Shown here: positions 1 to 64,000 of the stretch, one piece after another
Position numbering within the stretch: the first letter of the stretch is position 1
Layout: every line of letters begins with the position of its first letter
Source: Bacteroidaceae bacterium
GTDB taxonomy: Bacteria > Bacteroidota > Bacteroidia > Bacteroidales > Bacteroidaceae
NCBI GenBank assembly: GCA_017547385.1
Contig: JAFYPU010000018.1
Location: forward strand, 1-64,000
Reading direction: 5' to 3'
DNA length: 64,000 nt
The notes under the pieces: generated by a model
Databases searched by the model: none
Told to the model about the DNA's origin: nothing
What the model saw: only the letters and a program-made list of their open reading frames with translations
Position numbers and translations under genes: made by a program

Positions 1-616
1 TTGTCTGTTCAGGTTCGTGGAATTCGTGAAATTTGTGTTCCTCAAAATAAAGATTATGCTGTTGACTCAAGATTTTTGGGAACACGAATTGAACGAATAT
101 TACGAATTTGCTTTACTACAACATGGCATTAGATTATAATTTTTGCGGATGAGCACGAATGAAGTACAGACTTTGTCTGTTCAGGTTCGTGGAATTCGTG
201 AGATTTGTGTTCCTCAAAATAAAAGATTATGCTGTTGACTCATGATTTTTGGGAACACGAATTGAGCGAGTATTACGAATTTGCTTTACTACAACAAGTC
301 TTAGATTATAATCTTTGCGGATGAACACGAATGAAGTACAGACTTTGTCTGTTCAGGTTCGTGGAATTCGTGAAATTTGTGTTCCTCAAAATAAAAGATT
401 AAGTCGGAGGCAGGATTTTTAGGAACACGAATTTGAACGAATATTACGAATTTGCTTTACTACAACATGACATTAGATTATAATCTTTACGGATGAGCAC
501 GAATGAAGTACAGACTTTGTCTGTTCAGGTTCGTGGAATTCGTGAGATTTGTGTTCCTCAAAATAAAAGATTATGCTGTTGGCTCAAGATTTTTGGGAAC
601 ACGAATTATTCGAATT
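1..616. repeat. 172-bp tandem repeat, about 3.6 copies
   Basis: The word TTGTCTGTTCAGGTTCGTGG begins at 1, 173, 345 and 517, so the period is exactly 172 bp. Copies differ by scattered point changes and the last one decays after about 610. Each unit holds a 9-bp-phased TTCGTG/TTTGTG block and a roughly complementary ACGAAT block that can pair as an imperfect hairpin. The array may continue left of the window. The reading frame of 71 codons at 493-708 is repeat sequence, not a gene. From 617 to 746 nothing else is recognisable. Confidence 0.9.
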
Positions 617-746
617 TATCGAATGGCTGGGGTTATCAACTGAATGCACGGATGAAACGGTTTTGGGGTCGTACCCCTCACCGCTGTGCACTAGCCCCTC
701 ATGCATAAAAATCCCTTGTTTCGGAGATACCCTATATCATTAATGA

Positions 747-783
747 AGATAGTGCTTATCGTTGGCATCGATAAGCACTATCT
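747..783 (-). terminator. Inverted repeat downstream of pit
   Basis: Perfect 15-bp arms (AGATAGTGCTTATCG and its complement) flank a 7-nt loop, 46 bp past the stop of the phosphate transporter. There is no clear T-run on the minus strand, so it may be a weak terminator or an RNA-stabilising hairpin. Confidence 0.5.
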
Positions 784-828
784 CTTGCAAAGATATCCCG
801 CATCTTTGGGGGATTGTTCGGCAGACTC

Positions 829-3072
829 TTACGAGAGTTCCGTAAAGCGATAAGTGGACTTCAAGATGTGGCGCACCTCAATGCAAAGTTGCTCTGTTTC
901 CTGCACAACATGCAAGAAGAGTGTGGCCGGCGTGAGGTTGGTCTCGGAGGTCTGAGCCTGCACCAATACCTCCTTGCGAAGCACTGAGAGTTCCTTGCGG
1001 ATGTTGGTACATTCCACACGCAGTGTCTCGTTCTCACTGAGGTTGCCTTCACGCAGACGGACTGCCGTTTCGCTCATCACCAACAAGAGGCGTTCGCGCA
1101 CGGTGCGGAATCGTTCTGCATATTTTGCATCAATGGGCGTAAAGTTGTTATCCACATGTTCTCGCGCCGGTTCACTGATACGCAGCAGGCAGTAGAGCAT
1201 TTGTCGCAAAGAGTTGTGCAACAAGTGGAAGTTGGTGCTCAAGCGCACAGCCGTTACGGGGTCGGCACGGCGCAAGCAGATGGTTTCGCGACGACGCAGA
1301 TTTTTGAGTTCACGCTTATGACTTGACAGTGTGCGCGAGGTGCGACGCAAAGTGCGCAAACTCTCATCAAACAAGCCGTCCGTGGCGTCCGACAAAGAGC
1401 GAGCATAGAGTTCCACATTCTCTGCAGTGCTCACATTCAGGTGTCGGCACAACATGGGTGTGATTTCCTTGGCATCCTTGCACGCCAGCATTTCCATGAA
1501 GAGCACATCGCCTTTCTTTTCTTCTGCTTGCTTTTTGGCATAGCGTTGTTGGCTGTGATAAAGTGCATATATGCCCAATGCCACAATGGCTACCACCGCA
1601 AAGATGCCGCCGTAATACATGGCCAAAGCCACGAAGAAGCTGGCTGTGAAAGCCACACCGGCAGTGATAAACCATCCGCCTATCACTGTCAGCACACCTG
1701 TGATGCGGAACACGGCACTCTCACGGCTCCAAGCGCGGTCGGCCAATGAAGAGCCCATGGCCACCATAAAGGTTACGTAAGTGGTGGAGAGAGGCAGTTT
1801 CAGCGAAGTGCCAAGGGCTATGAGCAAGGCTGCAATCACCAGGTTCACGGCTGCACGCACCAAGTCGTAAGCCACACCATCGTCCTGCGGTTCGACAGCC
1901 GGAGCAAAACGGTGATCGATGAAGCGACTCAGACGCTCGGGCACATGAGCCGCTACAGCCTGTCCCACGTTGTTGCCAAAGCGCACCAAGCTGCGAGCCA
2001 TGCGCGACGAGCCAAACATCTCATCTCCCTCATCCTTGCTGGCCAAGCTCACAGATGTCTTCACCACGTTGTGGGCTTTCTTGGAAGTTGCGAGCGATAC
2101 CACCATAATGACACCGGCTGCGATGAGGAAATAAATAGGCGTGGAGGCAGGGCCATTGAGCGAGTTCATGGTGAAAGCGAAATCGGCACCGCCACCATTG
2201 GCTGCAAAGTCCTGAAAAGCAGAGAAGCCAGCCAAGGGCACACCGATGAAGTTCACCAAGTCGTTACCTGCAAAGGCTGTGGCCAATGCAAAGGTTCCGA
2301 CCAACACCACTACGCGAAGCACACTCACACGCAGCGCATGGAGCAGCTGCATCAGCAGTGTGAAGAGCACAAAGCATGCGAGCAGCACCCATCCTATGTT
2401 AGCATCGATAAACGCTTTCACATCGGGCGTCATGAACGAGATGTGTTTCAAGCCCTTGAAGAGCATGAAATAGACAATCGCCGTGATGGCCAAACCACCG
2501 AAGATACCAATCTTCCAACGCAAGCCCTTGCGATAGTTGAATGTGAAGATGAGTCGCGAAATCCACTGCACAATGGCACCAAACACAAAGGCGATGGCCA
2601 CAGACAGGAAGATGGAAATCACAATCTCCAATGCCTTGTCGGTGTTCATATAGTCGCCCACCGAATGCGAACCCGCACTGATCATCTTCAGCATGGCAAA
2701 GGCAAACGTAGCACCCAGCAACTCAAACACCATTGACACGGTGGTGGAAGTGGGCATGCCCAACGTGTTGAACACATCAAGCAACACCACATCCGTAACC
2801 ATCACGGCCAAAAGGATTAGCATGATTTCACCAAAATAGAACTGCTCCGGCCGGAATATGCCGTGCCGCGCGATGTCCATCATGCCATCACTCATCACTG
2901 CGCCACAGAAAACGCCTATGGTAGCCACTATGATGATGGTGCGAAACTTGGCCGCTTTTGAACCGATGGCCGAGTTTAGAAAGTTGACCGCGTCGTTGCT
3001 CACACCAACCCAAAGGTCGAATGCTGCAAGTGCAAATAGGAATATCACCATTCCCAGGTACATCATTTCCAT
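829..3072 (-). CDS. pit: PiT-family inorganic phosphate transporter with cytoplasmic C-terminal extension
   Basis: A 747-residue inner-membrane permease that probably imports phosphate with a cation. The N-terminus carries the PHO4 signature region (GVSNDAVNFLNSAIGSKAA, then LGMPTSTTVSMVFELLG), and a second half-repeat lies near residues 255-300 (AGNDLVNFIGVPLAG) and 430-450 (LPLSTTYVTFMVAMGSS). About a dozen hydrophobic segments run to roughly residue 520. The last ~220 residues are charged and helical, resembling a PhoU-like domain; such long PiT proteins are common in Bacteroidota, whereas classical Pit is ~500 residues. Several Met codons cluster at the N-terminus, so the start is uncertain by three residues. 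The gene is divergent from the phoB-like regulator and shares its upstream region with two Pho-box-like sites, suggesting induction by phosphate limitation. Confidence 0.92.
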   Translation of the reverse strand: MEMMYLGMVIFLFALAAFDLWVGVSNDAVNFLNSAIGSKAAKFRTIIIVATIGVFCGAVMSDGMMDIARHGIFRPEQFYFGEIMLILLAVMVTDVVLLDVFNTLGMPTSTTVSMVFELLGATFAFAMLKMISAGSHSVGDYMNTDKALEIVISIFLSVAIAFVFGAIVQWISRLIFTFNYRKGLRWKIGIFGGLAITAIVYFMLFKGLKHISFMTPDVKAFIDANIGWVLLACFVLFTLLMQLLHALRVSVLRVVVLVGTFALATAFAGNDLVNFIGVPLAGFSAFQDFAANGGGADFAFTMNSLNGPASTPIYFLIAAGVIMVVSLATSKKAHNVVKTSVSLASKDEGDEMFGSSRMARSLVRFGNNVGQAVAAHVPERLSRFIDHRFAPAVEPQDDGVAYDLVRAAVNLVIAALLIALGTSLKLPLSTTYVTFMVAMGSSLADRAWSRESAVFRITGVLTVIGGWFITAGVAFTASFFVALAMYYGGIFAVVAIVALGIYALYHSQQRYAKKQAEEKKGDVLFMEMLACKDAKEITPMLCRHLNVSTAENVELYARSLSDATDGLFDESLRTLRRTSRTLSSHKRELKNLRRRETICLRRADPVTAVRLSTNFHLLHNSLRQMLYCLLRISEPAREHVDNNFTPIDAKYAERFRTVRERLLLVMSETAVRLREGNLSENETLRVECTNIRKELSVLRKEVLVQAQTSETNLTPATLFLHVVQETEQLCIEVRHILKSTYRFTELS

Positions 3073-3187
3073 AAGTACATTTGTCGTTTGTTAGTAATAT
3101 ATATTATATAATGTATGCATGCGACGTACTTCGTCAGGCACGACGACAATACCATCCTTGTCGGCTTCGTCTGTTCGTAATCCTTGG

Positions 3188-3195
3188 CAAAGATA
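3188..3195 (-). promoter_or_regulatory. Predicted -7 box of pit
   Basis: CAAAGATA on the plus strand reads TATCTTTG on the minus strand, a perfect match to the Bacteroidota -7 consensus TAnnTTTG. It lies about 115 bp before the pit start. No TTTG -33 box is present, which fits an activator-dependent promoter. Confidence 0.6.
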
Positions 3196-3226
3196 CCCAA
3201 GCCTTGCGTCATGCTTCGTGAATTTC

Positions 3227-3244
3227 TTGTTAAGTTTCTGTTAC
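3227..3244 (+). promoter_or_regulatory. Pho-box-like element 1
   Basis: TTGTTAA-GTTT-CTGTTAC: two 7-bp direct repeats with a 4-bp spacer, the geometry of PhoB boxes in other bacteria (CTGTCAT-N4-CTGTCAT). It lies between the divergent pit and phoB-like genes, on the pit side. That PhoB binds here is inference. Confidence 0.5.
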
Positions 3245-3286
3245 AAATACCCGGAAGCCTTTATCCTTGTTCTGCAGTCTTGCATC

Positions 3287-3304
3287 TTAACAGAAAATTA
3301 ACAG
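3287..3304 (-). promoter_or_regulatory. Pho-box-like element 2
   Basis: TTAACAG-AAAA-TTAACAG, a perfect 7+4+7 direct repeat. On the minus strand it reads CTGTTAA-TTTT-CTGTTAA, close to the classical Pho box. It sits 21 bp upstream of the predicted phoB -7 box, covering the usual -33 position. Confidence 0.55.
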
Positions 3305-3325
3305 CACGCACAAAGGAGGCCGCAT

Positions 3326-3333
3326 TATTTTTG
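3326..3333 (+). promoter_or_regulatory. Predicted -7 box of the phoB-like gene
   Basis: TATTTTTG matches TAnnTTTG and lies 60 bp before the chosen start. No -33 TTTG is seen; the Pho-box-like repeat occupies that region. Confidence 0.5.
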
Positions 3334-3393
3334 CGTAATATTGCAGCGACAAAGCAGAAAACATACTTTTATGTTGACTCAAATACAGAAACT

Positions 3394-4068
3394 ATGACTC
3401 AAAAACGTATCCTCATCGTAGATGATGAGCCGGACCTTCGCGAAATTCTGCGTTGCAACCTCGAAAGTGCCGGCTACGCCGTGGACACTGCAGCATCGGC
3501 CGAAGAAGCCTTGCGCCTGTTCTCGCCCGAACATTCCCTGCTGTTGCTCGATGTGATGTTGGGAGGTATGTCGGGCTTTCGGCTGGCTGAGAAAATCCGA
3601 AAGGAATTGAAAAACAACATTCCCATCATCTTCATCACCGCCAAAGACACAGAGAACGATTTATTGACCGGATTTTCCTCTGGCGGCGATGATTATATTG
3701 CCAAACCCTTTTCGATTCAAGAAGTGTTGGCACGTGTCGCAGCCATACTGCGACGCACACAAACCACCACAAGTCAACCGGAGAGCCTCAGCCTTGAAGA
3801 CATAAAGATTGACTTCGTGCGCAAAGTGGTAAGCATCAATGGTGAAGACATCCGCCTTTCGCCCAAGGAATTCGGCATTTTGAGCATGTTGGCACGGAAC
3901 ATCGGCCGTGTATTCTCGCGTGAGGAAATTCTTGCCGAGGTGTGGCATGGCGAAAGCTATGTGCTGGAGCGCACAGTTGACGTTCACATTGCACGCATTC
4001 GCCAGAAACTTGGTGCGTGCGGCGAACGCCTCACCAGCCGTCAGGGCTACGGCTATTGTTTTGAATAG
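3394..4068 (+). CDS. phoB: OmpR/PhoB-family response regulator
   Basis: A 224-residue two-component regulator. The receiver domain (1-120) has acidic pocket D10-D11, phospho-acceptor D53 (LLLLDVML), T82 and K104 (YIAKPF). A winged-helix DNA-binding domain follows at about 130-224 (LSPKEFGILSMLA, then RTVDVHIARIRQKLG). The frame is open 70 codons further upstream, but the receiver family starts at MTQKRILIVDDEP and the -7 box lies inside that extension, so the ATG at 3394 is chosen. Naming it phoB rests on the neighbouring phosphate transporter, the sensor kinase downstream and the Pho-box-like repeats; it could instead be RprY-like. Its kinase is 674 bp away, an unusual gap filled by repeats. 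Confidence 0.85.
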   Translation: MTQKRILIVDDEPDLREILRCNLESAGYAVDTAASAEEALRLFSPEHSLLLLDVMLGGMSGFRLAEKIRKELKNNIPIIFITAKDTENDLLTGFSSGGDDYIAKPFSIQEVLARVAAILRRTQTTTSQPESLSLEDIKIDFVRKVVSINGEDIRLSPKEFGILSMLARNIGRVFSREEILAEVWHGESYVLERTVDVHIARIRQKLGACGERLTSRQGYGYCFE

Positions 4069-4089
4069 TCGTCAGGGAGGAGTATATAC

Positions 4090-4700
4090 CCGGAGGGGCG
4101 AAGTTGCCATCCGGGAGTAATTGCACTATGTGGGCAGTTCACGGACAAGCCGCACGGCACTGCTCCCCTAAGGTAGGGGAGCTCCGCGGAGCGGTGAGGG
4201 GTACGAGCTAATAGATATGGGCATTTTCTACCCCTCTGCCCAAAGGGCATCTCCCCTGCTCCAGGGGAGAAGTTCCGTCCGGGAATGATTGCACCATGTG
4301 GGCGGCTCACGGACAAGCCGCATGGCACTGCTCCCATAAGATAGGGGAGCTCCGCACAGCGGTGAGGGGTATGAGCTAATAGTTATAAGACTTTTCTACC
4401 CCTCTGCCCGAAGGGCATCACCCCCTTCGGTTCCCCCGTTATCGGGGGACGGAAATCCTGCTCCAGGGGAGAAGTTCCGTCCGGAATGATTGCACAATGA
4501 AAGCCGGTTCACGGACAAGCCGCATGGCGCTGCTCCCATAAGGTAGGGGAGCTCCGCGGAGCGGTGAGGGGTATGAGTTAATAGATATGGGAATTTTCTA
4601 CCCCTCTGCCCAAAGGGCATCTCCCCTATTCTAGGGGCGAAGCTGCCATCCGGGAGTAATTGCACCATGTGGGCAGTTCACGGACAAGCCGCATGGCCTG
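4090..4700. repeat. 169-bp intergenic repeat, about 3.3 copies, between regulator and kinase genes
   Basis: Equivalent points (G[T/C]TGCC or GTTCCGTCC before CGGGA) fall at 4103, 4272, 4473 and 4642, giving spacings of 169, 201 and 169 bp. The long unit carries an extra GC-rich stretch of about 32 bp near 4421-4453. Recurrent words are GGGGAGCTCCGCGGAGCGGT, CTACCCCTCTGCCC and CACGGACAAGCCGCATGGC. Several short hairpins are possible. The 90-codon minus-strand frames here are repeat sequence. The same family recurs at 6556-7020. Confidence 0.88.
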
Positions 4701-4742
4701 CCAAACTTTAACAAACCGAACCCACCTACAAAAATCCATACT

Positions 4743-6530
4743 ATGCGCATATCTTACAGAGCCAAACTTCTCACTTTCTTCATGCTACTCTTTGCCGCTT
4801 TCACGCTGCTGCTGGTGCTCTTCCAACAGAACCATGAGCGGCAACACAGCCGTCGGTTGCTCGAAACACGCCTGCGGAGTTATGCCGACATTGTGGAAAC
4901 CACCGTCAAGCACCCACAGCCCAACGACAGTTCCGAGTCCGTTCACCTCACAGCGCTCCTGCCCCCCGAACTGCGCAGCACCGTCATCACACACAAAGGT
5001 GTGGTGGTGGTCGAGACCAGCGGGAAGCAACCCGACGACATGGATAACCATGTGAACCGCCCCGAGGTGAGACTTGCCATGACATACGGTGAAGGCAGCG
5101 ACATTCGCCGTTCGCAGACCACGCACACCGAATACTTCTACTTCGCCAAGAGCTATGGCGACACCATTGTGCGTGTGGCACTGCCCTATGATGCCACCGT
5201 GCAGAACCTGCTCAAAGCCGACAACATCTTTCTGTGGTTTGTCTTGATGCTTTTCCCCGTGGCACTGATTCTGCTCATCTATCTCACCGACCATTTGGGA
5301 AAATCCATCACTACGCTTCGCCACTTCATCGACTCTGCCGAACGCGGTCTCATCGACTATGAGCACATACGTTTTCCTCACACCGAATTGGGCGACGTTA
5401 GCCGTGCCATCACTGAGAAGTATCAGCAATTGGAAGAGAGCAACCGACGCATCGGCACGGAACGCGAACGACTGATACGCCATTTCCGCTATTTCGAGGA
5501 GGGTATCGCTATTTTTCAGAGCAGCATGAATAATGATGCTCCCACCGCACTGCGCAAGCTATATGCCAATCCGCGCTTTGTGCAATATGTCAATACCATT
5601 CTCGACAGCCCCACCCCACTGCTCGAAAGTCTTTGGCAACATCAGGCCTTTGCGCCGGCACTCCGCTTCGTGCAAGCTCATTGCACCCCTACGGCCGATG
5701 ACGAGAAACAGGCACTCGGCGTGAGCGACATCCCCAACTTCCGTTACACTCTTGAAGCCGGCAGTCTGCACTTTGCCGTGCAAGTGCTCATCTTCAGCGA
5801 CAAGAGCATCGAGTTGACACTGTCGGACATCACAAAAGCTGAGAAAAACCGTCTGCTCAAACAGCAGATGAGCAACAACATCACTCACGAACTGCGCACC
5901 CCTGTGAGCAGCATCCGTGGCTATTTGGAAACCATCCTGCAATGCCCCGGCCTCAGCGAGCAACAGAAGCAGGACTTTGTGGAGAAAGCACTTCGGCAGT
6001 CCATCCGGCTTTCCGACCTCATTCGCGACGTGGCACTGATTTCGAAAACCGAAGAGGCACCAGACGCCATGCCGCGCGAATGGCTCTATCCGGCACAAAT
6101 CGTGGCCGACACGGCTGAGGAACTGCGCCAAGCCATCGAAGAACGAAACATGCGCTTCACCTACAACATTCCCGACACCCTCCGTCTGAATGGCAACTAC
6201 TCGCTGATGCACGCCATCTTCCGCAATCTGATGGAGAACAGCTTGCGCTATTCCGGAAAAGGCACTGCGATGCATGCCGAATGCTACAGTGAGGACGAAG
6301 ACTTCTGCCACTTCCGCTTCTATGACACCGGACAAGGTGTAGAGGCACAGCATCTGCCGCGCCTCTTCGAGCGCTTCTATCGCGTCAGCGAAGGCCGAAC
6401 ACGCGAAAACGGCGGCACCGGTCTCGGACTGAGCATTGTGCGCAACGCTGTGCTGTTCCATTCGGGCAACATCTCCGTACGAAATCGTGCCGGCGGTGGG
6501 TTGGAGTTTATCTTCTCTTTGAAAAAATAA
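4743..6530 (+). CDS. phoR: Membrane sensor histidine kinase (PhoR-like)
   Basis: A 595-residue kinase pairing with the OmpR-type regulator upstream. Membrane segments lie at about 9-28 and 161-183 and enclose a ~130-residue periplasmic sensor region. A HAMP/PAS-like linker follows, then the HisKA box with H382 (NNITHELRTPVSS). The HATPase domain has the N box NLMENSLRYSG (about 494-504), DTGQGV, an F box (RLFERFYRV) and GTGLGLSIV. Both catalytic halves look intact. It starts at ATG 4743, right after a repeat array, and is followed by related repeats, so the gene is bracketed by the same repeat family. Assignment to phosphate sensing comes from context; the sensor domain itself gives no clue to the ligand. 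Confidence 0.85.
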   Translation: MRISYRAKLLTFFMLLFAAFTLLLVLFQQNHERQHSRRLLETRLRSYADIVETTVKHPQPNDSSESVHLTALLPPELRSTVITHKGVVVVETSGKQPDDMDNHVNRPEVRLAMTYGEGSDIRRSQTTHTEYFYFAKSYGDTIVRVALPYDATVQNLLKADNIFLWFVLMLFPVALILLIYLTDHLGKSITTLRHFIDSAERGLIDYEHIRFPHTELGDVSRAITEKYQQLEESNRRIGTERERLIRHFRYFEEGIAIFQSSMNNDAPTALRKLYANPRFVQYVNTILDSPTPLLESLWQHQAFAPALRFVQAHCTPTADDEKQALGVSDIPNFRYTLEAGSLHFAVQVLIFSDKSIELTLSDITKAEKNRLLKQQMSNNITHELRTPVSSIRGYLETILQCPGLSEQQKQDFVEKALRQSIRLSDLIRDVALISKTEEAPDAMPREWLYPAQIVADTAEELRQAIEERNMRFTYNIPDTLRLNGNYSLMHAIFRNLMENSLRYSGKGTAMHAECYSEDEDFCHFRFYDTGQGVEAQHLPRLFERFYRVSEGRTRENGGTGLGLSIVRNAVLFHSGNISVRNRAGGGLEFIFSLKK

Positions 6531-6555
6531 GTTTCCATCATCAGCAGTTCACGAA

Positions 6556-7020
6556 CAAGCCGCTTGGCGACTGCTTCCATATAGGGGAACTCAGCGGAGC
6601 GGTGAGAGTATGAAAACCCAAACAGTTTAATCAGTGTAATCTCGTTGACAAAAACAATCAACAGATTACACAGATTTCATAGTTGCTACCCGGATAGGAA
6701 ACATACCGCATGGCACTGCTCCCATAAGGTAGGGGAGCTCAGCGGAGCGGTGAGGGGTATGAAAACCAAAACAGTTTAATCAGTGCAATCTCGTTGACAA
6801 AAAAAATCAACAGATTACACAGATTTCACAGTTGCCATCCGGATAAGAAACATACCGCATGGCACTGCTCCCATAAGGTAGGGGAGCTCCGCGAAGCGGT
6901 GAGGGGTATGAAAACCCAAACAGTTTAATCTGTGTAATCTCGTTGACAAAAACAATCAACAGATTACACAGATTTCATAGTTGCCATGCGGAATGATTGC
7001 GCAATGAGGGCCGTTCATGG
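6556..7020. repeat. About 148-bp intergenic repeat, three copies plus a partial one
   Basis: Equivalent points (CCGC[A/T]TGGC) fall at 6560, 6706 and 6855. Each unit shares the GGGGAGCTC(C/A)GCGGAGCGGTGAG block with the 4090-4700 array but then has its own tail with CAGTTTAATCAGTGTAATC and an inverted copy of the last part (GATTACACAGATTTC), which can form a hairpin. A partial unit at 6990-7027 resembles the 4090-4700 type (GGAATGATTGCGCAATG, GGACAAGCC). Confidence 0.85.
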
Positions 7021-7041
7021 ACAAGCCGAGAGGGGGATTTT

Positions 7042-7098
7042 CTGCAAGGCGTTTAGATTTTTCTGCAGTGCTTGTAGAAAATTCTGCAGTGCTTGCAG
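7042..7098. repeat. Three-unit 21-bp palindromic array, locus 1
   Basis: Cores CTGCAAGGCGTTTAG (7042), CTGCAGTGCTTGTAG (7063) and CTGCAGTGCTTGCAG (7084) are each 15 bp and are joined by 6-bp A/T spacers, an exact 21-bp period. The array lies about 100 bp upstream of the tamB promoter. Same architecture as at 15806, 21967, 38515 and 50856. Confidence 0.85.
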
Positions 7099-7199
7099 AT
7101 TTTTGCCGTCCGCATGTTGCAAAAATCTGTGTATCTCCATGCGCCTCACATCGGCGTGCCTTAAATTCTTTCAGCAACGGCCAAAAAACGTTTATTTGC

Positions 7200-7230
7200 T
7201 TTGAGAATTGTGTATCAACCACTAATTTTG
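7200..7230 (+). promoter_or_regulatory. Predicted tamB-tamL promoter
   Basis: TTTG (7200-7203), 19 bp, TAATTTTG (7223-7230): full match to the Bacteroidota -33/-7 consensus. It leaves a leader of about 100 nt before the tamB start. Confidence 0.7.
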
Positions 7231-7336
7231 CCCAATTACAACGCAACAACGGCACACTCCGAGCCGTATTTTGCATTCGGCACCGGGGATTCATGATCCT
7301 CAGTTCCCAACTTCACGACAACAAGGCGCGTCTTTT

Positions 7337-10300
7337 ATGAACAAAACGAAAATAATGAAGCATGTGTTCAAGTGGCTTGGCATAGCGGTGGCAACTCCCA
7401 TCGTGCTGTTTCTGCTGTTGGCCATGGCTTTATATATCCCTGCCGTTCAGAACTTTCTTGTGCAGAAAACCACCGAACGACTTTCCCAAGAGACCGGACT
7501 GAGCATCAGCATTGAGCGCGTGCGCTTGGCTTTCCCGTTAGACCTTGCCGTGCATGGCGTGCAGGCACTCGACGGCCGCGACACACTGGTGGCGGCACGC
7601 AGTTTGCGACTCGACGTGGCCTTTTGGCCACTCTTTGAGGGGCGTGCCGACATTGAGGGAGTAGGACTATATGATGCCCAAGTGAACACCAAAAGTTATC
7701 TCCCCGACCTACACATCCGGGGGCGCGTGGGCGAACTCTCCGCTGCGTCGCACGGTGTGGAGTGGAACAAGGGCCGCGTGCTGCTGGACCACGCCACCTT
7801 GGCCGACGCCGACTTGCACATTGCCCTGAGCGACACTGCAGCTCCCGACACAACAGCCGAAACTCCATTGGCCTGGGTGATTGATGTGCCCAAGGTCGAC
7901 ATACGCCGCTCCACGGTGCGCCTATCGTTGCCCGGCGACAGCCTGCACGTGGCCGCCACATTGGGCAAAGCCGCTCTGCGCGACGGACGTTTTGACTTGG
8001 GTGCACCGCATTATGCCCTGCGAAGCCTGAGCATCAAGGACGGATTTATCGATTACGTGGCCGGCAAGCCTCAGACAATACTGTCCGCAATCGATTTGCC
8101 CAAAGGCATTCAGACCCCTTCGGTCAAAGGATGGGGAAACGCCCAACACTTTGACATGAACCACATCACCCTGTCTGACCTCACTGCACTTGTTGACACT
8201 TTTTCTTATGATGCGAAAGGTGTATTGCGGATGGGCATCCGTGGCATCAGTTTCCGCGAGCGGTGCGGCTTGGCGGTTCACCGCATTGCGGGCAGCGTCT
8301 ACATGGATTCCACGTTGCTCAGTCTGCCCTCCTTCCTGCTGCGCACCGAACATTCAACGCTCGACGCGTCTGTGCACCTGCCGTGGAAAGCCATGTCCGA
8401 GGGAAAGGGAGGCGACCTGCGGCTGCAATTGAAAGGCAAAGTGGGACATGAAGATGTGCTCACCTTGGCCTCGGGATTTGTCGAACCACAGTATGCAGCC
8501 GTTTATCCCCACCAACCGCTCACACTCGACGCCGACATTCACGGCAACATAGACCACTTGGTGATGGACCGCGTGCGCTGCTCTTTGCCCGGCATCATCG
8601 ACTTCTCGGCCAAAGGCTATGTGGCTGAAGCCCTGCAGGACTACCGCCGGGGCAGCCTGCGTTTTTCGTTGGCCACGGGCGACCTCTCCTTTGTCCGCGC
8701 TCTGCTGCCTGCCGATGTGCGTTCAACCATTGGTTTGCCCAAGATGAAAGCCGAGGGCAACCTTGCCTTTTCTCCTCAAAGCTATCAGACCGACATGCAG
8801 GCAGTCTGCGGGAAAGGCAGCATGAGCCTCCGAGGTGAATTGAAGCCGCAGAACGAGGCCTACAAGCTATCTGCCACCTCCAGAGCTTTTCCGCTGGGAG
8901 CTTTTCTGCCGTCGGCCGACATGGGAAACTTCTCCGGAAAACTCAATGCCCGGGGCCAGGGCTTCGACTTCCTGAACGGCCGCGCCCGTCTGCAAGCCGA
9001 GGCTTCGGTGGAGGCTTTCGGACTGGCAGGATATGACTTGGGAGGATTGGACCTCAAAGCCCTGATGAACGGACAACAAGCCCGCGCCATCTTCAGTGCT
9101 GACAACACACTGGTGCAAGGCGAAGGAACATTGGAAGCACAGTTGGGTGACTCGCTCACGGCAGTACTGAAAGCGTCGCTGCCGATGCTGGCTTTGCAAC
9201 CGCTCACCGGCATAACAGATTCGCTCACCTTGGGTGCCGACATCGACATCACAGCTTCAGCCGACAAGCATTTCACCACATACGGTGCCCGAGGAAGCAT
9301 CGCCAATGTGCGCTTCCTCACACCGCGCAAGAGCATACCGGCCAAAGACGTGTTCTTCGCTTTCGGCGTTGCGCCTCAACACCTTTCTGCCGACATCGCA
9401 GCCGGCGACTTGAACTTGCAGATGAGTGCCGACGAGAGCATCACTTCGCTGACCCAACATGCCACTCAATTCATGGCACTGCTCGAAAAACAATGGGCCT
9501 CCTACAGCATTGATCAAAACGCGCTGAAAGCCGAACTGCCCGACCTGCGTTTCAGAATGACCTCTGCCGGCGACAATCCTTTGGCCAACATCTTGCGCTA
9601 CAAGGGTATCACTTTCGACCAAGCTGACGTCCGTTTGCACACAGCCGCTGCCACGGGCATCGACGGCCATCTGAGAATGAGAGCCTTGAACACCGGAAGT
9701 CTGCAACTCGACTCCATCGGTCTGAACCTCTTGCAGGACACTGCCGGTGTGAAGATGAAAGGGCGGGTACACAACTACACCAAACGAAATCCACACAAGT
9801 TTGATGCCGGCATTGATGCCTATCTGCTGCAAGCCGGTGCCGGAGCCGAACTGACCTTCCGAGATGCAGCCGGAGAGGTGGGCGTGCAACTCGGTGTGCG
9901 CGGCGAAATCCAGAATGGCGGTCTCAACATCAGCCTCTACCCCGAACACCCCATCATAGCCTATCGCGGATTTACCGTCAACAAGGACAATTATATCTTT
10001 ATCAATCAAGAAAAACTCATCCGTGCCAATGTGGACCTGCTGGCCGATGACGGAACGGGTCTCAAGGTGTATGGCGAACCTGCCGACTCGGCCAACGACA
10101 TCACCCTCAGCATCAACCGCGTGAACCTGGGAGAGCTGTCAACGGTGCTGCCTTATCTGCCACCCATGTCGGGAAGCCTGAGCGGCGACTTCCACCTCAC
10201 AGACAAAGACGACGTGCTCTCGGCCATGGCCACGATACAGGCAGACAACTTCGCCTATGACGGAACACAACTCGGCAATGTCGGGGTGGAGGCCATCTAT

Positions 10301-11974
10301 CTCCCGATGAGCGACACCGAACACCACGCCAACGCCTATGTGTCTTACGAAGGTCAAGAGGTGCTTGAATGCGAGGGAACTTACTTCACCGATGGCAGCG
10401 AGGCCTTTGAGGGAACGGCACGCCTGCACAGTTTCCCCCTGCCCATGCTCAACAGTTTCATGAGTGGCACGGAGATTGCGCTGAAAGGATTTGCCGCCGG
10501 CGAAATGGAAGTGCGTGGCACGCTTGACCGCCCCATCATGAACGGACAGCTCGACTTTGACACCGCTCACATCTATTCGGACGCCTACGGATTTGACTTC
10601 CGCTTGGACGAACGCCCCGTGCCCATCAGCGGAAGCCGCATGAAATTCCAGGACTTCGGTCTCTATTCCACCGGCAAGGAACCGCTGGTGCTCAACGGCA
10701 CGCTGGACATGTCCGACTTCGGTGCCATCGCACTGGACATGCAAATGAAAGCTCGCAACTACGAGTTGATCAACACCCGCCGCAAGGCACAATCGCTGAT
10801 ATTCGGTAAGGTGTATGCCGACTTTGACGGAACGCTCACCGGAACGCTTAACAATATGTTTGTACGCGGCAAACTAGATGTGCTCGACCGCACAGACATG
10901 ACATACATCCTCAAGGATTCTCCGCTCTCCGTTGACGAAAGACTGAACGACTTGGTGCAGTTTGTCAGCTTTGAGGACAGCACCATCGTGGAGGAAGCTG
11001 CCGCCCCGACAAGCACACTGGACATGACCCTCGGTGTGTCTGTGAGCGATGCCGCCCAATTCCACTGCGACCTGAGTGCCGACGGCGAAAGCTACGTCGA
11101 CATCGAAGGCGGCGGCGACCTGACCCTGCGCATGACACAACAAGGAGAAATGCGCCTCACCGGACGCTTCACCACCCACTCGGGAGAAATGAAATACGCC
11201 CTGCCGATCATACCGCTCAAGACCTTTAAGTTGGAGCCCGGCAGTTATGTTGAATTTACCGGAGAGCCGATGAACCCCACGCTCAACATCACGGCAAAAG
11301 AGCGCGTCAAGGCTGTGGTTACGGAAAACGACCGACAGCGTTCCGTGGCCTTTGACGTGGGCGTGGCCATCACAAAGCCGCTCGACGAGATGGGACTTGA
11401 ATTTCTCATCGAAGCACCCGAAGATCTCAGCATACAGAACCAAATTGCTGCCATGTCGGCCGAACAACGCAGCAAGGCCGCTGTTACGATGCTCGCCACC
11501 GGTATGTATCTCACGGATGAGAACATGATGTCGGGCGGTTTCAAGGCCAACAATGCGCTCAATGCTTTCTTGCAAAGCGAAATACAGAACATCGCCGGCA
11601 GTGCGCTGCGCACCATCGACATCAACCTGGGTGTGGAAAGCGGAACTTCGTCGGTCGGCACCGGCACCACGGACTATTCGTTCCAATTCGCCAAGCGTTT
11701 TTGGAACAACCGCATCTCCGTCATCGTGGGCGGCAAGGTGAGCACCGGAGCCGATGCCGAAAACAGTGCGGCAAGCATCATCGACAATGTTTCGGTGGAA
11801 TACAGACTCGACAAGAGCAGCACACGATATGTCAGAGTGTTCTACGACCGCGACACACAGGATCCGCTTGAAGGACAACTCACGAAGACAGGAGCCGGTC
11901 TTGTGCTCCGAAAGAAGACCAACCGACTGGGAGAACTCTTTATCTTCCGACAGAAAAAGGACAAAGCACAATAG
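7337..11974 (+). CDS. tamB: Translocation and assembly module protein TamB
   Basis: A 1545-residue envelope protein. A single membrane anchor lies near residues 11-33 (VFKWLGIAVATPIVLFLLLA); the rest is a very long beta-rich periplasmic region ending in the DUF490/TamB C-terminal domain, with typical low-complexity repeats of short strands. TamB proteins span the periplasm and work with a BamA-type partner; they are linked to outer-membrane protein assembly and to lipid transfer between the membranes. The start at 7337 (MNKTKIMKHVFKW) is chosen because the frame's earlier ATG at 7271 adds 22 residues unlike the family, although it too lies downstream of the promoter. The partner tamL begins 2 bp after the stop, so the two are translationally linked. 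Confidence 0.9.
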   Translation: MNKTKIMKHVFKWLGIAVATPIVLFLLLAMALYIPAVQNFLVQKTTERLSQETGLSISIERVRLAFPLDLAVHGVQALDGRDTLVAARSLRLDVAFWPLFEGRADIEGVGLYDAQVNTKSYLPDLHIRGRVGELSAASHGVEWNKGRVLLDHATLADADLHIALSDTAAPDTTAETPLAWVIDVPKVDIRRSTVRLSLPGDSLHVAATLGKAALRDGRFDLGAPHYALRSLSIKDGFIDYVAGKPQTILSAIDLPKGIQTPSVKGWGNAQHFDMNHITLSDLTALVDTFSYDAKGVLRMGIRGISFRERCGLAVHRIAGSVYMDSTLLSLPSFLLRTEHSTLDASVHLPWKAMSEGKGGDLRLQLKGKVGHEDVLTLASGFVEPQYAAVYPHQPLTLDADIHGNIDHLVMDRVRCSLPGIIDFSAKGYVAEALQDYRRGSLRFSLATGDLSFVRALLPADVRSTIGLPKMKAEGNLAFSPQSYQTDMQAVCGKGSMSLRGELKPQNEAYKLSATSRAFPLGAFLPSADMGNFSGKLNARGQGFDFLNGRARLQAEASVEAFGLAGYDLGGLDLKALMNGQQARAIFSADNTLVQGEGTLEAQLGDSLTAVLKASLPMLALQPLTGITDSLTLGADIDITASADKHFTTYGARGSIANVRFLTPRKSIPAKDVFFAFGVAPQHLSADIAAGDLNLQMSADESITSLTQHATQFMALLEKQWASYSIDQNALKAELPDLRFRMTSAGDNPLANILRYKGITFDQADVRLHTAAATGIDGHLRMRALNTGSLQLDSIGLNLLQDTAGVKMKGRVHNYTKRNPHKFDAGIDAYLLQAGAGAELTFRDAAGEVGVQLGVRGEIQNGGLNISLYPEHPIIAYRGFTVNKDNYIFINQEKLIRANVDLLADDGTGLKVYGEPADSANDITLSINRVNLGELSTVLPYLPPMSGSLSGDFHLTDKDDVLSAMATIQADNFAYDGTQLGNVGVEAIYLPMSDTEHHANAYVSYEGQEVLECEGTYFTDGSEAFEGTARLHSFPLPMLNSFMSGTEIALKGFAAGEMEVRGTLDRPIMNGQLDFDTAHIYSDAYGFDFRLDERPVPISGSRMKFQDFGLYSTGKEPLVLNGTLDMSDFGAIALDMQMKARNYELINTRRKAQSLIFGKVYADFDGTLTGTLNNMFVRGKLDVLDRTDMTYILKDSPLSVDERLNDLVQFVSFEDSTIVEEAAAPTSTLDMTLGVSVSDAAQFHCDLSADGESYVDIEGGGDLTLRMTQQGEMRLTGRFTTHSGEMKYALPIIPLKTFKLEPGSYVEFTGEPMNPTLNITAKERVKAVVTENDRQRSVAFDVGVAITKPLDEMGLEFLIEAPEDLSIQNQIAAMSAEQRSKAAVTMLATGMYLTDENMMSGGFKANNALNAFLQSEIQNIAGSALRTIDINLGVESGTSSVGTGTTDYSFQFAKRFWNNRISVIVGGKVSTGADAENSAASIIDNVSVEYRLDKSSTRYVRVFYDRDTQDPLEGQLTKTGAGLVLRKKTNRLGELFIFRQKKDKAQ

Positions 11975-11976
11975 AA

Positions 11977-14487
11977 ATGTATCGAATGAACACACATATA
12001 TTAAAGCAGCTCTTCCTGCCGGCCGCAATGCTTTTCGCCATGGCCATCGGGCTGACCGGATGTTCGGCCACCAGCAACCTGCCGGAAGGAGAGCAACTGT
12101 ATGTCGGCATCGAAGACATCAACTTCACAGACAAGCCCACAAAGAAAAAGAGTGGGCGCGACTCGGTGGGCATCATCACTTCCATCAACGATGCAGTGCT
12201 TGCCGTGAACGACGTGTTGGAAGGACGGGCCTCTGACGCCGCCGCCCGATTGTCGATGCACCATCCCGACAGTCTGACAAAGGAAGAACGTCGGGCACTG
12301 AAGCAGAAGCAAGAAGCCGATGCCGCAGCCTTTGCCACGGCACAGGCAGAAGTGGAAGCCGTTCTGGCTTATCCGCCCAACAACGCCATATTCGGGTCGT
12401 CTTCGCTCTATTCGCCGATACAGGTCGGCCTGTGGCTGCACAACGGCCTTGTGAACAGTCAATCGAAAATGGGCAAATGGATTTTCAAGCACTTCGCCAC
12501 CGCTCCCGTGCTCATCAGTACGGTGTCGCCGGAGATGCGTGCCAAAGTGGCCACCAACACACTGCACAACTACGGATACTTCAGAGGAAAGGTGAACTAT
12601 GAGGTGCTGACACAGAAAAAGAATTCGCGCAAAGCCAAAGTGCGCTATGACGTGCACGCCGGCCCTCTTTATCGTCTCGACTCCATTGCCTATCTCGGCT
12701 TTGTGCCTGCCACCGACAGCTTGTTGCGTGCCACAATGCCAAAACGGCTGCTGCGCAAAGGCGATGCCTTCAGCGTGGTGAACCTCTCCGATGAACAAAC
12801 ACGCATCGAGGCACTGCTGCGCGAAAACGGCTATTACTATTATTCTGCGCCCTACACCACGTTTCGCGCCGACACACTGCAACGCTCCGGATACGTGCAG
12901 CTGCAAGTGCGTCCGGTGGCAGAAATTCCGGAACGTGCCAACAAACCTTGGTACATGGGGCACACTTATGTCTCCGTTCGCAACAACGACACGGACGCAC
13001 TGACGGGAGAAATCTCACGCCGCAACTACACTTACAACTTCTCGGGCAAGGAAATTCCCCTCCGCACGGGTATGTGGCGACATGCCATTGTGCACCGCAA
13101 GGGAGAACCTTACAAACTTTCACATCAGAAGACCACCATCGAGAAGCTCAACGCGCTGGGCGTGTTCAGCCGTTTGGATGTCAACTATGTGCCGCGCGAC
13201 ACCACTTCTGCCTGCGACACGCTCGACCTCTACGTTTCGGCTGTGATGGACCGCCTCTACGATGCCAGCTTTGAGGTGAACGCCGTGCTGAAGAGCAACC
13301 AGCAAGTGGGACCCGGCGTTTCGTTCGGTCTGGCCAAACGCAACGCATTCAGAGGCGGCGAGAAGGTTTCGTTCGACATCTTCGGCTCATACGAATGGCA
13401 GACGGGCGCAGGCTCGGAAGGCGGCAATTCGTTGCTCAACTCCTACGAACTGGGCACGCAACTCGCCTTTGAATTTCCGCGCATTGTGTTCCCATTCATC
13501 AGCCGGCGTGCCTTGCGCTTTCCGGCCTCGACCACCTTTGCGCTGGATGCCGACTGGAAAAACCGCGCCGGTTTTTTCAACATGGTAAGTTTGGGAGTGA
13601 GTGCCCGATACAAGTGGAGCAAGCATCCCACAGTGCAACACGAACTCACACTGCTGAGTCTGGATTTCGACAAACTGATGCACACCACGCACGAGTTCGA
13701 CTCTATCATGTCGGCCAACCCTGCGCTTTATGTCAGCATGCGCGACCAATTCATTCCCTCCGTGGCCTACACTTTCACCTACGCTTCAGCTGCGCACCAC
13801 CGCAACCCCGTGTGGTTGCAACTCTCGGTCAAGGAAGCCGGCAACCTGGTTTCGGGCATCTATGCAGCCACCGGCCGCAAAGTGTCCGAGCAGGACAAAA
13901 CCCTCTTTGGGAGTCCGTTTGCACAGTTCGTGAAGGCCACTGCCGAACTGCGCAACACGTTTCGCTTGTCGCGCCGTATGAACATTGCCACACGCTTGTT
14001 TGTGGGCGGAGTCTATAGTTACGGAAACAGTCTCCGCGCTCCCTATGCCGAACAGTTCTATGTGGGTGGAGCCAACAGCGTTCGCGCTTTCACGGTGCGC
14101 AGTGTGGGCCCCGGCACTTACCATGCCGACGACAGCCGCTATGCTTATATGGACCAGACCGGCGACTTCCGGTTGGAGGGCAATGTTGAACTGCGTGCAC
14201 GCCTCTTTGGCAGCCTTCATGGTGCTGTGTTTGTGGATGTGGGCAACGTGTGGCTGCTGCGCGACGACCCGGCACGCCCCGGTGCCACGCTCTCGGCTGG
14301 AAATCTGAAGAACCTGGCCGTTGGCACAGGAGCCGGTTTGCGTTACGACCTCGACTTTTTGGTGCTCCGCTTCGATGTGGGCATCGGTCTGCATGCCCCC
14401 TACGAAACTCAGAAGTCGGGATGGTACAACATTCCGCGCTTCAAGGACGGACTGGGCTTGCACTTTGCTATCGGCTATCCTTTCTAA
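11977..14487 (+). CDS. tamL: TamL: lipoprotein outer-membrane assembly factor of the BamA/TamA family
   Basis: An 836-residue protein with a lipoprotein signal ending in the lipobox LTGC (Cys29 from the first Met), POTRA-like repeats between about 190 and 430, and a C-terminal Omp85 beta-barrel (about 450-836) with YVGGANSVRAF near residue 690, the expected position of the lid-loop motif. Bacteroidota carry this lipidated TamA variant, called TamL, next to TamB. It sits 2 bp after tamB. A second ATG at 11986 (MNTHILKQL) is equally plausible. The residue range 60-125 is charged and poorly conserved in appearance. Confidence 0.88.
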   Translation: MYRMNTHILKQLFLPAAMLFAMAIGLTGCSATSNLPEGEQLYVGIEDINFTDKPTKKKSGRDSVGIITSINDAVLAVNDVLEGRASDAAARLSMHHPDSLTKEERRALKQKQEADAAAFATAQAEVEAVLAYPPNNAIFGSSSLYSPIQVGLWLHNGLVNSQSKMGKWIFKHFATAPVLISTVSPEMRAKVATNTLHNYGYFRGKVNYEVLTQKKNSRKAKVRYDVHAGPLYRLDSIAYLGFVPATDSLLRATMPKRLLRKGDAFSVVNLSDEQTRIEALLRENGYYYYSAPYTTFRADTLQRSGYVQLQVRPVAEIPERANKPWYMGHTYVSVRNNDTDALTGEISRRNYTYNFSGKEIPLRTGMWRHAIVHRKGEPYKLSHQKTTIEKLNALGVFSRLDVNYVPRDTTSACDTLDLYVSAVMDRLYDASFEVNAVLKSNQQVGPGVSFGLAKRNAFRGGEKVSFDIFGSYEWQTGAGSEGGNSLLNSYELGTQLAFEFPRIVFPFISRRALRFPASTTFALDADWKNRAGFFNMVSLGVSARYKWSKHPTVQHELTLLSLDFDKLMHTTHEFDSIMSANPALYVSMRDQFIPSVAYTFTYASAAHHRNPVWLQLSVKEAGNLVSGIYAATGRKVSEQDKTLFGSPFAQFVKATAELRNTFRLSRRMNIATRLFVGGVYSYGNSLRAPYAEQFYVGGANSVRAFTVRSVGPGTYHADDSRYAYMDQTGDFRLEGNVELRARLFGSLHGAVFVDVGNVWLLRDDPARPGATLSAGNLKNLAVGTGAGLRYDLDFLVLRFDVGIGLHAPYETQKSGWYNIPRFKDGLGLHFAIGYPF

Positions 14488-14506
14488 CATTTCACCCAAT
14501 GCACAC

Positions 14507-14560
14507 AACAGCCACGGGGAGCGGCAGGACAAATGTGTCCGACCGCTCCCCGTGGCTGTT
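14507..14560. terminator. Bidirectional terminator between tamL and the Smr gene
   Basis: Arms beginning AACAGCCACGGGGAGCGG pair with their complement ending at 14560. The loop holds a further GGACA/TGTCC mini-stem. It lies between convergent genes. Confidence 0.85.
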
Positions 14561-14589
14561 ATATGTTTTCGGGAGATTACCCTATGTCG

Positions 14590-15696
14590 TCATCCGTTTT
14601 TGCGCCCGATGGTTACCATCGTTGCTCCGAAGCCATATTCGCGGAACGAGGCATCCTGATGCGTGCAGTGCTTGTAGGCCGTTCGCAATTCTTTGAGCAA
14701 AGCCGAGCGCAGAACCCCATCGCCCTTTCCATGGATGAACACGATTTTCCGACCAAGGTCGCGACTATGCTCGTCCATGGTGCGGCGAAACACATCGAGT
14801 TGGTGCTGCAGGATATCGCGTGGCTGCATGCCGACCGTGGTGTCAAGCAATTCGGCAGCGTGGAGGTCCACTTCCACAATGACATTCTTAGGTTGCTTCG
14901 TTCCTTTGATAGGTCGAGAAACGGGAGTCGGCGCTTCGTCCTTGGCCATCAACGCACGGCGCAGACTGTCGGTGTCGGCAAAGGCCGTATTCACGGGTCG
15001 GTCGTCGCAAACCACATCGAAGAGCAAGGCCGGTGTGGTGAAGAAATCGCATTGGCGAAAAGTGCCCGGGCGATAGAACTTCGCCCCCTCGATACGCAGG
15101 TTCACATCAAGGGCCGGCTTGGGCAGGAAGGAGGCTCTTTCCTTATAGAAAAAGGCTTGCAGGCTCACACGCTCCCATTGTCCCAAATCTGCGCGTTGCA
15201 GTTCTTGCAAAAACAGTTTGGTGTTGGGTTCGGCCACACCGCTATGCAACAGTGTGCGACTCGCATTCTCGTGTGCATGCAGAGCAAAGCACATCTCATA
15301 GTTGCTGTCGTTGATGAGATACGCTTCAAACTCGGCTCCACCGGCGGCCTCGGCCTCCATGGCCGTGAAGGCTATGAAAACGTTCAGGGCATCGCCACCA
15401 CGTCGCTCCACGGGGCGCGGTTTGAAGGTGATGGGTTTCTCGTCCGGTTCGACGGAAGCCGAAGGGGTTGCCGGCTTTGTCGGAGTTTGTCCATAGGTCG
15501 GAGCAGGTTTCGAGGGGGCAGACGGTTTCTTCTCGATGTTGAGATGATTGGTCTCAATCACCACACATTCGCTCATCAACACGGGGATATCAAATCCATC
15601 GGCATCTTGCACAATCACGATGTCCTTGCCTTGAAATCCCGCCACGGTTCCGCCTCCCACTTCGTTGAGAAAGCGCACTTTGTCTCCTATTTTCAT
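14590..15696 (-). CDS. DUF2027/Smr-domain protein
   Basis: A 368-residue protein. The N-terminal DUF2027 region starts MKIGDKVRFLNEVGGGTVAG, an SH3-like barrel resembling the KOW-type segment of MutS2. A central beta-rich part follows (about 110-270) and then a C-terminal Smr domain (about 285-368) with VDLH and HGKGDGVLR. Smr domains are nucleases in MutS2-type proteins, acting on branched DNA or on mRNA of collided ribosomes; the function of this Bacteroidota-specific fusion is unknown. Cytoplasmic, no membrane segment. Its promoter is weak by sequence (TACCTTCG near 15730). Confidence 0.82.
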   Translation of the reverse strand: MKIGDKVRFLNEVGGGTVAGFQGKDIVIVQDADGFDIPVLMSECVVIETNHLNIEKKPSAPSKPAPTYGQTPTKPATPSASVEPDEKPITFKPRPVERRGGDALNVFIAFTAMEAEAAGGAEFEAYLINDSNYEMCFALHAHENASRTLLHSGVAEPNTKLFLQELQRADLGQWERVSLQAFFYKERASFLPKPALDVNLRIEGAKFYRPGTFRQCDFFTTPALLFDVVCDDRPVNTAFADTDSLRRALMAKDEAPTPVSRPIKGTKQPKNVIVEVDLHAAELLDTTVGMQPRDILQHQLDVFRRTMDEHSRDLGRKIVFIHGKGDGVLRSALLKELRTAYKHCTHQDASFREYGFGATMVTIGRKNG

Positions 15697-15805
15697 CTTT
15701 TCGGGTTGTTTGTATTGTTTTCTGTGCGAAGGTAAGAAAAAAGAGCTTCATTGTTTCGTTTCGCCCAAGGCTTTCTGTGATTTTTGCCCGGCGTCGCAGA
15801 AATAG

Positions 15806-15862
15806 TGGCAGGCCTTGCCACTATTTTGGCACGCCTTGCCACAAAAGTGGCAGGCCCTGCCA
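15806..15862. repeat. Three-unit 21-bp palindromic array, locus 2 (TGGC type)
   Basis: TGGCAGGCCTTGCCA (15806), TGGCACGCCTTGCCA (15827) and TGGCAGGCCCTGCCA (15848), each 15 bp and separated by 6-bp spacers. Period and architecture equal the CTGC-type arrays although the core word is unrelated. It lies between the AI-2E permease gene and the Smr gene, both on the minus strand. The rest of 15697-15992 shows a hairpin of AAAGCCTCC repeats only. Confidence 0.85.
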
Positions 15863-15992
15863 CTTTTTGCCGAAAGCCTCCTTTTTTTCATGAAAAGCCT
15901 CCGGCCTCACGGCTTTCCTGCAGAAGAAAAACCATGAGGCCGGGATATGTATTGCGAAAGGGGAGTTCGGAGGCTGGAGAAGTGCTTCGGAG

Positions 15993-17120
15993 TTATTCCT
16001 CCGTCTGCGCTTCCTCGGGCATGGGGGCCGGGAGTTCGAGCAAGCGCTGGCGGTCCTTCACCACATATCGCTTGTAGTAGGTGAAGAGCAACGTGGTAAC
16101 GGGCAGGGCTATGATAAGTCCCAGAATGCCGAGCATATACCCCCAGACCGAGAGCGAAAGCAGAATGATGGCCGGCGAAAGTCCCATAATCTTACCCATG
16201 ACTTTGGGCGTCACGAAGACATCTTGTATGATTTGCACGACAACATACACCAGCAGCACGCCGCCCATCAGCCACCAGAAGTTGGCCCCCGTCTCTGCTG
16301 CCTTGAGCAGTGCCAAGACAATGGCCGGCAAAATGCCCACCACTTGAACATATGGGATAAAACTAATCAAACCGATGAAGCACCCCAAGCCAATGGGCAT
16401 CGGGAAGTCGATAAGCAGAAAACCCACCGAGAACATCACACAGTTGCTCAGTGCCACAAGCGTCTGCCCACGAAAATATCCGCTCATGCGATGTGCCGTG
16501 TCGCGGGCCAAGGTCTCGGCAAAACGACGGCGATGTTTCGGAACGAAAGCCAGCCAGGCCGTGCTCATACGCTCATAGTCGATGAGCAAGAACAGCAGAT
16601 AGAGCAACCCGATGAGCGATGCCACTATGTTGATCAGCACATTGGCCGTCCCCCAAAAGAGTTCCCACGCCTTGGGAGCCACCATCTTGATGCCGGCAAT
16701 CACATCTTTCTGTCGCAGGAGTTCGCCCAGACGCAGTTGGTCGGCGTTTTCGTCAATGAAATCCTGCACAGCCGTCGGGATGGAGGCATTGCTCGTTCCT
16801 TGGTCTATGTAGTGCAAAGCCACCTCCTTGATGTGCCCGCATTCGCGCACCATGGGCGGCACCACCAAATAGAACAAACCTGTCAGCACACCGCCAGCCA
16901 AAAGCAGTGTGAGCACTATGCAAAGCACACGATAGCGCAACCGGCATTTGTATTGCAGGAAACGAACCATAGGAAACAGCATGTAAGCCATGATGAGTGC
17001 GATGCAGAAAGGCAACAGCACGCCCGACAAATACTTCAGTGCGAAGAAAGTGGCCAAAAGTCCGCCCATAAGAAGCAAACCGCGCACGAAGCGATCGAAT
17101 GTAATCTCTTTGCGTAACAT
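15993..17120 (-). CDS. AI-2E family permease
   Basis: A 375-residue multi-pass inner-membrane protein of the AI-2E/PerM family. Paired hydrophobic segments lie at the N-terminus (FVRGLLLMGGLLATFFALKY; then LLPFCIALIMAYMLFP) and about five more in the C-terminal half, around a soluble segment (about 100-200). Family members export small signals, or exchange Na+ for H+; the substrate cannot be told here. The start MLRKEITFDRF at 17120 is preferred over 14 additional codons upstream, which have no family likeness. It has its own promoter (see 17214). Confidence 0.85.
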   Translation of the reverse strand: MLRKEITFDRFVRGLLLMGGLLATFFALKYLSGVLLPFCIALIMAYMLFPMVRFLQYKCRLRYRVLCIVLTLLLAGGVLTGLFYLVVPPMVRECGHIKEVALHYIDQGTSNASIPTAVQDFIDENADQLRLGELLRQKDVIAGIKMVAPKAWELFWGTANVLINIVASLIGLLYLLFLLIDYERMSTAWLAFVPKHRRRFAETLARDTAHRMSGYFRGQTLVALSNCVMFSVGFLLIDFPMPIGLGCFIGLISFIPYVQVVGILPAIVLALLKAAETGANFWWLMGGVLLVYVVVQIIQDVFVTPKVMGKIMGLSPAIILLSLSVWGYMLGILGLIIALPVTTLLFTYYKRYVVKDRQRLLELPAPMPEEAQTEE

Positions 17121-17213
17121 AACAAGGGGTTCACATATATATAAAATGTATACCGGCCGCACTCAATGCCTTTTTCGGAACTCCGACAAGCCTCTGAACA
17201 CTTCCGGACGCGA

Positions 17214-17245
17214 CAAAGGTAAAACGAAGAGCCACAACCAACCAA
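17214..17245 (-). promoter_or_regulatory. Predicted promoter of the AI-2E permease gene
   Basis: On the minus strand TTG (17245-17243), 21 bp, TACCTTTG (17221-17214). About 95 bp before the start codon. Confidence 0.5.
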
Positions 17246-17350
17246 GCAAAAAGCCGCTTTTGGCATCCGGAAAGCATATAAAAAGATGTTCCCATTCCTC
17301 AAAAAAATCCAAAACAGCCTCCGGAAGATGGTCAACACATGATAAAGTCG

Positions 17351-17358
17351 TATCTTTG
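17351..17358 (+). promoter_or_regulatory. Predicted -7 box of rsmI, five bases from the start codon
   Basis: TATCTTTG is a perfect -7 box ending at 17358, and the rsmI ATG is at 17364. A transcript from here would start at or within a base or two of the ATG, that is, without a leader. No clear -33 box is visible. Confidence 0.5.
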
Positions 17359-17363
17359 ACCCC

Positions 17364-18080
17364 ATGGGAATTCTATACATTGTACCCACACCGGTGGGAA
17401 ACATGGAGGACATCACGCTCCGAGCACTCCGCATCTTGAAAGAAGCGGACGTGGTTTTGGCTGAGGACACCCGCACTTCGGGCATCCTGCTCAAACACTA
17501 CGAAATCAGCGCCCGCATGATGTCGCACCACAAGTTCAATGAACACCAAACCGCAGAGATGATGGCAGCCCGCGTAGCAGCAGGCGAAACCATTGCACTG
17601 ATTTCGGATGCCGGCACACCGGGCATCTCCGACCCCGGTTTCATGCTCGTGAGAGCTTGTGTGGAACGTGGCGTCGAGGTGCAATGCCTCCCGGGAGCCA
17701 CAGCCTTTGTTCCGGCCTTGGTGGCCTCAGGACTGCCCTGCGACCGCTTCACCTTCGAAGGCTTTCTCCCACAAAAGAAAGGACGCGCCACACGTCTGCA
17801 ATCACTTCAGGAAGAACAACGCACCATGGTGTTCTACGAATCACCCCACCGCGTGGTCAAAACCTTGATGCAAATGGCCGAATACTTCGGAGAAGAACGC
17901 CGGGTCGCCGCCTGCAGAGAAATATCAAAGGTGCACGAAGAATGCGTCCGCGGCACCATTTCCGAAGTGTTGGCACACTTCAATGCCCATGAGCCGCGCG
18001 GAGAGTTTGTCCTCATCCTCGAAGGTTGCCCCCACGTGAAGAAAAAGAAAGATAAAAACCACAAAAACATCGAACAATGA
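17364..18080 (+). CDS. rsmI: 16S rRNA (cytidine(1402)-2'-O)-methyltransferase
   Basis: A 238-residue SAM-dependent enzyme that 2'-O-methylates C1402 of 16S rRNA in the decoding centre. The tetrapyrrole-methylase fold is recognisable from LYIVPTPVGNMEDITLRAL at the N-terminus, AEDTRTSGILL, LISDAGTPGISDPG (about 76-89) and FYESPHRVVKTL. The length (usual 230-290) lacks the long C-terminal tail of some homologues. The lysine-rich end KKKKDKN overlaps the next gene by 4 bp (ATGA), so it is translationally coupled to the lipoprotein gene. Confidence 0.95.
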   Translation: MGILYIVPTPVGNMEDITLRALRILKEADVVLAEDTRTSGILLKHYEISARMMSHHKFNEHQTAEMMAARVAAGETIALISDAGTPGISDPGFMLVRACVERGVEVQCLPGATAFVPALVASGLPCDRFTFEGFLPQKKGRATRLQSLQEEQRTMVFYESPHRVVKTLMQMAEYFGEERRVAACREISKVHEECVRGTISEVLAHFNAHEPRGEFVLILEGCPHVKKKKDKNHKNIEQ

Positions 18081-18952
18081 AGAAATTAAACTTATGGCTG
18101 GCCGCCATCCTCATGCTGAGCTTCACCGCTTGCGACAGCCAACGCGAAAAACAAGCTGCCCTTGGCGACATTCTGACATCAGAAGACTCATTGCAGCAAA
18201 TCATTACGCAAAAAGAAAACGAGCTGAACGACATCATCGGAACGCTTAACGAAATTCAGGCAGGCTTCCGCCAAATCAACGAAGCTGAAGGCCGTGTCAA
18301 CGTGCAGCGTGCAGAAGGTAGCGCAGCCAACAAACAGGAAATCCTGGAGAACATGCAGTTCATCCAAAGCACCATGGCGTTCAACCGCGACCTCATCGCC
18401 AATTTGCGCCAACAACTCAAAAATGCCTCAACCACCAACAGCCGCCTCAAGAAAACACTGGAGGAAACGGTGAACAGCCTCAACGCAGAGTTGGAAAAGA
18501 AGACCGCTGAGCTGAACAGCCTCCGCGAAGAGCTGGCACGAAAGGACATCCGCATCGCCGAACAGCAGGAAGAAATATCCACACTCAACGCTAACGTGAA
18601 CAGCCTCACCGCCGACAATGCCGGCAAGGCACGCACCATGGCAGCACAAGAAGAACAGCTGAACACCGCCTACTATGTGTTCGGAACGAAGAAAGAATTG
18701 CGCGAACAGAACATTCTGAAACGTGGAGACGTTCTGCGCTCGGGCGACTTCAACACCGATTATTTCACACGCATCGATGTGCGCGTTACGAAGACGATTA
18801 AACTTTATTCAAAGAGTGCCAAATTGCTGACATCGCATCCCGAAGGCAGCTACTCGCTCGACAAAGATGCACAAGGTCAATACACACTTCGCATCACCGA
18901 TGTTCAGAAATTCTGGAGCGTAAGCAAATACTTGGTCATCACGGTTAAATGA
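18077..18952 (+). CDS. Coiled-coil lipoprotein
   Basis: A 291-residue predicted lipoprotein: signal MKKLNLWLAAILMLSFTAC with Cys19 as the lipidation site. Residues about 35-195 are a long alpha-helical coiled coil rich in Glu, Gln and Asn (LEETVNSLNAELEKKTAEL), followed by a compact beta-rich end (about 205-291). It overlaps rsmI by 4 bp. This type is widespread in Bacteroidales but I know of no function; an envelope-spacing or scaffold role is a guess. Confidence 0.75.
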   Translation: MKKLNLWLAAILMLSFTACDSQREKQAALGDILTSEDSLQQIITQKENELNDIIGTLNEIQAGFRQINEAEGRVNVQRAEGSAANKQEILENMQFIQSTMAFNRDLIANLRQQLKNASTTNSRLKKTLEETVNSLNAELEKKTAELNSLREELARKDIRIAEQQEEISTLNANVNSLTADNAGKARTMAAQEEQLNTAYYVFGTKKELREQNILKRGDVLRSGDFNTDYFTRIDVRVTKTIKLYSKSAKLLTSHPEGSYSLDKDAQGQYTLRITDVQKFWSVSKYLVITVK

Positions 18953-18986
18953 TCGGGGGCTTCTTCCGCGTTTTCAAACATTCTAT

Positions 18987-19664
18987 ATGAAAAATAACAA
19001 ACTCATTTCTCGAATCTCCCACTGCGCCCTGCTGATTTCAGCGGGCGCAGTGTTTGTGTCTTGTTCCTACAGCCAAGTGAGCGGCACCATGGCCGGTGCT
19101 TCCCTGGGCGGTGTGTTTGGTTCGGCCATCGGCGGGCTGATTGGCGGACCGCGCGGAGCAGATGCCGGAACAGCCATCGGAATGTTGGCCGGAGGAGCTG
19201 CCGGAGCAGCCGTCACCGCTCCCAGAGAGCCCAACCGCGGACACAATCATCAGCAAAGCTACGACGATGTTCAATACGGCTCCTATCGACCGGACAACCA
19301 CCACTATGCCACACCGGCATCGCCTCTGAAGTTTTTGGAAGTAACGAAGGTGCGTTTCATGGACGAGAACAACAATCGATGCCTTGACGCCAACGAACAG
19401 GCATGGCTCGAAATGGAAATACACAACCGTGGCAATCACACTGTCTACAACGTGGCTCCCGTGGTGGAGTGCGACAACAAACGCGTGTTGCTTTCTCCCA
19501 CAGCCATCGTGGGTTCGCTGGCTTCGGGACAGGGTGTGCGCTATCGGACAGCCGTGGTGGGCAAGAGCAATCTGCGCGACGGTTCTACGACTTTCGAAGT
19601 GAGTTTCGGCACAGGCAAAAACAAAGTTACGGCCAAGACTTTCCGGATTACCACACGACGTTAA
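18987..19664 (+). CDS. Glycine-zipper lipoprotein
   Basis: A 225-residue predicted outer-membrane lipoprotein with Cys26 after AGAVFVSC. Residues about 34-76 form a glycine zipper (GASLGGVFGSAIGGLIGG, then GTAIGMLAGGAAGAAV), a motif that inserts in or crosses membranes as helical hairpins. The C-terminal half (about 105-225) looks like an immunoglobulin-type domain (VRFMDENNNRCLDANEQAWL). It follows the coiled-coil lipoprotein by 34 bp and precedes a strong terminator, so rsmI and both lipoproteins form one operon. Confidence 0.75.
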   Translation: MKNNKLISRISHCALLISAGAVFVSCSYSQVSGTMAGASLGGVFGSAIGGLIGGPRGADAGTAIGMLAGGAAGAAVTAPREPNRGHNHQQSYDDVQYGSYRPDNHHYATPASPLKFLEVTKVRFMDENNNRCLDANEQAWLEMEIHNRGNHTVYNVAPVVECDNKRVLLSPTAIVGSLASGQGVRYRTAVVGKSNLRDGSTTFEVSFGTGKNKVTAKTFRITTRR

Positions 19665-19686
19665 GACTTTTCTCCCTCTATCTTCC

Positions 19687-19735
19687 AAAAGGCTTCCTTA
19701 TATATATAATATTGTGTGAAGCCTTTTCGTTTTTT
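19687..19735 (+). terminator. Terminator of the rsmI operon
   Basis: AAAAGGCTTC and GAAGCCTTTT (19687-19696 and 19718-19727) form a stem around an A/T-rich loop, followed by CGTTTTTTT. Confidence 0.75.
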
Positions 19736-19764
19736 TCTCCCCCTTTATCATCACTACACCTCCC

Positions 19765-21114
19765 ATGCCCCGTTTCACTTCTCCCTTGCTGCCCCATTAT
19801 GCTGCGACACTGCGTCTCGGTCTGCCCATTGCCGTGGGGCAGGTCGGCGTCATTGTTGTCGGCTTTGCAGACACGGCCATGGTAGGGCACTATTCCACTG
19901 ACGCCCTTGCGGCGGCGGCTTTCGTCAACAACCTTTTTACACTCGTAACCTTCATTCTGATGGGTTACAGCTATGGTCTCACCCCTCTGGTAAGCGGTCT
20001 GTATGGTTGCGGCAAGGAAGAGGAAGCCGGCAGTGTGCTCAAGAATGCCTTGGCCGCAGGTCTGCTGTTTTGCGCTGTGATATTCTGCGTGATGGGAGTG
20101 CTATACTTCTTTTTGGAGCACATGGGACAACCGTCCGAACTGCTTCCGCTCATCAAGCCCTACTATCTGTTGGGGTTGGCCGGCATGGTGTTTGTTTTGC
20201 TCTTCAATGTACTGCGTCAGTTCTGCGACGGCATCACCGACACTTCCGTCGGGATGTGGTCTTTGTTGGTCGGAAATGCTTTCAACGTGCTTGGCAATTG
20301 GTTGCTCATCGGTGGCGTGGGTCCTTTTCCCGAATTAGGATTGATGGGAGCAGGTTGGGCCACTTTGGCCTCGCGTGTGCTGATGGTGGCTGTGCTGGCA
20401 GGATTTCTGTTATGGCGCAAGCGTTATGCCCGTTTCCGTGCCGGATTTTCAGGCACGCGCCTCAATCGTAGCGAAATGCTTCACATCAATCGGGTGTCGC
20501 TCCCCGTATCGATACAAATGGGCTTGGAAACCGGTTCATTCACTTTCAGTGCCGTGATGGCGGGTTGGCTGGGTGCTGTGGAGCTTGCGGCCTATCAGAT
20601 ACTTGTTACGGTGGGCACGTTGGGCTTTCTGTTTTATTATAGCTTTGCTGCCGGAGCGAGCATCCGCGTGGCAGCTTTTGTGGGAATGGACGATTGGCAA
20701 CAAGTGCGCCATGCCGAGCGTGCCAGTCGCCACATTCTGTGTGCCCTGGCTGCCATTGCATCAGTGTGCATCCTGCTCTTTGCCCGACCGTTGGTAAGTG
20801 TGTTCACCGCTGATGCTCGCGTGCTGACGGTGGCTCTTGCCATGATTGTCCCGTTGGTGGTCTATCAGTTTGGCGATGCCATGCAGATATGCTATGCCAA
20901 TGTGCTGCGCGGCACCGGGCACGTGATGTCGATGATGAAAGTGGCCTTCATCAGCTACATCCTTATCAACATTCCCTTGGCCTATGTTCTGTCTTTCCCA
21001 CTCGGAAGCGGACTTTACGGCATCTATGTTGCATTTTCGGCCGGGCTGTTTACGGCCGCACTCCTCTTTTTCAGAAAATACGTCAAGGTTTTGCGCTCAC
21101 ACGGTGTGCAATGA
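19765..21114 (+). CDS. MATE-family multidrug/metabolite exporter (first copy)
   Basis: A 449-residue, twelve-helix transporter of the MatE superfamily (NorM/DinF branch). The two-fold repeat is visible: LPIAVGQVGVIVVGFADTAM near residue 17 and VSLPVSIQMGLETGSFTFSA near residue 245. It would export cationic drugs or metabolites using Na+ or H+. No adjacent regulator gives the substrate. It is followed by a terminator and the convergent tdk gene. The second MATE in this window (23671) is only distantly similar. Confidence 0.88.
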   Translation: MPRFTSPLLPHYAATLRLGLPIAVGQVGVIVVGFADTAMVGHYSTDALAAAAFVNNLFTLVTFILMGYSYGLTPLVSGLYGCGKEEEAGSVLKNALAAGLLFCAVIFCVMGVLYFFLEHMGQPSELLPLIKPYYLLGLAGMVFVLLFNVLRQFCDGITDTSVGMWSLLVGNAFNVLGNWLLIGGVGPFPELGLMGAGWATLASRVLMVAVLAGFLLWRKRYARFRAGFSGTRLNRSEMLHINRVSLPVSIQMGLETGSFTFSAVMAGWLGAVELAAYQILVTVGTLGFLFYYSFAAGASIRVAAFVGMDDWQQVRHAERASRHILCALAAIASVCILLFARPLVSVFTADARVLTVALAMIVPLVVYQFGDAMQICYANVLRGTGHVMSMMKVAFISYILINIPLAYVLSFPLGSGLYGIYVAFSAGLFTAALLFFRKYVKVLRSHGVQ

Positions 21115-21133
21115 GCCAAATTTCAAGTGCAAG

Positions 21134-21180
21134 AAAACGCCTCCCCACATGCTCTGTCGACATATGGGGAGGCGTTTTTT
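21134..21180. terminator. Terminator between the first MATE gene and tdk
   Basis: AAAACGCCTCCCC pairs with GGGGAGGCGTTTT, followed by T residues on the plus strand and preceded by A residues, so it can serve both convergent genes. Confidence 0.85.
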
Positions 21181-21197
21181 ATGTTTCACAAAGGCAA

Positions 21198-21785
21198 TTA
21201 CGCCTTTTCAGCGGCTTCGGCTTTTGCTTTGTTATAGCAGTTGCGACAAAGCGGTTCGTATTCGGCATGTTCGCCCAGCATCACGCGGCGGTCTCCCTCC
21301 ACTTTGCGATGACTCACGTAGGCCAGTTCGCCACAGCGCACGCAGATGGCATGCACCTTGGTTACGCTCTCGGCCACAGAGCACAGCGCCGGCATGGGGC
21401 CGAAAGGTATTCCCTTGAAGTCCATATCAAGTCCGGCCACGATGACACGCTTGCCACGGTTGGCAAGTTGGGTGCAGACTTCCACCAATCCGTCGTCGAA
21501 GAACTGAGCCTCATCGATGCCCACCACCTCGGCTTGTTCGGAAAGCAAGAGTATGCCGGCCGACGACTCCACCGGTGTTGAGGCCACCGAATTGCTGTCG
21601 TGCGACACCACATCCTCATCGGAATAGCGCGTATCTATGGCGGGCTTATATATTTCCACTTTCTGGCGTGCTATGCGTGCACGCTTGAGGCGGCGAATCA
21701 GTTCTTCGGTTTTTCCGGAAAACATGGAGCCGCATATCACTTCGATGCGGCCGCGCCGCGGGTTCTCTTCCTGAAACAGATGCAT
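21198..21785 (-). CDS. tdk: Thymidine kinase
   Basis: A 195-residue type II thymidine kinase (cytosolic TK1-like) of the pyrimidine salvage pathway. P-loop [14 protein letters not shown] (about 19-32), DEAQFFDD with the catalytic Glu region, the lasso residues near the C-terminus, and four zinc cysteines in two CxxC pairs (CVRC and CRNC). The frame is open far upstream, but the -7 box at 21815 and family length fix the start at 21785 ([12 protein letters not shown]). Confidence 0.94.
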
Positions 21786-21814
21786 GATGTTGAGTGTTTT
21801 TCGTTTGTGTCGTG

Positions 21815-21822
21815 CAAAGGTA
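21815..21822 (-). promoter_or_regulatory. Predicted -7 box of tdk
   Basis: CAAAGGTA reads TACCTTTG on the minus strand, 30 bp before the start codon. No clear -33 box. Confidence 0.5.
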
Positions 21823-21966
21823 ACAAAAACTCGCAGATTTGTATCAGGGCAGACGGATTTCCTGTCAAAAATCCGGAAGGCTGCAAGCCCCATCCGTCCA
21901 CTCCGTGAAAGCTCGGCCGCTGGTCGGACATTTTGGTTGAAAAACGTGCCTTGGAGGTACAAAAAT

Positions 21967-22023
21967 CTGCAGTGCTTGTAGAAATTTCTGCAGTGCTTGT
22001 AGAAAAATCTGCAAGCACTGCAG
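21967..22023. repeat. Three-unit 21-bp palindromic array, locus 3
   Basis: CTGCAGTGCTTGTAG (21967), the same word (21988), and CTGCAAGCACTGCAG (22009), separated by AAATTT and AAAAAT. The outer two units with their flanks form 17-bp perfect inverted arms (21962-21978 with 22012-22028). It lies between the divergent tdk and yraN genes. Confidence 0.88.
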
Positions 22024-22140
22024 ATTTTGCCGCAATGCCACTCCATTTTTCGAGAAACGAAAAAGCATGTTTTGCTTTGCGTTTCGGCCGGCATGAAGTA
22101 TCTTCGCTTCGTCAAGAAAACCTTCTTCATTTTTCCAATC

Positions 22141-22533
22141 ATGGCACAACACAACATTCTGGGGCAGCAGGGCGAGCAGGAGGCGGCGCGCCACTTGATG
22201 CACGCCGGTTACACCCTGCACGAGCGCAATTGGCGCAGCGGCCGGTGTGAGGTGGACATCATCGCTGAGTGGTATGGAGAAATGGTTTTCGTGGAAGTGA
22301 AAACGCGCAGCAACGAGACATATATGCCGGCTGCCGATGCTGTGGATGCAGACAAAAAGCAAAATCTGCTGCAAGCCGCCCGGGCCTATATGGCATTGCA
22401 TGCGCTCGACATGCCCTACCGCTTTGACATCATCACGGTGGTGGGACGCGAAGCACCCTACCATGTGGAGCATCACATCAACGCTTTCACACCGCAAGGA
22501 GTGCGTGCCGAACGATTAAAACGGAGTTACTGA
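22141..22533 (+). CDS. yraN: YraN/UPF0102-family endonuclease-like protein
   Basis: A 130-residue protein of the YraN family, a restriction-endonuclease-like (Holliday-junction resolvase type) fold. Visible signature: [27 protein letters not shown], then VFVEVKTRS, giving the E-D-ExK nuclease core. The start at 22141 ([12 protein letters not shown]) matches the family; the open frame upstream to 22027 runs into the intergenic array. Physiological role is unsettled. The next gene begins 8 bp downstream. Confidence 0.88.
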
Positions 22534-22541
22534 CCCAACGT

Positions 22542-23636
22542 ATGGACATCGAACAAATCAGAGACTACTGTCTGCAAAAGCCCGGTGCCACCGAGGACCA
22601 AGCTTTCGGGCCGGATGGTTTGCTATTCCGCGTGAACGGAAAAATCTTTGCCTATCTCAATCTGGAACGTCCTGACCGCGTAACGCTGAAATGCCAACCG
22701 GACCATGCCATCGCTCTGCGCGACCGCTACAATGGCGTGAGCGGAGCCTGGCATTGGAACAAGCGGCATTGGAACGACGTACGCCTGGATGCCGACGTGC
22801 CGGCCGATGTCATACTCTCGCTGGTGGACCATTCCTATGAGGAAGTGGTGCGCGGTCTTCCCAAGAAAACGCTTTTCCGCTTCACAGAGATGCCCCCGGG
22901 CTGGTGGCACACACATCTGCCCACCACCGATTCGCTCATGAACGACCTGCAACGACCGCCTTATGCCGACCATCCGAGTGAAGTGGTGCTGCTCACCACC
23001 GACCACCAGCAGGCAGGACGTGGGCAACGCGGCACGACGTGGGAAAGCGAGGAGCGGAAAAACCTGCTTTTCGGGCTGCGATTTCGGCCCAAGAACTTAA
23101 ACGCCGAGCACTCCTTTCGGATTTCTCAAGCCGTGGCACTGGCCGTGGCAGATGCCGTGGCCGAATGCGTGAAAGGCTGCCCGGTGAGCATCAAATGGCC
23201 CAACGACATCTATTGCGGCGACCGGAAAGTGTGCGGCATGCTGCTGGAGCACGACCTCTGCGGCACGGAAATCACCGCTACACGTGTGGGCATCGGCATC
23301 AATGTGAACCAAGAAACTTTCACGGGCGATGCACCCAACCCCGTTTCGCTGCTGCAAATCCGCGGACGGGAAACAGACCGCGCCGCCCTGCTCCGAAAAT
23401 TCGTCAAACACTTTGTGCACCACTGCGAGGCTTTGCGCCAAAACGACTTTGCTTCCCTGCAAACACGATACTTGCACAGACTCTACCGCAAGGGCATCCC
23501 GGCTCTCTTCACCGATGCCCAAGGCACTTTCACCGCCACCATCCAAGGCGTGGATGCCGGAGGCAGATTGCTGCTGTGCGATGACAAGCAGCACGAGCGC
23601 AGCTACACATTCAAGGAAGTGAGCTACGTGATTTGA
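22542..23636 (+). CDS. birA: MmcQ/YjbR domain fused to biotin protein ligase
   Basis: A 364-residue two-domain protein. Residues 1-115 are an MmcQ/YjbR (DUF419) domain (MDIEQIRDYCLQKPGATED, then FAYLNLERPDRVTLKC and GVSGAWHWNKRHWNDV), a CyaY-like fold. Residues about 120-364 are a class I biotin-[acetyl-CoA-carboxylase] ligase: the biotinyl-AMP loop GRGQRGTTW (about 158-166), IKWPNDIY (about 218-225), VGIGINVN, and a short SH3-like C-terminal domain. The ligase attaches biotin to carboxylase carrier proteins. No helix-turn-helix repressor domain is present. No stop or frame break separates the halves. The MmcQ part may bind DNA or be structural; its effect on the ligase is unknown. Confidence 0.88.
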   Translation: MDIEQIRDYCLQKPGATEDQAFGPDGLLFRVNGKIFAYLNLERPDRVTLKCQPDHAIALRDRYNGVSGAWHWNKRHWNDVRLDADVPADVILSLVDHSYEEVVRGLPKKTLFRFTEMPPGWWHTHLPTTDSLMNDLQRPPYADHPSEVVLLTTDHQQAGRGQRGTTWESEERKNLLFGLRFRPKNLNAEHSFRISQAVALAVADAVAECVKGCPVSIKWPNDIYCGDRKVCGMLLEHDLCGTEITATRVGIGINVNQETFTGDAPNPVSLLQIRGRETDRAALLRKFVKHFVHHCEALRQNDFASLQTRYLHRLYRKGIPALFTDAQGTFTATIQGVDAGGRLLLCDDKQHERSYTFKEVSYVI

Positions 23637-23670
23637 TTTCACCCCATCCCTCTTTTCTCATCCCCATCCC

Positions 23671-25008
23671 ATGAACCGCAACATTCTCCGCATAGCCCTG
23701 CCGAGCATCGTGAGCAATCTCACGGTGCCACTGTTGGGGCTGGCCGACACCGCCATTGCCGGCCACTTGGGAGCAGCGGCCTACATCGGGGCCATCGCCG
23801 TGGGCGGCATGCTCTTCAGCATGGTTTATTGGTTGTTTGGTTTTCTGCGTATGGGTACAGGCGGATTTACGGCGCAAGCCTTTGGCGCAGGGCGGCACGA
23901 CGAGACGTTGCGTGTATTGCTGCGTGCCCTCCTTGTGGCAGCCGCGGTGGCTGGAGGCTTGCTCATGCTGCAAGCCCCCATTGCTGATTTGGCTTTCCGT
24001 TGGCTCAATGCCTCGCCACAGGTGGAAGTTTTTGCCCGGCAGTATTTCGACATCCTCATCTGGGGTGCACCGGCCATACTGGGGCTATACGTTTTCTCGG
24101 GATGGTTTCTAGGAATGCAGGATGCACGCAGCCCCATGCTCATCTCCATCACCCAAAATTTGGTGAACATAGCCGGCAGTTTGCTGCTGGTGATGCATTT
24201 CGGCTTGGGCATTGCCGGCGTGGCTCTCGGCACACTGGTGGCGCAATATGTGGGACTGATGATGGCTGTGGGACTTTTTGCCAAACGATGGCACGGTAGG
24301 CCCGACGGCAGAGCCCTTATCCGATGGCGCGAAGTGCTTTCGCGATTGGCTCTGATGCGTTTTTTCAACGTCAACCGCGACATCTTTTTCCGCACCTTGT
24401 GTCTGGTGGCCGTTTCCACCTACTTCACATCTGCCGGAGCCGCACAGGGCGAAACCGTTTTGGCAGCCAACGCACTGCTCATGCAGTTTTTCATGTTTTT
24501 CTCCTATTTCATGGATGGCTTTGCCTATGCCGGTGAAGCCCTCGGCGGACGTTATTTCGGTGCCGCCGACGCTGCAAATTTCAGGAAACTGGTGCGCCAA
24601 CTCTTCTTGTGGGGTGCGGTGATGGCCATCCTGTTTGCCGGCATCTATGCCCTTGGGGGTAATTTCTTCATCCGTTGTCTGACAGACGAGAGCAGCGTGC
24701 GAGCCGTTGCCCGCAGCTTTTTGCCTTATGCCGTGGGCGTTCCGGTGGTGAGTTTCGCTGCTTTCCTTTTCGACGGTCTGTTCATCGGCACCACCTCCAC
24801 CCGCGAGATGTTGCTGGCCATGGCTGGAGCTTGCGCCGCTTTCTTCGGTGTGTGGTGGCTCTGGGGCGAAAAGTTCGGTAATGACGCGCTGTGGTGCGCC
24901 TTTCTGAGCTATTTGTGGCTGCGAGGCATTTTGCAATGGGCTTTGTTGCGACGGGTAACAAGAAAATTGTACATTTGCGAAGACAAGCACACAGCCGGGT
25001 TTCCCTGA
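23671..25008 (+). CDS. MATE-family exporter (second copy, DinF/NorM-like)
   Basis: A 445-residue, twelve-helix MatE protein, starting MNRNILRIALPSIVSNLTVP with LGLADTAIAGHLGAAAYIGA, the DinF-branch pattern. It begins 34 bp after the BirA fusion and may be co-transcribed with yraN and birA. Its last 40 bp carry the predicted pyrH promoter. Substrate unknown. Confidence 0.88.
   Translation: MNRNILRIALPSIVSNLTVPLLGLADTAIAGHLGAAAYIGAIAVGGMLFSMVYWLFGFLRMGTGGFTAQAFGAGRHDETLRVLLRALLVAAAVAGGLLMLQAPIADLAFRWLNASPQVEVFARQYFDILIWGAPAILGLYVFSGWFLGMQDARSPMLISITQNLVNIAGSLLLVMHFGLGIAGVALGTLVAQYVGLMMAVGLFAKRWHGRPDGRALIRWREVLSRLALMRFFNVNRDIFFRTLCLVAVSTYFTSAGAAQGETVLAANALLMQFFMFFSYFMDGFAYAGEALGGRYFGAADAANFRKLVRQLFLWGAVMAILFAGIYALGGNFFIRCLTDESSVRAVARSFLPYAVGVPVVSFAAFLFDGLFIGTTSTREMLLAMAGACAAFFGVWWLWGEKFGNDALWCAFLSYLWLRGILQWALLRRVTRKLYICEDKHTAGFP
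24946..24977 (+). promoter_or_regulatory. Predicted pyrH promoter inside the end of the MATE gene
   Basis: TTG (24946-24948), 21 bp, TACATTTG (24970-24977). About 120 bp before the pyrH start. Confidence 0.5.
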
Positions 25009-25096
25009 AGCACACACGAAAGAAGCAGAAAGCTGTGGCCGACCTCACCTTCAAGCATACGAAAAACAAAACATATCAACCATTTAAACCGCAATT

Positions 25097-25807
25097 ATGG
25101 CAAAATTTAAAAGAATACTTCTGAAACTCTCGGGTGAGAGTCTGATGGGCGAACAAGGCTACGGCATCGACGTGAAACGCCTGAACGAATATGCCGCCCA
25201 AATCAAAGAAGCCCTGGAAATGGGCGTGCAAATTGGCATCGTCATTGGCGGCGGAAACATCTTCCGAGGTCTGAGCGGTGCCGGCAAAGGATTTGATCGC
25301 GTCAAGGGCGACCAAATGGGCATGTGTGCCACAGTGATTAACAGCTTGGCACTCAGCAGTGCCCTGGGAGCAGTGGGAGTTACCGGCCGCGTGTTGACAG
25401 CCATTCGCATGGAGCCCATCGGTGAATTCTATAGCAAGTGGAAAGCCATCGAAGCCATGGAACGCGGTGAAGTGGCCATCATGAGCGGCGGCACCGGCAA
25501 CCCCTATTTCACCACCGACACCGGCTCTTCCCTGCGCGGCATCGAGATTGAAGCCGACGTGATGATGAAAGGAACACGCGTGGACGGCGTTTACACAGCC
25601 GACCCGGAAAAAGACCCCACTGCGGTGAAGTTCTCCGACATCACATACGACGAAGTGTTGCAACGCGGCTTGCGTGTCATGGACATCACGGCCACAGCCA
25701 TGTGTAAGGAGAACAACCTGCCCATCTACGTTTTCAACATGGACAAGGTGGGCAATCTGCGCCGTGTGCTTGAGGGCGAAGACATCGGCACCTTTGTGCA
25801 TGCCTGA
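25097..25807 (+). CDS. pyrH: UMP kinase
   Basis: A 236-residue hexameric amino-acid-kinase-fold enzyme that phosphorylates UMP to UDP with ATP, essential for pyrimidine nucleotides. Motifs: KRILLKLSGESLMG, GIVIGGGNIFRG (UMP/ATP-binding loop), GTGNPYFTTDTGSSLRG (about 133-149), and VDGVYTADPEKDP. Usual length. The 218 bp after it hold no gene, only the promoter region of the superoxide dismutase gene. Confidence 0.96.
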   Translation: MAKFKRILLKLSGESLMGEQGYGIDVKRLNEYAAQIKEALEMGVQIGIVIGGGNIFRGLSGAGKGFDRVKGDQMGMCATVINSLALSSALGAVGVTGRVLTAIRMEPIGEFYSKWKAIEAMERGEVAIMSGGTGNPYFTTDTGSSLRGIEIEADVMMKGTRVDGVYTADPEKDPTAVKFSDITYDEVLQRGLRVMDITATAMCKENNLPIYVFNMDKVGNLRRVLEGEDIGTFVHA

Positions 25808-25962
25808 ACATCCCAAGGAAAAATGCCCCAAGCGGCACTTTCAGCCGGCACTCACACAGGCCATACACATAAGAAGCCTTAAATCCGGGTCTCAACACTG
25901 AAAAGAGCTTAAAAAATCGCATTTTGCGTCTTGAAAATGAGGTGTGCAAAAAGCCAAAAGCA

Positions 25963-25970
25963 TACATTTG
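25963..25970 (+). promoter_or_regulatory. Predicted -7 box of the sod-rubredoxin operon
   Basis: TACATTTG matches TAnnTTTG, 55 bp before the chosen start codon. Confidence 0.5.
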
Positions 25971-26025
25971 GAACGCGACAAGGATACGCCCTATTCGCAA
26001 AGTACAACTCAAAAACGAAAAACTA

Positions 26026-26625
26026 ATGAGACACGAAATGCCCACATTGCTCTATGCGACGGATGCACTGACTCCGCACATGAGTGCCGAGACGCTGAAG
26101 TTCCACTATGGTCAGCATTTGCGAACCTATGTGGACAACCTCAACAAATTGATTGAAGGAACACCGTATGAGGATCTGGAATTGGAAGAAATCGTGTGTA
26201 AGGCTTCGGGAAGCCTCTTCAACAACGCTGCTCAAGTCTGGAACCACATCTTCTTCTTTGACACATTGACTCCTTTCCCGTCGCCGATGCCCGAAGTGGT
26301 GGACGAAGCGCTGCATGCCTCCTTCGGTTCAGTGGAACACTTCCGCCGAAAATTGTTCGATGCTTCCATGGGACTGTTTGGTTCGGGATGGGTGTGGTTG
26401 GTCGCCAATGACAAATGCCAACTCACCATCATCGTGGAACCAAACGCCGGGACACCGATTACCAAAGGCTATGTACCACTACTGACTGTGGATGTGTGGG
26501 AACATGCTTACTACATCGACCATCGCAACCGACGGGCCGACTATTTGCAAGCACTATGGCAACTCTTTGATTGGCAACGCGTGGCCGAGCGAATGGCCGG
26601 TGCACAATGCAACATCTACTTCTGA
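26026..26625 (+). CDS. sodB: Cytoplasmic Fe/Mn superoxide dismutase
   Basis: A 199-residue enzyme without signal peptide that dismutates superoxide. Metal ligands: His in FHYGQHLRTYV, His in AAQVWNHIFFF, and Asp and His in DVWEHAYY. The GSGWVWLV segment and the Gln before VWNH favour the iron/cambialistic branch. The frame extends 34 codons upstream to 25924, but the -7 box lies inside that part, so the ATG at 26026 (MRHEMPTLLY) is used. A rubredoxin gene follows 80 bp later, suggesting a joint role in oxygen tolerance. A second, exported homologue is encoded at 59046. Confidence 0.93.
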   Translation: MRHEMPTLLYATDALTPHMSAETLKFHYGQHLRTYVDNLNKLIEGTPYEDLELEEIVCKASGSLFNNAAQVWNHIFFFDTLTPFPSPMPEVVDEALHASFGSVEHFRRKLFDASMGLFGSGWVWLVANDKCQLTIIVEPNAGTPITKGYVPLLTVDVWEHAYYIDHRNRRADYLQALWQLFDWQRVAERMAGAQCNIYF

Positions 26626-26705
26626 CAAAAGAAACAACCAACCCGAGAAGCATCTGCACATTCGGGAAAAACAAAAAGTAAGAACCTCAAACAAAAACAA
26701 ACATC

Positions 26706-26867
26706 ATGAAAAAGTATCGCTGCACAGTGTGTGATTGGGTGTACGACCCGGCCACAGGAGACCCCGATGGCGGCATAGCCCCCGGAACCCCGTTTGAAGA
26801 CATCGCCGACGATTGGGTATGCCCTCTCTGCGGAGTGGGGAAAGAAGACTTTGAAGAGGTGGAATAA
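26706..26867 (+). CDS. rub: Rubredoxin
   Basis: A complete 53-residue rubredoxin, beginning [15 protein letters not shown] and containing both iron-binding knuckles, CTVC near residue 6 and CPLC near residue 39, with the usual aromatic residues (Y11-type WVYDP, W37-type DDWVC). It carries single electrons, typically to peroxide- or superoxide-reducing enzymes. It lies 80 bp downstream of sodB and ahead of a terminator. Confidence 0.96.
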
Positions 26868-26896
26868 CTCCTCTCTCTCTATTTACACTTAATCAA

Positions 26897-26930
26897 TTCC
26901 TACGGCTCATGGATGCCGTGGGGATTTTTT
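26897..26930 (+). terminator. Terminator after rubredoxin
   Basis: CCTACGGC pairs with GCCGTGGG across a short loop, followed by GATTTTTT. The remaining bases up to 27095 contain an imperfect inverted repeat GGACATA...TATGTCC (26978-27015) and nothing else recognisable. Confidence 0.65.
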
Positions 26931-27095
26931 ATTGTGCTTATATGGTTTTGTGGTAACATTTTTTGAGAACAAAAAAGGACATAACGGCCACTCAAAAAGC
27001 GTAAGTATGTCCTTAATGGCTCGAAAAGTTGTTTTTCAGGGGAAATAGAATACTGTTGGAGGCTTTTTGCTCAATGAAAGAGTGGAGCAAATCAC

Positions 27096-27103
27096 TATTT
27101 TTG
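27096..27103 (+). promoter_or_regulatory. Predicted -7 box of the AraC-family gene
   Basis: TATTTTTG matches TAnnTTTG and lies 20 bp before ATG 27124. It lies downstream of the alternative ATG at 27067, which therefore cannot be used from this promoter. Confidence 0.5.
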
Positions 27104-27123
27104 CCGCATCAATTTCTACAACA

Positions 27124-28032
27124 ATGAAACGAACACTTGACGAAGCTTTTTACGTAAATTTCAACATGGTGGCCCAAAGCGACCATGCCTATTACACAAG
27201 CAACGATTTGTGTGTGGTACCACTTTTATCCCCACAAAAAGATTTTCGCAGCATACGCATGGGAGACTTGCTCTTGGTTTTCTGCCAGAAAGGTTGGATG
27301 CGTCTGAGTCTGAATGGTCGGGAACACCGATTGGAAAGCACAGACCTGCTAATCTGTCTCCCCTCCACCCTGATTTCGGACGTGGAGCAAAGTGGCGACT
27401 GCGAGGGCGGAATGATATTTGTCTCAAAGCAATTGTTGGAGAATTCTTTCCGAAACGTCTACAACCTGTTTGACAAATATCTCTACATCAGCGAAAATCC
27501 CGTAATACATCTCGGAAAAGACGGCCTGCATTCGAGCAGCCTGTGCTTTCAAACCCTGCGAGAGAAGATTACACAAAAAGAACATCCCTACCAGAAAGAA
27601 ATCGCGACACTCTTGCTGCGTGCCTGCTTCTTCGAATTGATGGGATGCTTCGATGCACAAACAATCTCGACAGAAGCACATGTCCGAAAGTTCAGCCAAG
27701 GCGAACGATTGGTGAAGCACTTTTTGCAGATGCTGGGAACGGACGAAGTGAAACAACGTTTCGTTACCGATTATGCCTCACGCCTATGTGTTACACCCAA
27801 ATATCTCTCAGCCGTGTGCAAAAGCGTAACCGGAAAAACCGCCGCCGAATGGATTGACGAATTTGTGGTGCGCGAAGCACGCCACCAGCTGCTGAACACG
27901 GACAAAACCATCAAAGAGATTTCTCTGCAGTTGGGCTTTCCCAATCTCTCATTCTTCGGGAAATACATCAAAACGAAGCTCGGCACCTCCCCCACTCAAT
28001 TCAGAATGTCGGCTCGACAAGGAGAAAAATAG
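27124..28032 (+). CDS. AraC-family transcriptional regulator
   Basis: A 302-residue cytoplasmic regulator: cupin-like sensor half (about 1-170; MGDLLLVFCQKGWMRLSLNG) and a C-terminal double helix-turn-helix (about 205-302) with the family signature LGFPNLSFFGKYIKTKLGTSPTQFR. The start is set at 27124 (MKRTLDEAFYVNF) by the -7 box. This subgroup of short-cupin AraC proteins is common in Bacteroidales. The target is unknown; the oxidative-stress genes upstream and the convergent membrane regulator are the nearest candidates. Confidence 0.87.
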   Translation: MKRTLDEAFYVNFNMVAQSDHAYYTSNDLCVVPLLSPQKDFRSIRMGDLLLVFCQKGWMRLSLNGREHRLESTDLLICLPSTLISDVEQSGDCEGGMIFVSKQLLENSFRNVYNLFDKYLYISENPVIHLGKDGLHSSSLCFQTLREKITQKEHPYQKEIATLLLRACFFELMGCFDAQTISTEAHVRKFSQGERLVKHFLQMLGTDEVKQRFVTDYASRLCVTPKYLSAVCKSVTGKTAAEWIDEFVVREARHQLLNTDKTIKEISLQLGFPNLSFFGKYIKTKLGTSPTQFRMSARQGEK

Positions 28033-28046
28033 CCTTCCCAACAAAC

Positions 28047-28091
28047 AAAACAAACCATGGAGCACCCGTCCGATGCTCCATGGTTTGTTTT
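28047..28091. terminator. Bidirectional terminator between two regulator genes
   Basis: AAAACAAACCATGGAGCA and its complement form an 18-bp stem, with A and T runs on the two sides. Confidence 0.88.
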
Positions 28092-28120
28092 TTCCCTCAA
28101 CGATAAAGGGCAAAGCCGCT

Positions 28121-29254
28121 TCATGCCCCCTTTTCGCTTTCCAACGATGCCTTTTCGCGCATGGCAAGAAGTGCATTATACCATTCTTGCAGAGAACAAT
28201 TCTCATAACGTTCAAAATTGACCTCTGCCGTTTTTTGGGCACGAAAACCTACACGCTCAAACTGCTTCAAGTCCGTCATCTCACCCACCGTCAGCATGCG
28301 TTTCATCTCTGCCACCCGATAGCGATTGATGTATTCGTGAATGTCATTATATCCCTGCGAACGCAAACTCTGAAGCACCAAGTGTCGATTGAACCCCGAG
28401 AGGCGGCAAAGCTTGTCGCGATTAAACAGACAATCCACAAAAGGCTTCTCATGCTGCATCAGATACTCCATCACTTCGAAGCGTCGCAAGTTGGCAGCAT
28501 TGAAGTCCTCACGTTCCGATTCTGACACCTCGGCAGACGTAGGACGCGTTTCCACCAAGTGAAAGTCCGGCCACTGAATGCGCTCTATCACCGGACGTAT
28601 GATGCGAAATGACAGAAACAAATTCACAACCGTGAACAAAAATATGTAAACGATGAGCAGCGAAAACGAGAAGCGAATGGTTATCACCAGAAACAGAATC
28701 GTGATGACACCCAACAACGTTCCGTAAACAGTGAGATAACCCGGTATTTCCATCTTGCGTACCAAGCGATGCGGCAACCGAAATATATTGATAATGTAGT
28801 AGCCAGAAAGTAGCAAAGCCGCCAATCGCAACAATACATCCCCACTCAAGAAATAACGGCGCACATCCTCACCACTGAAAATCTGTGCAAAATTACTGCC
28901 CAGCACAACTCCCACTGCATAGACACAAATCAGCACAATGGCAGGCAAGGCATAACCCCACATGCGTCCCCACTGCAGATATCCCGGCATACACAAGCCC
29001 AAGGGATAAATGCTCTGCAAGAACGAGCAGACCAGCAGATACACCAACAACACCGGGTGCAGCACTCCCAATGCCGGCATGGGAGCCATTGCGACATATA
29101 ACATTGCGCCCCCATACATCAAGCAAAATATCAGCATCACCCAGGCTTGAGCCAGAAAGCTCACACTGCGTCGGGCAAAATAGAACAGCACCACGCTCAT
29201 CATCAGATGCGCCACCGCTGCAAACTCTGTCGTAACTAAAATCAATCTATCCAT
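28121..29254 (-). CDS. Membrane-anchored AraC-type regulator
   Basis: A 377-residue protein with about seven hydrophobic segments in residues 1-225 (for example LTVYGTLLGVITILFLVITI) followed by a cytoplasmic DNA-binding half (about 260-377) of AraC type: FNRDKLCRLSGFNRHLVLQS, then DIHEYINRYRVAEMKRML and QFERVGFRAQKTAEVNFERY. Membrane-bound AraC proteins of this layout are typical of Prevotella-like species; signals and targets are unknown. The ATG at 29254 (MDRLILVTTEF) is used rather than 29293, because the promoter TATCTTTG lies between them. That promoter is carried by a repeat shared with folP and the giant glycosidase. Confidence 0.82.
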   Translation of the reverse strand: MDRLILVTTEFAAVAHLMMSVVLFYFARRSVSFLAQAWVMLIFCLMYGGAMLYVAMAPMPALGVLHPVLLVYLLVCSFLQSIYPLGLCMPGYLQWGRMWGYALPAIVLICVYAVGVVLGSNFAQIFSGEDVRRYFLSGDVLLRLAALLLSGYYIINIFRLPHRLVRKMEIPGYLTVYGTLLGVITILFLVITIRFSFSLLIVYIFLFTVVNLFLSFRIIRPVIERIQWPDFHLVETRPTSAEVSESEREDFNAANLRRFEVMEYLMQHEKPFVDCLFNRDKLCRLSGFNRHLVLQSLRSQGYNDIHEYINRYRVAEMKRMLTVGEMTDLKQFERVGFRAQKTAEVNFERYENCSLQEWYNALLAMREKASLESEKGA

Positions 29255-29260
29255 CACAAG

Positions 29261-29418
29261 GGGCAAAGATAGCGCAAGGCGAGAGCAGGACAAAACAAAA
29301 GCCTCGGTTTTTGTTTTTCATGCCGAGCCGCAGCCTATCTTGGGCGAAGCCAAAGTGCGCAAGGCGAGAGCAGGACAAAAGGAAAACTTGTTTTTCTTCT
29401 GTCATGCCGAGCCGAAGC
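29261..29418 (-). repeat. Promoter-bearing repeat, two head-to-tail copies
   Basis: Copy 1 (29261-29342) and copy 2 (29343-29418) share GCGCAAGGCGAGAGCAGGAC, a T-rich hairpin, and CATGCCGAGCCG. In copy 1 the minus strand reads TTTG (29294-29291), 19 bp, TATCTTTG (29271-29264), the promoter of the membrane regulator. In copy 2 the corresponding -7 box is destroyed (GCACTTTG). Other copies lie at 33330 and 50656. Confidence 0.82.
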
Positions 29419-29426
29419 AACCATAC

Positions 29427-29700
29427 CCCTTGGTGCTTGCAATGCTTGGTGAAAAGCACGCTTACGTCCATCGACAAGCACTCTCGATGAATTATCATGC
29501 GGATGAAACAAACGTTTCATGCGGATGGAATGTTCGTTTCATGCGGATGAAACATTCATTCCATCGTGATGATAATTGAGAGAAAAGGCATTTCTTCACC
29601 AACGAGAAGGCCTCTGCACTTGTGCGAAAGTCCCGAACATGAGCATTCTCACCAACCGAAGAACCAAGAGAAAGCCAAGTGAGCTGAATGAAATGCAAAG
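29427..29700 (+). repeat. Intergenic element with four TCATGCG units at 22-bp period, copy A
   Basis: Core words TCATGCGGATGA begin at 29495, 29517 (variant TCATGCGGATGG), 29539 and, degenerate, 29561: exactly 22 bp apart. Flanks (CGACAAGCACTCTCG before, CCTCTGCACTTGTGCGAAAG after) match the inverted copy at 58730-58990, so the element is ~260 bp with an internal array. It lies upstream of the glycine-lipid genes. No reading frame in it looks real. Confidence 0.8.
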
Positions 29701-29838
29701 AAAAGCCAAACTCTTTAAGGCTGAATCCGCGGCTCCTCCGGTTTATTTCATAACGTTGCACCGGCCGGTTGCCCCTGCGATGCTGATAGTTTCTTACTTT
29801 TCTTCTCAATATGTGAGTAATGGTTAAAATGTTTTTAC

Positions 29839-29846
29839 TACTTTTG
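29839..29846 (+). promoter_or_regulatory. Predicted -7 box of the glycine-lipid operon
   Basis: TACTTTTG matches TAnnTTTG, 26 bp before the first gene of the pair. Confidence 0.5.
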
Positions 29847-29872
29847 CGCTAACTCTCTTCGTTTTCTTTTGT

Positions 29873-30700
29873 ATGAACAACGATAAAATCTCAACCATCG
29901 ACATCGAAAAGGTGTTGCGCGACAAAGCGGGAGCAAAAGCGCGTTACGTGCCGGGATTCGTCGTACAGTGGCTCAAGCGCATTGTGCACCAGGACGAAAT
30001 CAACGACTTTCTGCATCGCGTAGGTGATAAACAGGGCGTACCTTGGCTGGACGACTGCATCGACTATCTCGACTTTAAGTTCGACGTGCAAGGAGCAGAA
30101 AACCTTCCCGACCCCACAGACGGCCGTCGCTACACCTTTGTCAGCAATCACCCGTTGGGCGGTCCGGACGGCATTGCTCTGGGATCTGTATTGGGGCATC
30201 AGTATGAAGGCCGCATCAAATTCCTGGTTAACGATTTGTTGATGAACTTGCAGGGATTGGCCCCGCTCTTCATCCCCATCAACAAGACGGGAGCGCAAAG
30301 CCGCCACTTTCCGGCTATGGTGGAAGCGGGATTCAAGAGCGACAATCACATAATCATGTTTCCCGCCGGGCTTTGTTCGCGCAAGCAGGGAGGGGTAATT
30401 CAAGACCTGACTTGGCAGAAGACGTTTATTACCAAAAGCGTGGAAACAGAGCGTGATGTTATACCCATCTGGTTCGGCGGCCGCAATTCTGATTTCTTCT
30501 ACGCTCTGGCTAATCTCTGCGGACGCCTGCATCTCAAGTTCAACGTAGCCATGTTGTTTCTCGCAGACGAAATGTTCAAAAACCGCCATAAGACATTCAC
30601 CATAAAGATTGGCCGTCCCATTCCTTGGCAAACTTTCGATGGTTCGCGCACGCCGGCCGAATGGGCAGCCCATGTACGTGAGGTGGTTTACCAACTATAA
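29873..30700 (+). CDS. glsA: Glycine-lipid O-acyltransferase (PlsC-like)
   Basis: A 275-residue lysophospholipid-acyltransferase-fold protein. The acyltransferase block is SNHPLGGPDGIALG (about residues 90-103), followed by PLFIPINKTG and MFPAGLCSRKQGG. In Bacteroides thetaiotaomicron the GlsB/GlsA pair makes glycine lipids: GlsB N-acylates glycine and GlsA adds the second fatty acid to the hydroxyl of the first chain. The adjacent GNAT-type gene here fits that pair, although the order (glsA first) may differ. Peripheral or membrane-associated at the inner membrane. The gene name rests on this context; a generic 1-acylglycerol-phosphate acyltransferase is the alternative. Confidence 0.8.
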   Translation: MNNDKISTIDIEKVLRDKAGAKARYVPGFVVQWLKRIVHQDEINDFLHRVGDKQGVPWLDDCIDYLDFKFDVQGAENLPDPTDGRRYTFVSNHPLGGPDGIALGSVLGHQYEGRIKFLVNDLLMNLQGLAPLFIPINKTGAQSRHFPAMVEAGFKSDNHIIMFPAGLCSRKQGGVIQDLTWQKTFITKSVETERDVIPIWFGGRNSDFFYALANLCGRLHLKFNVAMLFLADEMFKNRHKTFTIKIGRPIPWQTFDGSRTPAEWAAHVREVVYQL

Positions 30701-30774
30701 ATACTCAAAAGCCTCCCACGAAGCTTCACACCAGACATATCCTTAGCCCACACATATTACATATAAGAGAATAT

Positions 30775-31752
30775 ATGGAACAAATCATCGCTCCCGTTGA
30801 CCGCGAGTTGCTGAAAGCCGAGCTCACACCCGAACGTCGTCTACGCTCCACGAATAAGAGCAACAACGAAATTTACATCCTCACTTACCAACAAGCCCCC
30901 AACGTGGTGCGCGAGATTGGTCGCTTGCGCGAAATAGCTTTCCGCGCGGCCGGAGGTGGAACGGGCAAGGCTCTTGACCTGGACGAGTTTGACACGTGCG
31001 AGCATCCTTATTATCAACTCATCGTGTGGAATCCCGAATGCGAGGAAATCTTGGGCGGTTATCGCTTCTTGCCCGGCAGCGAAATTGAATTCGACGCAGA
31101 AGGACAGCCCAAGCTTGCAACGGGGCACATGTTCCACTTCTCCGAAGAGTTCATCCGTTCTTACATCCGCGAAACCGTTGAGCTGGGGCGTTCGTTCGTT
31201 ACGCTGGAATACCAAAGCACACGGGCACTGAGCAAGGGCCTCTTTGCGCTCGACAACCTTTGGGACGGATTGGGTGCGCTCACCGTGGTAATTCCCGGCG
31301 TGCGCTACTTCTTTGGCAAAATGACCATGTATCCCAGCTTCAATCCCAAGGCGCGAGACATGATACTATTTTTCCTGAACAAACACTTCGGCGACAAAGC
31401 CGGTCTCGTGCGCCCCAACACACCGCTTCAAATCGGCACTGATCCGAAAGAACTGGAGAAACTTTTCTGCGAGGACGACTTCAAGGCCGACTATCGCATA
31501 CTGAACACGGAAGTGCGTCGGCTCGGCTTCAACATCCCTCCGCTGGTGAATGCTTACATGGGACTGAGTCCCACAATGCGTGTGTTTGGCACCGCCGTCA
31601 ATCACGAATTCGGCGAGGTAGAGGAAACGGGCATCTTGATTGCCGTGGACGAAATCCTGGAGCAGAAACGAATGCGCTACATCGACACTTTCATGGAGGA
31701 ACATCCCGAGGCCAAAGACATATTCCGCGATGTTTTCGTGAAGAAAAGCTAA
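30775..31752 (+). CDS. glsB: Glycine N-acyltransferase of glycine-lipid synthesis (OlsB-like GNAT)
   Basis: A 325-residue protein of the OlsB/hemolysin-like acyltransferase family. Recognisable: EIGRLREIAFRAAGGGTGKA, then YYQLIVWNPECEEILGGYRF and the ELGRSFVTLEYQ segment (about 136-147). It would transfer a 3-hydroxy fatty acyl chain from acyl carrier protein to the amino group of glycine (or a similar amino acid) before GlsA acts. It begins 74 bp after glsA and ends at a terminator, so the two genes make a transcription unit. Which amino acid is used cannot be read from the sequence. Confidence 0.82.
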   Translation: MEQIIAPVDRELLKAELTPERRLRSTNKSNNEIYILTYQQAPNVVREIGRLREIAFRAAGGGTGKALDLDEFDTCEHPYYQLIVWNPECEEILGGYRFLPGSEIEFDAEGQPKLATGHMFHFSEEFIRSYIRETVELGRSFVTLEYQSTRALSKGLFALDNLWDGLGALTVVIPGVRYFFGKMTMYPSFNPKARDMILFFLNKHFGDKAGLVRPNTPLQIGTDPKELEKLFCEDDFKADYRILNTEVRRLGFNIPPLVNAYMGLSPTMRVFGTAVNHEFGEVEETGILIAVDEILEQKRMRYIDTFMEEHPEAKDIFRDVFVKKS

Positions 31753-31783
31753 GAGGGGAAAAGTGAAAGCCAAACCAATAAAA

Positions 31784-31825
31784 ATAGCGAGCACCGATGA
31801 CATTTCTGCCACCGGTGCTCGCTAT
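31784..31825. terminator. Bidirectional terminator between glsB and murF
   Basis: ATAGCGAGCACCG and its complement form a 13-bp stem between two convergent genes. Confidence 0.85.
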
Positions 31826-31894
31826 CTTATTATCGGAGAACAAGTGCCCTCGTCGGGGGACGAGGGCTCGGCTCTCGGGACACATTATAAATTA

Positions 31895-33235
31895 TTATAG
31901 CAGTTCGGGCAACACAAACAGACGCGTGCCGTTGCTGCCCTTGATGAGTATGAGTTTGTGATTGATGGGGGTTGCTGTCAAAGCCTGTTTCACATCTTCC
32001 ACTCCCTCAAACACGCGCACACGGGCATCCGCTGAGAGCGGTGAATGCTTCAGGGCTTTCTTGAAGCATTCGCCCACCAGCCAAACCTGGGCGCACGTCA
32101 TTGTCTGCAGGCGTTGAAGAATGCGGAGGTGCTCCTCATCCGATGCTTCGCCCAACTCGCGCATTTCCCCGAGAATTACCATCTTTTCGGCATCGGGCAT
32201 CAGACTGAAATTGTCAAGTGCCGCAGCCATGCTGGTGGGGTTGGCGTTATAGGCATCAATAATCAGATGGTTTCTGCCCGTGTCTGAAAATTCGGAACGC
32301 TGGTTTGAGGGACGATAACCGCTCAAGGCTTTCGACACGTCAGCCGCCAGCACTCCGTAGTGCGTACCCACAGCCGCTGCCGCCAAAACATTGTTGATGT
32401 TATAGGCACCGATGAGTTGCGTCTGCACCTCCTGCCAATCCTCTCCGGCTTTGCGCCAACGCAGCTGCAGGAACGGAGCACAAGCAATCACCTCGCCCTC
32501 GATTTCATACCCCATTCCGGGTTTTCCATAACGAATGCAAGGCATCCCGTCGGCCTCACGAACAAGCATTTCATCGTCGGCATTCAGAAAAATGAAGCCT
32601 CCGGACTTGCGGCGCAGATAGTCGTAGAGTTCAGCTTTCGTTTTAATCACACCCTCAAACGAGCCGAAGCCCTCAAGATGCGCCCGTCCCACGTTGGTGA
32701 TGAGTCCGGCATCGGCATCGGCAATGGCCGAAAGTTCCGCAATCTCACCCGGATGATTGGCACCGGTCTCGACGATGGCCACCTGATGTTCGGCGGTTAA
32801 TCGCAAGAGAGTCAGGGGAACGCCGATGTGATTATTGAGATTGCCCAGCGTGAAGAGCGTATTGAAACGCGCCGACAGCACTGCCGCCGTCAACTCCTTG
32901 GTCGTGGTCTTGCCATTGGTTCCCGTGATTTGCACAACGGGAGTTTTCAACGTCCGACGATGATGAGCGGCCAGTTGCTGCAGCGTTTTCAGCGCATCGT
33001 CAACCAAAATCAACCGACCATCGGCATGCTCTGCCGAAGCATCATAACCGGCAGCCTCGGCATCATCAATAACCGCATAAGCACAACCGGCCTCCAAGGC
33101 TTGCCGGGCAAAGGCATTGCCATTGAATGTTGCTCCTCGCAAAGCCACAAACAAACTGCCGGAGGGGCAGTTGCGCGTGTCGGTTGTTACCCGGCCGCAT
33201 TGGCAGAAGATGTTATAAAGTTCAGGTATGTTCAT
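31895..33235 (-). CDS. murF: UDP-N-acetylmuramoyl-tripeptide--D-alanyl-D-alanine ligase
   Basis: A 446-residue Mur ligase that adds D-Ala-D-Ala to the muramoyl tripeptide, the last cytoplasmic step of the peptidoglycan precursor. N-terminal UDP-binding domain (DTRNCPSGSLFVALRG), ATP-binding loop ITGTNGKTTTKEL (about 101-113), the NLNNHIGVPLTLL segment and AYNANPTSM (about 330) of the C-terminal domain. The ATG at 33235 (MNIPELYNIF) is preferred; 15 further upstream codons in frame have no family likeness. It stands alone rather than in a dcw cluster, as usual in Bacteroidota. Confidence 0.95.
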   Translation of the reverse strand: MNIPELYNIFCQCGRVTTDTRNCPSGSLFVALRGATFNGNAFARQALEAGCAYAVIDDAEAAGYDASAEHADGRLILVDDALKTLQQLAAHHRRTLKTPVVQITGTNGKTTTKELTAAVLSARFNTLFTLGNLNNHIGVPLTLLRLTAEHQVAIVETGANHPGEIAELSAIADADAGLITNVGRAHLEGFGSFEGVIKTKAELYDYLRRKSGGFIFLNADDEMLVREADGMPCIRYGKPGMGYEIEGEVIACAPFLQLRWRKAGEDWQEVQTQLIGAYNINNVLAAAAVGTHYGVLAADVSKALSGYRPSNQRSEFSDTGRNHLIIDAYNANPTSMAAALDNFSLMPDAEKMVILGEMRELGEASDEEHLRILQRLQTMTCAQVWLVGECFKKALKHSPLSADARVRVFEGVEDVKQALTATPINHKLILIKGSNGTRLFVLPELL

Positions 33236-33329
33236 TTCTACTTCGAAAAGGTATTTGATATTTGCCGCGAAGTTATACAAAATTTATCGGAAGCCGGAGC
33301 ACCGATAAGGATATTCTGCACACTTTGCT

Positions 33330-33412
33330 GAAAGCCCAAGATAGGCGGCTCGGCATGACAGAAGAAAAACAAGTTTTCCTTTTGTCCTGCTCTCGCCTTG
33401 CACTATCTTTGT
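33330..33412 (+). repeat. Promoter-bearing repeat, third copy (drives folP)
   Basis: TTTG (33381-33384), 19 bp TCCTGCTCTCGCCTTGCAC, TATCTTTG (33404-33411). The 19-bp spacer differs from that in front of the membrane regulator by a single base. The upstream part holds CGGCTCGGCATGACAG and a T-rich hairpin as in the other copies. Confidence 0.82.
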
Positions 33413-33459
33413 CCACGGATACAGCGAGGCATAGCCTGCCGACAGAAAATTATGCCATC

Positions 33460-34329
33460 ATGACACACAATTCTTCAACACTCTCTCCCCTCTGCCCTCA
33501 CATGGTGAATGTGGGGGGACGACTCTTTGATTTGTCGGAACCGCAAGTGATGGGCATTGTGAACCTCACGCCCGACTCCTTCCACGCCGGCAGCCGCGTG
33601 CAGACGGAGGCAGCAATAGCCGAGCGCACTCTGCAAATGCAAACAGAGGGAGCGAGCATTTTGGACGTGGGAGCCTGCTCCACGCGTCCGGGTTCGCACG
33701 AAATCTCTGCCGAAGAGGAAATGGCACGATTGCGAGACGGCCTGACGGTGGTGCGCCGCGAAGCCCCCGACATGGTTCTGTCGGTTGACACCTACCGCGC
33801 CGATGTGGCACGCATGTGCGTAGAAGAATTCGGAGTGCACATCATCAACGACATCTCCGGAGGCCAACTGGATGCTCGCATGTTTCGCACCGTGGCAAGC
33901 CTTCGTGTTCCTTACATCCTCACTCACCTGCATGGCAACCCTTTTTCAGACAAGCAGGAACAGCTTGAAGGAGATGTGTTGAACCATGTATTTATTTCAT
34001 TGGCCAAACGCATCAACCATTTACGCGACATGGGAGTGGCCGACATCATTCTGGATCCGGGCTTCGGCCTCGGAAAGACCCAGCGACAGAATTTCGCACT
34101 CATGCGTGCACTTCCCGATTTCCGTGAATTCGGTCTGCCGTTATTGGTCGGCATTTCGCGCAAACGAATGGTGTGGCAGACGCTGCACACCACACCGGCC
34201 GAAGCCCTGAACGGCACCACCGTGCTCCACACCATGGCCTTGATGGCAGGTGTCAACATCTTGCGCGTTCACGATGTAGCACCGGCCATGGAAGCAGTAC
34301 GTCTGGTAAAAGCCCTGCGAGAGGCTTAA
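33460..34329 (+). CDS. folP: Dihydropteroate synthase
   Basis: A 289-residue TIM-barrel enzyme joining p-aminobenzoate to 6-hydroxymethyl-dihydropterin diphosphate in folate synthesis; the sulfonamide target. Signatures MGIVNLTPDSFHAGSR (about 26-41) and DVGACSTRPGS (about 64-74), the DISGG turn, and the C-terminal ISRKRMVW and HDVAP. The frame is open 66 codons upstream to 33262, but the promoter ends at 33411, so ATG 33460 (MTHNSSTLS) is the start. Followed after 62 bp by cdaA; the folP-cdaA order is common in Bacteroidetes. Confidence 0.95.
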   Translation: MTHNSSTLSPLCPHMVNVGGRLFDLSEPQVMGIVNLTPDSFHAGSRVQTEAAIAERTLQMQTEGASILDVGACSTRPGSHEISAEEEMARLRDGLTVVRREAPDMVLSVDTYRADVARMCVEEFGVHIINDISGGQLDARMFRTVASLRVPYILTHLHGNPFSDKQEQLEGDVLNHVFISLAKRINHLRDMGVADIILDPGFGLGKTQRQNFALMRALPDFREFGLPLLVGISRKRMVWQTLHTTPAEALNGTTVLHTMALMAGVNILRVHDVAPAMEAVRLVKALREA

Positions 34330-34391
34330 AACAACACAACGAGATACGCCAAGAAGCAACATAGTCAGTACAAAAAAAGCACAAACATCCC

Positions 34392-35156
34392 ATGCTCGAA
34401 ATAGGCATCAAAGACATCATAGACATTGTTATCGTAGCCGCGCTGCTCTATTACATCTACCGGCTCATGAAGGAATCAAGTTCCGCCAACGTGTTGGTGG
34501 GCATCATCGTCTTTTTCCTGATTTGGTTTGTGGCCTCTCAGATTTTTGAGATGCGCCTCATGGGTACCATACTCGACAAGATGGTTGATCTGGGAGCTTT
34601 GGCTTTGATCATTCTTTTCCAGGAAGAAATCCGCCACTTCTTTTCGTCCATCGGCACAAAGCGGCGGGCAGGTGCCGTGTTGCGTCTCTTCACCGGCCGC
34701 AAGAAGACCGCGGTGCAGCGCGAGGACGTCATGCCCATCGTGATGGCTTGCATCAGCATGGCCAAGCAGAAAGTGGGTGCCCTCATAGTGATCGAACGCA
34801 GCGTGGGCCTCAACGAATATATTCGCTCCGGCGAAGAACTGAATGCCGACATCAGTCAGCGATTGCTCGAAAACATCTTCTTCAAAAACAGTCCCCTGCA
34901 CGACGGTGCTCTCATCATCAGCCGCAAACGCATCCGCGCTGCCGGTTGCATCCTCCCCGTGAGCCATGATGTGGACATACCGAAATCATTGGGTCTGCGG
35001 CACCGTGCGGCTTTGGGCATTTCGCAAAAAACCGACTGTCTGGCTTTCATCGTCTCCGAGGAAACGGGCAACATCTCGATGGCACAAGGCGGACAACTCA
35101 AGATGCACCTTACGCCCGAACAACTCGAAAGCACGCTCACAGCCGAATGGGACTGA
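34392..35156 (+). CDS. cdaA: Diadenylate cyclase (CdaA type)
   Basis: A 254-residue membrane enzyme making cyclic di-AMP from two ATP. Three N-terminal helices (about 9-85) are followed by the DisA_N domain with the catalytic motifs SPLHDGALII (about 163-172) and GLRHRAALGIS (about 201-211), and SEETGNIS. Length and layout match the CdaA/DacA family. It follows folP by 62 bp. Cyclic di-AMP generally controls potassium and cell-wall homeostasis; no receptor or phosphodiesterase gene is seen nearby. Confidence 0.94.
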   Translation: MLEIGIKDIIDIVIVAALLYYIYRLMKESSSANVLVGIIVFFLIWFVASQIFEMRLMGTILDKMVDLGALALIILFQEEIRHFFSSIGTKRRAGAVLRLFTGRKKTAVQREDVMPIVMACISMAKQKVGALIVIERSVGLNEYIRSGEELNADISQRLLENIFFKNSPLHDGALIISRKRIRAAGCILPVSHDVDIPKSLGLRHRAALGISQKTDCLAFIVSEETGNISMAQGGQLKMHLTPEQLESTLTAEWD

Positions 35157-35191
35157 CAAAAGCCCTTTCGGAGCCCATTTGTCGGCACACA

Positions 35192-35223
35192 TTTGTAACA
35201 TTCACAAAAATAGCCTATCTTTG
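35192..35223 (+). promoter_or_regulatory. Predicted promoter of the psd-pssA operon
   Basis: TTTG (35192-35195), 20 bp, TATCTTTG (35216-35223); 35 bp before the psd start. Confidence 0.7.
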
Positions 35224-35258
35224 CACCGGCCGAGGCCTTAAAAACAAAAAACAGAATT

Positions 35259-35954
35259 ATGGCAAGCATCAAACGCATCAAGAAACCCCGTTTACACCGT
35301 GAAGGAACCAACACCCTCATTGTGGGATTTTTCGTAGTGTTATTGCTGAACGTCATCTCCTATTTTGTTTTTCGCGAGTGGAGTTTGTGGCCTTTCTTCT
35401 GCATTGCAGCCATCAGCACCGTGGTTTACGGCATTTTGGTAAACTTCTTCCGTTGTCCCATCCGCATTTTCACCGGCGACACGCTCAACACCGTTGTGGC
35501 TGCAGCCGATGGCAAAGTGGTTGTAGTGGAAGAAGTGGATGAAAACGAGTATTTCCACGACCGCCGCTTGATGGTATCGATATTCATGTCTGTTACCAAC
35601 GTCCACGCCAACTGGTTTCCCGTTGACGGAGAGGTTGTATTGGTGCGCCATCACAAAGGAAATTTCCATAAAGCCTGGTTGCCCAAAGCCAGCATCGAGA
35701 ACGAACGCTCCACAGTGGTGATGAAAACACCTGCCGGGCAGGAAATTTTGCTCCGACAGGTGGCAGGTGCTGTGGCAAGGCGCATCGTTACTTATGCACG
35801 CCCTGACGACGAATGCTACATCGACGAACATTTGGGATTCATCAAGTTCGGATCCCGCGTAGACGTATACCTGCCGTTAGGCACCGAAGTGCTGGTTTCG
35901 GTGGGGCAGACCACAACAGGCAATCAAACCGTTATCGCGAAGCTGCACCCATAG
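35259..35954 (+). CDS. psd: Phosphatidylserine decarboxylase proenzyme
   Basis: A 231-residue short-type (archaeal-like) enzyme that turns phosphatidylserine into phosphatidylethanolamine. Two N-terminal hydrophobic segments (about 22-60) anchor it. The self-cleavage Gly-Ser that yields the pyruvoyl group is in [13 protein letters not shown] near residue 197-198. His residues of the family occur in [15 protein letters not shown]. The partner synthase pssA follows 27 bp later, so both steps of phosphatidylethanolamine synthesis are co-transcribed. Confidence 0.94.
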
Positions 35955-35981
35955 TGTCAGCTTCTTTTTTTGTATCTGAAT

Positions 35982-36674
35982 ATGCTGAAACACATTCCCA
36001 ACACCATCACTTGCTGCAACCTGATTTGCGGAGGCATTGCAGCCATGTTTGCCTTTCGTGCCGATTATTCCACAGCCTTTGCATTGATTGTTTGCGGTGC
36101 GGTTTTCGATTTCTTCGATGGTTTTGCAGCTCGCTTGTTGCATGTTTCGTCTCCTGTTGGCAAAGAATTGGATTCATTGGCCGATGTCGTAACTTTCGGT
36201 TTGGCACCGGCAGCCATTGTCTATGCTTTGCTGCGCGAACAGACGGGTGATGCAAGTTTCCTGCCTTACGCCGCCTTCTTGATTGCCGCATTCTCGGCTG
36301 TGCGATTGGCAAAATTCAATTTGGACACCCGTCAAACCGACACCTTTATCGGTCTCCCCACCCCTGCCAATGCTTTATTTTGGTCGGCATTGGTATTGAA
36401 TGCTCGCCAATGGCTGTTGGAAACTCCCCACACCGAATGGCTGATCATGGGAGGTGTGTTGCTGTCGTGCTGGTGGCTCTTGGCCGAAATCCCCATGCTG
36501 GCGCTGAAATTCAAGAACTATGGTTGGAAAGACAACAAGCTTCGCTATGGTTTCATCCTGCTGAGCGCACTCATTCTGCTATGGTTGGGATGGACTGGCT
36601 TTTGGTTGGTCATTGTGGCCTATGCTTTGGTGTCTTTGGTGAACAACCTTTTCAAACGCCGCAATGTGGCATGA
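35982..36674 (+). CDS. pssA: CDP-diacylglycerol--serine O-phosphatidyltransferase
   Basis: A 230-residue multi-pass inner-membrane enzyme making phosphatidylserine from CDP-diacylglycerol and serine. The CDP-alcohol phosphatidyltransferase motif DFFDGFAARLLHVSSPVGKE... continuing to LDSLADVVTFG (D-x2-DG-x2-AR-x8-G-x3-D-x3-D) is intact at about residues 45-70. The ATG at 35982 (MLKHIPNTITCCNL) fits the family; a TTG four codons upstream is possible but unneeded. Confidence 0.94.
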   Translation: MLKHIPNTITCCNLICGGIAAMFAFRADYSTAFALIVCGAVFDFFDGFAARLLHVSSPVGKELDSLADVVTFGLAPAAIVYALLREQTGDASFLPYAAFLIAAFSAVRLAKFNLDTRQTDTFIGLPTPANALFWSALVLNARQWLLETPHTEWLIMGGVLLSCWWLLAEIPMLALKFKNYGWKDNKLRYGFILLSALILLWLGWTGFWLVIVAYALVSLVNNLFKRRNVA

Positions 36675-36715
36675 TGTTTGCAAATGCATAGACATAATTC
36701 TAACACAGCAACAAC

Positions 36716-36976
36716 ATGAGTTCACTTTTAGGATGCCTTGTTTTCATCGTCTTGGGCGTTTTTTTTCTCCTGATAGCCTTGGTCGGTAACATTGTCCGCG
36801 TTTTTCAGACTCTCGGCCGTCAGGCTCAAGGAAACCATTCACGTCAACGTGAGAGCCACCGCCACCAATCAACATCGGGTTCACGCCCCAATAGTCGCAC
36901 CCGTCGTTCGCACAAAGGCAAGATATTTGAAGCCGGAGAGGGCGAATACGTCGACTTTGAGGAAATCAAGAACTAA
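36716..36976 (+). CDS. DUF4834-family small membrane protein
   Basis: An 86-residue protein with one N-terminal membrane helix (about 4-28, LGCLVFIVLGVFFLLIALVG), a basic Ser/Arg/His-rich linker and the conserved C-terminal FEAGEGEYVDFEEIK typical of DUF4834. It ends the psd-pssA unit, 41 bp after pssA, which hints at a membrane-lipid link, but no function is known. Confidence 0.82.
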   Translation: MSSLLGCLVFIVLGVFFLLIALVGNIVRVFQTLGRQAQGNHSRQRESHRHQSTSGSRPNSRTRRSHKGKIFEAGEGEYVDFEEIKN

Positions 36977-37119
36977 TCTCCCCATCCGGCAGTTCGTAAC
37001 CACTTTCTCAAAAAACTGCCAATAACTTTCGCATTCATTCATACGGTCTAAAGCAACCTGCCCTAACATTCGGTGGGTTTCTTTAGGCTTTTTTTGTGGT
37101 TACGCATGGCTTTTCAATG

Positions 37120-37127
37120 TACCTTTG
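37120..37127 (+). promoter_or_regulatory. Predicted -7 box of eno
   Basis: TACCTTTG, 43 bp before the enolase start. The nearest TTTG (37093-37096) is 23 bp away, longer than the usual spacing. Confidence 0.45.
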
Positions 37128-37158
37128 TTTCGGTGAGAAAAATCATTCTCCCACTTAA

Positions 37159-38448
<1,290 letters not shown>

Positions 38449-38514
38449 TCATTGCCAAGGAAGAAAATCTTCGCTTCACGCTGCCTGACCATCGACAAGG
38501 CAAGTCCCAATATT

Positions 38515-38571
38515 CTACAAGGCGTTTAGAAAATTCTGCAGTGCTTGCAGAAATTTCTAAACGCCTTGTAA
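38515..38571. repeat. Three-unit 21-bp array, locus 4; also a 55-bp palindrome acting as likely terminator
   Basis: CTACAAGGCGTTTAG (38515), CTGCAGTGCTTGCAG (38536) and CTAAACGCCTTGTAA (38557), 6-bp spacers. Bases 38516-38570 form an inverted repeat with 25-bp arms (one mismatch) and a 5-nt loop. It lies between convergent eno and the DUF554 gene. Confidence 0.88.
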
Positions 38572-38612
38572 GTTTTTCGCCCATGCGCACCCGTTACGGC
38601 GGCACAGATTCA

Positions 38613-39293
38613 TCACGCCAGCAATCTCATTCCCAAGAAGAAAAGCATGGGCATGAGCAAAGCCGGCAACAAATTGATGGTTTTGCAATCCTTGATGTGA
38701 AGCACACCCAAACCGGAAGCAGCAATGAGCACACCTCCCACAATGGAACACTCACGAATCAACTCTTCGGAGATGAAGCTTTGCGAAACCTTGGCAATAC
38801 CATAGAAAAAGCTTAACCACAGCAGCACAAACACTGCAGTAATGGCAGTTCCGAAACCATAGGACGAGGCTATCACAATCATGGTTACGAGGTTGAGCAT
38901 CGCCAACGTGTACAGGTAAGTGTCGTCGCCGTAAAGCGCACTCATCACGGGACCCATCATGGCCATGGTGCCGACGCAGCACAGCAGCACAGCCGTGGTG
39001 ATACCCTCGGAGAGATGCGATCCGGCCACCTTGGCCGTGGCACGCTCCATGCGTTGGTCAAGACGGAGCAGCGTTCCGAAAAGTCCGCCCAGGGCCAAAC
39101 TGATGATGAACAGCACGGGGTATTCGCTCTTCTGCATGTTCTGCATCGCCACATTGATGCCCAACACAAGGGCAGCCAATCCCATGGCGGTGTTGAGCAC
39201 GGTGAAATACTTCTCTCGAATGCCTTTTTTGGCCAAAGCACCAATGGCACTCCCCACCAGCACAGCCAAAACATTGACAAGAATTGCTAACAT
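38613..39293 (-). CDS. DUF554-family membrane protein
   Basis: A 226-residue inner-membrane protein with six or seven helices, beginning MLAILVNVLAVLVGSAIGAL and containing LSEGITTAVLLCCVGTMAMMGP and the ALLMPMLFFLGMRL end. This is the DUF554 (YdfK/YqgA) family, a putative transport protein without known substrate. It stands alone on the minus strand. Confidence 0.85.
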   Translation of the reverse strand: MLAILVNVLAVLVGSAIGALAKKGIREKYFTVLNTAMGLAALVLGINVAMQNMQKSEYPVLFIISLALGGLFGTLLRLDQRMERATAKVAGSHLSEGITTAVLLCCVGTMAMMGPVMSALYGDDTYLYTLAMLNLVTMIVIASSYGFGTAITAVFVLLWLSFFYGIAKVSQSFISEELIRECSIVGGVLIAASGLGVLHIKDCKTINLLPALLMPMLFFLGMRLLA

Positions 39294-39376
39294 TTATTTT
39301 CCTTGTTTAATGAACAAAAAACGGAGCATCAACACGCCCGGCTCAAAGCACAGACTTCGGTGATGCCAACAGTGTG

Positions 39377-39384
39377 CAAAGGTA
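39377..39384 (-). promoter_or_regulatory. Predicted -7 box of the DUF554 gene
   Basis: CAAAGGTA reads TACCTTTG on the minus strand, 84 bp before the start codon. Confidence 0.45.
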
Positions 39385-39414
39385 GTGCTTAGTGAGCAAA
39401 GCACGACCCTTCTT

Positions 39415-39590
39415 TGCATAAAAACATGCCCCTCCCACCCTTCACAAATGCATAAAAACATACGAAAAACGCCTATTCTTGCACAAACACTGCACATGTG
39501 TGCAAGAAGAGTGCTCTACCATGCTTGTACATTTGAAATAAAGCCGTATATTTGCGAAGCAAACCTATGCCCAGGCTTTGCATAAAAACT
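39415..39590. repeat. TGCATAAAAAC motif repeated three times, with a CTTGCACA hairpin
   Basis: TGCATAAAAAC occurs at 39415, 39449 and 39579 in the divergent intergenic region before the carboxylase gene; CTTGCACA and TGTGCAAG (39478-39506) form a hairpin. The first two are 34 bp apart. They may be operator sites; no regulator is known to bind this word here. The rest of 39294-39620 holds only the promoters listed. Confidence 0.5.
39525..39554 (+). promoter_or_regulatory. Predicted promoter of the carboxylase subunit gene
   Basis: TTG (39525-39527), 19 bp, TATATTTG (39547-39554). A second -7-like box TACATTTG lies at 39528-39535. Confidence 0.6.
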
Positions 39591-39620
39591 TAAAAACAAA
39601 TCAAGAAAACATACAACGTT

Positions 39621-41396
39621 ATGACAAAACGCAAAATTCAATTCAGCCTTGTCTATCGCGACATGTTCCAATCCTCCGGCAAGTTCCAGCCGCGCAAGGA
39701 CCAATTGGAGCGCATTGCCCCCGTTATCATAAAAATGGGATGCTTCAGTCGCGTCGAGACCAACGGAGGTGCATTTGAGCAAGTGAACCTGCTGTATGGC
39801 GAAAACCCCAACAAGGCCGTTCGCGCTTTCACCAAGCCTTTCAACGAAGTAGGCATCAAGACCCACATGCTCGACCGTGGTCTCAACGCCCTGCGCATGT
39901 TCCCCGTTCCGGCAGATGTGCGCCGCTTGATGTACAAGGTGAAACACGCTCAGGGAACCGACATCACCCGCATCTTCTGCGGACTCAACGACGTGCGCAA
40001 CATCATTCCCTCCATCAAGTATGCACTTGAGGCCGGCATGACACCGCAGGCCACACTCTGCATCACCAACTCGCCCATCCACACAGCCGAATACTATGCC
40101 GGCATCGCCGACCAACTGATTGAGGCAGGTGCACCCGAAATCTGCTTGAAAGACATGGCAGGTATCGGTCAGCCCGCCATGCTCGGCCAACTCACAAAGA
40201 TGATCAAGGAGAAGCATCCCGAAGTTATCATCCAGTATCACGGCCACAGCGGACCGGGTCTTTCGATGGCCACCATCCTCGAAGTATGCCGCAATGGTGC
40301 CGACGTTATCGACACCGCCATCGAGCCGCTCTCGTGGGGTAAAGTTCATCCGGACATTATCTCCGTTCAGTCCATGCTGAAGAACGCCGGCTTCGACGTG
40401 CCCGAAATCAACATGGAGGCCTACATGGAAGCTCGCAAGCTCACCCAAGAATTCATCGACGACTTCCTGGGGTACTTCATGAACTCCGGCAACAAGCTGA
40501 TGAGTTCCCTGCTCTTGGGCTGCGGACTCCCCGGTGGCATGATGGGAAGTATGATGGCCGACCTCACCGGCGTGATGAGTGCCATCAACAACAACCGTGT
40601 GGCCAAGGGCGAAGAACCGCTCTCAGAGGACGCACTGCTCGTGAAACTCTTTGATGAAGTGGCCTACGTTTGGCCCAAGGTGGGTTATCCCCCCCTCGTA
40701 ACTCCGTTCTCACAATACGTGAAAAACATTGCCCTGATGAACCTCCTCACCGAGTCGATGGGCAAGCCTCGCTACTCGATGATGGACAACAGTATCTGGG
40801 GTATGATTCTCGGTAAGAGCGGTAAGTTGCCCGGCGAGGTAGCTCCCGAAATCATCGAATTGGCGAAGGAAAAAGGCTTCGAATTTACCGATGCCGATCC
40901 TCAGAGCTACTATCCCGACGAACTCGAGCGTTTCATCAAGGAAATGGAAGAGAATGGTTGGGAGCGCGGCGAAGACGACGAAGAATTGTTCGAGTTTGCC
41001 ATGCACGAGACACAATATCGCGACTATAAGAGTGGCGCAGCCAAGAAACGCTTCTTGGCCGACCTGCAAGCCGCCAAGGACAAGGAGAATGCCGGTGGCA
41101 TGACACTTGAAGAAGCTGCCGCCTTCAAACACGCCAAGGCAGACGCCATCGTTGCCCCCGAAGCCGGCACAGTGCTCTGGGAAATCAACGGCGACGGTGA
41201 GTGCGTGAAGAGCATCGAGCCTTACATCGGCAAGGAATACAAGGAAGGCGACTTCTTCTGCTACATCGAAAATGCATACGGCCAAATTCACGAACTTCCT
41301 GCCGCTCTCGGCGGAAAACTCGTGGAGATCAACGCCAAGCAGGGAGCACATGTCAACAAGGGCGATGTGATTGCCTACATCGAACGCCCGGCTTAA
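39621..41396 (+). CDS. Pyruvate/oxaloacetate carboxyltransferase subunit with degenerate biotinyl domain
   Basis: A 591-residue protein of the OadA/PycB family. The carboxyltransferase TIM barrel (about 10-270) starts QFSLVYRDMFQSSGKFQPRK, where homologues have a DG[RQ]QS motif, and has the metal-binding QYHGHSGPGL (about 210-219). A conserved PYC/OADA domain (about 290-480) follows. The last ~75 residues have the biotinyl/lipoyl fold, but the EAMKM motif is replaced by ENAYG, with Tyr553 where the biotinylated Lys should be. Either another carrier protein supplies carboxybiotin, or the role has shifted. Sole gene of its unit, with a clear promoter and terminator. Possible activity: oxaloacetate or methylmalonyl-CoA decarboxylation, or transcarboxylation. 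Confidence 0.8.
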   Translation: MTKRKIQFSLVYRDMFQSSGKFQPRKDQLERIAPVIIKMGCFSRVETNGGAFEQVNLLYGENPNKAVRAFTKPFNEVGIKTHMLDRGLNALRMFPVPADVRRLMYKVKHAQGTDITRIFCGLNDVRNIIPSIKYALEAGMTPQATLCITNSPIHTAEYYAGIADQLIEAGAPEICLKDMAGIGQPAMLGQLTKMIKEKHPEVIIQYHGHSGPGLSMATILEVCRNGADVIDTAIEPLSWGKVHPDIISVQSMLKNAGFDVPEINMEAYMEARKLTQEFIDDFLGYFMNSGNKLMSSLLLGCGLPGGMMGSMMADLTGVMSAINNNRVAKGEEPLSEDALLVKLFDEVAYVWPKVGYPPLVTPFSQYVKNIALMNLLTESMGKPRYSMMDNSIWGMILGKSGKLPGEVAPEIIELAKEKGFEFTDADPQSYYPDELERFIKEMEENGWERGEDDEELFEFAMHETQYRDYKSGAAKKRFLADLQAAKDKENAGGMTLEEAAAFKHAKADAIVAPEAGTVLWEINGDGECVKSIEPYIGKEYKEGDFFCYIENAYGQIHELPAALGGKLVEINAKQGAHVNKGDVIAYIERPA

Positions 41397-41418
41397 TGCT
41401 CCGGCAATAGCACAAAGC

Positions 41419-41465
41419 ATCAGGACACACCCTTCCGACAAAGCGGAGCGTGTGTCCTGATTTTC
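41419..41465 (+). terminator. Terminator after the carboxylase subunit gene
   Basis: ATCAGGACACA and TGTGTCCTGAT (41419-41429, 41451-41461) form a stem followed by TTTT. Confidence 0.85.
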
Positions 41466-41507
41466 ATTCTCATCATTCACCTTTTTCATTCCGGCTCACA
41501 TATTTTT

Positions 41508-42023
41508 ATGAACGACAACCAAAACGAACTCCTCCCCCTTGTCGATGCAAACGGCAACATTACGGGAAAAGCCACACGCCACGAATGCCACAATGGCAGC
41601 AAACTGCTACATCCTGTGGTGCATCTGCACGTGTTCAACCCGCAAGGCGAACTCTTTCTGCAGCACCGCCCGAAATGGAAAAGCATACAGCCCGATCGGT
41701 GGGATACGGCTGTGGGCGGCCACATTGATTGTGGCGAAACCACCCTGGAAGCACTGCAACGTGAGACGTCCGAGGAAATCGGTCTGACATCTTTCGAGCC
41801 GACAGCCGTTGCCACCTACGTTTTTGAAAGCCCGGTGGAACGCGAACTGGTGCACGTATTCAAAACCACCACCAAGCAAGCACCGTCTCCAAGTGCTGAA
41901 CTCGATGGTGGCCGCTTCTTCTCTGAAGACGAAATACGCCAACGCTTAGGCACGGGCTTCTTCACGCCCAATTTTGAGCAAGAGTGGCAACGCTTCTTCG
42001 GAAAGAGCAAAACTGAAGAATAA
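41508..42023 (+). CDS. Nudix hydrolase
   Basis: A 171-residue Nudix protein resembling the YfcD/isopentenyl-diphosphate-isomerase-like branch (LVDANGNITGKATRHECHNG, then LHVFNPQGELFLQHRP). The Nudix box spans about residues 70-92, with GGHIDCGE, RETSEEIG in the right spacing, so it should hydrolyse a nucleoside-diphosphate-linked substrate with Mg2+. Substrate unknown. Convergent with the giant glycosidase gene. Confidence 0.85.
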   Translation: MNDNQNELLPLVDANGNITGKATRHECHNGSKLLHPVVHLHVFNPQGELFLQHRPKWKSIQPDRWDTAVGGHIDCGETTLEALQRETSEEIGLTSFEPTAVATYVFESPVERELVHVFKTTTKQAPSPSAELDGGRFFSEDEIRQRLGTGFFTPNFEQEWQRFFGKSKTEE

Positions 42024-42056
42024 GACTTAGGAGAGCACGCAGCCACAGTGCAAAAA

Positions 42057-42102
42057 AAAGAATTCCGCTGCCTCGCAAGTTTTGCGAAGCAGCGGAATTT
42101 TG
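42057..42102. terminator. Bidirectional terminator between the Nudix gene and the giant glycosidase
   Basis: AAAATTCCGCTGC(C/T)TCGCA pairs with TGCGAAGCAGCGGAATTTT around a short loop. Confidence 0.85.
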
Positions 42103-42126
42103 TTATTGGGAATGCAACCGATAATC

Positions 42127-45100
42127 TCAGCGCATCACTTTCTTTCCGTTCACGATGTAAACTCCCTTGCCGGCATAACGAACGCGACGACCGGTCAGAT
42201 CGTAAATGCAATTGTCTGCGCTCTGCTCTATCATCACGTCGTGAATTTCGGTGGTGCCGTCAGCATCGACAAAACGCATCCGAAGCGCCTTGGCATTGGT
42301 AGGCACATTCAAATAGGCTTTATTGTTGTAAACCTTAAAGCCGGCTACTTTTCTGTAGAAGCCTGCCACACCATCCATCACCGTGAGCACATAGTTGGTG
42401 GAGCCATCTGTGGGTAGTGCCACCTCGGCATAGGCTTCCGTTCCGGCATAGCCACGCAGCAGATTATCAGTAATCACGCTGCCCGAATTAGTTGCGAAGA
42501 ATGTGTAGGTATTTTCCTTTCCCTTGATCACAACACCGGTTTGCGCCGGAATAACTTCTTCGAGTTGCGTCAGGGTGATGGTGCCAATGGCATTCCCTTC
42601 CGGATCTTTCCCATCCATGGTAGGAAGCGTAGTGGCCACGTATGCCTTCACTCCTTCCGGGATTTCAACAGGTCGGTTGGCATAGAAAGTTCCGATTTCG
42701 TAAGCTCCGATGCTACTGATAATGGTTTCAGGCTCGTCAGTACCGCCTGTAACAATAAAGCTTTTGTTGTCATTAGGGTCAAGAGCGGTCAGCGTAAATG
42801 CCGCTCCGCCCACTTCCTCAATCTTGATAACACCGCCATTCATTCGGCGTACGGCTGTGGTGAAATCAACATCAACCTGACCCACATTCACATTGGGCAA
42901 GGTAATGGTGCAACTACCGTCCAGAGCTTTCACATCCTCCGCCAGCACATAGGTGAAAGTTTTGCCATAGTCGCTTGACATGCTGATGCGCAAACGGCTA
43001 TCCTTTGTGAAATAATTTTCATTGACTCCCCACTGAACTGTTACCTCTTCACCTGCCGTGTACTCTGTCTCGGCCGGTTGAAGTGAGGCAGTGAAGGCTT
43101 CACCTGAAACGATCTCCACATTGCTCTCCCAAATGGCATAAGTGCTATAGAAAGGCGCAGCAGTCAACGTCGCATAGTTCCAAGCCACGTTAGGCACATC
43201 ATTAACGAGGATGCTGAGGGGATAAGTACCGGGCTCCATTTTATGAATGTTCGTTCCTTCTTTCAGATAGAAGTTGTCGTCATAAAACAAATCTGCTGTG
43301 TATATAGGTGCGTAGCTGATGATGTTGCTCCGCTGCGGAGCGAATGAAGCAAAGGGTAGTGTCATGTTCACGCCCTCTTGCACATTGTCCACATTCTTGC
43401 TGTTGCAACCGATGGCGGTGTACATCAATTGATGTTTCTCAATGTCAGTAGCCTGCACATCAATCGCGAGGCACGCACCTTGGGGGATGCGATAGGTTGT
43501 CTTCATCTGCTCTGCATCAAAGCGGGGCGCATTGTTTGCCACCGTCACGTTGCGATAAGAGGCCGTGCCCTTCGCACTATTGCGAATTGCCTTGATAGAT
43601 GGGTATGAGAAGAATTCACCGAGGTTGTCCATCAAACTACCCTCGCCCTGAAGCGTGTGAACGGCGCCAAACATGTGGCCGAGTTCGTGTGCCACCACCC
43701 ATTTGTCGGTCTTGGCATAGCCGCTTCCTTTGGTGTTGCTACTGTATGCCCCCTTCAGCGCAGAGAGGCCTGAGTTTTCTGCATAGTCATCGCGGTGCGT
43801 TACCCACATGGCCACATCGTAGTTTGCTTCGCCAATAATATTATTAAGGTTGTAAGTGCAGTTGCCTATCTCAGGGAGACCATTGTAAGCGTTTACCGGC
43901 AAATCCACGACATTGGACAGACGTTCATCCATCACCACATCAAAACAGAAGCCGAGGGGTACGAACATTTTGTTCACAAAGTCCTCACACTCCTGCCAGA
44001 ACGCAAGCACTCTGTCATAGCTGCCGCCAAGGTCGGTGTCGAAAGCGCTCTTTGTTACAGGAATGGCCAGGCGATAGAAACGCAGCGTTCCGTCGCCGGG
44101 AAGCGCATCGGCACTCGTTACCTCCTCCCCTCCTTCTGATGCTTCGGGGGTTGTGTAGTTGTTATTGGTTATCGCTTCAATCGTAAGCGGAGTATATACC
44201 ATACAATAACCCTTTGCTTGGTCGTCGCCATAACATGGTGCTTCCTCAAAGAAGAAGGCAATCTTGCCATCATCTTGCAAAGTCATTGCGCTATAGGCAC
44301 TCTGCTGGGTGCTCACTTGAATGCCTTGTGTCCAATTGCCTGCAATCTGTGCTGACGTGTAATTGTCATTCGTAATTTCTTTGTACCAAATGGTTACATC
44401 GCGGCGGTCGTAGAGTCCACCACCGCCCTTAGGTTGCGATTGCAGGAGCAATTTTACGGGATCGCCATTGGCATTTACAGCATCCACCAGGTAGGGTTCT
44501 CCGTTACAAGTGTTGCTACCGCCATTGCCACAACCGTTCACATTGCTATCCCAAGAGCCTGCGTTAGTGCCTTTGTCTGTATATGTAAATACGTTGAATT
44601 GACGACCACCACCGCGGCGTACGCTGAGCAGAATCTGTCCGCTGGGGAGTATTTCCACCTTAGGTTCATCCTGATTGGCTATGGGATCTTGACTGCCGCC
44701 AAGGATGTTCCAGGTTTCACCGAGGTCATCTGTGTAAATCACGTAGTTGCCTGTGCCCGACGCTTTCTTCAGCAATAATGCGCCATAGATACGCGCCTTG
44801 CCTGTGCCGTTATAGTTTTCGTCCACTGCCAAACGGCCGCTACCAAAGAACGATGTGTAACCATTCTTGATGGTAGCATCGTCGCCGAGGAAGAGGGTTT
44901 CAGAGATGTCCTGCTTGGTCCATGTTACACCATTGTCTTCACTGAACACACGCACAGCACGGTTGTGCGCTGTAGCGCTGCCGTTACCAAACATCACGTC
45001 GCCGGCAGCTGCCATGACCAATACTTTTTGGCCAACAACTGCAATCGCAGCATCACCGTATGCACAATCATCGGTGCCACGCTTACAAGAACCGGCAGCA

Positions 45101-48100
45101 ATTGTTTGCTTTGCACTCCACGTTTTACCATTGTCATCACTTGTTCGGATAACAAGATCAATACCGGGATTGGCTGTTCCAAAGTTATAGCGTCCGATGT
45201 CATCAAGGCTGTGGCGATAATCGCTCACGGCAATGAGGCGACCCGTTGAGGTCTTGCCGATGGCTGGAATGCGGTAAGAAAATTCGTCATCGTCATAGAA
45301 GAGCGTTACATCGGCAGTAGGAGTAAATTTAGCAACCAAAGGATTTCCTTCTGTGATAAGTGCTTTTTGCTCATCAGTGAGCGTAACACTCTTGCCTAAA
45401 TCTTGGCCATTCAAGAAGAAGCCCTGAAACTCGAAACCGCGGTAAGCACGGGTGAATTCAATAACACTAGTGGGTGTGTCAAGGTATCCGATTGTTACTA
45501 CATCCGCATCTCTCATCAACTGAACGGTATTGGTTCCAAACTTACTTGTGGTTCTTATCATACCGAAGTGCGTGTTGGGATTGTTTATATCCAATCCATC
45601 CACCTCAGCCTTTACTCGCAATTGCAATTGTTCTGCTTCAGATTCTTCAACAAGCTCTGCAATAGCTTGCAACTCTGCAGTAGTCAATTCACCCACAAGC
45701 ATCACTTGGTGATTACTGCCTTCGTCATTAAGAGTATTCCAACCTCCAGTCCATGTAATAAGACCTTCACCATGATCGGGGCTATGGTTTACGACACCCG
45801 CATTGTCGGTAGAGAACATAATGGGATAGTCGTTAGAACTGCTCTGCTTAAAGGTAAGCAGTTTGTTGTTAGGCGCATCAACGAAAGGCACTGAAGCATT
45901 ATTGCCACTCTGCACACCCATATACTTACGCTTACCTATATTATAAAGGTAGTAGTTGCCTTTGGCCGACTTATACACCGTCCACTGGAAGTAGGTGTTC
46001 GCAGCTGAGGCTGCAGGATTCACCGTAGTTCTTGCGGTAGAAATCACATTGTTGCTGCTTGCCGTAGCACCCATCCAACCGCGCTTTGTTACGAAAGTAT
46101 AGATACCACCATTCTTAAACTCTTCGGCACTCTTGATGGCCACAGGTTCAAAACTTTGGTCATAAAGGTCAGCAGGGATGAACACGAAGTCGGTACAATA
46201 AGCCGTAGTCTTCTGATCATAAGTTACGGAAGACTGGTCAAAGGCACCGTCTGCATTCTTCACCACAAAATAGTTGCTTCCCTGTGTGTGCAGCGTTACA
46301 CCCATGTGATGCGTGGTGGCAGCGACGGTAAAGTTATGTTCATTATCACTCAGTCCCTTGTGAGCAAGGTACTTTGCTTCTTTATTCTTGAAATTATACT
46401 TACCATCTTCTTTCACGGCAGGCGTCCAAAGGAAAGCAGCCGCCCCACGTTGCAATTCTGTGGTGGGGGTGAGCGTACCATTGTTGTTATAAAGGTAGCG
46501 ATTCAAAAAATTGCTATCCTTATAAGTATCTACATAAAGATAAGAGGCAACCCCAACGACAGGCGATCCTTCTGTGAGTCCCTTATTCCATGCATACACC
46601 TTGTTCAGTTCGGCTGCAGTCTCCAAAGTGGCATTGGCACGATAGGCACGCACGGCATCAAAGGTCTCGTTCACCTTGGTGTAATCGGCGGGCAGGATGT
46701 AGAACTCCGAGAACGTGTAGAACACAGTGCTGTTGTTCGTTGTGTTCACCGTGAAGCGGTAGTGCTGATATGCAGTAGCACTCGCGATGGTTTCAGAATA
46801 ATAGTCAAGCACAGCCGCATCCGTGGGGAAACCGCTACCAATCACCTTCACCTCTGTCCAAGTAGTCTTATCGTTTGAACCTTCAATGGTGATTTGGGTA
46901 GGGCGGTTATTGTTGTTCTGACTGCGCTTCTTGAAGTAGAATCGGAAGTTCTTCACAGCCTTGCCCAAGTCAACTTGCAGATAATGGCTACCGGTACCAA
47001 GCGTATTACCATAGCCGCTATGGAAGAAAGTCTCATATTTACCATCAATGAGATTGGCGTAAGCATTGCCACTCTCCTGATCTGTAGAGGCAGGGTAATT
47101 ACAAACAAACTGACCATCACCCTTGATGCCCGTACCGGCATTCTGCACCAAGCCAAGGTGGCGCTGCAGCCCATGGATGTTCATGCCGTTGTTGGCTGCC
47201 ACCGCATCGCTGAGGATGAGGTCTTCCGCATTGACGGGATACTCCAACTCGGCAATTTTCTCTGTGCTGAGTGCTTCGCCGAAGAACTGCACCGAACGAA
47301 TTTGTCCGCCAAACTTATCATACGCAGCGTTAGTGCTCACCACACCACCACCGATGTAAAGCTTTGCATTGGCATTATCGAGAAAGTTGCTGAACGACTG
47401 CAATTCGTAACCGCTCACGGGATAGGTTGCCGAACTCTTCAACGCACCGTCCACATAGACGGAAAACTGCTTGTTGGCGCGATCAATCACATACACCACC
47501 TTGTAGTTGGTGCTCCCTGTAAAAGCAAAGTCTCTGTAAGTAAATCTGTCGCCATCGGATGAAGAGGGTAAATAAACGGGGTTACTGCCGTAAAGTCCGA
47601 AACCCACATAGGGAGAGTTTGTCTTAGTGGCACCGGTAACTCCTTTCGTAGGGTCGGCCGCACACACCAATGCTTGGCGGCCACTCATGGAAGCCGGCAT
47701 AGTTACATCCAAAGCAATGGTGATGTTCTCCTTGGAAAACACTTTCTGTGCCAAAGCTGCGTCTACGGCATAGGGATAGGTCTGACTACCCAAGCCTTCC
47801 AACTTGACGATGGGTTGAGGCGGAATTTGGTCGGTAACATCAATGAAACGATATTCGCAGCCATCGTCTGTGGTGTTGGTGCCATCTCCCCAGTTAAGAA
47901 GGTGCAGATTACCATCTTTTTGCTGGTTGAATTGGGCTGAACCGCTTACAACAATCACATTCCCGGTGTTCTCAGCTTTCTTGATGCTCCAACCGGCAGC
48001 GGGCTGTGCTGCCACAGTTTTCAGTGCTGCGTTGTTGTTGCTGGCGGGTGAGATATAAGTACCATCGGCAAGGTTGATGATGTCGTATGCATTGTCGCTG

Positions 48101-50601
48101 CGCTTCACAAACTGCCAGACGGAAGCCTTGGTCGTTGCTTCCGTAGGACCTGTGATAGCTGCATCAACACCATTACCTGTAGCATAGCGATTGGCACGGA
48201 GCGGCGTGTACATGCGGTAGTAATTGCCACTCACGGGGCGGTTCATCGCCTCTTCGGTGAGCGAAGCCGCGAAGGCTTGCCACGCCGTTTCGAGCGCAGC
48301 CACCTGTGCTTCACGCTCCGCCTGAGTCATGTCGGTGTCGGCATAGGTAGCCTCGATTTCTTTCACCTTGGCATCAAGCGTGGCAGCCGCACTTTCGGGC
48401 CAGAGACCTACGGCCGTGCCGATGTAAGCACCACGGTCGCGCTTGATTTCGCTCACTTTGGCAGCTACCACCTCGGTGGCCTCGTCCATGCATTGGTTGG
48501 GCGAGTACACCAAGTTTTCAACGGCATTCACACCCTCCACATCAGTGAACACGCAGGTGAACATCCACTTCTTCAAACGATAACCCTTGTTCATGTAAGG
48601 GAGCTTGAGGAACACCTTGTTCCAACCCTGCTTCAGGGTAACCTTGATGGGAGCACGGCCGGGGAAGTTCTCGTTCTTCAGTTCCACTTCCTTGCTGCTG
48701 ACGCTCACACCGGTGTTGTCCCATGTGGGAGCCGCAATCTCCTCACCGTTAATCCATATTTTAGAACCGAAGTGGTCCCACTTACCTGCGGGAGCAGCAC
48801 CGTCTTGTTCCGAGCGGCTGTAATTCTGAAACTCAATCTGTGCACCTACGGTCTGTTCTTGGGGAGAATAAACGTATGTCCACGCATAGGCAGTGTGGTT
48901 GAACTGAGGATTGCTGTAGTAGGCATTGATGATGGAGTTGCCCCAGGTGTGAGCCAGGTAGATGCCCGCACCAGTTGCCATTCCTGTGTAATAGGTCTTG
49001 CCTTCGTGGGTATATACTTCGGGAAGAAGGTCTGTCGATGCCGTAGTGCCGGCTTCTTCAGGCCCGAAGACCGCCGTTTCGCTGCCTCCGTTGGGGAAAG
49101 CATCCGTGATGCGCCAACGCACATTGGTTTGCTTCACATAGGGAATGGGCTCGGCTTTCAAGGAGTTTGCCTTGTGGAAGAGGAAGCGCGTTTCCCAACT
49201 CTTAAACTCTTCGTATTCGTCACCCGAGTTGGGGAGCATCACGCCGCCGCCATAAGGATTGGCCTTGTAGGCAGCCGGGGTGTTGGTGGCATTGTCGATG
49301 TACTGTTTGCCACCACCTGCCCAGGCACGCTCGGCCGTGGCGATGACATTTGCCCACACATTGTTCTGCGCCATGATGTCTCTCTCCGTAGCCACTTTGC
49401 GGTCGTTCCAACAACCTGAGATAGCGCCAGCAACTTCTGTGCTACCCTGCTGAGAATAGTAGATGGTACTCTTGTAGATACCCACGAGGTCGGCAAAGAC
49501 GTCGAAGTGGTTGGTGTAATTATAACGGCAATCAATGTTGGCCTTGCCCGAAGCCAAGTATCCGCGTGTGCCCCACATTTGTGCCAAAGTGTGGTTCAGT
49601 GCATCCTGACTGATGCCGTTGATGGGATTCCAGAGTCCTCCTTTCACGTTGGCACCTTTGCTTTCGACATAGGCAATCATTTCGTTGAGGTAGTCGGCCG
49701 TGGTGCTCACTTCGTCGCCACCGATGTGAATGTAGGGAGCATCGGCAAAGACTTCCACCACCTCGTCAAGAATCTTTTTGAGCGCAGCCTTACCGTCTGC
49801 AGTCTGCATGCCAAAACCCATGGCACGTTCAAAGGCTTCGCTATGACCGGGCATGTCGATTTCGGGAATGACAACCATACCGTGCTTCTTCGCCACCTGC
49901 ATCAAGCGCTTGCAATCTTCCTGCGTGTAATACTGTCCGGGGAAGCGTGTCATGCTTGCCGCAGCGGTGAGCTGAGGATACGCCTTCACCTCAAAACGCC
50001 ATGCCTGGTTCTCCGTCAGGTGCCAGTGGAAAGTGTTCACCTTGAAGCGCGAAAAGAGTTCGACTTGCTTCACCAGCTCGTCAATGGAGATGAACGAGCG
50101 ACCCACGTCGTGCATGTAACCACGCAGCTTGAATGCAGGCCAGTCCTTCATGGTAAGTGCTTCGAGGGCAGGAGTGCCTTCCCACCCTTCGGCCAACTGC
50201 GTGAGCGTTTGCGCTGCACGAATCACACCCGTGTTGGTTACGGCCGTGATATTGATTTCGCTGCCGGTAATCTCCAGCGTGTAAGCCTCGTTTTCATAAC
50301 CATGAAGCGCGTAATCATGCGCACCGTCAATGCTTTTCACCAGGCTCACGTTGACAGCCTTGCCACCGGCAGGCACAAGCGCACAACCGGCATTGGTGAA
50401 GACCTCTTCCAACAACTCACACCGGGCAGCCCCGTCGGCATAAGCCACCGTCACGTTGCCCGAGAGCATGAACGGAGCAGCATTTTCTGTTACCGCAACG
50501 CTCTGCGGCTTGGGGAGCAGATGCACCAGCTTGGCTTGTGCCGAGAGGGAAAACCCTAAGCACAAGCACAGCATCATCTTCAACAAGAAGTTTGTTCTCA
50601 T
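42127..50601 (-). CDS. Secreted multi-enzyme: GH20 hexosaminidase + GH33 sialidase + metzincin protease
   Basis: A single 2824-codon frame. Signal peptide (1-23, LGFSLSAQA); GH20 N-terminal and catalytic domains (about 24-480) with HIGGDEV, catalytic pair D296-E297; beta-trefoil-like segment (about 770-930); LamG-like lectin domain (about 940-1140); F5/8 discoidin/CBM32-like domain (about 1150-1290); further trefoil-like parts (to about 1640); GH33 sialidase (about 1765-2145) with YRIP (R1777) and Asp boxes SDDNGKTW, SEDNGVTW, TDDLGETW; metzincin (about 2150-2345) with HELGHMFGAVH (H2305, H2309, H2315) and Met-turn SLMD (M2324); Ig/cadherin-like parts; C-terminal tail with YDLTGRRV and GVYIVNGKKV, resembling a type IX secretion sorting signal. 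It could strip sialic acid and N-acetylhexosamine from mucin-type glycans and cut the exposed protein. All three catalytic motifs look intact. Promoter from the repeat at 50656. Confidence 0.88.
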   Translation of the reverse strand: MRTNFLLKMMLCLCLGFSLSAQAKLVHLLPKPQSVAVTENAAPFMLSGNVTVAYADGAARCELLEEVFTNAGCALVPAGGKAVNVSLVKSIDGAHDYALHGYENEAYTLEITGSEINITAVTNTGVIRAAQTLTQLAEGWEGTPALEALTMKDWPAFKLRGYMHDVGRSFISIDELVKQVELFSRFKVNTFHWHLTENQAWRFEVKAYPQLTAAASMTRFPGQYYTQEDCKRLMQVAKKHGMVVIPEIDMPGHSEAFERAMGFGMQTADGKAALKKILDEVVEVFADAPYIHIGGDEVSTTADYLNEMIAYVESKGANVKGGLWNPINGISQDALNHTLAQMWGTRGYLASGKANIDCRYNYTNHFDVFADLVGIYKSTIYYSQQGSTEVAGAISGCWNDRKVATERDIMAQNNVWANVIATAERAWAGGGKQYIDNATNTPAAYKANPYGGGVMLPNSGDEYEEFKSWETRFLFHKANSLKAEPIPYVKQTNVRWRITDAFPNGGSETAVFGPEEAGTTASTDLLPEVYTHEGKTYYTGMATGAGIYLAHTWGNSIINAYYSNPQFNHTAYAWTYVYSPQEQTVGAQIEFQNYSRSEQDGAAPAGKWDHFGSKIWINGEEIAAPTWDNTGVSVSSKEVELKNENFPGRAPIKVTLKQGWNKVFLKLPYMNKGYRLKKWMFTCVFTDVEGVNAVENLVYSPNQCMDEATEVVAAKVSEIKRDRGAYIGTAVGLWPESAAATLDAKVKEIEATYADTDMTQAEREAQVAALETAWQAFAASLTEEAMNRPVSGNYYRMYTPLRANRYATGNGVDAAITGPTEATTKASVWQFVKRSDNAYDIINLADGTYISPASNNNAALKTVAAQPAAGWSIKKAENTGNVIVVSGSAQFNQQKDGNLHLLNWGDGTNTTDDGCEYRFIDVTDQIPPQPIVKLEGLGSQTYPYAVDAALAQKVFSKENITIALDVTMPASMSGRQALVCAADPTKGVTGATKTNSPYVGFGLYGSNPVYLPSSSDGDRFTYRDFAFTGSTNYKVVYVIDRANKQFSVYVDGALKSSATYPVSGYELQSFSNFLDNANAKLYIGGGVVSTNAAYDKFGGQIRSVQFFGEALSTEKIAELEYPVNAEDLILSDAVAANNGMNIHGLQRHLGLVQNAGTGIKGDGQFVCNYPASTDQESGNAYANLIDGKYETFFHSGYGNTLGTGSHYLQVDLGKAVKNFRFYFKKRSQNNNNRPTQITIEGSNDKTTWTEVKVIGSGFPTDAAVLDYYSETIASATAYQHYRFTVNTTNNSTVFYTFSEFYILPADYTKVNETFDAVRAYRANATLETAAELNKVYAWNKGLTEGSPVVGVASYLYVDTYKDSNFLNRYLYNNNGTLTPTTELQRGAAAFLWTPAVKEDGKYNFKNKEAKYLAHKGLSDNEHNFTVAATTHHMGVTLHTQGSNYFVVKNADGAFDQSSVTYDQKTTAYCTDFVFIPADLYDQSFEPVAIKSAEEFKNGGIYTFVTKRGWMGATASSNNVISTARTTVNPAASAANTYFQWTVYKSAKGNYYLYNIGKRKYMGVQSGNNASVPFVDAPNNKLLTFKQSSSNDYPIMFSTDNAGVVNHSPDHGEGLITWTGGWNTLNDEGSNHQVMLVGELTTAELQAIAELVEESEAEQLQLRVKAEVDGLDINNPNTHFGMIRTTSKFGTNTVQLMRDADVVTIGYLDTPTSVIEFTRAYRGFEFQGFFLNGQDLGKSVTLTDEQKALITEGNPLVAKFTPTADVTLFYDDDEFSYRIPAIGKTSTGRLIAVSDYRHSLDDIGRYNFGTANPGIDLVIRTSDDNGKTWSAKQTIAAGSCKRGTDDCAYGDAAIAVVGQKVLVMAAAGDVMFGNGSATAHNRAVRVFSEDNGVTWTKQDISETLFLGDDATIKNGYTSFFGSGRLAVDENYNGTGKARIYGALLLKKASGTGNYVIYTDDLGETWNILGGSQDPIANQDEPKVEILPSGQILLSVRRGGGRQFNVFTYTDKGTNAGSWDSNVNGCGNGGSNTCNGEPYLVDAVNANGDPVKLLLQSQPKGGGGLYDRRDVTIWYKEITNDNYTSAQIAGNWTQGIQVSTQQSAYSAMTLQDDGKIAFFFEEAPCYGDDQAKGYCMVYTPLTIEAITNNNYTTPEASEGGEEVTSADALPGDGTLRFYRLAIPVTKSAFDTDLGGSYDRVLAFWQECEDFVNKMFVPLGFCFDVVMDERLSNVVDLPVNAYNGLPEIGNCTYNLNNIIGEANYDVAMWVTHRDDYAENSGLSALKGAYSSNTKGSGYAKTDKWVVAHELGHMFGAVHTLQGEGSLMDNLGEFFSYPSIKAIRNSAKGTASYRNVTVANNAPRFDAEQMKTTYRIPQGACLAIDVQATDIEKHQLMYTAIGCNSKNVDNVQEGVNMTLPFASFAPQRSNIISYAPIYTADLFYDDNFYLKEGTNIHKMEPGTYPLSILVNDVPNVAWNYATLTAAPFYSTYAIWESNVEIVSGEAFTASLQPAETEYTAGEEVTVQWGVNENYFTKDSRLRISMSSDYGKTFTYVLAEDVKALDGSCTITLPNVNVGQVDVDFTTAVRRMNGGVIKIEEVGGAAFTLTALDPNDNKSFIVTGGTDEPETIISSIGAYEIGTFYANRPVEIPEGVKAYVATTLPTMDGKDPEGNAIGTITLTQLEEVIPAQTGVVIKGKENTYTFFATNSGSVITDNLLRGYAGTEAYAEVALPTDGSTNYVLTVMDGVAGFYRKVAGFKVYNNKAYLNVPTNAKALRMRFVDADGTTEIHDVMIEQSADNCIYDLTGRRVRYAGKGVYIVNGKKVMR

Positions 50602-50655
50602 CAGAATATGAATTAAGTTAATGATGTATTAATTTCGAGTAATATATAATATGGG

Positions 50656-50740
50656 GCAAAGATAGTGAAAGGCGAGTGCAGAACAAAACAATAAGCTTGC
50701 TTTTGTTTTTATGCCGAGCTGCATCCTATCTTGAGCTACA
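50656..50740 (-). repeat. Promoter-bearing repeat, fourth copy (drives the giant glycosidase)
   Basis: Minus strand: TTTG (50687-50684), 19 bp, TATCTTTG (50664-50657), 56 bp before the start codon. Downstream of it on the plus strand come the T-rich hairpin and ATGCCGAGC as in the copies at 29261 and 33330. More diverged than those two. Confidence 0.78.
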
Positions 50741-50855
50741 GCCAAAGTGATAATCCATTAAACCATGTTCTAAGCGGCTGAAAAACTATCCAGAAGCGGA
50801 CATCCCAACCTCCTTTTCCGAACCGTCATTTCATCGAGTGCATTTTGTGCAAATT

Positions 50856-50912
50856 CTGCGAGCACCGCGCGATTTTCTGCGAGCACTGCGGAAATTCCTG
50901 CGAGCACTGCGG
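50856..50912. repeat. Three-unit 21-bp array, locus 5
   Basis: CTGCGAGCACCGCGC (50856), CTGCGAGCACTGCGG (50877) and the same word (50898), with 6-bp spacers GATTTT and AAATTC. A fainter fourth unit may lie at 50835. It is upstream of the giant glycosidase. Apart from this, the promoter repeat and the terminator, 50602-51087 shows nothing. Confidence 0.85.
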
Positions 50913-50995
50913 AAAACGAGGGAAATGGGTGCAAAGAAAAGCGAGGTGTTAAGGCCACCCACAACCGGCCGAACGCTTCATCACCCACCGGCATG

Positions 50996-51038
50996 CAAAA
51001 AGCCGCCTCGCGTCAACGAATTGACAAGCGAGGCGGCT
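50996..51038 (-). terminator. Terminator after the first microprotein gene
   Basis: AGCCGCCTCGC and GCGAGGCGGCT (51001-51011, 51028-51038) form a stem, followed on the minus strand by TTTTT. Confidence 0.85.
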
Positions 51039-51087
51039 CATGAGAGTTAATAAAGGGACTTCTCTTGACGAGAAGAAGGGTTGCGGT

Positions 51088-51255
51088 TTATTCTTCCCAG
51101 AGACCCTTACCGATACCGGCTGCACGTTTGCGAGACATCATGTCCTCGCCGTCCACAGTTCCCGAATCGTCTTTCCCAATGCTGGCACTCAGCAGATGAG
51201 CATCGGCAATCATTTCCAAAACATCGGCAGTAGGGATGATATAAGCTTTCTTCAT
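51088..51255 (-). CDS. Microprotein of 55 residues downstream of sialidase
   Basis: A 55-residue frame that starts 17 bp after the sialidase stop, begins MKKAYIIPTADVLEMIADAH, continues LLSASIG, and ends with a basic SRKRA block and LWEE. It is related to the microprotein at 56981 (shared MKK, Y, PT, SKRA, W-x-E) and has the same 17-bp distance from its upstream gene. No signal peptide. Proteins of the MKKxYxxPxxxV type are frequent in Bacteroidales next to secreted proteins, but I know of no function; a chaperone, export or regulatory peptide role is only a guess. A terminator follows. Confidence 0.75.
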   Translation of the reverse strand: MKKAYIIPTADVLEMIADAHLLSASIGKDDSGTVDGEDMMSRKRAAGIGKGLWEE

Positions 51256-51272
51256 ATTCGTGTCGTGTTTTC

Positions 51273-54200
51273 TTATTTTACAATAAACTTCTTGCCACCG
51301 CGGATGTAAACACCGCCCTTGTTCAACTGGCTCACACGACGACCGCTGAGGTCGTAAACGGGCAGATGAGCATCGGATGCATTTTCTTCCACACCGGAGA
51401 TGCGAGTAACTTCTCCACCGAAATCAAGTGCATAGGCTTTCACTTGGCTGCCGGCACCCAAAACGATGTAAGCCTTGTTCTTACCGGCAACAGTGCCCAC
51501 TGTGCCTTGATAGAAGGCAATACCCTTGGTGAAGTATTCGCCATCGATTTTCACTCTGTTGCCCAACACATAGTCGCCCAATTCCAGAACGTGGGTGGTG
51601 CCGGCAGTGTGGCAGAACAGGTTGCCATCGATGGTGGCATCGGCTGCAATCTCAGTGCCGTCGGTCTTGGCGGGAATCATCGGAGCAGAAGCAATACCTG
51701 CTTCTCCCACAAGGATCACTCCTTGGTTGGCAGGGATGGCATCACCTTCCATCACGGCGAGAGTAGCACCGTTGGCAGTCTTGGAGGCAGCGTAATAGGC
51801 TGTTACACCTTCGGGGACGAGGGTGGCAAAAGGAGCACTGAAAGTGCCAATGCCCTTGCCCACACCGATGTTGTGCAGACACACGTCAGTGTCCTTAATG
51901 GTGTTCAGCTTCACATTGTTGGGGTAAGACACTTCCTGGAAAGCGAAGACAGAACTTGCGTTGGCCTCACAAACCAACTTAACATTGCTATGCTTATCTC
52001 TGTTGCCGTTGTGCAAGTTCAATTGACCATTCTCATCAACGCACATGGTCACCCAACCATCGTAGGCCTTACCTTGAGAGAGACCGGCGATGGCCAAAGT
52101 TCCCAAACGCACATCGGGTGTAGCATGGAGATAGAGATCGTTTTCTGCAGAGCTCAAGCAGTTGTAGTAGCTAGAAAAACCTGTTGCATTTCCACCATCG
52201 GCTGCAAAAGGTTCACCAACCTGACCTGTGGCTTCGAAATCTATCGGAGAATAATACAATGCGTACTTACCATTCTTCGCATTGACAAAAGCATAGAGTT
52301 TGTTTTCTGCATCAATCACACGACAAACAAACTTCTCGGCATCGTCATCGGTGGCAGACTTCTGCGCCACGGTGAGCACACCGCTTTGTTCGTCATATTT
52401 CAGCACGTTGAAGCTGGGGCTGAAGTTGTTCTCATCAGTGGTAAGCACACTATATATAATATATGTACCGCCATCGGCAGGCATCTGCACATCGGTAGTC
52501 GTGATGTAAGCTTCGTAAGCATCGCTCAGTCTCTCATAGTCTTCAGTTGAAGCATTGCCGGCATTGACAACCTCCAAAACTTCAGTCAATTCATTACGCA
52601 CCTCAGAGTCTTCTTCAGGATAGCCCACACCGGTGAGAGCCAAAACTTTGGGAGCAGCGTGCATAAGGAACGGTGCTTCGTTTTCGGCACAAGCCTCATA
52701 CTGCCCGTTTGTCAAATCCTCGATGCTGTAGGGGATGTAAACCATGCAGTAGCCACCGGGCTCTTCCTCGAAGAAGAAGCCGATGCGGCCATCGGCCTGC
52801 ATAATCATGGTGGAATAAGCCGATTCCTTGGTGCTTACATGCTTACCCACTTGCCAACCTTCGGCAAAAGCAGCAGGAGTGTAAGGAGTGGAATAGTTCA
52901 TTTCCTTATAGTAAACCTTAACATTGCTGCGATTGGGACCTGCAGGAATGGATTGCAACATAACGTCGCAAACTTTGCCATCAGACTTGCGAACAGCTTT
53001 CACCTTGTAGATTTCACCGTTCGTACCGTTGCCACTACCATCATAAGCAGATGTACTCTTTACTGCAGACCCCCAACTACCTGTTGTGTATTTTTCAGCA
53101 TCTGACTTACCCTCATTGTTAAATGTAAAGATATTGAACCAACGTCCACCAGAAACGCGGCTACTGAGAACCACAGTACCATCTGCCAATTCTTCCACCT
53201 TGGGTTCGTCGCCACCGGAAGCAGGACGATCACTGATGGTGCCAAGCACATTCCATGACATACCGAAGTCGTCAGAATAAATCACGCGATTACCCTCATC
53301 GCGAGTCCACAGAGCACAATAGAGACGATAGTATTCGTTCTTCTTCACCACACGGCTCTGGCAAATCTTACCCGAACCAATAAACATAGAAGTTACGGTG
53401 GGAGTTTCACCGTCCAAGAAGATGGAGTATATGGCATCCGTTACTTCCTCGGGCTGTGTCCAGTCCCAAGTTTTTGTTTCTTCGTTGTAATTGGCATACA
53501 CACGAGCCACACGGTTTACGGCTGTGGCATCCTTCACACCAATCTTAGATTTTTCCCAACGTCCGTTCCAACATGTTGTGCGACCACTTACCATCATCAC
53601 AAGAAGCTTGTTTTGGTCGCGGTCAGCCACAATGGCGGGGTCGCCATAACCGGTTTCCATAACATTGGTGTTGCCACCTTTACCATCAGCCACTGTAAAC
53701 TCAGCCCCCCAATTCACACCATTGTCAGTTGAAATTCGGCATACAATATCCACGTCTCCATTTCCGATATCACCACCACAAGGACGGTAGTCGCAAATGG
53801 CAAAGATATCTCCGTTGGGAGCTGTTGCAATGGCAGGAATACGATAGGGGTGATTTTCTCTGGGAGTGTAATAGAGTGTACGTTCCTCAGTGGCATTGTA
53901 ATAAGCACTCAACTCCACACCCCCCACGGGGATAGTGAAGTTTTCAGGATTGTCAACACCCCAAATGCCCCAGAGTTCGTAACCGCGATAAGTCATGCTG
54001 CTGAGTGAAAGCGTGGCACCCTTGGGCAGATAATAAGTGGTAGCTTCCACATTGCCCTCGATGCGTGTCTGCGCTGTGCTTCCATCAATGCTGAATGTGA
54101 GTTCGGCCACGCGAGGACTGCTTTCCAACACTTGGTCCACATAAACGCCCATTGAGAGCGTATTCTTAACGTCGATAAGGTCAAAATTCCAGTGAGAGCC

Positions 54201-56570
54201 ACCGTCATTGGCACCATAGAACTTGATGTTTGCACCCAAAGAGTTTGTACCGCCATAAGAGTTCAAGCTCCAATCGTTGTTGCCAACAGGGGCAATGGCA
54301 TAGCCGCCATCTTTCTCGATGAGGTGCCAAGATTGTGCATCAGCAGCAGCCACCATCTTCACTTCAGTGCCGTCGCCAATGGAAGCAGCCGAAGGAGTCA
54401 GCGCCAAGGCTTCGCCGCTCACGTAGTTGTAAATCTTGAAGTTGTCGGCAGTGCCCACAAAGCTCCAAAGCATGCCGGTGTTGGTGTAGTCCTTCTTGTT
54501 GAAAGTGGGTTTGGCATCAGCAACGTTGCTGCCCAAGAACATGGCATGGCCGGCATCGGTTTTGCGAACAATGTTAATCCACTTGTCGCCCACATTTTGA
54601 GAGAAGAAAGCAGGAACAAACTTAACTACAAGAGAAACGTCTCCATCAAGGTCCTCGATATTAACGGTGGTTCCCTTGTCGGTTTCTCCCTCAAAGATGC
54701 CCGAAACTTCGTAAGCAGCCTCTGTGTTTATGGTCAATGTGGGATTCTCGATGGCTAAGTCGCCCAGGATGACCCAAGTGGCCGGCAGAGGTTTTGTTTC
54801 ATTGTTCCAAGTGGCAGTGGCTTTCACCTTAGCATCACCTGTAACAGTAAGTTGTTTAGAAATCACTTCTACAGCCACAAAGTTGTGCTGAGCACATCCA
54901 TCACCACCACAATGGTCAACGAAATAATTACCATTGGAATCGTTTGCGTGCAAATAAGAAGTGGCTTGAATCTTGATCTGACCCAACGCTGCACCGGCCG
55001 TGAAAGTAACATTGTTACCCTCGTCGTGCAAACCTCGGTGGTTGCCATCTTCCTTCAGATACTTACCGGTTGAAATAGACTTCAAACGAAGGTTTCCATC
55101 AATCTCTTCAACGAGGAAGATTGAGCCTTCACCTTGTCCGGCGGCCATCTCAAGTCCTTTCACAGAAGAGTTGGTGGACTGCAAATAGAGCACACCGGTT
55201 TCGTTGCCGTAATTATAACCAAAACGATACATCTTGCCCGCTTCGGGAAGGTTCACGCTGTATGACTCCGTGATAGCAGTAATCGCTTCAACCGTTTCAC
55301 ACGCTTCGATAGCAGCATTTACGTCATCGAGTGTGTAGAGCTTTGTGCCGTTGGCAGTATATGAATAGTAACCAATTGCCTTGCTCAACGTACTTTCATT
55401 CGCTGCAACAGCAGCCTTTGCAGTAGTCTTTGCTTCGGCAAGTGCATCAATTGGTTCTTCTGTTACATCATATTCTGACAAAAGGAAAGTTGAACCGGCA
55501 TCGTTAGCTCCCCAATGTGCAACCTTGCCATTTTGAGCATTGAGATATTTTCCGCCGGGATATTGCAAACAGAAGTACTGAGCACCTGGAACTCCACTGG
55601 CCGCAGGCTTAAAAGCTGTGCCATCAGCAGCCATGCCGGGATTGCCATCACCGGTTGACTTCACAGCCACTGAACTTCCGGCTGCTCTATTATAGAGTTT
55701 GAAGCCATTAACAGGGTCTCCCACGAAAGCCCATGCGTAAGCTTTCTTTGAACCGCTTTCAGGGAGCGAAGCGTCTGCCCACTCAAGGTAATTACCACCT
55801 GCAATGTACTCAATGTATCTTTTATTATTGGAGTGCATCTGCATGTAGTACCACTTTGTGATATTGGCATAGCTGTCGGCATATTCAAAAGGAAGACTAA
55901 CAGTGCAAGCCACATCATAGGTCTTGCCATTGTCTGCCTCGGTTACTTCTCCCACAGGAGCATTTGCAGAAAAACCATAAGGAAGCATGGCCGGAGCAGG
56001 GAATGCTTGATCTATGGTTGCTACAACGTCTTCCGTGCCAAACGAATTACCATTCCAAATATAGTTATAAGTAACTGTTACTGTCTCCAGCTTTTGAATG
56101 TAAACCTTGAACTCGGTAAGAGTAACTTTGTTGTTACCTGCAAGGGTGAAATCAGCAGCCTGTGTTGCCAAGCCGGTCTTCTCAATAGTCTGAACTTCTG
56201 CAGTTACATTATGAACATCCCCATCAATGGTAATGGTTTTATTATCTGCAGCACCGGAATACTTGAATGAATAACCGGTGATTTGATAGGGAAGAGACAC
56301 CTGAAGTCTGTAAGGACTGCTTAGGGCAGTACCCGAATAGAGATGCATCTCAGCTCCACTGCCTTGCATATTGCCGGCACTGTTCGTTGTAATTAACTTC
56401 AACGCTGCCGGGTTTGCGTCAGAAGTGGTGTAAGCCCACTCAGAAGCCCAGTTTTTGTTGAATGTACCAGTGTTGGCACTGACGACATATTCCGTCTGCG
56501 CCCACACCACATTGCACACCAACCCTAACAATAGGCTTAGCATGCACCTTAGTAAGTTTGTTTTACACAT
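51273..56570 (-). CDS. Secreted GH33 exo-alpha-sialidase, multidomain
   Basis: A 1765-residue secreted protein. Signal peptide 1-24 (LLGLVCNVVWA, cut before QTEY). Residues about 25-900 hold beta-sandwich and trefoil-like modules (for example WYYMQMHSNNKRYIEY and MYRFGYNYGNETGVLYLQS), probable glycan-binding parts. GH33 catalytic domain about 900-1290: HPYRIPA (R910), the acid-region ICDYRPCGGD, Asp boxes STDNGVNW and SDDFGMSW, and GGYCMVY. A C-terminal module (about 1308-1765) ends with YDLSGRRV and GGVYIRGGKK, a type IX-like tail. That module is homologous to the whole 447-residue protein at 57169. It would release terminal sialic acid from host glycans. A poly-G tract sits at its promoter's -33 position. 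Followed at 17 bp by a microprotein gene. Confidence 0.9.
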   Translation of the reverse strand: MCKTNLLRCMLSLLLGLVCNVVWAQTEYVVSANTGTFNKNWASEWAYTTSDANPAALKLITTNSAGNMQGSGAEMHLYSGTALSSPYRLQVSLPYQITGYSFKYSGAADNKTITIDGDVHNVTAEVQTIEKTGLATQAADFTLAGNNKVTLTEFKVYIQKLETVTVTYNYIWNGNSFGTEDVVATIDQAFPAPAMLPYGFSANAPVGEVTEADNGKTYDVACTVSLPFEYADSYANITKWYYMQMHSNNKRYIEYIAGGNYLEWADASLPESGSKKAYAWAFVGDPVNGFKLYNRAAGSSVAVKSTGDGNPGMAADGTAFKPAASGVPGAQYFCLQYPGGKYLNAQNGKVAHWGANDAGSTFLLSEYDVTEEPIDALAEAKTTAKAAVAANESTLSKAIGYYSYTANGTKLYTLDDVNAAIEACETVEAITAITESYSVNLPEAGKMYRFGYNYGNETGVLYLQSTNSSVKGLEMAAGQGEGSIFLVEEIDGNLRLKSISTGKYLKEDGNHRGLHDEGNNVTFTAGAALGQIKIQATSYLHANDSNGNYFVDHCGGDGCAQHNFVAVEVISKQLTVTGDAKVKATATWNNETKPLPATWVILGDLAIENPTLTINTEAAYEVSGIFEGETDKGTTVNIEDLDGDVSLVVKFVPAFFSQNVGDKWINIVRKTDAGHAMFLGSNVADAKPTFNKKDYTNTGMLWSFVGTADNFKIYNYVSGEALALTPSAASIGDGTEVKMVAAADAQSWHLIEKDGGYAIAPVGNNDWSLNSYGGTNSLGANIKFYGANDGGSHWNFDLIDVKNTLSMGVYVDQVLESSPRVAELTFSIDGSTAQTRIEGNVEATTYYLPKGATLSLSSMTYRGYELWGIWGVDNPENFTIPVGGVELSAYYNATEERTLYYTPRENHPYRIPAIATAPNGDIFAICDYRPCGGDIGNGDVDIVCRISTDNGVNWGAEFTVADGKGGNTNVMETGYGDPAIVADRDQNKLLVMMVSGRTTCWNGRWEKSKIGVKDATAVNRVARVYANYNEETKTWDWTQPEEVTDAIYSIFLDGETPTVTSMFIGSGKICQSRVVKKNEYYRLYCALWTRDEGNRVIYSDDFGMSWNVLGTISDRPASGGDEPKVEELADGTVVLSSRVSGGRWFNIFTFNNEGKSDAEKYTTGSWGSAVKSTSAYDGSGNGTNGEIYKVKAVRKSDGKVCDVMLQSIPAGPNRSNVKVYYKEMNYSTPYTPAAFAEGWQVGKHVSTKESAYSTMIMQADGRIGFFFEEEPGGYCMVYIPYSIEDLTNGQYEACAENEAPFLMHAAPKVLALTGVGYPEEDSEVRNELTEVLEVVNAGNASTEDYERLSDAYEAYITTTDVQMPADGGTYIIYSVLTTDENNFSPSFNVLKYDEQSGVLTVAQKSATDDDAEKFVCRVIDAENKLYAFVNAKNGKYALYYSPIDFEATGQVGEPFAADGGNATGFSSYYNCLSSAENDLYLHATPDVRLGTLAIAGLSQGKAYDGWVTMCVDENGQLNLHNGNRDKHSNVKLVCEANASSVFAFQEVSYPNNVKLNTIKDTDVCLHNIGVGKGIGTFSAPFATLVPEGVTAYYAASKTANGATLAVMEGDAIPANQGVILVGEAGIASAPMIPAKTDGTEIAADATIDGNLFCHTAGTTHVLELGDYVLGNRVKIDGEYFTKGIAFYQGTVGTVAGKNKAYIVLGAGSQVKAYALDFGGEVTRISGVEENASDAHLPVYDLSGRRVSQLNKGGVYIRGGKKFIVK

Positions 56571-56644
56571 AAAGTTATTGATTAGGTTTATTGATTTTAT
56601 TTTCCCACAGAGACCAATGGCCGGGCCATAATCTCCAAGTTTGC

Positions 56645-56680
56645 AAATTTACGTAAAACTTTGTAAATCAGGGGGGGGGG
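56645..56680 (-). promoter_or_regulatory. Sialidase promoter with poly-G tract at the -33 position
   Basis: CAAATTTA (56645-56652) reads TAAATTTG on the minus strand, a good -7 box. Where the -33 box should be there is a run of about nine G (56672-56680). The paralogue's promoter (58578) has AGGGAAAAAG at the same place, so the G run appears to be an expansion. Confidence 0.55.
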
Positions 56681-56797
56681 TAATTTTATTAAATCATTAC
56701 TCTAAATGCTTTTTAACTTTTAAGCCCCGCATTTTGTTTACCAAACGCTCAAAAGTTGCGACCGATGATGGGTAGTTCCCCAATAAAGGATGCAAAA

Positions 56798-56836
56798 AGA
56801 AGAAGCTGAACTCCTCATGGGAATTCAGCTTCTTCT
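56798..56836 (-). terminator. Terminator downstream of the second microprotein and tail remnant
   Basis: AGAAGAAGCTGAA and TTCAGCTTCTTCT form a 13-bp stem, followed by TTTTT on the minus strand. Confidence 0.8.
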
Positions 56837-56866
56837 GTACGATAATATATATATCGGAAGCGATAT

Positions 56867-56914
56867 TTAGCTAATCACTTTCTTGCCATCCACGATATAG
56901 ACTCCATCAGCCGC
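56867..56914 (-). pseudogene. Remnant of a C-terminal secretion tail
   Basis: The minus strand reads AADGVYIVDGKKVIS then stop, preceded immediately by an in-frame stop. This is the last 15 residues of a GVYI.GKK-type tail like those of the neighbouring secreted proteins, left without the rest of its gene. It lies between the microprotein gene and the sialidase promoter and points to deletion or recombination among paralogues here. Confidence 0.65.
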
Positions 56915-56980
56915 TTAACCCAAAGGGCACTATCAGCATTCTGCAAAGAAAAAAAACAGACCGACCAAAAAGTCAGCTGC

Positions 56981-57151
56981 TTATTCTTTCCAAATGGCAT
57001 GTTCGTTTGTTTCATCAATGGCGCGCTTTGAGGAGAGCGCACCACTGCCGGGTCTCGTTTCGCTACCGGCCACACCGATGCCCATCAGGGTGTCTTTGCA
57101 TGCAAACTCGATGCTTTGACTCGTCGGGAAACTGTATGTTTTCTTCTTCAT
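56981..57151 (-). CDS. Microprotein of 56 residues downstream of the sialidase-like protein
   Basis: A 56-residue frame starting MKKKTYSFPTSQSIEFACKD, containing GSGALSSKRA and ending AIWKE. It begins 17 bp after the stop of the 447-residue secreted protein, the same distance as in the other pair, and shares the MKK-Y-PT start, the SKRA block and the W-x-E end with the 55-residue homologue. An ATG seven codons upstream (57172) would overlap the preceding stop, so 57151 is preferred. No signal peptide. Function unknown. Confidence 0.75.
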   Translation of the reverse strand: MKKKTYSFPTSQSIEFACKDTLMGIGVAGSETRPGSGALSSKRAIDETNEHAIWKE

Positions 57152-57168
57152 CTTGTCGCTTGGGGATT

Positions 57169-58512
57169 TCATTTCACAATATATTTTCGACCGGCCGAGA
57201 TGTAAACGCCTCCCTTTTGAAGCTGCAACACACAGCGACCACTGAGGTCATAAACGGGAGCATTCATCACGGGAGTGGCAAGGAGGCTGCCCTCTATGCC
57301 TGTGGCACCACCGCTGCCAAGACGCAGCGAGAGAATCGAAAGAGCCTGACCGGGAACCCAATAGGCTTTGTTGGCACCTATCACTCGGTCATTGTCATCC
57401 AGACGATAGAACATGATTTCGCTCCCCACATCTTTCTGAAAGGCGAGGATGTAAGCATTCACGTTATCATCGATGCGTGTGGCTGCAAGTGTGCCCTTCA
57501 AGCCTGTTGGCATAGGCTCGGTGTCTTGAGAGGCTGCAGGATAAAACTTATAGATACCGGGAGCATCGCCTTGCAGCAGCACGGGCGTTTCGGCCGGCAG
57601 TATGTTGCCGGAAGTGATGCCACGCACTTGCTCCAACCAATGGTCGTTCTCCGCACTGAGTTCCAAAGCGTAGGCTGTAACGCCCTCGGGCACAACTGAA
57701 GCAAAGGGGAGATGGAGCGTGCCAAAGTCGCCCAAACTGCCATCATTGACCTTTGCAGGGAAATACCAGTCTGAGGCTTCCTCAAAGATGAAGTCGCTCG
57801 TTTCAAGTTCATTCACATTGACATACTCTTCATTGGCATTGCGCGTATAGAAGTTGAGTTTGAACACGCCGTCTTGTTTGAGCGCAACGTAGGTGCGCAT
57901 CTTCAGTTTGGCACTTTCGAGATAAGGAGCCGTGATGCGCAACGTTCCGAAATTCACGCCTTTCTGAAATTTGAGCGTGGCCACTGTGGTGGTATTGAAG
58001 CCTGCTCCCTGCGTGAACCAGGCATCTGAAACGCAGGACACAAGTCGATAGAGATCGTCCTCCACATCGGCAAGAGTGAGAGCAGGTGTGGCCGCTGTGC
58101 GCTGTGCGATGAAGCAACCATTGTTGTCCTCCACCGGTGCTTCACTGCACTTGCCATGAATGCCATCACGATAGACATAACAAAGCGTTCCGTCAATCAT
58201 GCGAGCTGCCAAACGATAGACTTTCCCGTCTTCGGGCAACTGCACATGAGGCGATGCTTCATAAACCGCCAGGGCTGCGGCAATGGATTGCGTCTCGTCC
58301 TCGGAGAATGTTCCGTCAGCTTCAGACGTTCGGATGGCATCAGCCAATGCAACACGCTCTTCTGCATCAGCTTTGGGATAACCCACACCGATGAGTGCCA
58401 ACTTGCTTTTGGCATCGTCCACAACGGGGGGAATGGTTTGTGCCCACGACACAGCACACATCCCGCAAAAGAATAAACCCAGTATGTACCTTAGTAAGTC
58501 TGTTTTCCTCAT
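57169..58512 (-). CDS. Secreted sialidase C-terminal-module protein lacking the catalytic domain
   Basis: A 447-residue secreted protein. Its signal peptide (MRKTDLLRYILGLFFCGMC, cut after VSWA) closely resembles that of the 1765-residue sialidase (MCKTNLLRCMLSLLLGLVC...). The mature part starts almost at once with LALIGVGYPKADAEE, matching LALTGVGYPEEDSEV at about residue 1308 of the sialidase, and continues in parallel to the tail YDLSGRCV and GGVYISAGRKY. So it is that C-terminal module alone, with the sialidase and all N-terminal modules missing. It probably binds glycan or serves on the cell surface; no enzymatic motif is seen. ATG 58512 is chosen because of the signal peptide; the frame upstream crosses the promoter. 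Confidence 0.82.
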   Translation of the reverse strand: MRKTDLLRYILGLFFCGMCAVSWAQTIPPVVDDAKSKLALIGVGYPKADAEERVALADAIRTSEADGTFSEDETQSIAAALAVYEASPHVQLPEDGKVYRLAARMIDGTLCYVYRDGIHGKCSEAPVEDNNGCFIAQRTAATPALTLADVEDDLYRLVSCVSDAWFTQGAGFNTTTVATLKFQKGVNFGTLRITAPYLESAKLKMRTYVALKQDGVFKLNFYTRNANEEYVNVNELETSDFIFEEASDWYFPAKVNDGSLGDFGTLHLPFASVVPEGVTAYALELSAENDHWLEQVRGITSGNILPAETPVLLQGDAPGIYKFYPAASQDTEPMPTGLKGTLAATRIDDNVNAYILAFQKDVGSEIMFYRLDDNDRVIGANKAYWVPGQALSILSLRLGSGGATGIEGSLLATPVMNAPVYDLSGRCVLQLQKGGVYISAGRKYIVK

Positions 58513-58577
58513 AAACACCTTTGTTTGCATCACTTCCCTTGATTGCAAGGGATAGATGCATATTCTTTCCAAGGTTG

Positions 58578-58585
58578 CAAAACTA
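58578..58585 (-). promoter_or_regulatory. Predicted -7 box of the catalytic-less paralogue
   Basis: CAAAACTA reads TAGTTTTG on the minus strand. The surrounding 50 bp (CCAAGGTTGCAAAACTAAGT, then AGTTTGGTAATCAGGG) resemble the promoter of the 1765-residue sialidase, showing that the promoter was duplicated with the gene. Confidence 0.55.
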
Positions 58586-58729
58586 AGTGAAAGTTTGGTA
58601 ATCAGGGAAAAAGAAGCACCTCTTTTTCCGCTTAAACACATGATTTAACATTTTCAGCACCCACCGGCAGATGGAGCTTGGCAAAACCAAGCCCCTCAAG
58701 CACTCCCAAAGAGTTGAGCCTCCCCCACC

Positions 58730-58990
58730 CTTTCATCCGGTCCGCACTGCGCTCTCTTTCAGGCCACAAAAGTGCTTACGCCCGGGGCTTTCGCACCAGT
58801 GCAGAGGGCTTCCAGTGGGTGGAAAAACGGCGTTTCGGTGAATTATCATGCGCATGAGAAGAAATTATCATGCGCATGATAAGAACGTTTCATGCGCATG
58901 AGAAGAACGTTTCATGCGCATGATAATTCACCGAGAGTGCTTTTCGATGCCTGTCAGAGTGCTTTCCGACAAGCATTTTCGGCACCAAGG
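58730..58990 (-). repeat. Intergenic element with four TCATGCG units at 22-bp period, copy B
   Basis: TCATGCGCATGA begins at 58846, 58868, 58890 and 58912, exactly 22 bp apart, each core a perfect 12-bp palindrome. The flanks, read on the minus strand, match copy A at 29427-29700 (AAGCACTCTCGGTGAATTAT before, CCTCTGCACTGGTGCGAAAG after). The remaining parts of 58513-59045 show nothing else. Confidence 0.82.
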
Positions 58991-59045
58991 AGGGCTGCCG
59001 GCACAGCATGAGAGATAGGCAGAAGTGCTGTCATCTCAAAACAAA

Positions 59046-59687
59046 CTATCGAAATCTTTCACCCACCACTTGCCAATCGATGATGTTCCACAGGTTGTGC
59101 AGGTGTTCGGCACGGCGATTTTCATAATCGAGATAGTAAGCATGCTCCCACACATCAAAGCCCAAGATGGGGCGTCGGCCGGAAGCAATGGGGTTGCCAC
59201 CGCCGGGCTCTTGCAGAATGATGAGTGTGCTGTCGGCATTTTGCGCCAACCACACCCACCCGGAGCCAAAGAGAGCCGTGCCACGCTTTTCGAACTCCTC
59301 ACAGAAGTTCTCAAAACTTCCCCATTGTGCCTCGATGGCTTGTGCCAAACGACCGGTGGGCTGCCCGCCTCCGGTTGGGGAAAATTGCTCGAAATAGAGG
59401 TTATGGTTGAGCACTTGCCCGGCATTGTTAAAGATAACACCGGTGGAATGACGCACAATGTATTCCAACGATTTGCGTTCATACTCCGTGCCTTCCACCA
59501 AACGCTGCAGGGTGGCGGCATAAGCAGCCAGGTGCTTGCCATGGTGCAATTCAACGGTGCGTCGAGTGATGACGGGAGTGAGCGCATCGGTGGCATAGGG
59601 CAGCTGCATCAGCCCCCACGTGCTTGTTTGCGCCAACGAAACTGCAGCGAGCACAAGTGCCGCCCATAAAAGGATAAACCTTTTCAT
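59046..59687 (-). CDS. Exported Fe/Mn superoxide dismutase
   Basis: A 213-residue superoxide dismutase with an N-terminal signal peptide (MKRFILLWAALVLAAVSLA, cut before QTS), so it should act in the periplasm or outside. The metal ligands are kept: His in LHHGKHLAAYA, His in GQVLNHNLYF, and Asp and His in DVWEHAYY; GSGWVWLA is present. The Gln in NNAGQVLNH sits as in iron enzymes. Unlike the cytoplasmic enzyme, VWNH is changed to VLNH. ATG 59687 is chosen because it gives the signal peptide. It may protect a surface-active anaerobe from host or ambient superoxide. Confidence 0.9.
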   Translation of the reverse strand: MKRFILLWAALVLAAVSLAQTSTWGLMQLPYATDALTPVITRRTVELHHGKHLAAYAATLQRLVEGTEYERKSLEYIVRHSTGVIFNNAGQVLNHNLYFEQFSPTGGGQPTGRLAQAIEAQWGSFENFCEEFEKRGTALFGSGWVWLAQNADSTLIILQEPGGGNPIASGRRPILGFDVWEHAYYLDYENRRAEHLHNLWNIIDWQVVGERFR

Positions 59688-59764
59688 AACATAATGTTTT
59701 GAATGAAGCGGAAGCGGTGCGGACATCCATTCTTTCGGCCCCGCCATCTCGCATTTCCACGGAG

Positions 59765-59772
59765 CAAACATA
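59765..59772 (-). promoter_or_regulatory. Predicted -7 box of the exported superoxide dismutase gene
   Basis: CAAACATA reads TATGTTTG on the minus strand, 78 bp before the start codon. Confidence 0.45.
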
Positions 59773-59829
59773 CGGCCTGACACTCGCTCGCATAGCCATC
59801 AAAACATAAATCTAACGTCCGAAAGTTTA

Positions 59830-59865
59830 AACAAAAAGAAAAGCCAACCGCGAAAGGTTGGCTTT
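59830..59865 (-). terminator. Terminator after the TrmH-family gene
   Basis: AAAGCCAACC and GGTTGGCTTT close on GCGAAA, followed by T-rich sequence on the minus strand. Confidence 0.85.
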
Positions 59866-59926
59866 ATATAAATTTGGCCGAATGTGGCAACCATGGTGAG
59901 CAAAGTCGACCCATGCTCCCACTCTT

Positions 59927-60730
59927 TTATTCCCGATGCCTCAACTCCCAAAAGGCCACAGCCGCAGCAGCAGCCACATTGAGCGAATCGACATGGTGGT
60001 GCATGGGGATGCGCACCACATGGTCGGCAGCCGCAATGGTGCTTTCGGGCAGTCCGTCGCCCTCCGTGCCCATCACTATGGCCAATCGCGGCTCTTCACG
60101 CAGCGAAGGGTGATCGATGGAAATGCTTCGCTCGGTCAGTGCCATGGCTGCTGTTTTGAAACCAAGGCGATGCAAATCGTCGAAAGTTCCATCTGTCCAT
60201 GTCCAAGGCACCAAGAAGACACTGCCCATCGACACACGCACGGCACGTCGGTTCAAGGGGTCGCAGGCCGTGGGAGTGAGCAGCACAGCATCAATGCCTA
60301 AAGCGGCAGCCGAGCGAAAAATAGCTCCTATGTTGGTGGTGTCGGTAACTCCATCTATCACCACCACGCGCCGCGCCTCCTTGCACACCTCGTCAATGCT
60401 CGGGGGCAATGGTCGATGCATGGCACAGAGCACACCGCGCGTCAGGGTGTAACCCGTCAAGGCTGCCAACAGTTCGCGACTGCCCGTATAGACCGGCATA
60501 TCGGGACAACGAGCAATGATATCGGCTGCATCACCAGGGATGTGTTTTTCCTCACAAAGCAGCGACACCGGTCGGTAGCCGGCATCCAGGGCCACACGTA
60601 TCACCTTGGGGCTTTCGGCAATGAACAAGCCTTTGTCAGGATCGAGCCGATGACGCAACTGTGCCTCGGTGAGCGAGGCATAAACTTCCACTCCGGGCTG
60701 AGCGAGTGAGGTTACGGGAATGATTGGCAT
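59927..60730 (-). CDS. TrmH/SpoU-family RNA 2'-O-methyltransferase
   Basis: A 267-residue SPOUT-fold RNA methyltransferase. An N-terminal substrate-binding part (about 1-100) is followed by the knotted SAM domain with motif 1 NIGAIFRSAAALGID (about 132-146), motif 2 VMGTEGDGL and motif 3 IPMHHHVDSLNVAAAAAV near the C-terminus. The target nucleotide (tRNA G18 or rRNA) cannot be told. It lies 11 bp after the small secreted protein's gene and is probably co-transcribed with it. Confidence 0.9.
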   Translation of the reverse strand: MPIIPVTSLAQPGVEVYASLTEAQLRHRLDPDKGLFIAESPKVIRVALDAGYRPVSLLCEEKHIPGDAADIIARCPDMPVYTGSRELLAALTGYTLTRGVLCAMHRPLPPSIDEVCKEARRVVVIDGVTDTTNIGAIFRSAAALGIDAVLLTPTACDPLNRRAVRVSMGSVFLVPWTWTDGTFDDLHRLGFKTAAMALTERSISIDHPSLREEPRLAIVMGTEGDGLPESTIAAADHVVRIPMHHHVDSLNVAAAAAVAFWELRHRE

Positions 60731-60741
60731 AGAGGTGCTGG

Positions 60742-61329
60742 TTAACAGAAAATATCGTAAACGAGCCTGGACTTAAGGTATTTCTTGGCAGACTCACCGC
60801 CTACCAAAATGTCATCGATAAGCCATTTGCCTTGTTCCTTTCGCATTTTGAGTGTGCGGAGTTCTTTGTGGTATGTGCTTCCTCCCTCATAATCATCCGT
60901 TTCCCAGGTGTATTCCAAAACAACATCTCCGCGAGTGGCGGAAGTAGCTTTCACACGCTTCAGACGTATGTCCGACACTCTTTGATTGGGGAATGTGGTA
61001 TGCAACTGATATTCCAGAAACACGCGATAGCACCCCATATCCATATTATCTTCATCACTGAAGAACTTCCTGTCGACATTGGCCACCACCCGTCGAAAGC
61101 CTGACGTGTAAAGACTTTTCCAGGCTTTCGGGCCTTTGTTCAGTGCATAATTCACAATTGTGTTGCCTTGTTTGCGCAAGGCGGCTTGCTCTCCGGCAGT
61201 GGGAGCTGTCCGTTGAGCAAAAACCTCGGTATTCATTTTGTTCACTTCGGCAATCGATGTGATTTGATGAGCATAAACACCCATCGCAACACCCCCGACG
61301 AGCAGACTGATGGCAAGACACTTTTTCAT
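60742..61329 (-). CDS. Small secreted protein of unknown function
   Basis: A 195-residue protein with a signal peptide (MKKCLAISLLVGGVAMGVYA, cut before HQIT). The mature part is alpha/beta with KGPKAWKSLYTSGFRRVVAN and a C-terminal LRTLKMRKEQGKWLIDDIL, the pattern of NTF2-like or DUF3828-type secreted domains. No catalytic motif is evident. It is the first gene of a pair with the TrmH-family methyltransferase, 11 bp apart, with no obvious functional link. Confidence 0.65.
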   Translation of the reverse strand: MKKCLAISLLVGGVAMGVYAHQITSIAEVNKMNTEVFAQRTAPTAGEQAALRKQGNTIVNYALNKGPKAWKSLYTSGFRRVVANVDRKFFSDEDNMDMGCYRVFLEYQLHTTFPNQRVSDIRLKRVKATSATRGDVVLEYTWETDDYEGGSTYHKELRTLKMRKEQGKWLIDDILVGGESAKKYLKSRLVYDIFC

Positions 61330-61375
61330 ATTACCGTGTTGTTATGTTTAAGTTTCTGTTCGGAGAAAAGAAACA

Positions 61376-61408
61376 GGGCGCAGCTCCCTGCAACGGGGAA
61401 CTGCGCCC
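61376..61408 (-). terminator. Terminator after pyruvate:ferredoxin oxidoreductase
   Basis: GGGCGCAGCTCCC and GGGGAACTGCGCCC form a stem with one bulge; a T-rich tract follows on the minus strand. Confidence 0.75.
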
Positions 61409-61440
61409 TTATATATATTATTAAAGGTATCAGGCTTGGA

Positions 61441-64000
61441 TTAGAAGCTCCAGTCCTCTTGCGACTTGCGAACGTAGCTCTTATAGCGGCGCTGAGCGGC
61501 TTCCTTAGTGGCAGCATAGAGTTCGGCAGAAGCCTCATCGCCAAGGGCCTTCTTCAGAGAGAGGAAGCGCACCTCGCCATCAAGGTATTCTTGGAACTTA
61601 TCCCACTGTGGCTCTTTGGAGTCGAGGGTGAAGGGGTTCTTACCCTCATCGGCCAACAGCGGATTGTAGCGCCAGAGGTGCCAGTAGCCACACTCAACAG
61701 CCTTAGCCTCTTCGGCCTGGCTCTTACCCATACCGCCCTTAGCCTTCAAGCCGTGGTTGATACACGGAGCATAGGCAATGACGAGCGAAGGTCCGGGATA
61801 GGCTTCGGCTTCTTTGATGGCCTTGAGACATTGTGCCTGGTCGGCGCCCATAGCCACTTGTGCCACGTAAACATAACCGTAGGTGGCTTGCATAAGGCCG
61901 AGGTCTTTCTTCGTCACGCGCTTACCGGCTGCTGCAAACTGTGCGATGGCAGCGATAGGTGTTGCCTTAGAAGCCTGACCACCGGTGTTGGAGTAAACTT
62001 CTGTATCGAGTACGAGGATGTTTACATCTTCGCCGCTTGCCAATACGTGGTCGAGACCGCCGTAGCCAATATCATAAGAAGCACCGTCGCCACCGATGAT
62101 CCACTGGCTGCGCTTGGTGAGGAAGTGGCTCAACTCGTCGAGCTGCTGGCATACGGGACAGCCGGCTGCTGCGCTGGCCTTGATTTCGGGCACAAGTTTG
62201 TCGGCTGCTGCACGGCTGGCCTCTGCATTGTCCTGACCGGCAATCCATTCGCGAGCGGCTTCCTTGTAAGCTTCGCTCACCTTGTCGCTTTCGAGCATTT
62301 GCTCTAAGAGAGCCTGGATGCGAGCGCGCATTTTCTTGTTGGCCATTACCATACCCAAGCCAAATTCGCAGAAGTCCTCGAAGAGAGAGTTGGCCCATGC
62401 AGGACCTTGTCCCTTCTCGTTGGTGGTATAAGGAGTTGAGGGGATTGAGCCTGAGTAGATTGAAGAACAACCTGTGGCGTTGGCAATCATCTGACGGTCG
62501 CCGAAGAGTTGGCTAACGAGCTTCACATAAGGAGTTTCGCCACAGCCGGAGCAAGCGCCGCTGAACTCAAAGAGTGGTGTAGCAAACTGAGAGTTCTTGG
62601 GGTTGAGTTTGAGGTCTACCTTGACTTGCTTGCTGGCTACGTTCTTCACGCAGTAGTTCCAGTTGGCTTGCTCGGCCATTTCGCCTTCGAGCGGCACCAT
62701 GGTGAGAGCCTTGTTGCCCTTGAAGCCGGGACATACATCGGCACAGTTGCCGCAGCCCAAGCAGTCCATCACATCAACCTGCATGCGGAAGTGCATACCT
62801 TTAAGTGTTGCGGGAGCTTTCATTTCGAGAGTGGTAGCCTCGAAGCCTTTGAGCTCTTCGTCGTCAAGTACAAACGGACGGATGGAAGCGTGGGGACAAA
62901 CAAAGGCACACTTGTTACACTGGATACAGTTTTCTGCGTTCCAAGTAGGTACGAAGGCAGCTACGCCGCGCTTTTCGTAAGCAGCAGTACCTTGTTGCCA
63001 AGTACCATCTTCTGATACCTTGAATGCACTAACTGGGAGAAGGTCGCCATTCTGAGCATTGATGGGGCGTACGAGTTCTGAGATGAAAGCAGGTTCGTCG
63101 CGTACTACCTTTTCGTCAGCAGGTAAGTTGGCCCAAGCGGGGTCTACTGCGAGTGTCTGATATTCGCCACCGCGGTCAACTGCTTGGTAGTTCTTGTTCA
63201 CAACGTCCTCGCCCTTCTTGCCGTAAGACTTCACAATGAACTTCTTCATTTGCTCTACTGCGAGGTCAACGGGAATTACTTCGGTGATGCGGAAGAAGGC
63301 TGACTGCAAAATGGTGTTGGTGCGGTTGCCAAGACCTATTTCTTGCGCAATCTTAGTGGCGTTGATATAGTAAACTGTGATATTGTGCTCTGCAAAGTAG
63401 CGCTTCACGTTGTTGGGCAAGTTGTTTGCCAATTCTTCGCCTTCCCAAATGGTGTTGAGCAAGAATGTTCCGCCGTCGCGAAGGCCGCGCAACACGTCGT
63501 ACATGTGTAAGTAGGCTTGAACGTGGCAGGCTACAAAATTAGGAGTCTTGATTTGATAAGTAGAGCGGATAGGGCTGTCGCCAAAGCGGAGGTGCGAGCA
63601 GGTAAAGCCGCCGGACTTTTTAGAGTCGTAAGAGAAGTAGGCTTGGCAATACTTGTCTGTGTTGTCGCCAATAATTTTTACGGAGTTCTTATTGGCACCC
63701 ACTGTACCGTCTGCACCGAGACCGTAGAACTTAGCTTCGAATGTGCCTTCACCGCCGAGCGCCATTTCCTTCTGCAAGGGGAGTGACTGGAAGGTTACGT
63801 CATCTACAATACCCACCGTGAAGTGATCCTTAGGCATAGGAAGCGCCAAGTTCTCGTATACGGAGCAAATCATAGTAGGAGTTGTGTCGCAAGAGCCAAG
63901 ACCGTAGCGACCGCCTACGATGACGGGACGATTTTCTTCATTGTAGTAAGCATCCTTCACATCAAGGTAGAGGGGTTCGCCATTAGCACCGGGTTCCTTG
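61441..64000 (-). CDS. nifJ: Pyruvate:ferredoxin (flavodoxin) oxidoreductase, 3' part (cut by window end)
   Basis: The C-terminal ~853 residues of a protein usually about 1190 long; the frame is open through the right edge, so the N-terminal thiamine-pyrimidine domain is outside. Visible: the gamma domain (GLGADGTVGANKNSVKII), the two ferredoxin-type clusters CIQCNKCAFVCPHA and CLGCGNCADVCPG, an additional cysteine-bearing GACSGCGETPY, and the thiamine diphosphate-binding GDGASYDIGYGGLDHVL and YSNTGGQASKATP. The enzyme oxidises pyruvate to acetyl-CoA and CO2 and reduces ferredoxin, a central anaerobic reaction. Apparently single-chain. A terminator follows. Confidence 0.96.
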   Translation of the reverse strand, partial: KEPGANGEPLYLDVKDAYYNEENRPVIVGGRYGLGSCDTTPTMICSVYENLALPMPKDHFTVGIVDDVTFQSLPLQKEMALGGEGTFEAKFYGLGADGTVGANKNSVKIIGDNTDKYCQAYFSYDSKKSGGFTCSHLRFGDSPIRSTYQIKTPNFVACHVQAYLHMYDVLRGLRDGGTFLLNTIWEGEELANNLPNNVKRYFAEHNITVYYINATKIAQEIGLGNRTNTILQSAFFRITEVIPVDLAVEQMKKFIVKSYGKKGEDVVNKNYQAVDRGGEYQTLAVDPAWANLPADEKVVRDEPAFISELVRPINAQNGDLLPVSAFKVSEDGTWQQGTAAYEKRGVAAFVPTWNAENCIQCNKCAFVCPHASIRPFVLDDEELKGFEATTLEMKAPATLKGMHFRMQVDVMDCLGCGNCADVCPGFKGNKALTMVPLEGEMAEQANWNYCVKNVASKQVKVDLKLNPKNSQFATPLFEFSGACSGCGETPYVKLVSQLFGDRQMIANATGCSSIYSGSIPSTPYTTNEKGQGPAWANSLFEDFCEFGLGMVMANKKMRARIQALLEQMLESDKVSEAYKEAAREWIAGQDNAEASRAAADKLVPEIKASAAAGCPVCQQLDELSHFLTKRSQWIIGGDGASYDIGYGGLDHVLASGEDVNILVLDTEVYSNTGGQASKATPIAAIAQFAAAGKRVTKKDLGLMQATYGYVYVAQVAMGADQAQCLKAIKEAEAYPGPSLVIAYAPCINHGLKAKGGMGKSQAEEAKAVECGYWHLWRYNPLLADEGKNPFTLDSKEPQWDKFQEYLDGEVRFLSLKKALGDEASAELYAATKEAAQRRYKSYVRKSQEDWSF

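What the first reader, a model, noticed from the sequence alone, without database searches (positions are those of the whole stretch)
42127..50601. One polypeptide combines hexosaminidase, sialidase and metzincin protease
A 2824-codon uninterrupted frame carries a GH20 site (D296-E297), a GH33 sialidase (YRIP plus three Asp boxes) and a zinc protease (HELGHMFGAVH with Met-turn SLMD), together with lectin-like, discoidin-like and trefoil-like modules and a secretion tail. Sialidases and hexosaminidases are known mucin-degrading enzymes, and metzincin mucinases exist, but I do not know of all three activities in one chain. Such a protein could strip and cut mucin or immunoglobulin glycoproteins in place.
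Basis: partly seen in the sequence, partly recalled or inferred. Interest (0 to 1): 0.85.

Follow-up and report, generated by a model that had tools for sequence, protein, structure and literature searches.

The report
One-chain sugar-stripping, protein-cutting mucinase family
One very large bacterial gene, with named relatives from ruminant hindguts, joins two sugar-removing enzyme domains and a protein-cutting enzyme domain in a single chain that is likely secreted to strip and cut host mucus glycoproteins, and the same protease cassette is found joined to other enzymes in related bacteria.

The parts
42127..50601 (-). Whole gene, 2824 aa
   Evidence: colinear genes
50533..50601 (-). Signal-peptide-like N-terminus, aa 1-23
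   Evidence: Read by eye; no signal-peptide program run
49252..50538 (-). GH20 N-terminal domain and catalytic domain, aa 22-450
   Evidence: Pfam; hhalign to six other GH20s of this genome E 1.8e-80; Foldseek to 3gh7 1.8e-22 (model low confidence)
49711..49716 (-). GH20 catalytic pair D296-E297
   Evidence: 40 of 40; aligned with HLGGDE of a canonical GH20
48502..49239 (-). Conserved region after GH20, aa 455-700, no Pfam match
47938..48120 (-). Ricin-type beta-trefoil lectin-like module, aa 828-888
   Evidence: Pfam PF14200
47197..47814 (-). LamG-like module, aa 930-1135 (my boundaries)
   Evidence: PF13385 is precomputed on some homologues; not listed for the window protein itself
46834..47091 (-). 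Discoidin-like F5/8 C module, aa 1171-1256
   Evidence: Pfam PF00754
45607..46704 (-). Two conserved modules (labelled RB2, RB3 here), aa 1300-1665; RB3 is not found in 9 of the 40 triple proteins
   Evidence: module names are mine; the RB3 profile weakly matches the beta-trefoil region 801-926 (12.9 bits)
44149..45444 (-). GH33 sialidase, aa 1720-2151
   Evidence: catalytic residues 40 of 40
43612..44109 (-). Metzincin catalytic domain, aa 2165-2330
   Evidence: Pfam PF13583; fold
43657..43689 (-). Zinc site HELGHMFGAVH, aa 2305-2315
   Evidence: H2305, E2306, H2309, G2312, H2315 each 40 of 40
43627..43638 (-). Met-turn SLMD, aa 2322-2325
   Evidence: 40 of 40
42742..43599 (-). Beta-rich region that travels with the metzincin (MPc), aa 2335-2620
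42130..42729 (-). C-terminal tail, aa 2625-2824, inferred secretion signal
   Evidence: 17 matches in own genome, itself included; SprA; GldN
51273..56570 (-). Neighbour gene, 1765 aa: second GH33-type sialidase with beta-trefoil module and related tail
57169..58641 (-). Neighbour gene, 490 aa, no Pfam family, related tail; homologue (57% identity) beside the triple gene in L040

Best explanation
The gene encodes one 2824-residue chain with GH20, GH33 and adamalysin-like metalloprotease domains, is predicted to be secreted, and likely strips cap sugars from host mucin-type glycoproteins so that the protease would cut the peptide they shielded. Shown: the three domains, their conserved active-site residues, the recurrence of the architecture, and the reuse of the protease cassette in other enzyme chains. 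Inferred: that all three sites are active, that sialic acid and beta-linked N-acetylhexosamine are removed first, that the lectin-like modules hold the substrate, and that the tail sends the chain to the surface by type IX secretion. The protease looks like a self-contained cassette (about 460 aa) placed between the sialidase and the tail; some relatives go straight from sialidase to tail.
Against: No activity data. GH20 and GH33 substrate specificity is not readable from these data. Pfam sees only part of GH20, and the GH20 model is poor (pLDDT 60.2; residues 340-471 below 50). One of the 40 proteins, P0023, has a different N-terminus: H164, G167, W193, H194 and T196 are gapped and H253, S254 changed in it, and G295 is Ala in 8 of 40. 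The tail gives no Pfam or NCBIfam secretion-tail match. No propeptide was seen before the metzincin, so how it is kept inactive is unexplained. Incomplete MAGs limit the genome counts. Part of the mosaic pattern could be chimeric metagenome assembly.
Confidence: 0.6

Rival explanations
1. The three enzymes share a chain only so that they are secreted and held at the surface together; each works on its own substrate and there is no decap-then-cut order.
For: Glycosidase modules occur without the protease (GH20-GH33 chains) and the protease occurs alone. Module identities hardly correlate. Many other large proteins of the genome share the tail.
Against: The other catalytic families found with the cassette (GH20, GH33, GH95, C10) are ones that can be expected to act on glycoproteins (general knowledge), and the triple architecture is kept while modules are exchanged. 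12 of 74 long chains show no other catalytic family in the listing.
Confidence: 0.22
2. The metzincin is a processing protease that cuts its own chain or neighbours to release the glycosidases from the cell surface.
For: It sits next to the C-terminal tail in the triple and GH95 chains, where a cut would release everything N-terminal to it.
Against: In C10 chains it lies before the sialidase. It also exists as a standalone protein with a leader-like start.
Confidence: 0.12
3. The main target is another glycoprotein such as secretory IgA or serum-type glycoprotein rather than mucin.
For: Sialidases, hexosaminidases and proteases can act on such proteins (general knowledge, not from a call).
Against: The genome kit looks mucin-directed (M60-like peptidase, GH89, MucBP). 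No IgA-directed feature was met, but none was searched for specifically.
Confidence: 0.08
4. The frame is an assembly or binning artefact.
For: The window is from an 86.5% complete MAG.
Against: Full-length genes in MAGs from dairy cattle rectum, roe deer colon and water buffalo rectum, and 39 further protein clusters.
Confidence: 0.01

Closest known systems
SiaBb3 of Bifidobacterium bifidum (PMC12856340; parts 1-2 of 6 read)
   Same: One secreted chain with a beta-N-acetylgalactosaminidase domain and an alpha-sialidase domain, acting on mucin O-glycans (Sda antigen).
   Different: Its hexosaminidase is GH123, not GH20; 1753 aa; sortase anchor; no protease domain described in the parts read.
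Adamalysin/reprolysin-like metzincins (Pfam PF13583, M12B-like; 2w12, 1r55)
   Same: Zinc motif, Met-turn and predicted fold.
   Different: 13-19% identity; no propeptide seen; carries its own beta-rich region and is fused to glycosidases.
Bacterial GH20 beta-hexosaminidases (3gh7 Paenibacillus; 6q63 BT0459)
   Same: Sequence and model matches and catalytic D-E pair.
   Different: Only part of the Pfam profile is matched; substrate unknown.
Exo-alpha-sialidase 10qf and NF052328 (TDE0471-type neuraminidase)
   Same: Best match among solved structures and the only NCBI model matched.
   Different: Solved chain of 531 aa; the window protein is far below the equivalog cut-off (237 of 900 bits).
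Mucin-acting O-glycopeptidases of Akkermansia such as OgpA (search listing and abstract starts only)
   Same: Proteases that cut O-glycosylated mucin.
   Different: No glycosidase in the same chain is mentioned in what was seen; sequence relation not tested.

Membership tests
GH20 beta-hexosaminidase | Pfam Glyco_hydro_20 above cut-off | tested here: met
   132.4 bits against 22.3; only part of the profile is matched
GH20 beta-hexosaminidase | Catalytic D-E pair in an HxGGDE context (role recalled) | tested here: met
   D296 and E297 40 of 40 (G295 is Ala in 8); aligned with canonical members
GH20 beta-hexosaminidase | Complete (beta/alpha)8 barrel | tested here: inconclusive
   Residues 340-471 have pLDDT below 50; forced-global profile alignment spans the domain
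GH33 sialidase | Arg triad, Glu-Tyr pair, Asp acid, Asp boxes (roles recalled) | tested here: met
   R1777, R1995, R2066, E1979, Y2103, D1800 and D1801 40 of 40; aligned with 10qf; three Asp boxes
GH33 sialidase | Release of sialic acid | not testable with these tools
   Needs an assay
NF052328 equivalog (TDE0471 neuraminidase) | Curated cut-off 900 bits | tested here: not met
   237 bits; related, not a member
Metzincin, adamalysin/reprolysin-like | HExxHxxGxxH and Met-turn | tested here: met
   40 of 40
Metzincin, adamalysin/reprolysin-like | Adamalysin fold | tested here: met
Metzincin, adamalysin/reprolysin-like | Proteolytic activity | not testable with these tools
   Needs an assay
Type IX secretion cargo | Match to a curated sorting-domain model (PF18962 or an NCBIfam tail model) | tested here: not met
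   None listed at E 0.1 for the window protein; the claim is only that secretion by this route is plausible
Type IX secretion cargo | Genome encodes the machinery | tested here: met
   SprA full length 2733 bits, GldN 227 bits; other components not searched
SiaBb3-type bifunctional sialidase/GalNAcase | GH123 domain | tested here: not met
   Pfam finds GH20 and lists no GH123 family

The most novel reading that the evidence does not exclude
One genus of gut Bacteroidaceae, known from ruminant hindguts, builds giant surface enzymes by shuffling one adamalysin-like protease cassette onto different sugar-cap removers (GH20 plus GH33, GH95, and a C10 peptidase with GH33), giving a class of self-contained decap-and-cut glycoprotein-degrading chains in which glycosidase and protease act together on the same mucin strand.
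Probability: 0.5. Interest if true: 0.86.

Novelty: new variant of a known kind. Interest (0 to 1): 0.76.

Why it matters
Mucin breakdown is usually pictured as many separate enzymes working in turn, sugars first and backbone later. Here sugar removal and backbone cutting are encoded in one chain, and in more than one combination. If the domains cooperate, that would show how a gut bacterium could overcome the glycan shield locally, and would give ready-made single-chain tools for glycoproteomics. The natural presence of chains with and without the protease, and of swapped modules, makes the cooperation question directly testable.

Tried and rejected
Assembly artefact: rejected. Degenerate protease: no sign in the triple family, zinc site 40 of 40. 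I first took 33 of 192 metzincin-bearing proteins to have lost the zinc motif; (eight of them inspected) and the counts (33) show a one-residue insertion instead (HExxHxxGxxxH), so 'pseudoprotease' was dropped. Sequence search of solved structures with the metzincin gave nothing significant (best E 0.59), so the fold was needed; one search also lists unrelated chains with low TM-score (complement C4, A2ML1, cadherin) further down. The N-terminal domain of the GH95-metzincin chain L050 has no Pfam or PDB match over thresholds except Ig-like modules; by eye it resembles a clan GH-D glycosidase, untested. The protease tree does not give one clade for the triple chains (at least 11 label changes forced), but some 'solo' rows may be contig-end fragments, so I do not count fusion events from it; only the C10 group is clean (one side of a branch, support 100). 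dN/dS per domain is near 0.1 for the metzincin where defined, but dS is saturated or undefined in many cells, so it is not used. Literature: ten searches of the open-access PMC library. Nine were on this question: searches returned nothing, the other four returned nine papers in all, of which I read parts of one (PMC12856340) and saw only titles and abstract starts of the rest. One search looked for the source of the ruminant MAGs and listed PMC8199421 (listing only). Subscription papers and preprints were not searchable. Limits: only about 8000 candidates were scored, and searches list 120 of 350 and 120 of 326 hits. Rows dropped: P0023 left out of the module HMMs and, which used 39 of 40 proteins; partial chains and spans outside 380-600 residues left out of the tree (161 rows used).

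Full report
What is there. The frame 42127-50601 is a minus-strand ORF of 2824 codons. Its product starts with a signal-like leader (by eye) and has, in order, GH20 (aa 22-450), a conserved region without a Pfam match (455-700), a ricin-type module (828-888), a LamG-like region (930-1135), an F5/8 C module (1171-1256), two further conserved modules, GH33 (1720-2151), a metzincin (2165-2330), a beta-rich companion region (2335-2620) and a C-terminal tail (2625-2824).

Is it real? Yes. Full-length colinear genes appear in the listing in 3 of 58 genomes of the same genus, the window's own included (G000, G018, G008), and in 0 of 43 others; that listing is cut and scores three candidates a genome, so these are lower bounds. 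Full-length genes also lie in named MAGs from dairy cattle rectum (L039), roe deer colon (L040) and water buffalo rectum (L045, without module RB3); L039 and L040 probably are G018 and G008, as their frames score alike. In the protein collection 39 other clusters have all three catalytic modules, with lengths 2626-2835 aa (120 of 350 hits listed; module HMMs).

The protease is a cassette. In nine standalone forms whose N-termini are printed (P0149, P0152, P0156, P0164, P0166, P0168, P0176, P0181, P0238) the metzincin starts 16-48 residues from the first Met, in most after a leader-like stretch (by eye), which leaves no room for a large propeptide. Several of them begin with the same DALPGDG-type start that follows the sialidase linker in the fusion. 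Some GH20-GH33 chains run straight from sialidase to a related tail (P0043, P0045, P0050), others end in a short tail (P0041, P0053). A search for long proteins with this cassette returned 74 clusters, all listed (about 8000 best candidates scored). By module HMM 39 have GH20, GH33 and metzincin; 13 have GH33 and metzincin without GH20, of which 12 also carry Peptidase_C10 in the listing (P0257, a partial, does not); 22 have neither GH20 nor GH33, of which 3 carry GH95 and 7 carry Peptidase_C10, leaving 12 without another catalytic family in the listing. In the C10 chains the metzincin comes before the sialidase (12 of 12 by HMM), and in the two scanned with Pfam the C10 domain comes first (P0101: 172-368, 735-883, 1908-2093; P0100 alike), so this combination was likely put together separately; the ten C10-chain proteases in the tree form one group with support 100. 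In the GH95 chain L050 the metzincin directly follows the GH95 domains (1651-2385, then 2416-2567); GH95 is known as an alpha-fucosidase family (recalled). The GH95 chain P0245 also carries a transglutaminase-like domain.

Modules are exchanged while the architecture is kept. Among 39 triple proteins (741 pairs; P0023 left out) pairwise identities of GH20 and its adjoining region correlate (Spearman 0.71), but GH20 with GH33, GH20 with metzincin and GH33 with metzincin hardly do (0.19, 0.20, 0.18), and metzincin with tail only weakly (0.32). Examples: P0012 and P0013 share 56% in GH20 but 96% in GH33 and 94% in the metzincin region; P0018 and P0037 share 92%, 67% and 91%. Chimeric metagenome assembly could cause part of this.

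Distribution. The metzincin region is found at E <= 1e-3 in 11 of 37 same-genus genomes and in 1 of 24 others (a weak match, E 9e-4), and at E <= 1e-20 in 1 of 295 genomes drawn from the order, the window's own.

Surroundings. On the same strand lie a second sialidase gene (51273-56570, 1765 aa; NF052328 249 bits; GH33 motifs by eye) and a 490-aa gene with a related tail and no Pfam family. In L040 a homologue of the 490-aa gene (57% identity) and a 2589-aa GH95-plus-GH33 chain flank the triple gene; in L045 a 3643-aa GH95-plus-GH33 chain precedes it (stop-to-stop frames; the GH33 part by module HMM only, 210 and 258 bits, Pfam does not list it). The window's second sialidase is 61% identical to the C-terminal part of the L040 chain over 881 residues. 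On the other side of the triple gene lie ordinary genes (NUDIX, a PYC_OADA carboxylase, enolase).

Genome context. The own genome has nine GH20 genes (ten matches), a 2032-aa chain with a GDSL esterase and a BNR sialidase-type domain, a GH89 (NAGLU) of 1648 aa, an M60-like peptidase with F5/8 C modules of 2327 aa, and a GH20 with MucBP of 1361 aa; of the 11 large frames scanned in those two calls, L073 and one of L076 have no Pfam family. The window's tail matches 17 places in the genome (itself and the two neighbours included). SprA and GldN are present, so type IX secretion is plausible, but the tail matches no curated sorting-domain model.

How it likely works. The chain is likely exported, held on glycoprotein by its lectin-like modules, and removes sialic acid and beta-linked N-acetylhexosamine caps; the metzincin would then cut the peptide they covered. 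That one chain can pair these two sugar activities usefully on mucin is shown for SiaBb3 of Bifidobacterium bifidum, whose sialidase must act before its beta-GalNAcase (PMC12856340, parts 1-2 of 6 read). Whether the GH20 here prefers GlcNAc or GalNAc, and the order of action, are unknown.

Novelty. Each domain family is known, and multi-enzyme sugar-degrading chains are known. No title or abstract start listed by my nine literature searches on this question describes a glycosidase-metzincin chain; they cover only open-access PMC papers. I therefore call it a new variant of a known kind, with the cassette family as its most novel part.

Noticed in passing
33 proteins from P0194 to P0254 (for example P0200, P0241, P0250): 33 of 192 metzincin-bearing proteins have one extra residue before the third histidine (HExxHxxGxxxH, e.g. 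HELGHMFGADFHT); those looked at belong to the metzincin-plus-InlB-repeat group.
   Followed up: partly
L072:685-6780 (minus), own genome C10: One 2032-aa chain with a GDSL-like esterase and a BNR sialidase-type domain, which would suit O-acetylated sialic acids.
   Followed up: no
L045:944-11875 and L040:19082-26851: Giant chains (3643 and 2589 aa) combining GH95 and a GH33-like domain beside the triple gene.
   Followed up: partly
L050, L047 and L045 chains, about aa 480-1200 of L050: A large shared N-terminal domain unknown to Pfam that by eye resembles a clan GH-D glycosidase.
   Followed up: partly
P0245: Transglutaminase-like domain, GH95 and metzincin in one chain of 2820 aa.
   Followed up: no
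Own genome C5:76345-77172, about 12 kb beyond the window end: A GldN gene of type IX secretion lies on the same contig as the triple gene.
   Followed up: no
P0128 and P0174: Short chains in which the start of a GH20 gene runs directly into the end of the sialidase or the metzincin: a natural in-frame deletion or an assembly join.
   Followed up: no
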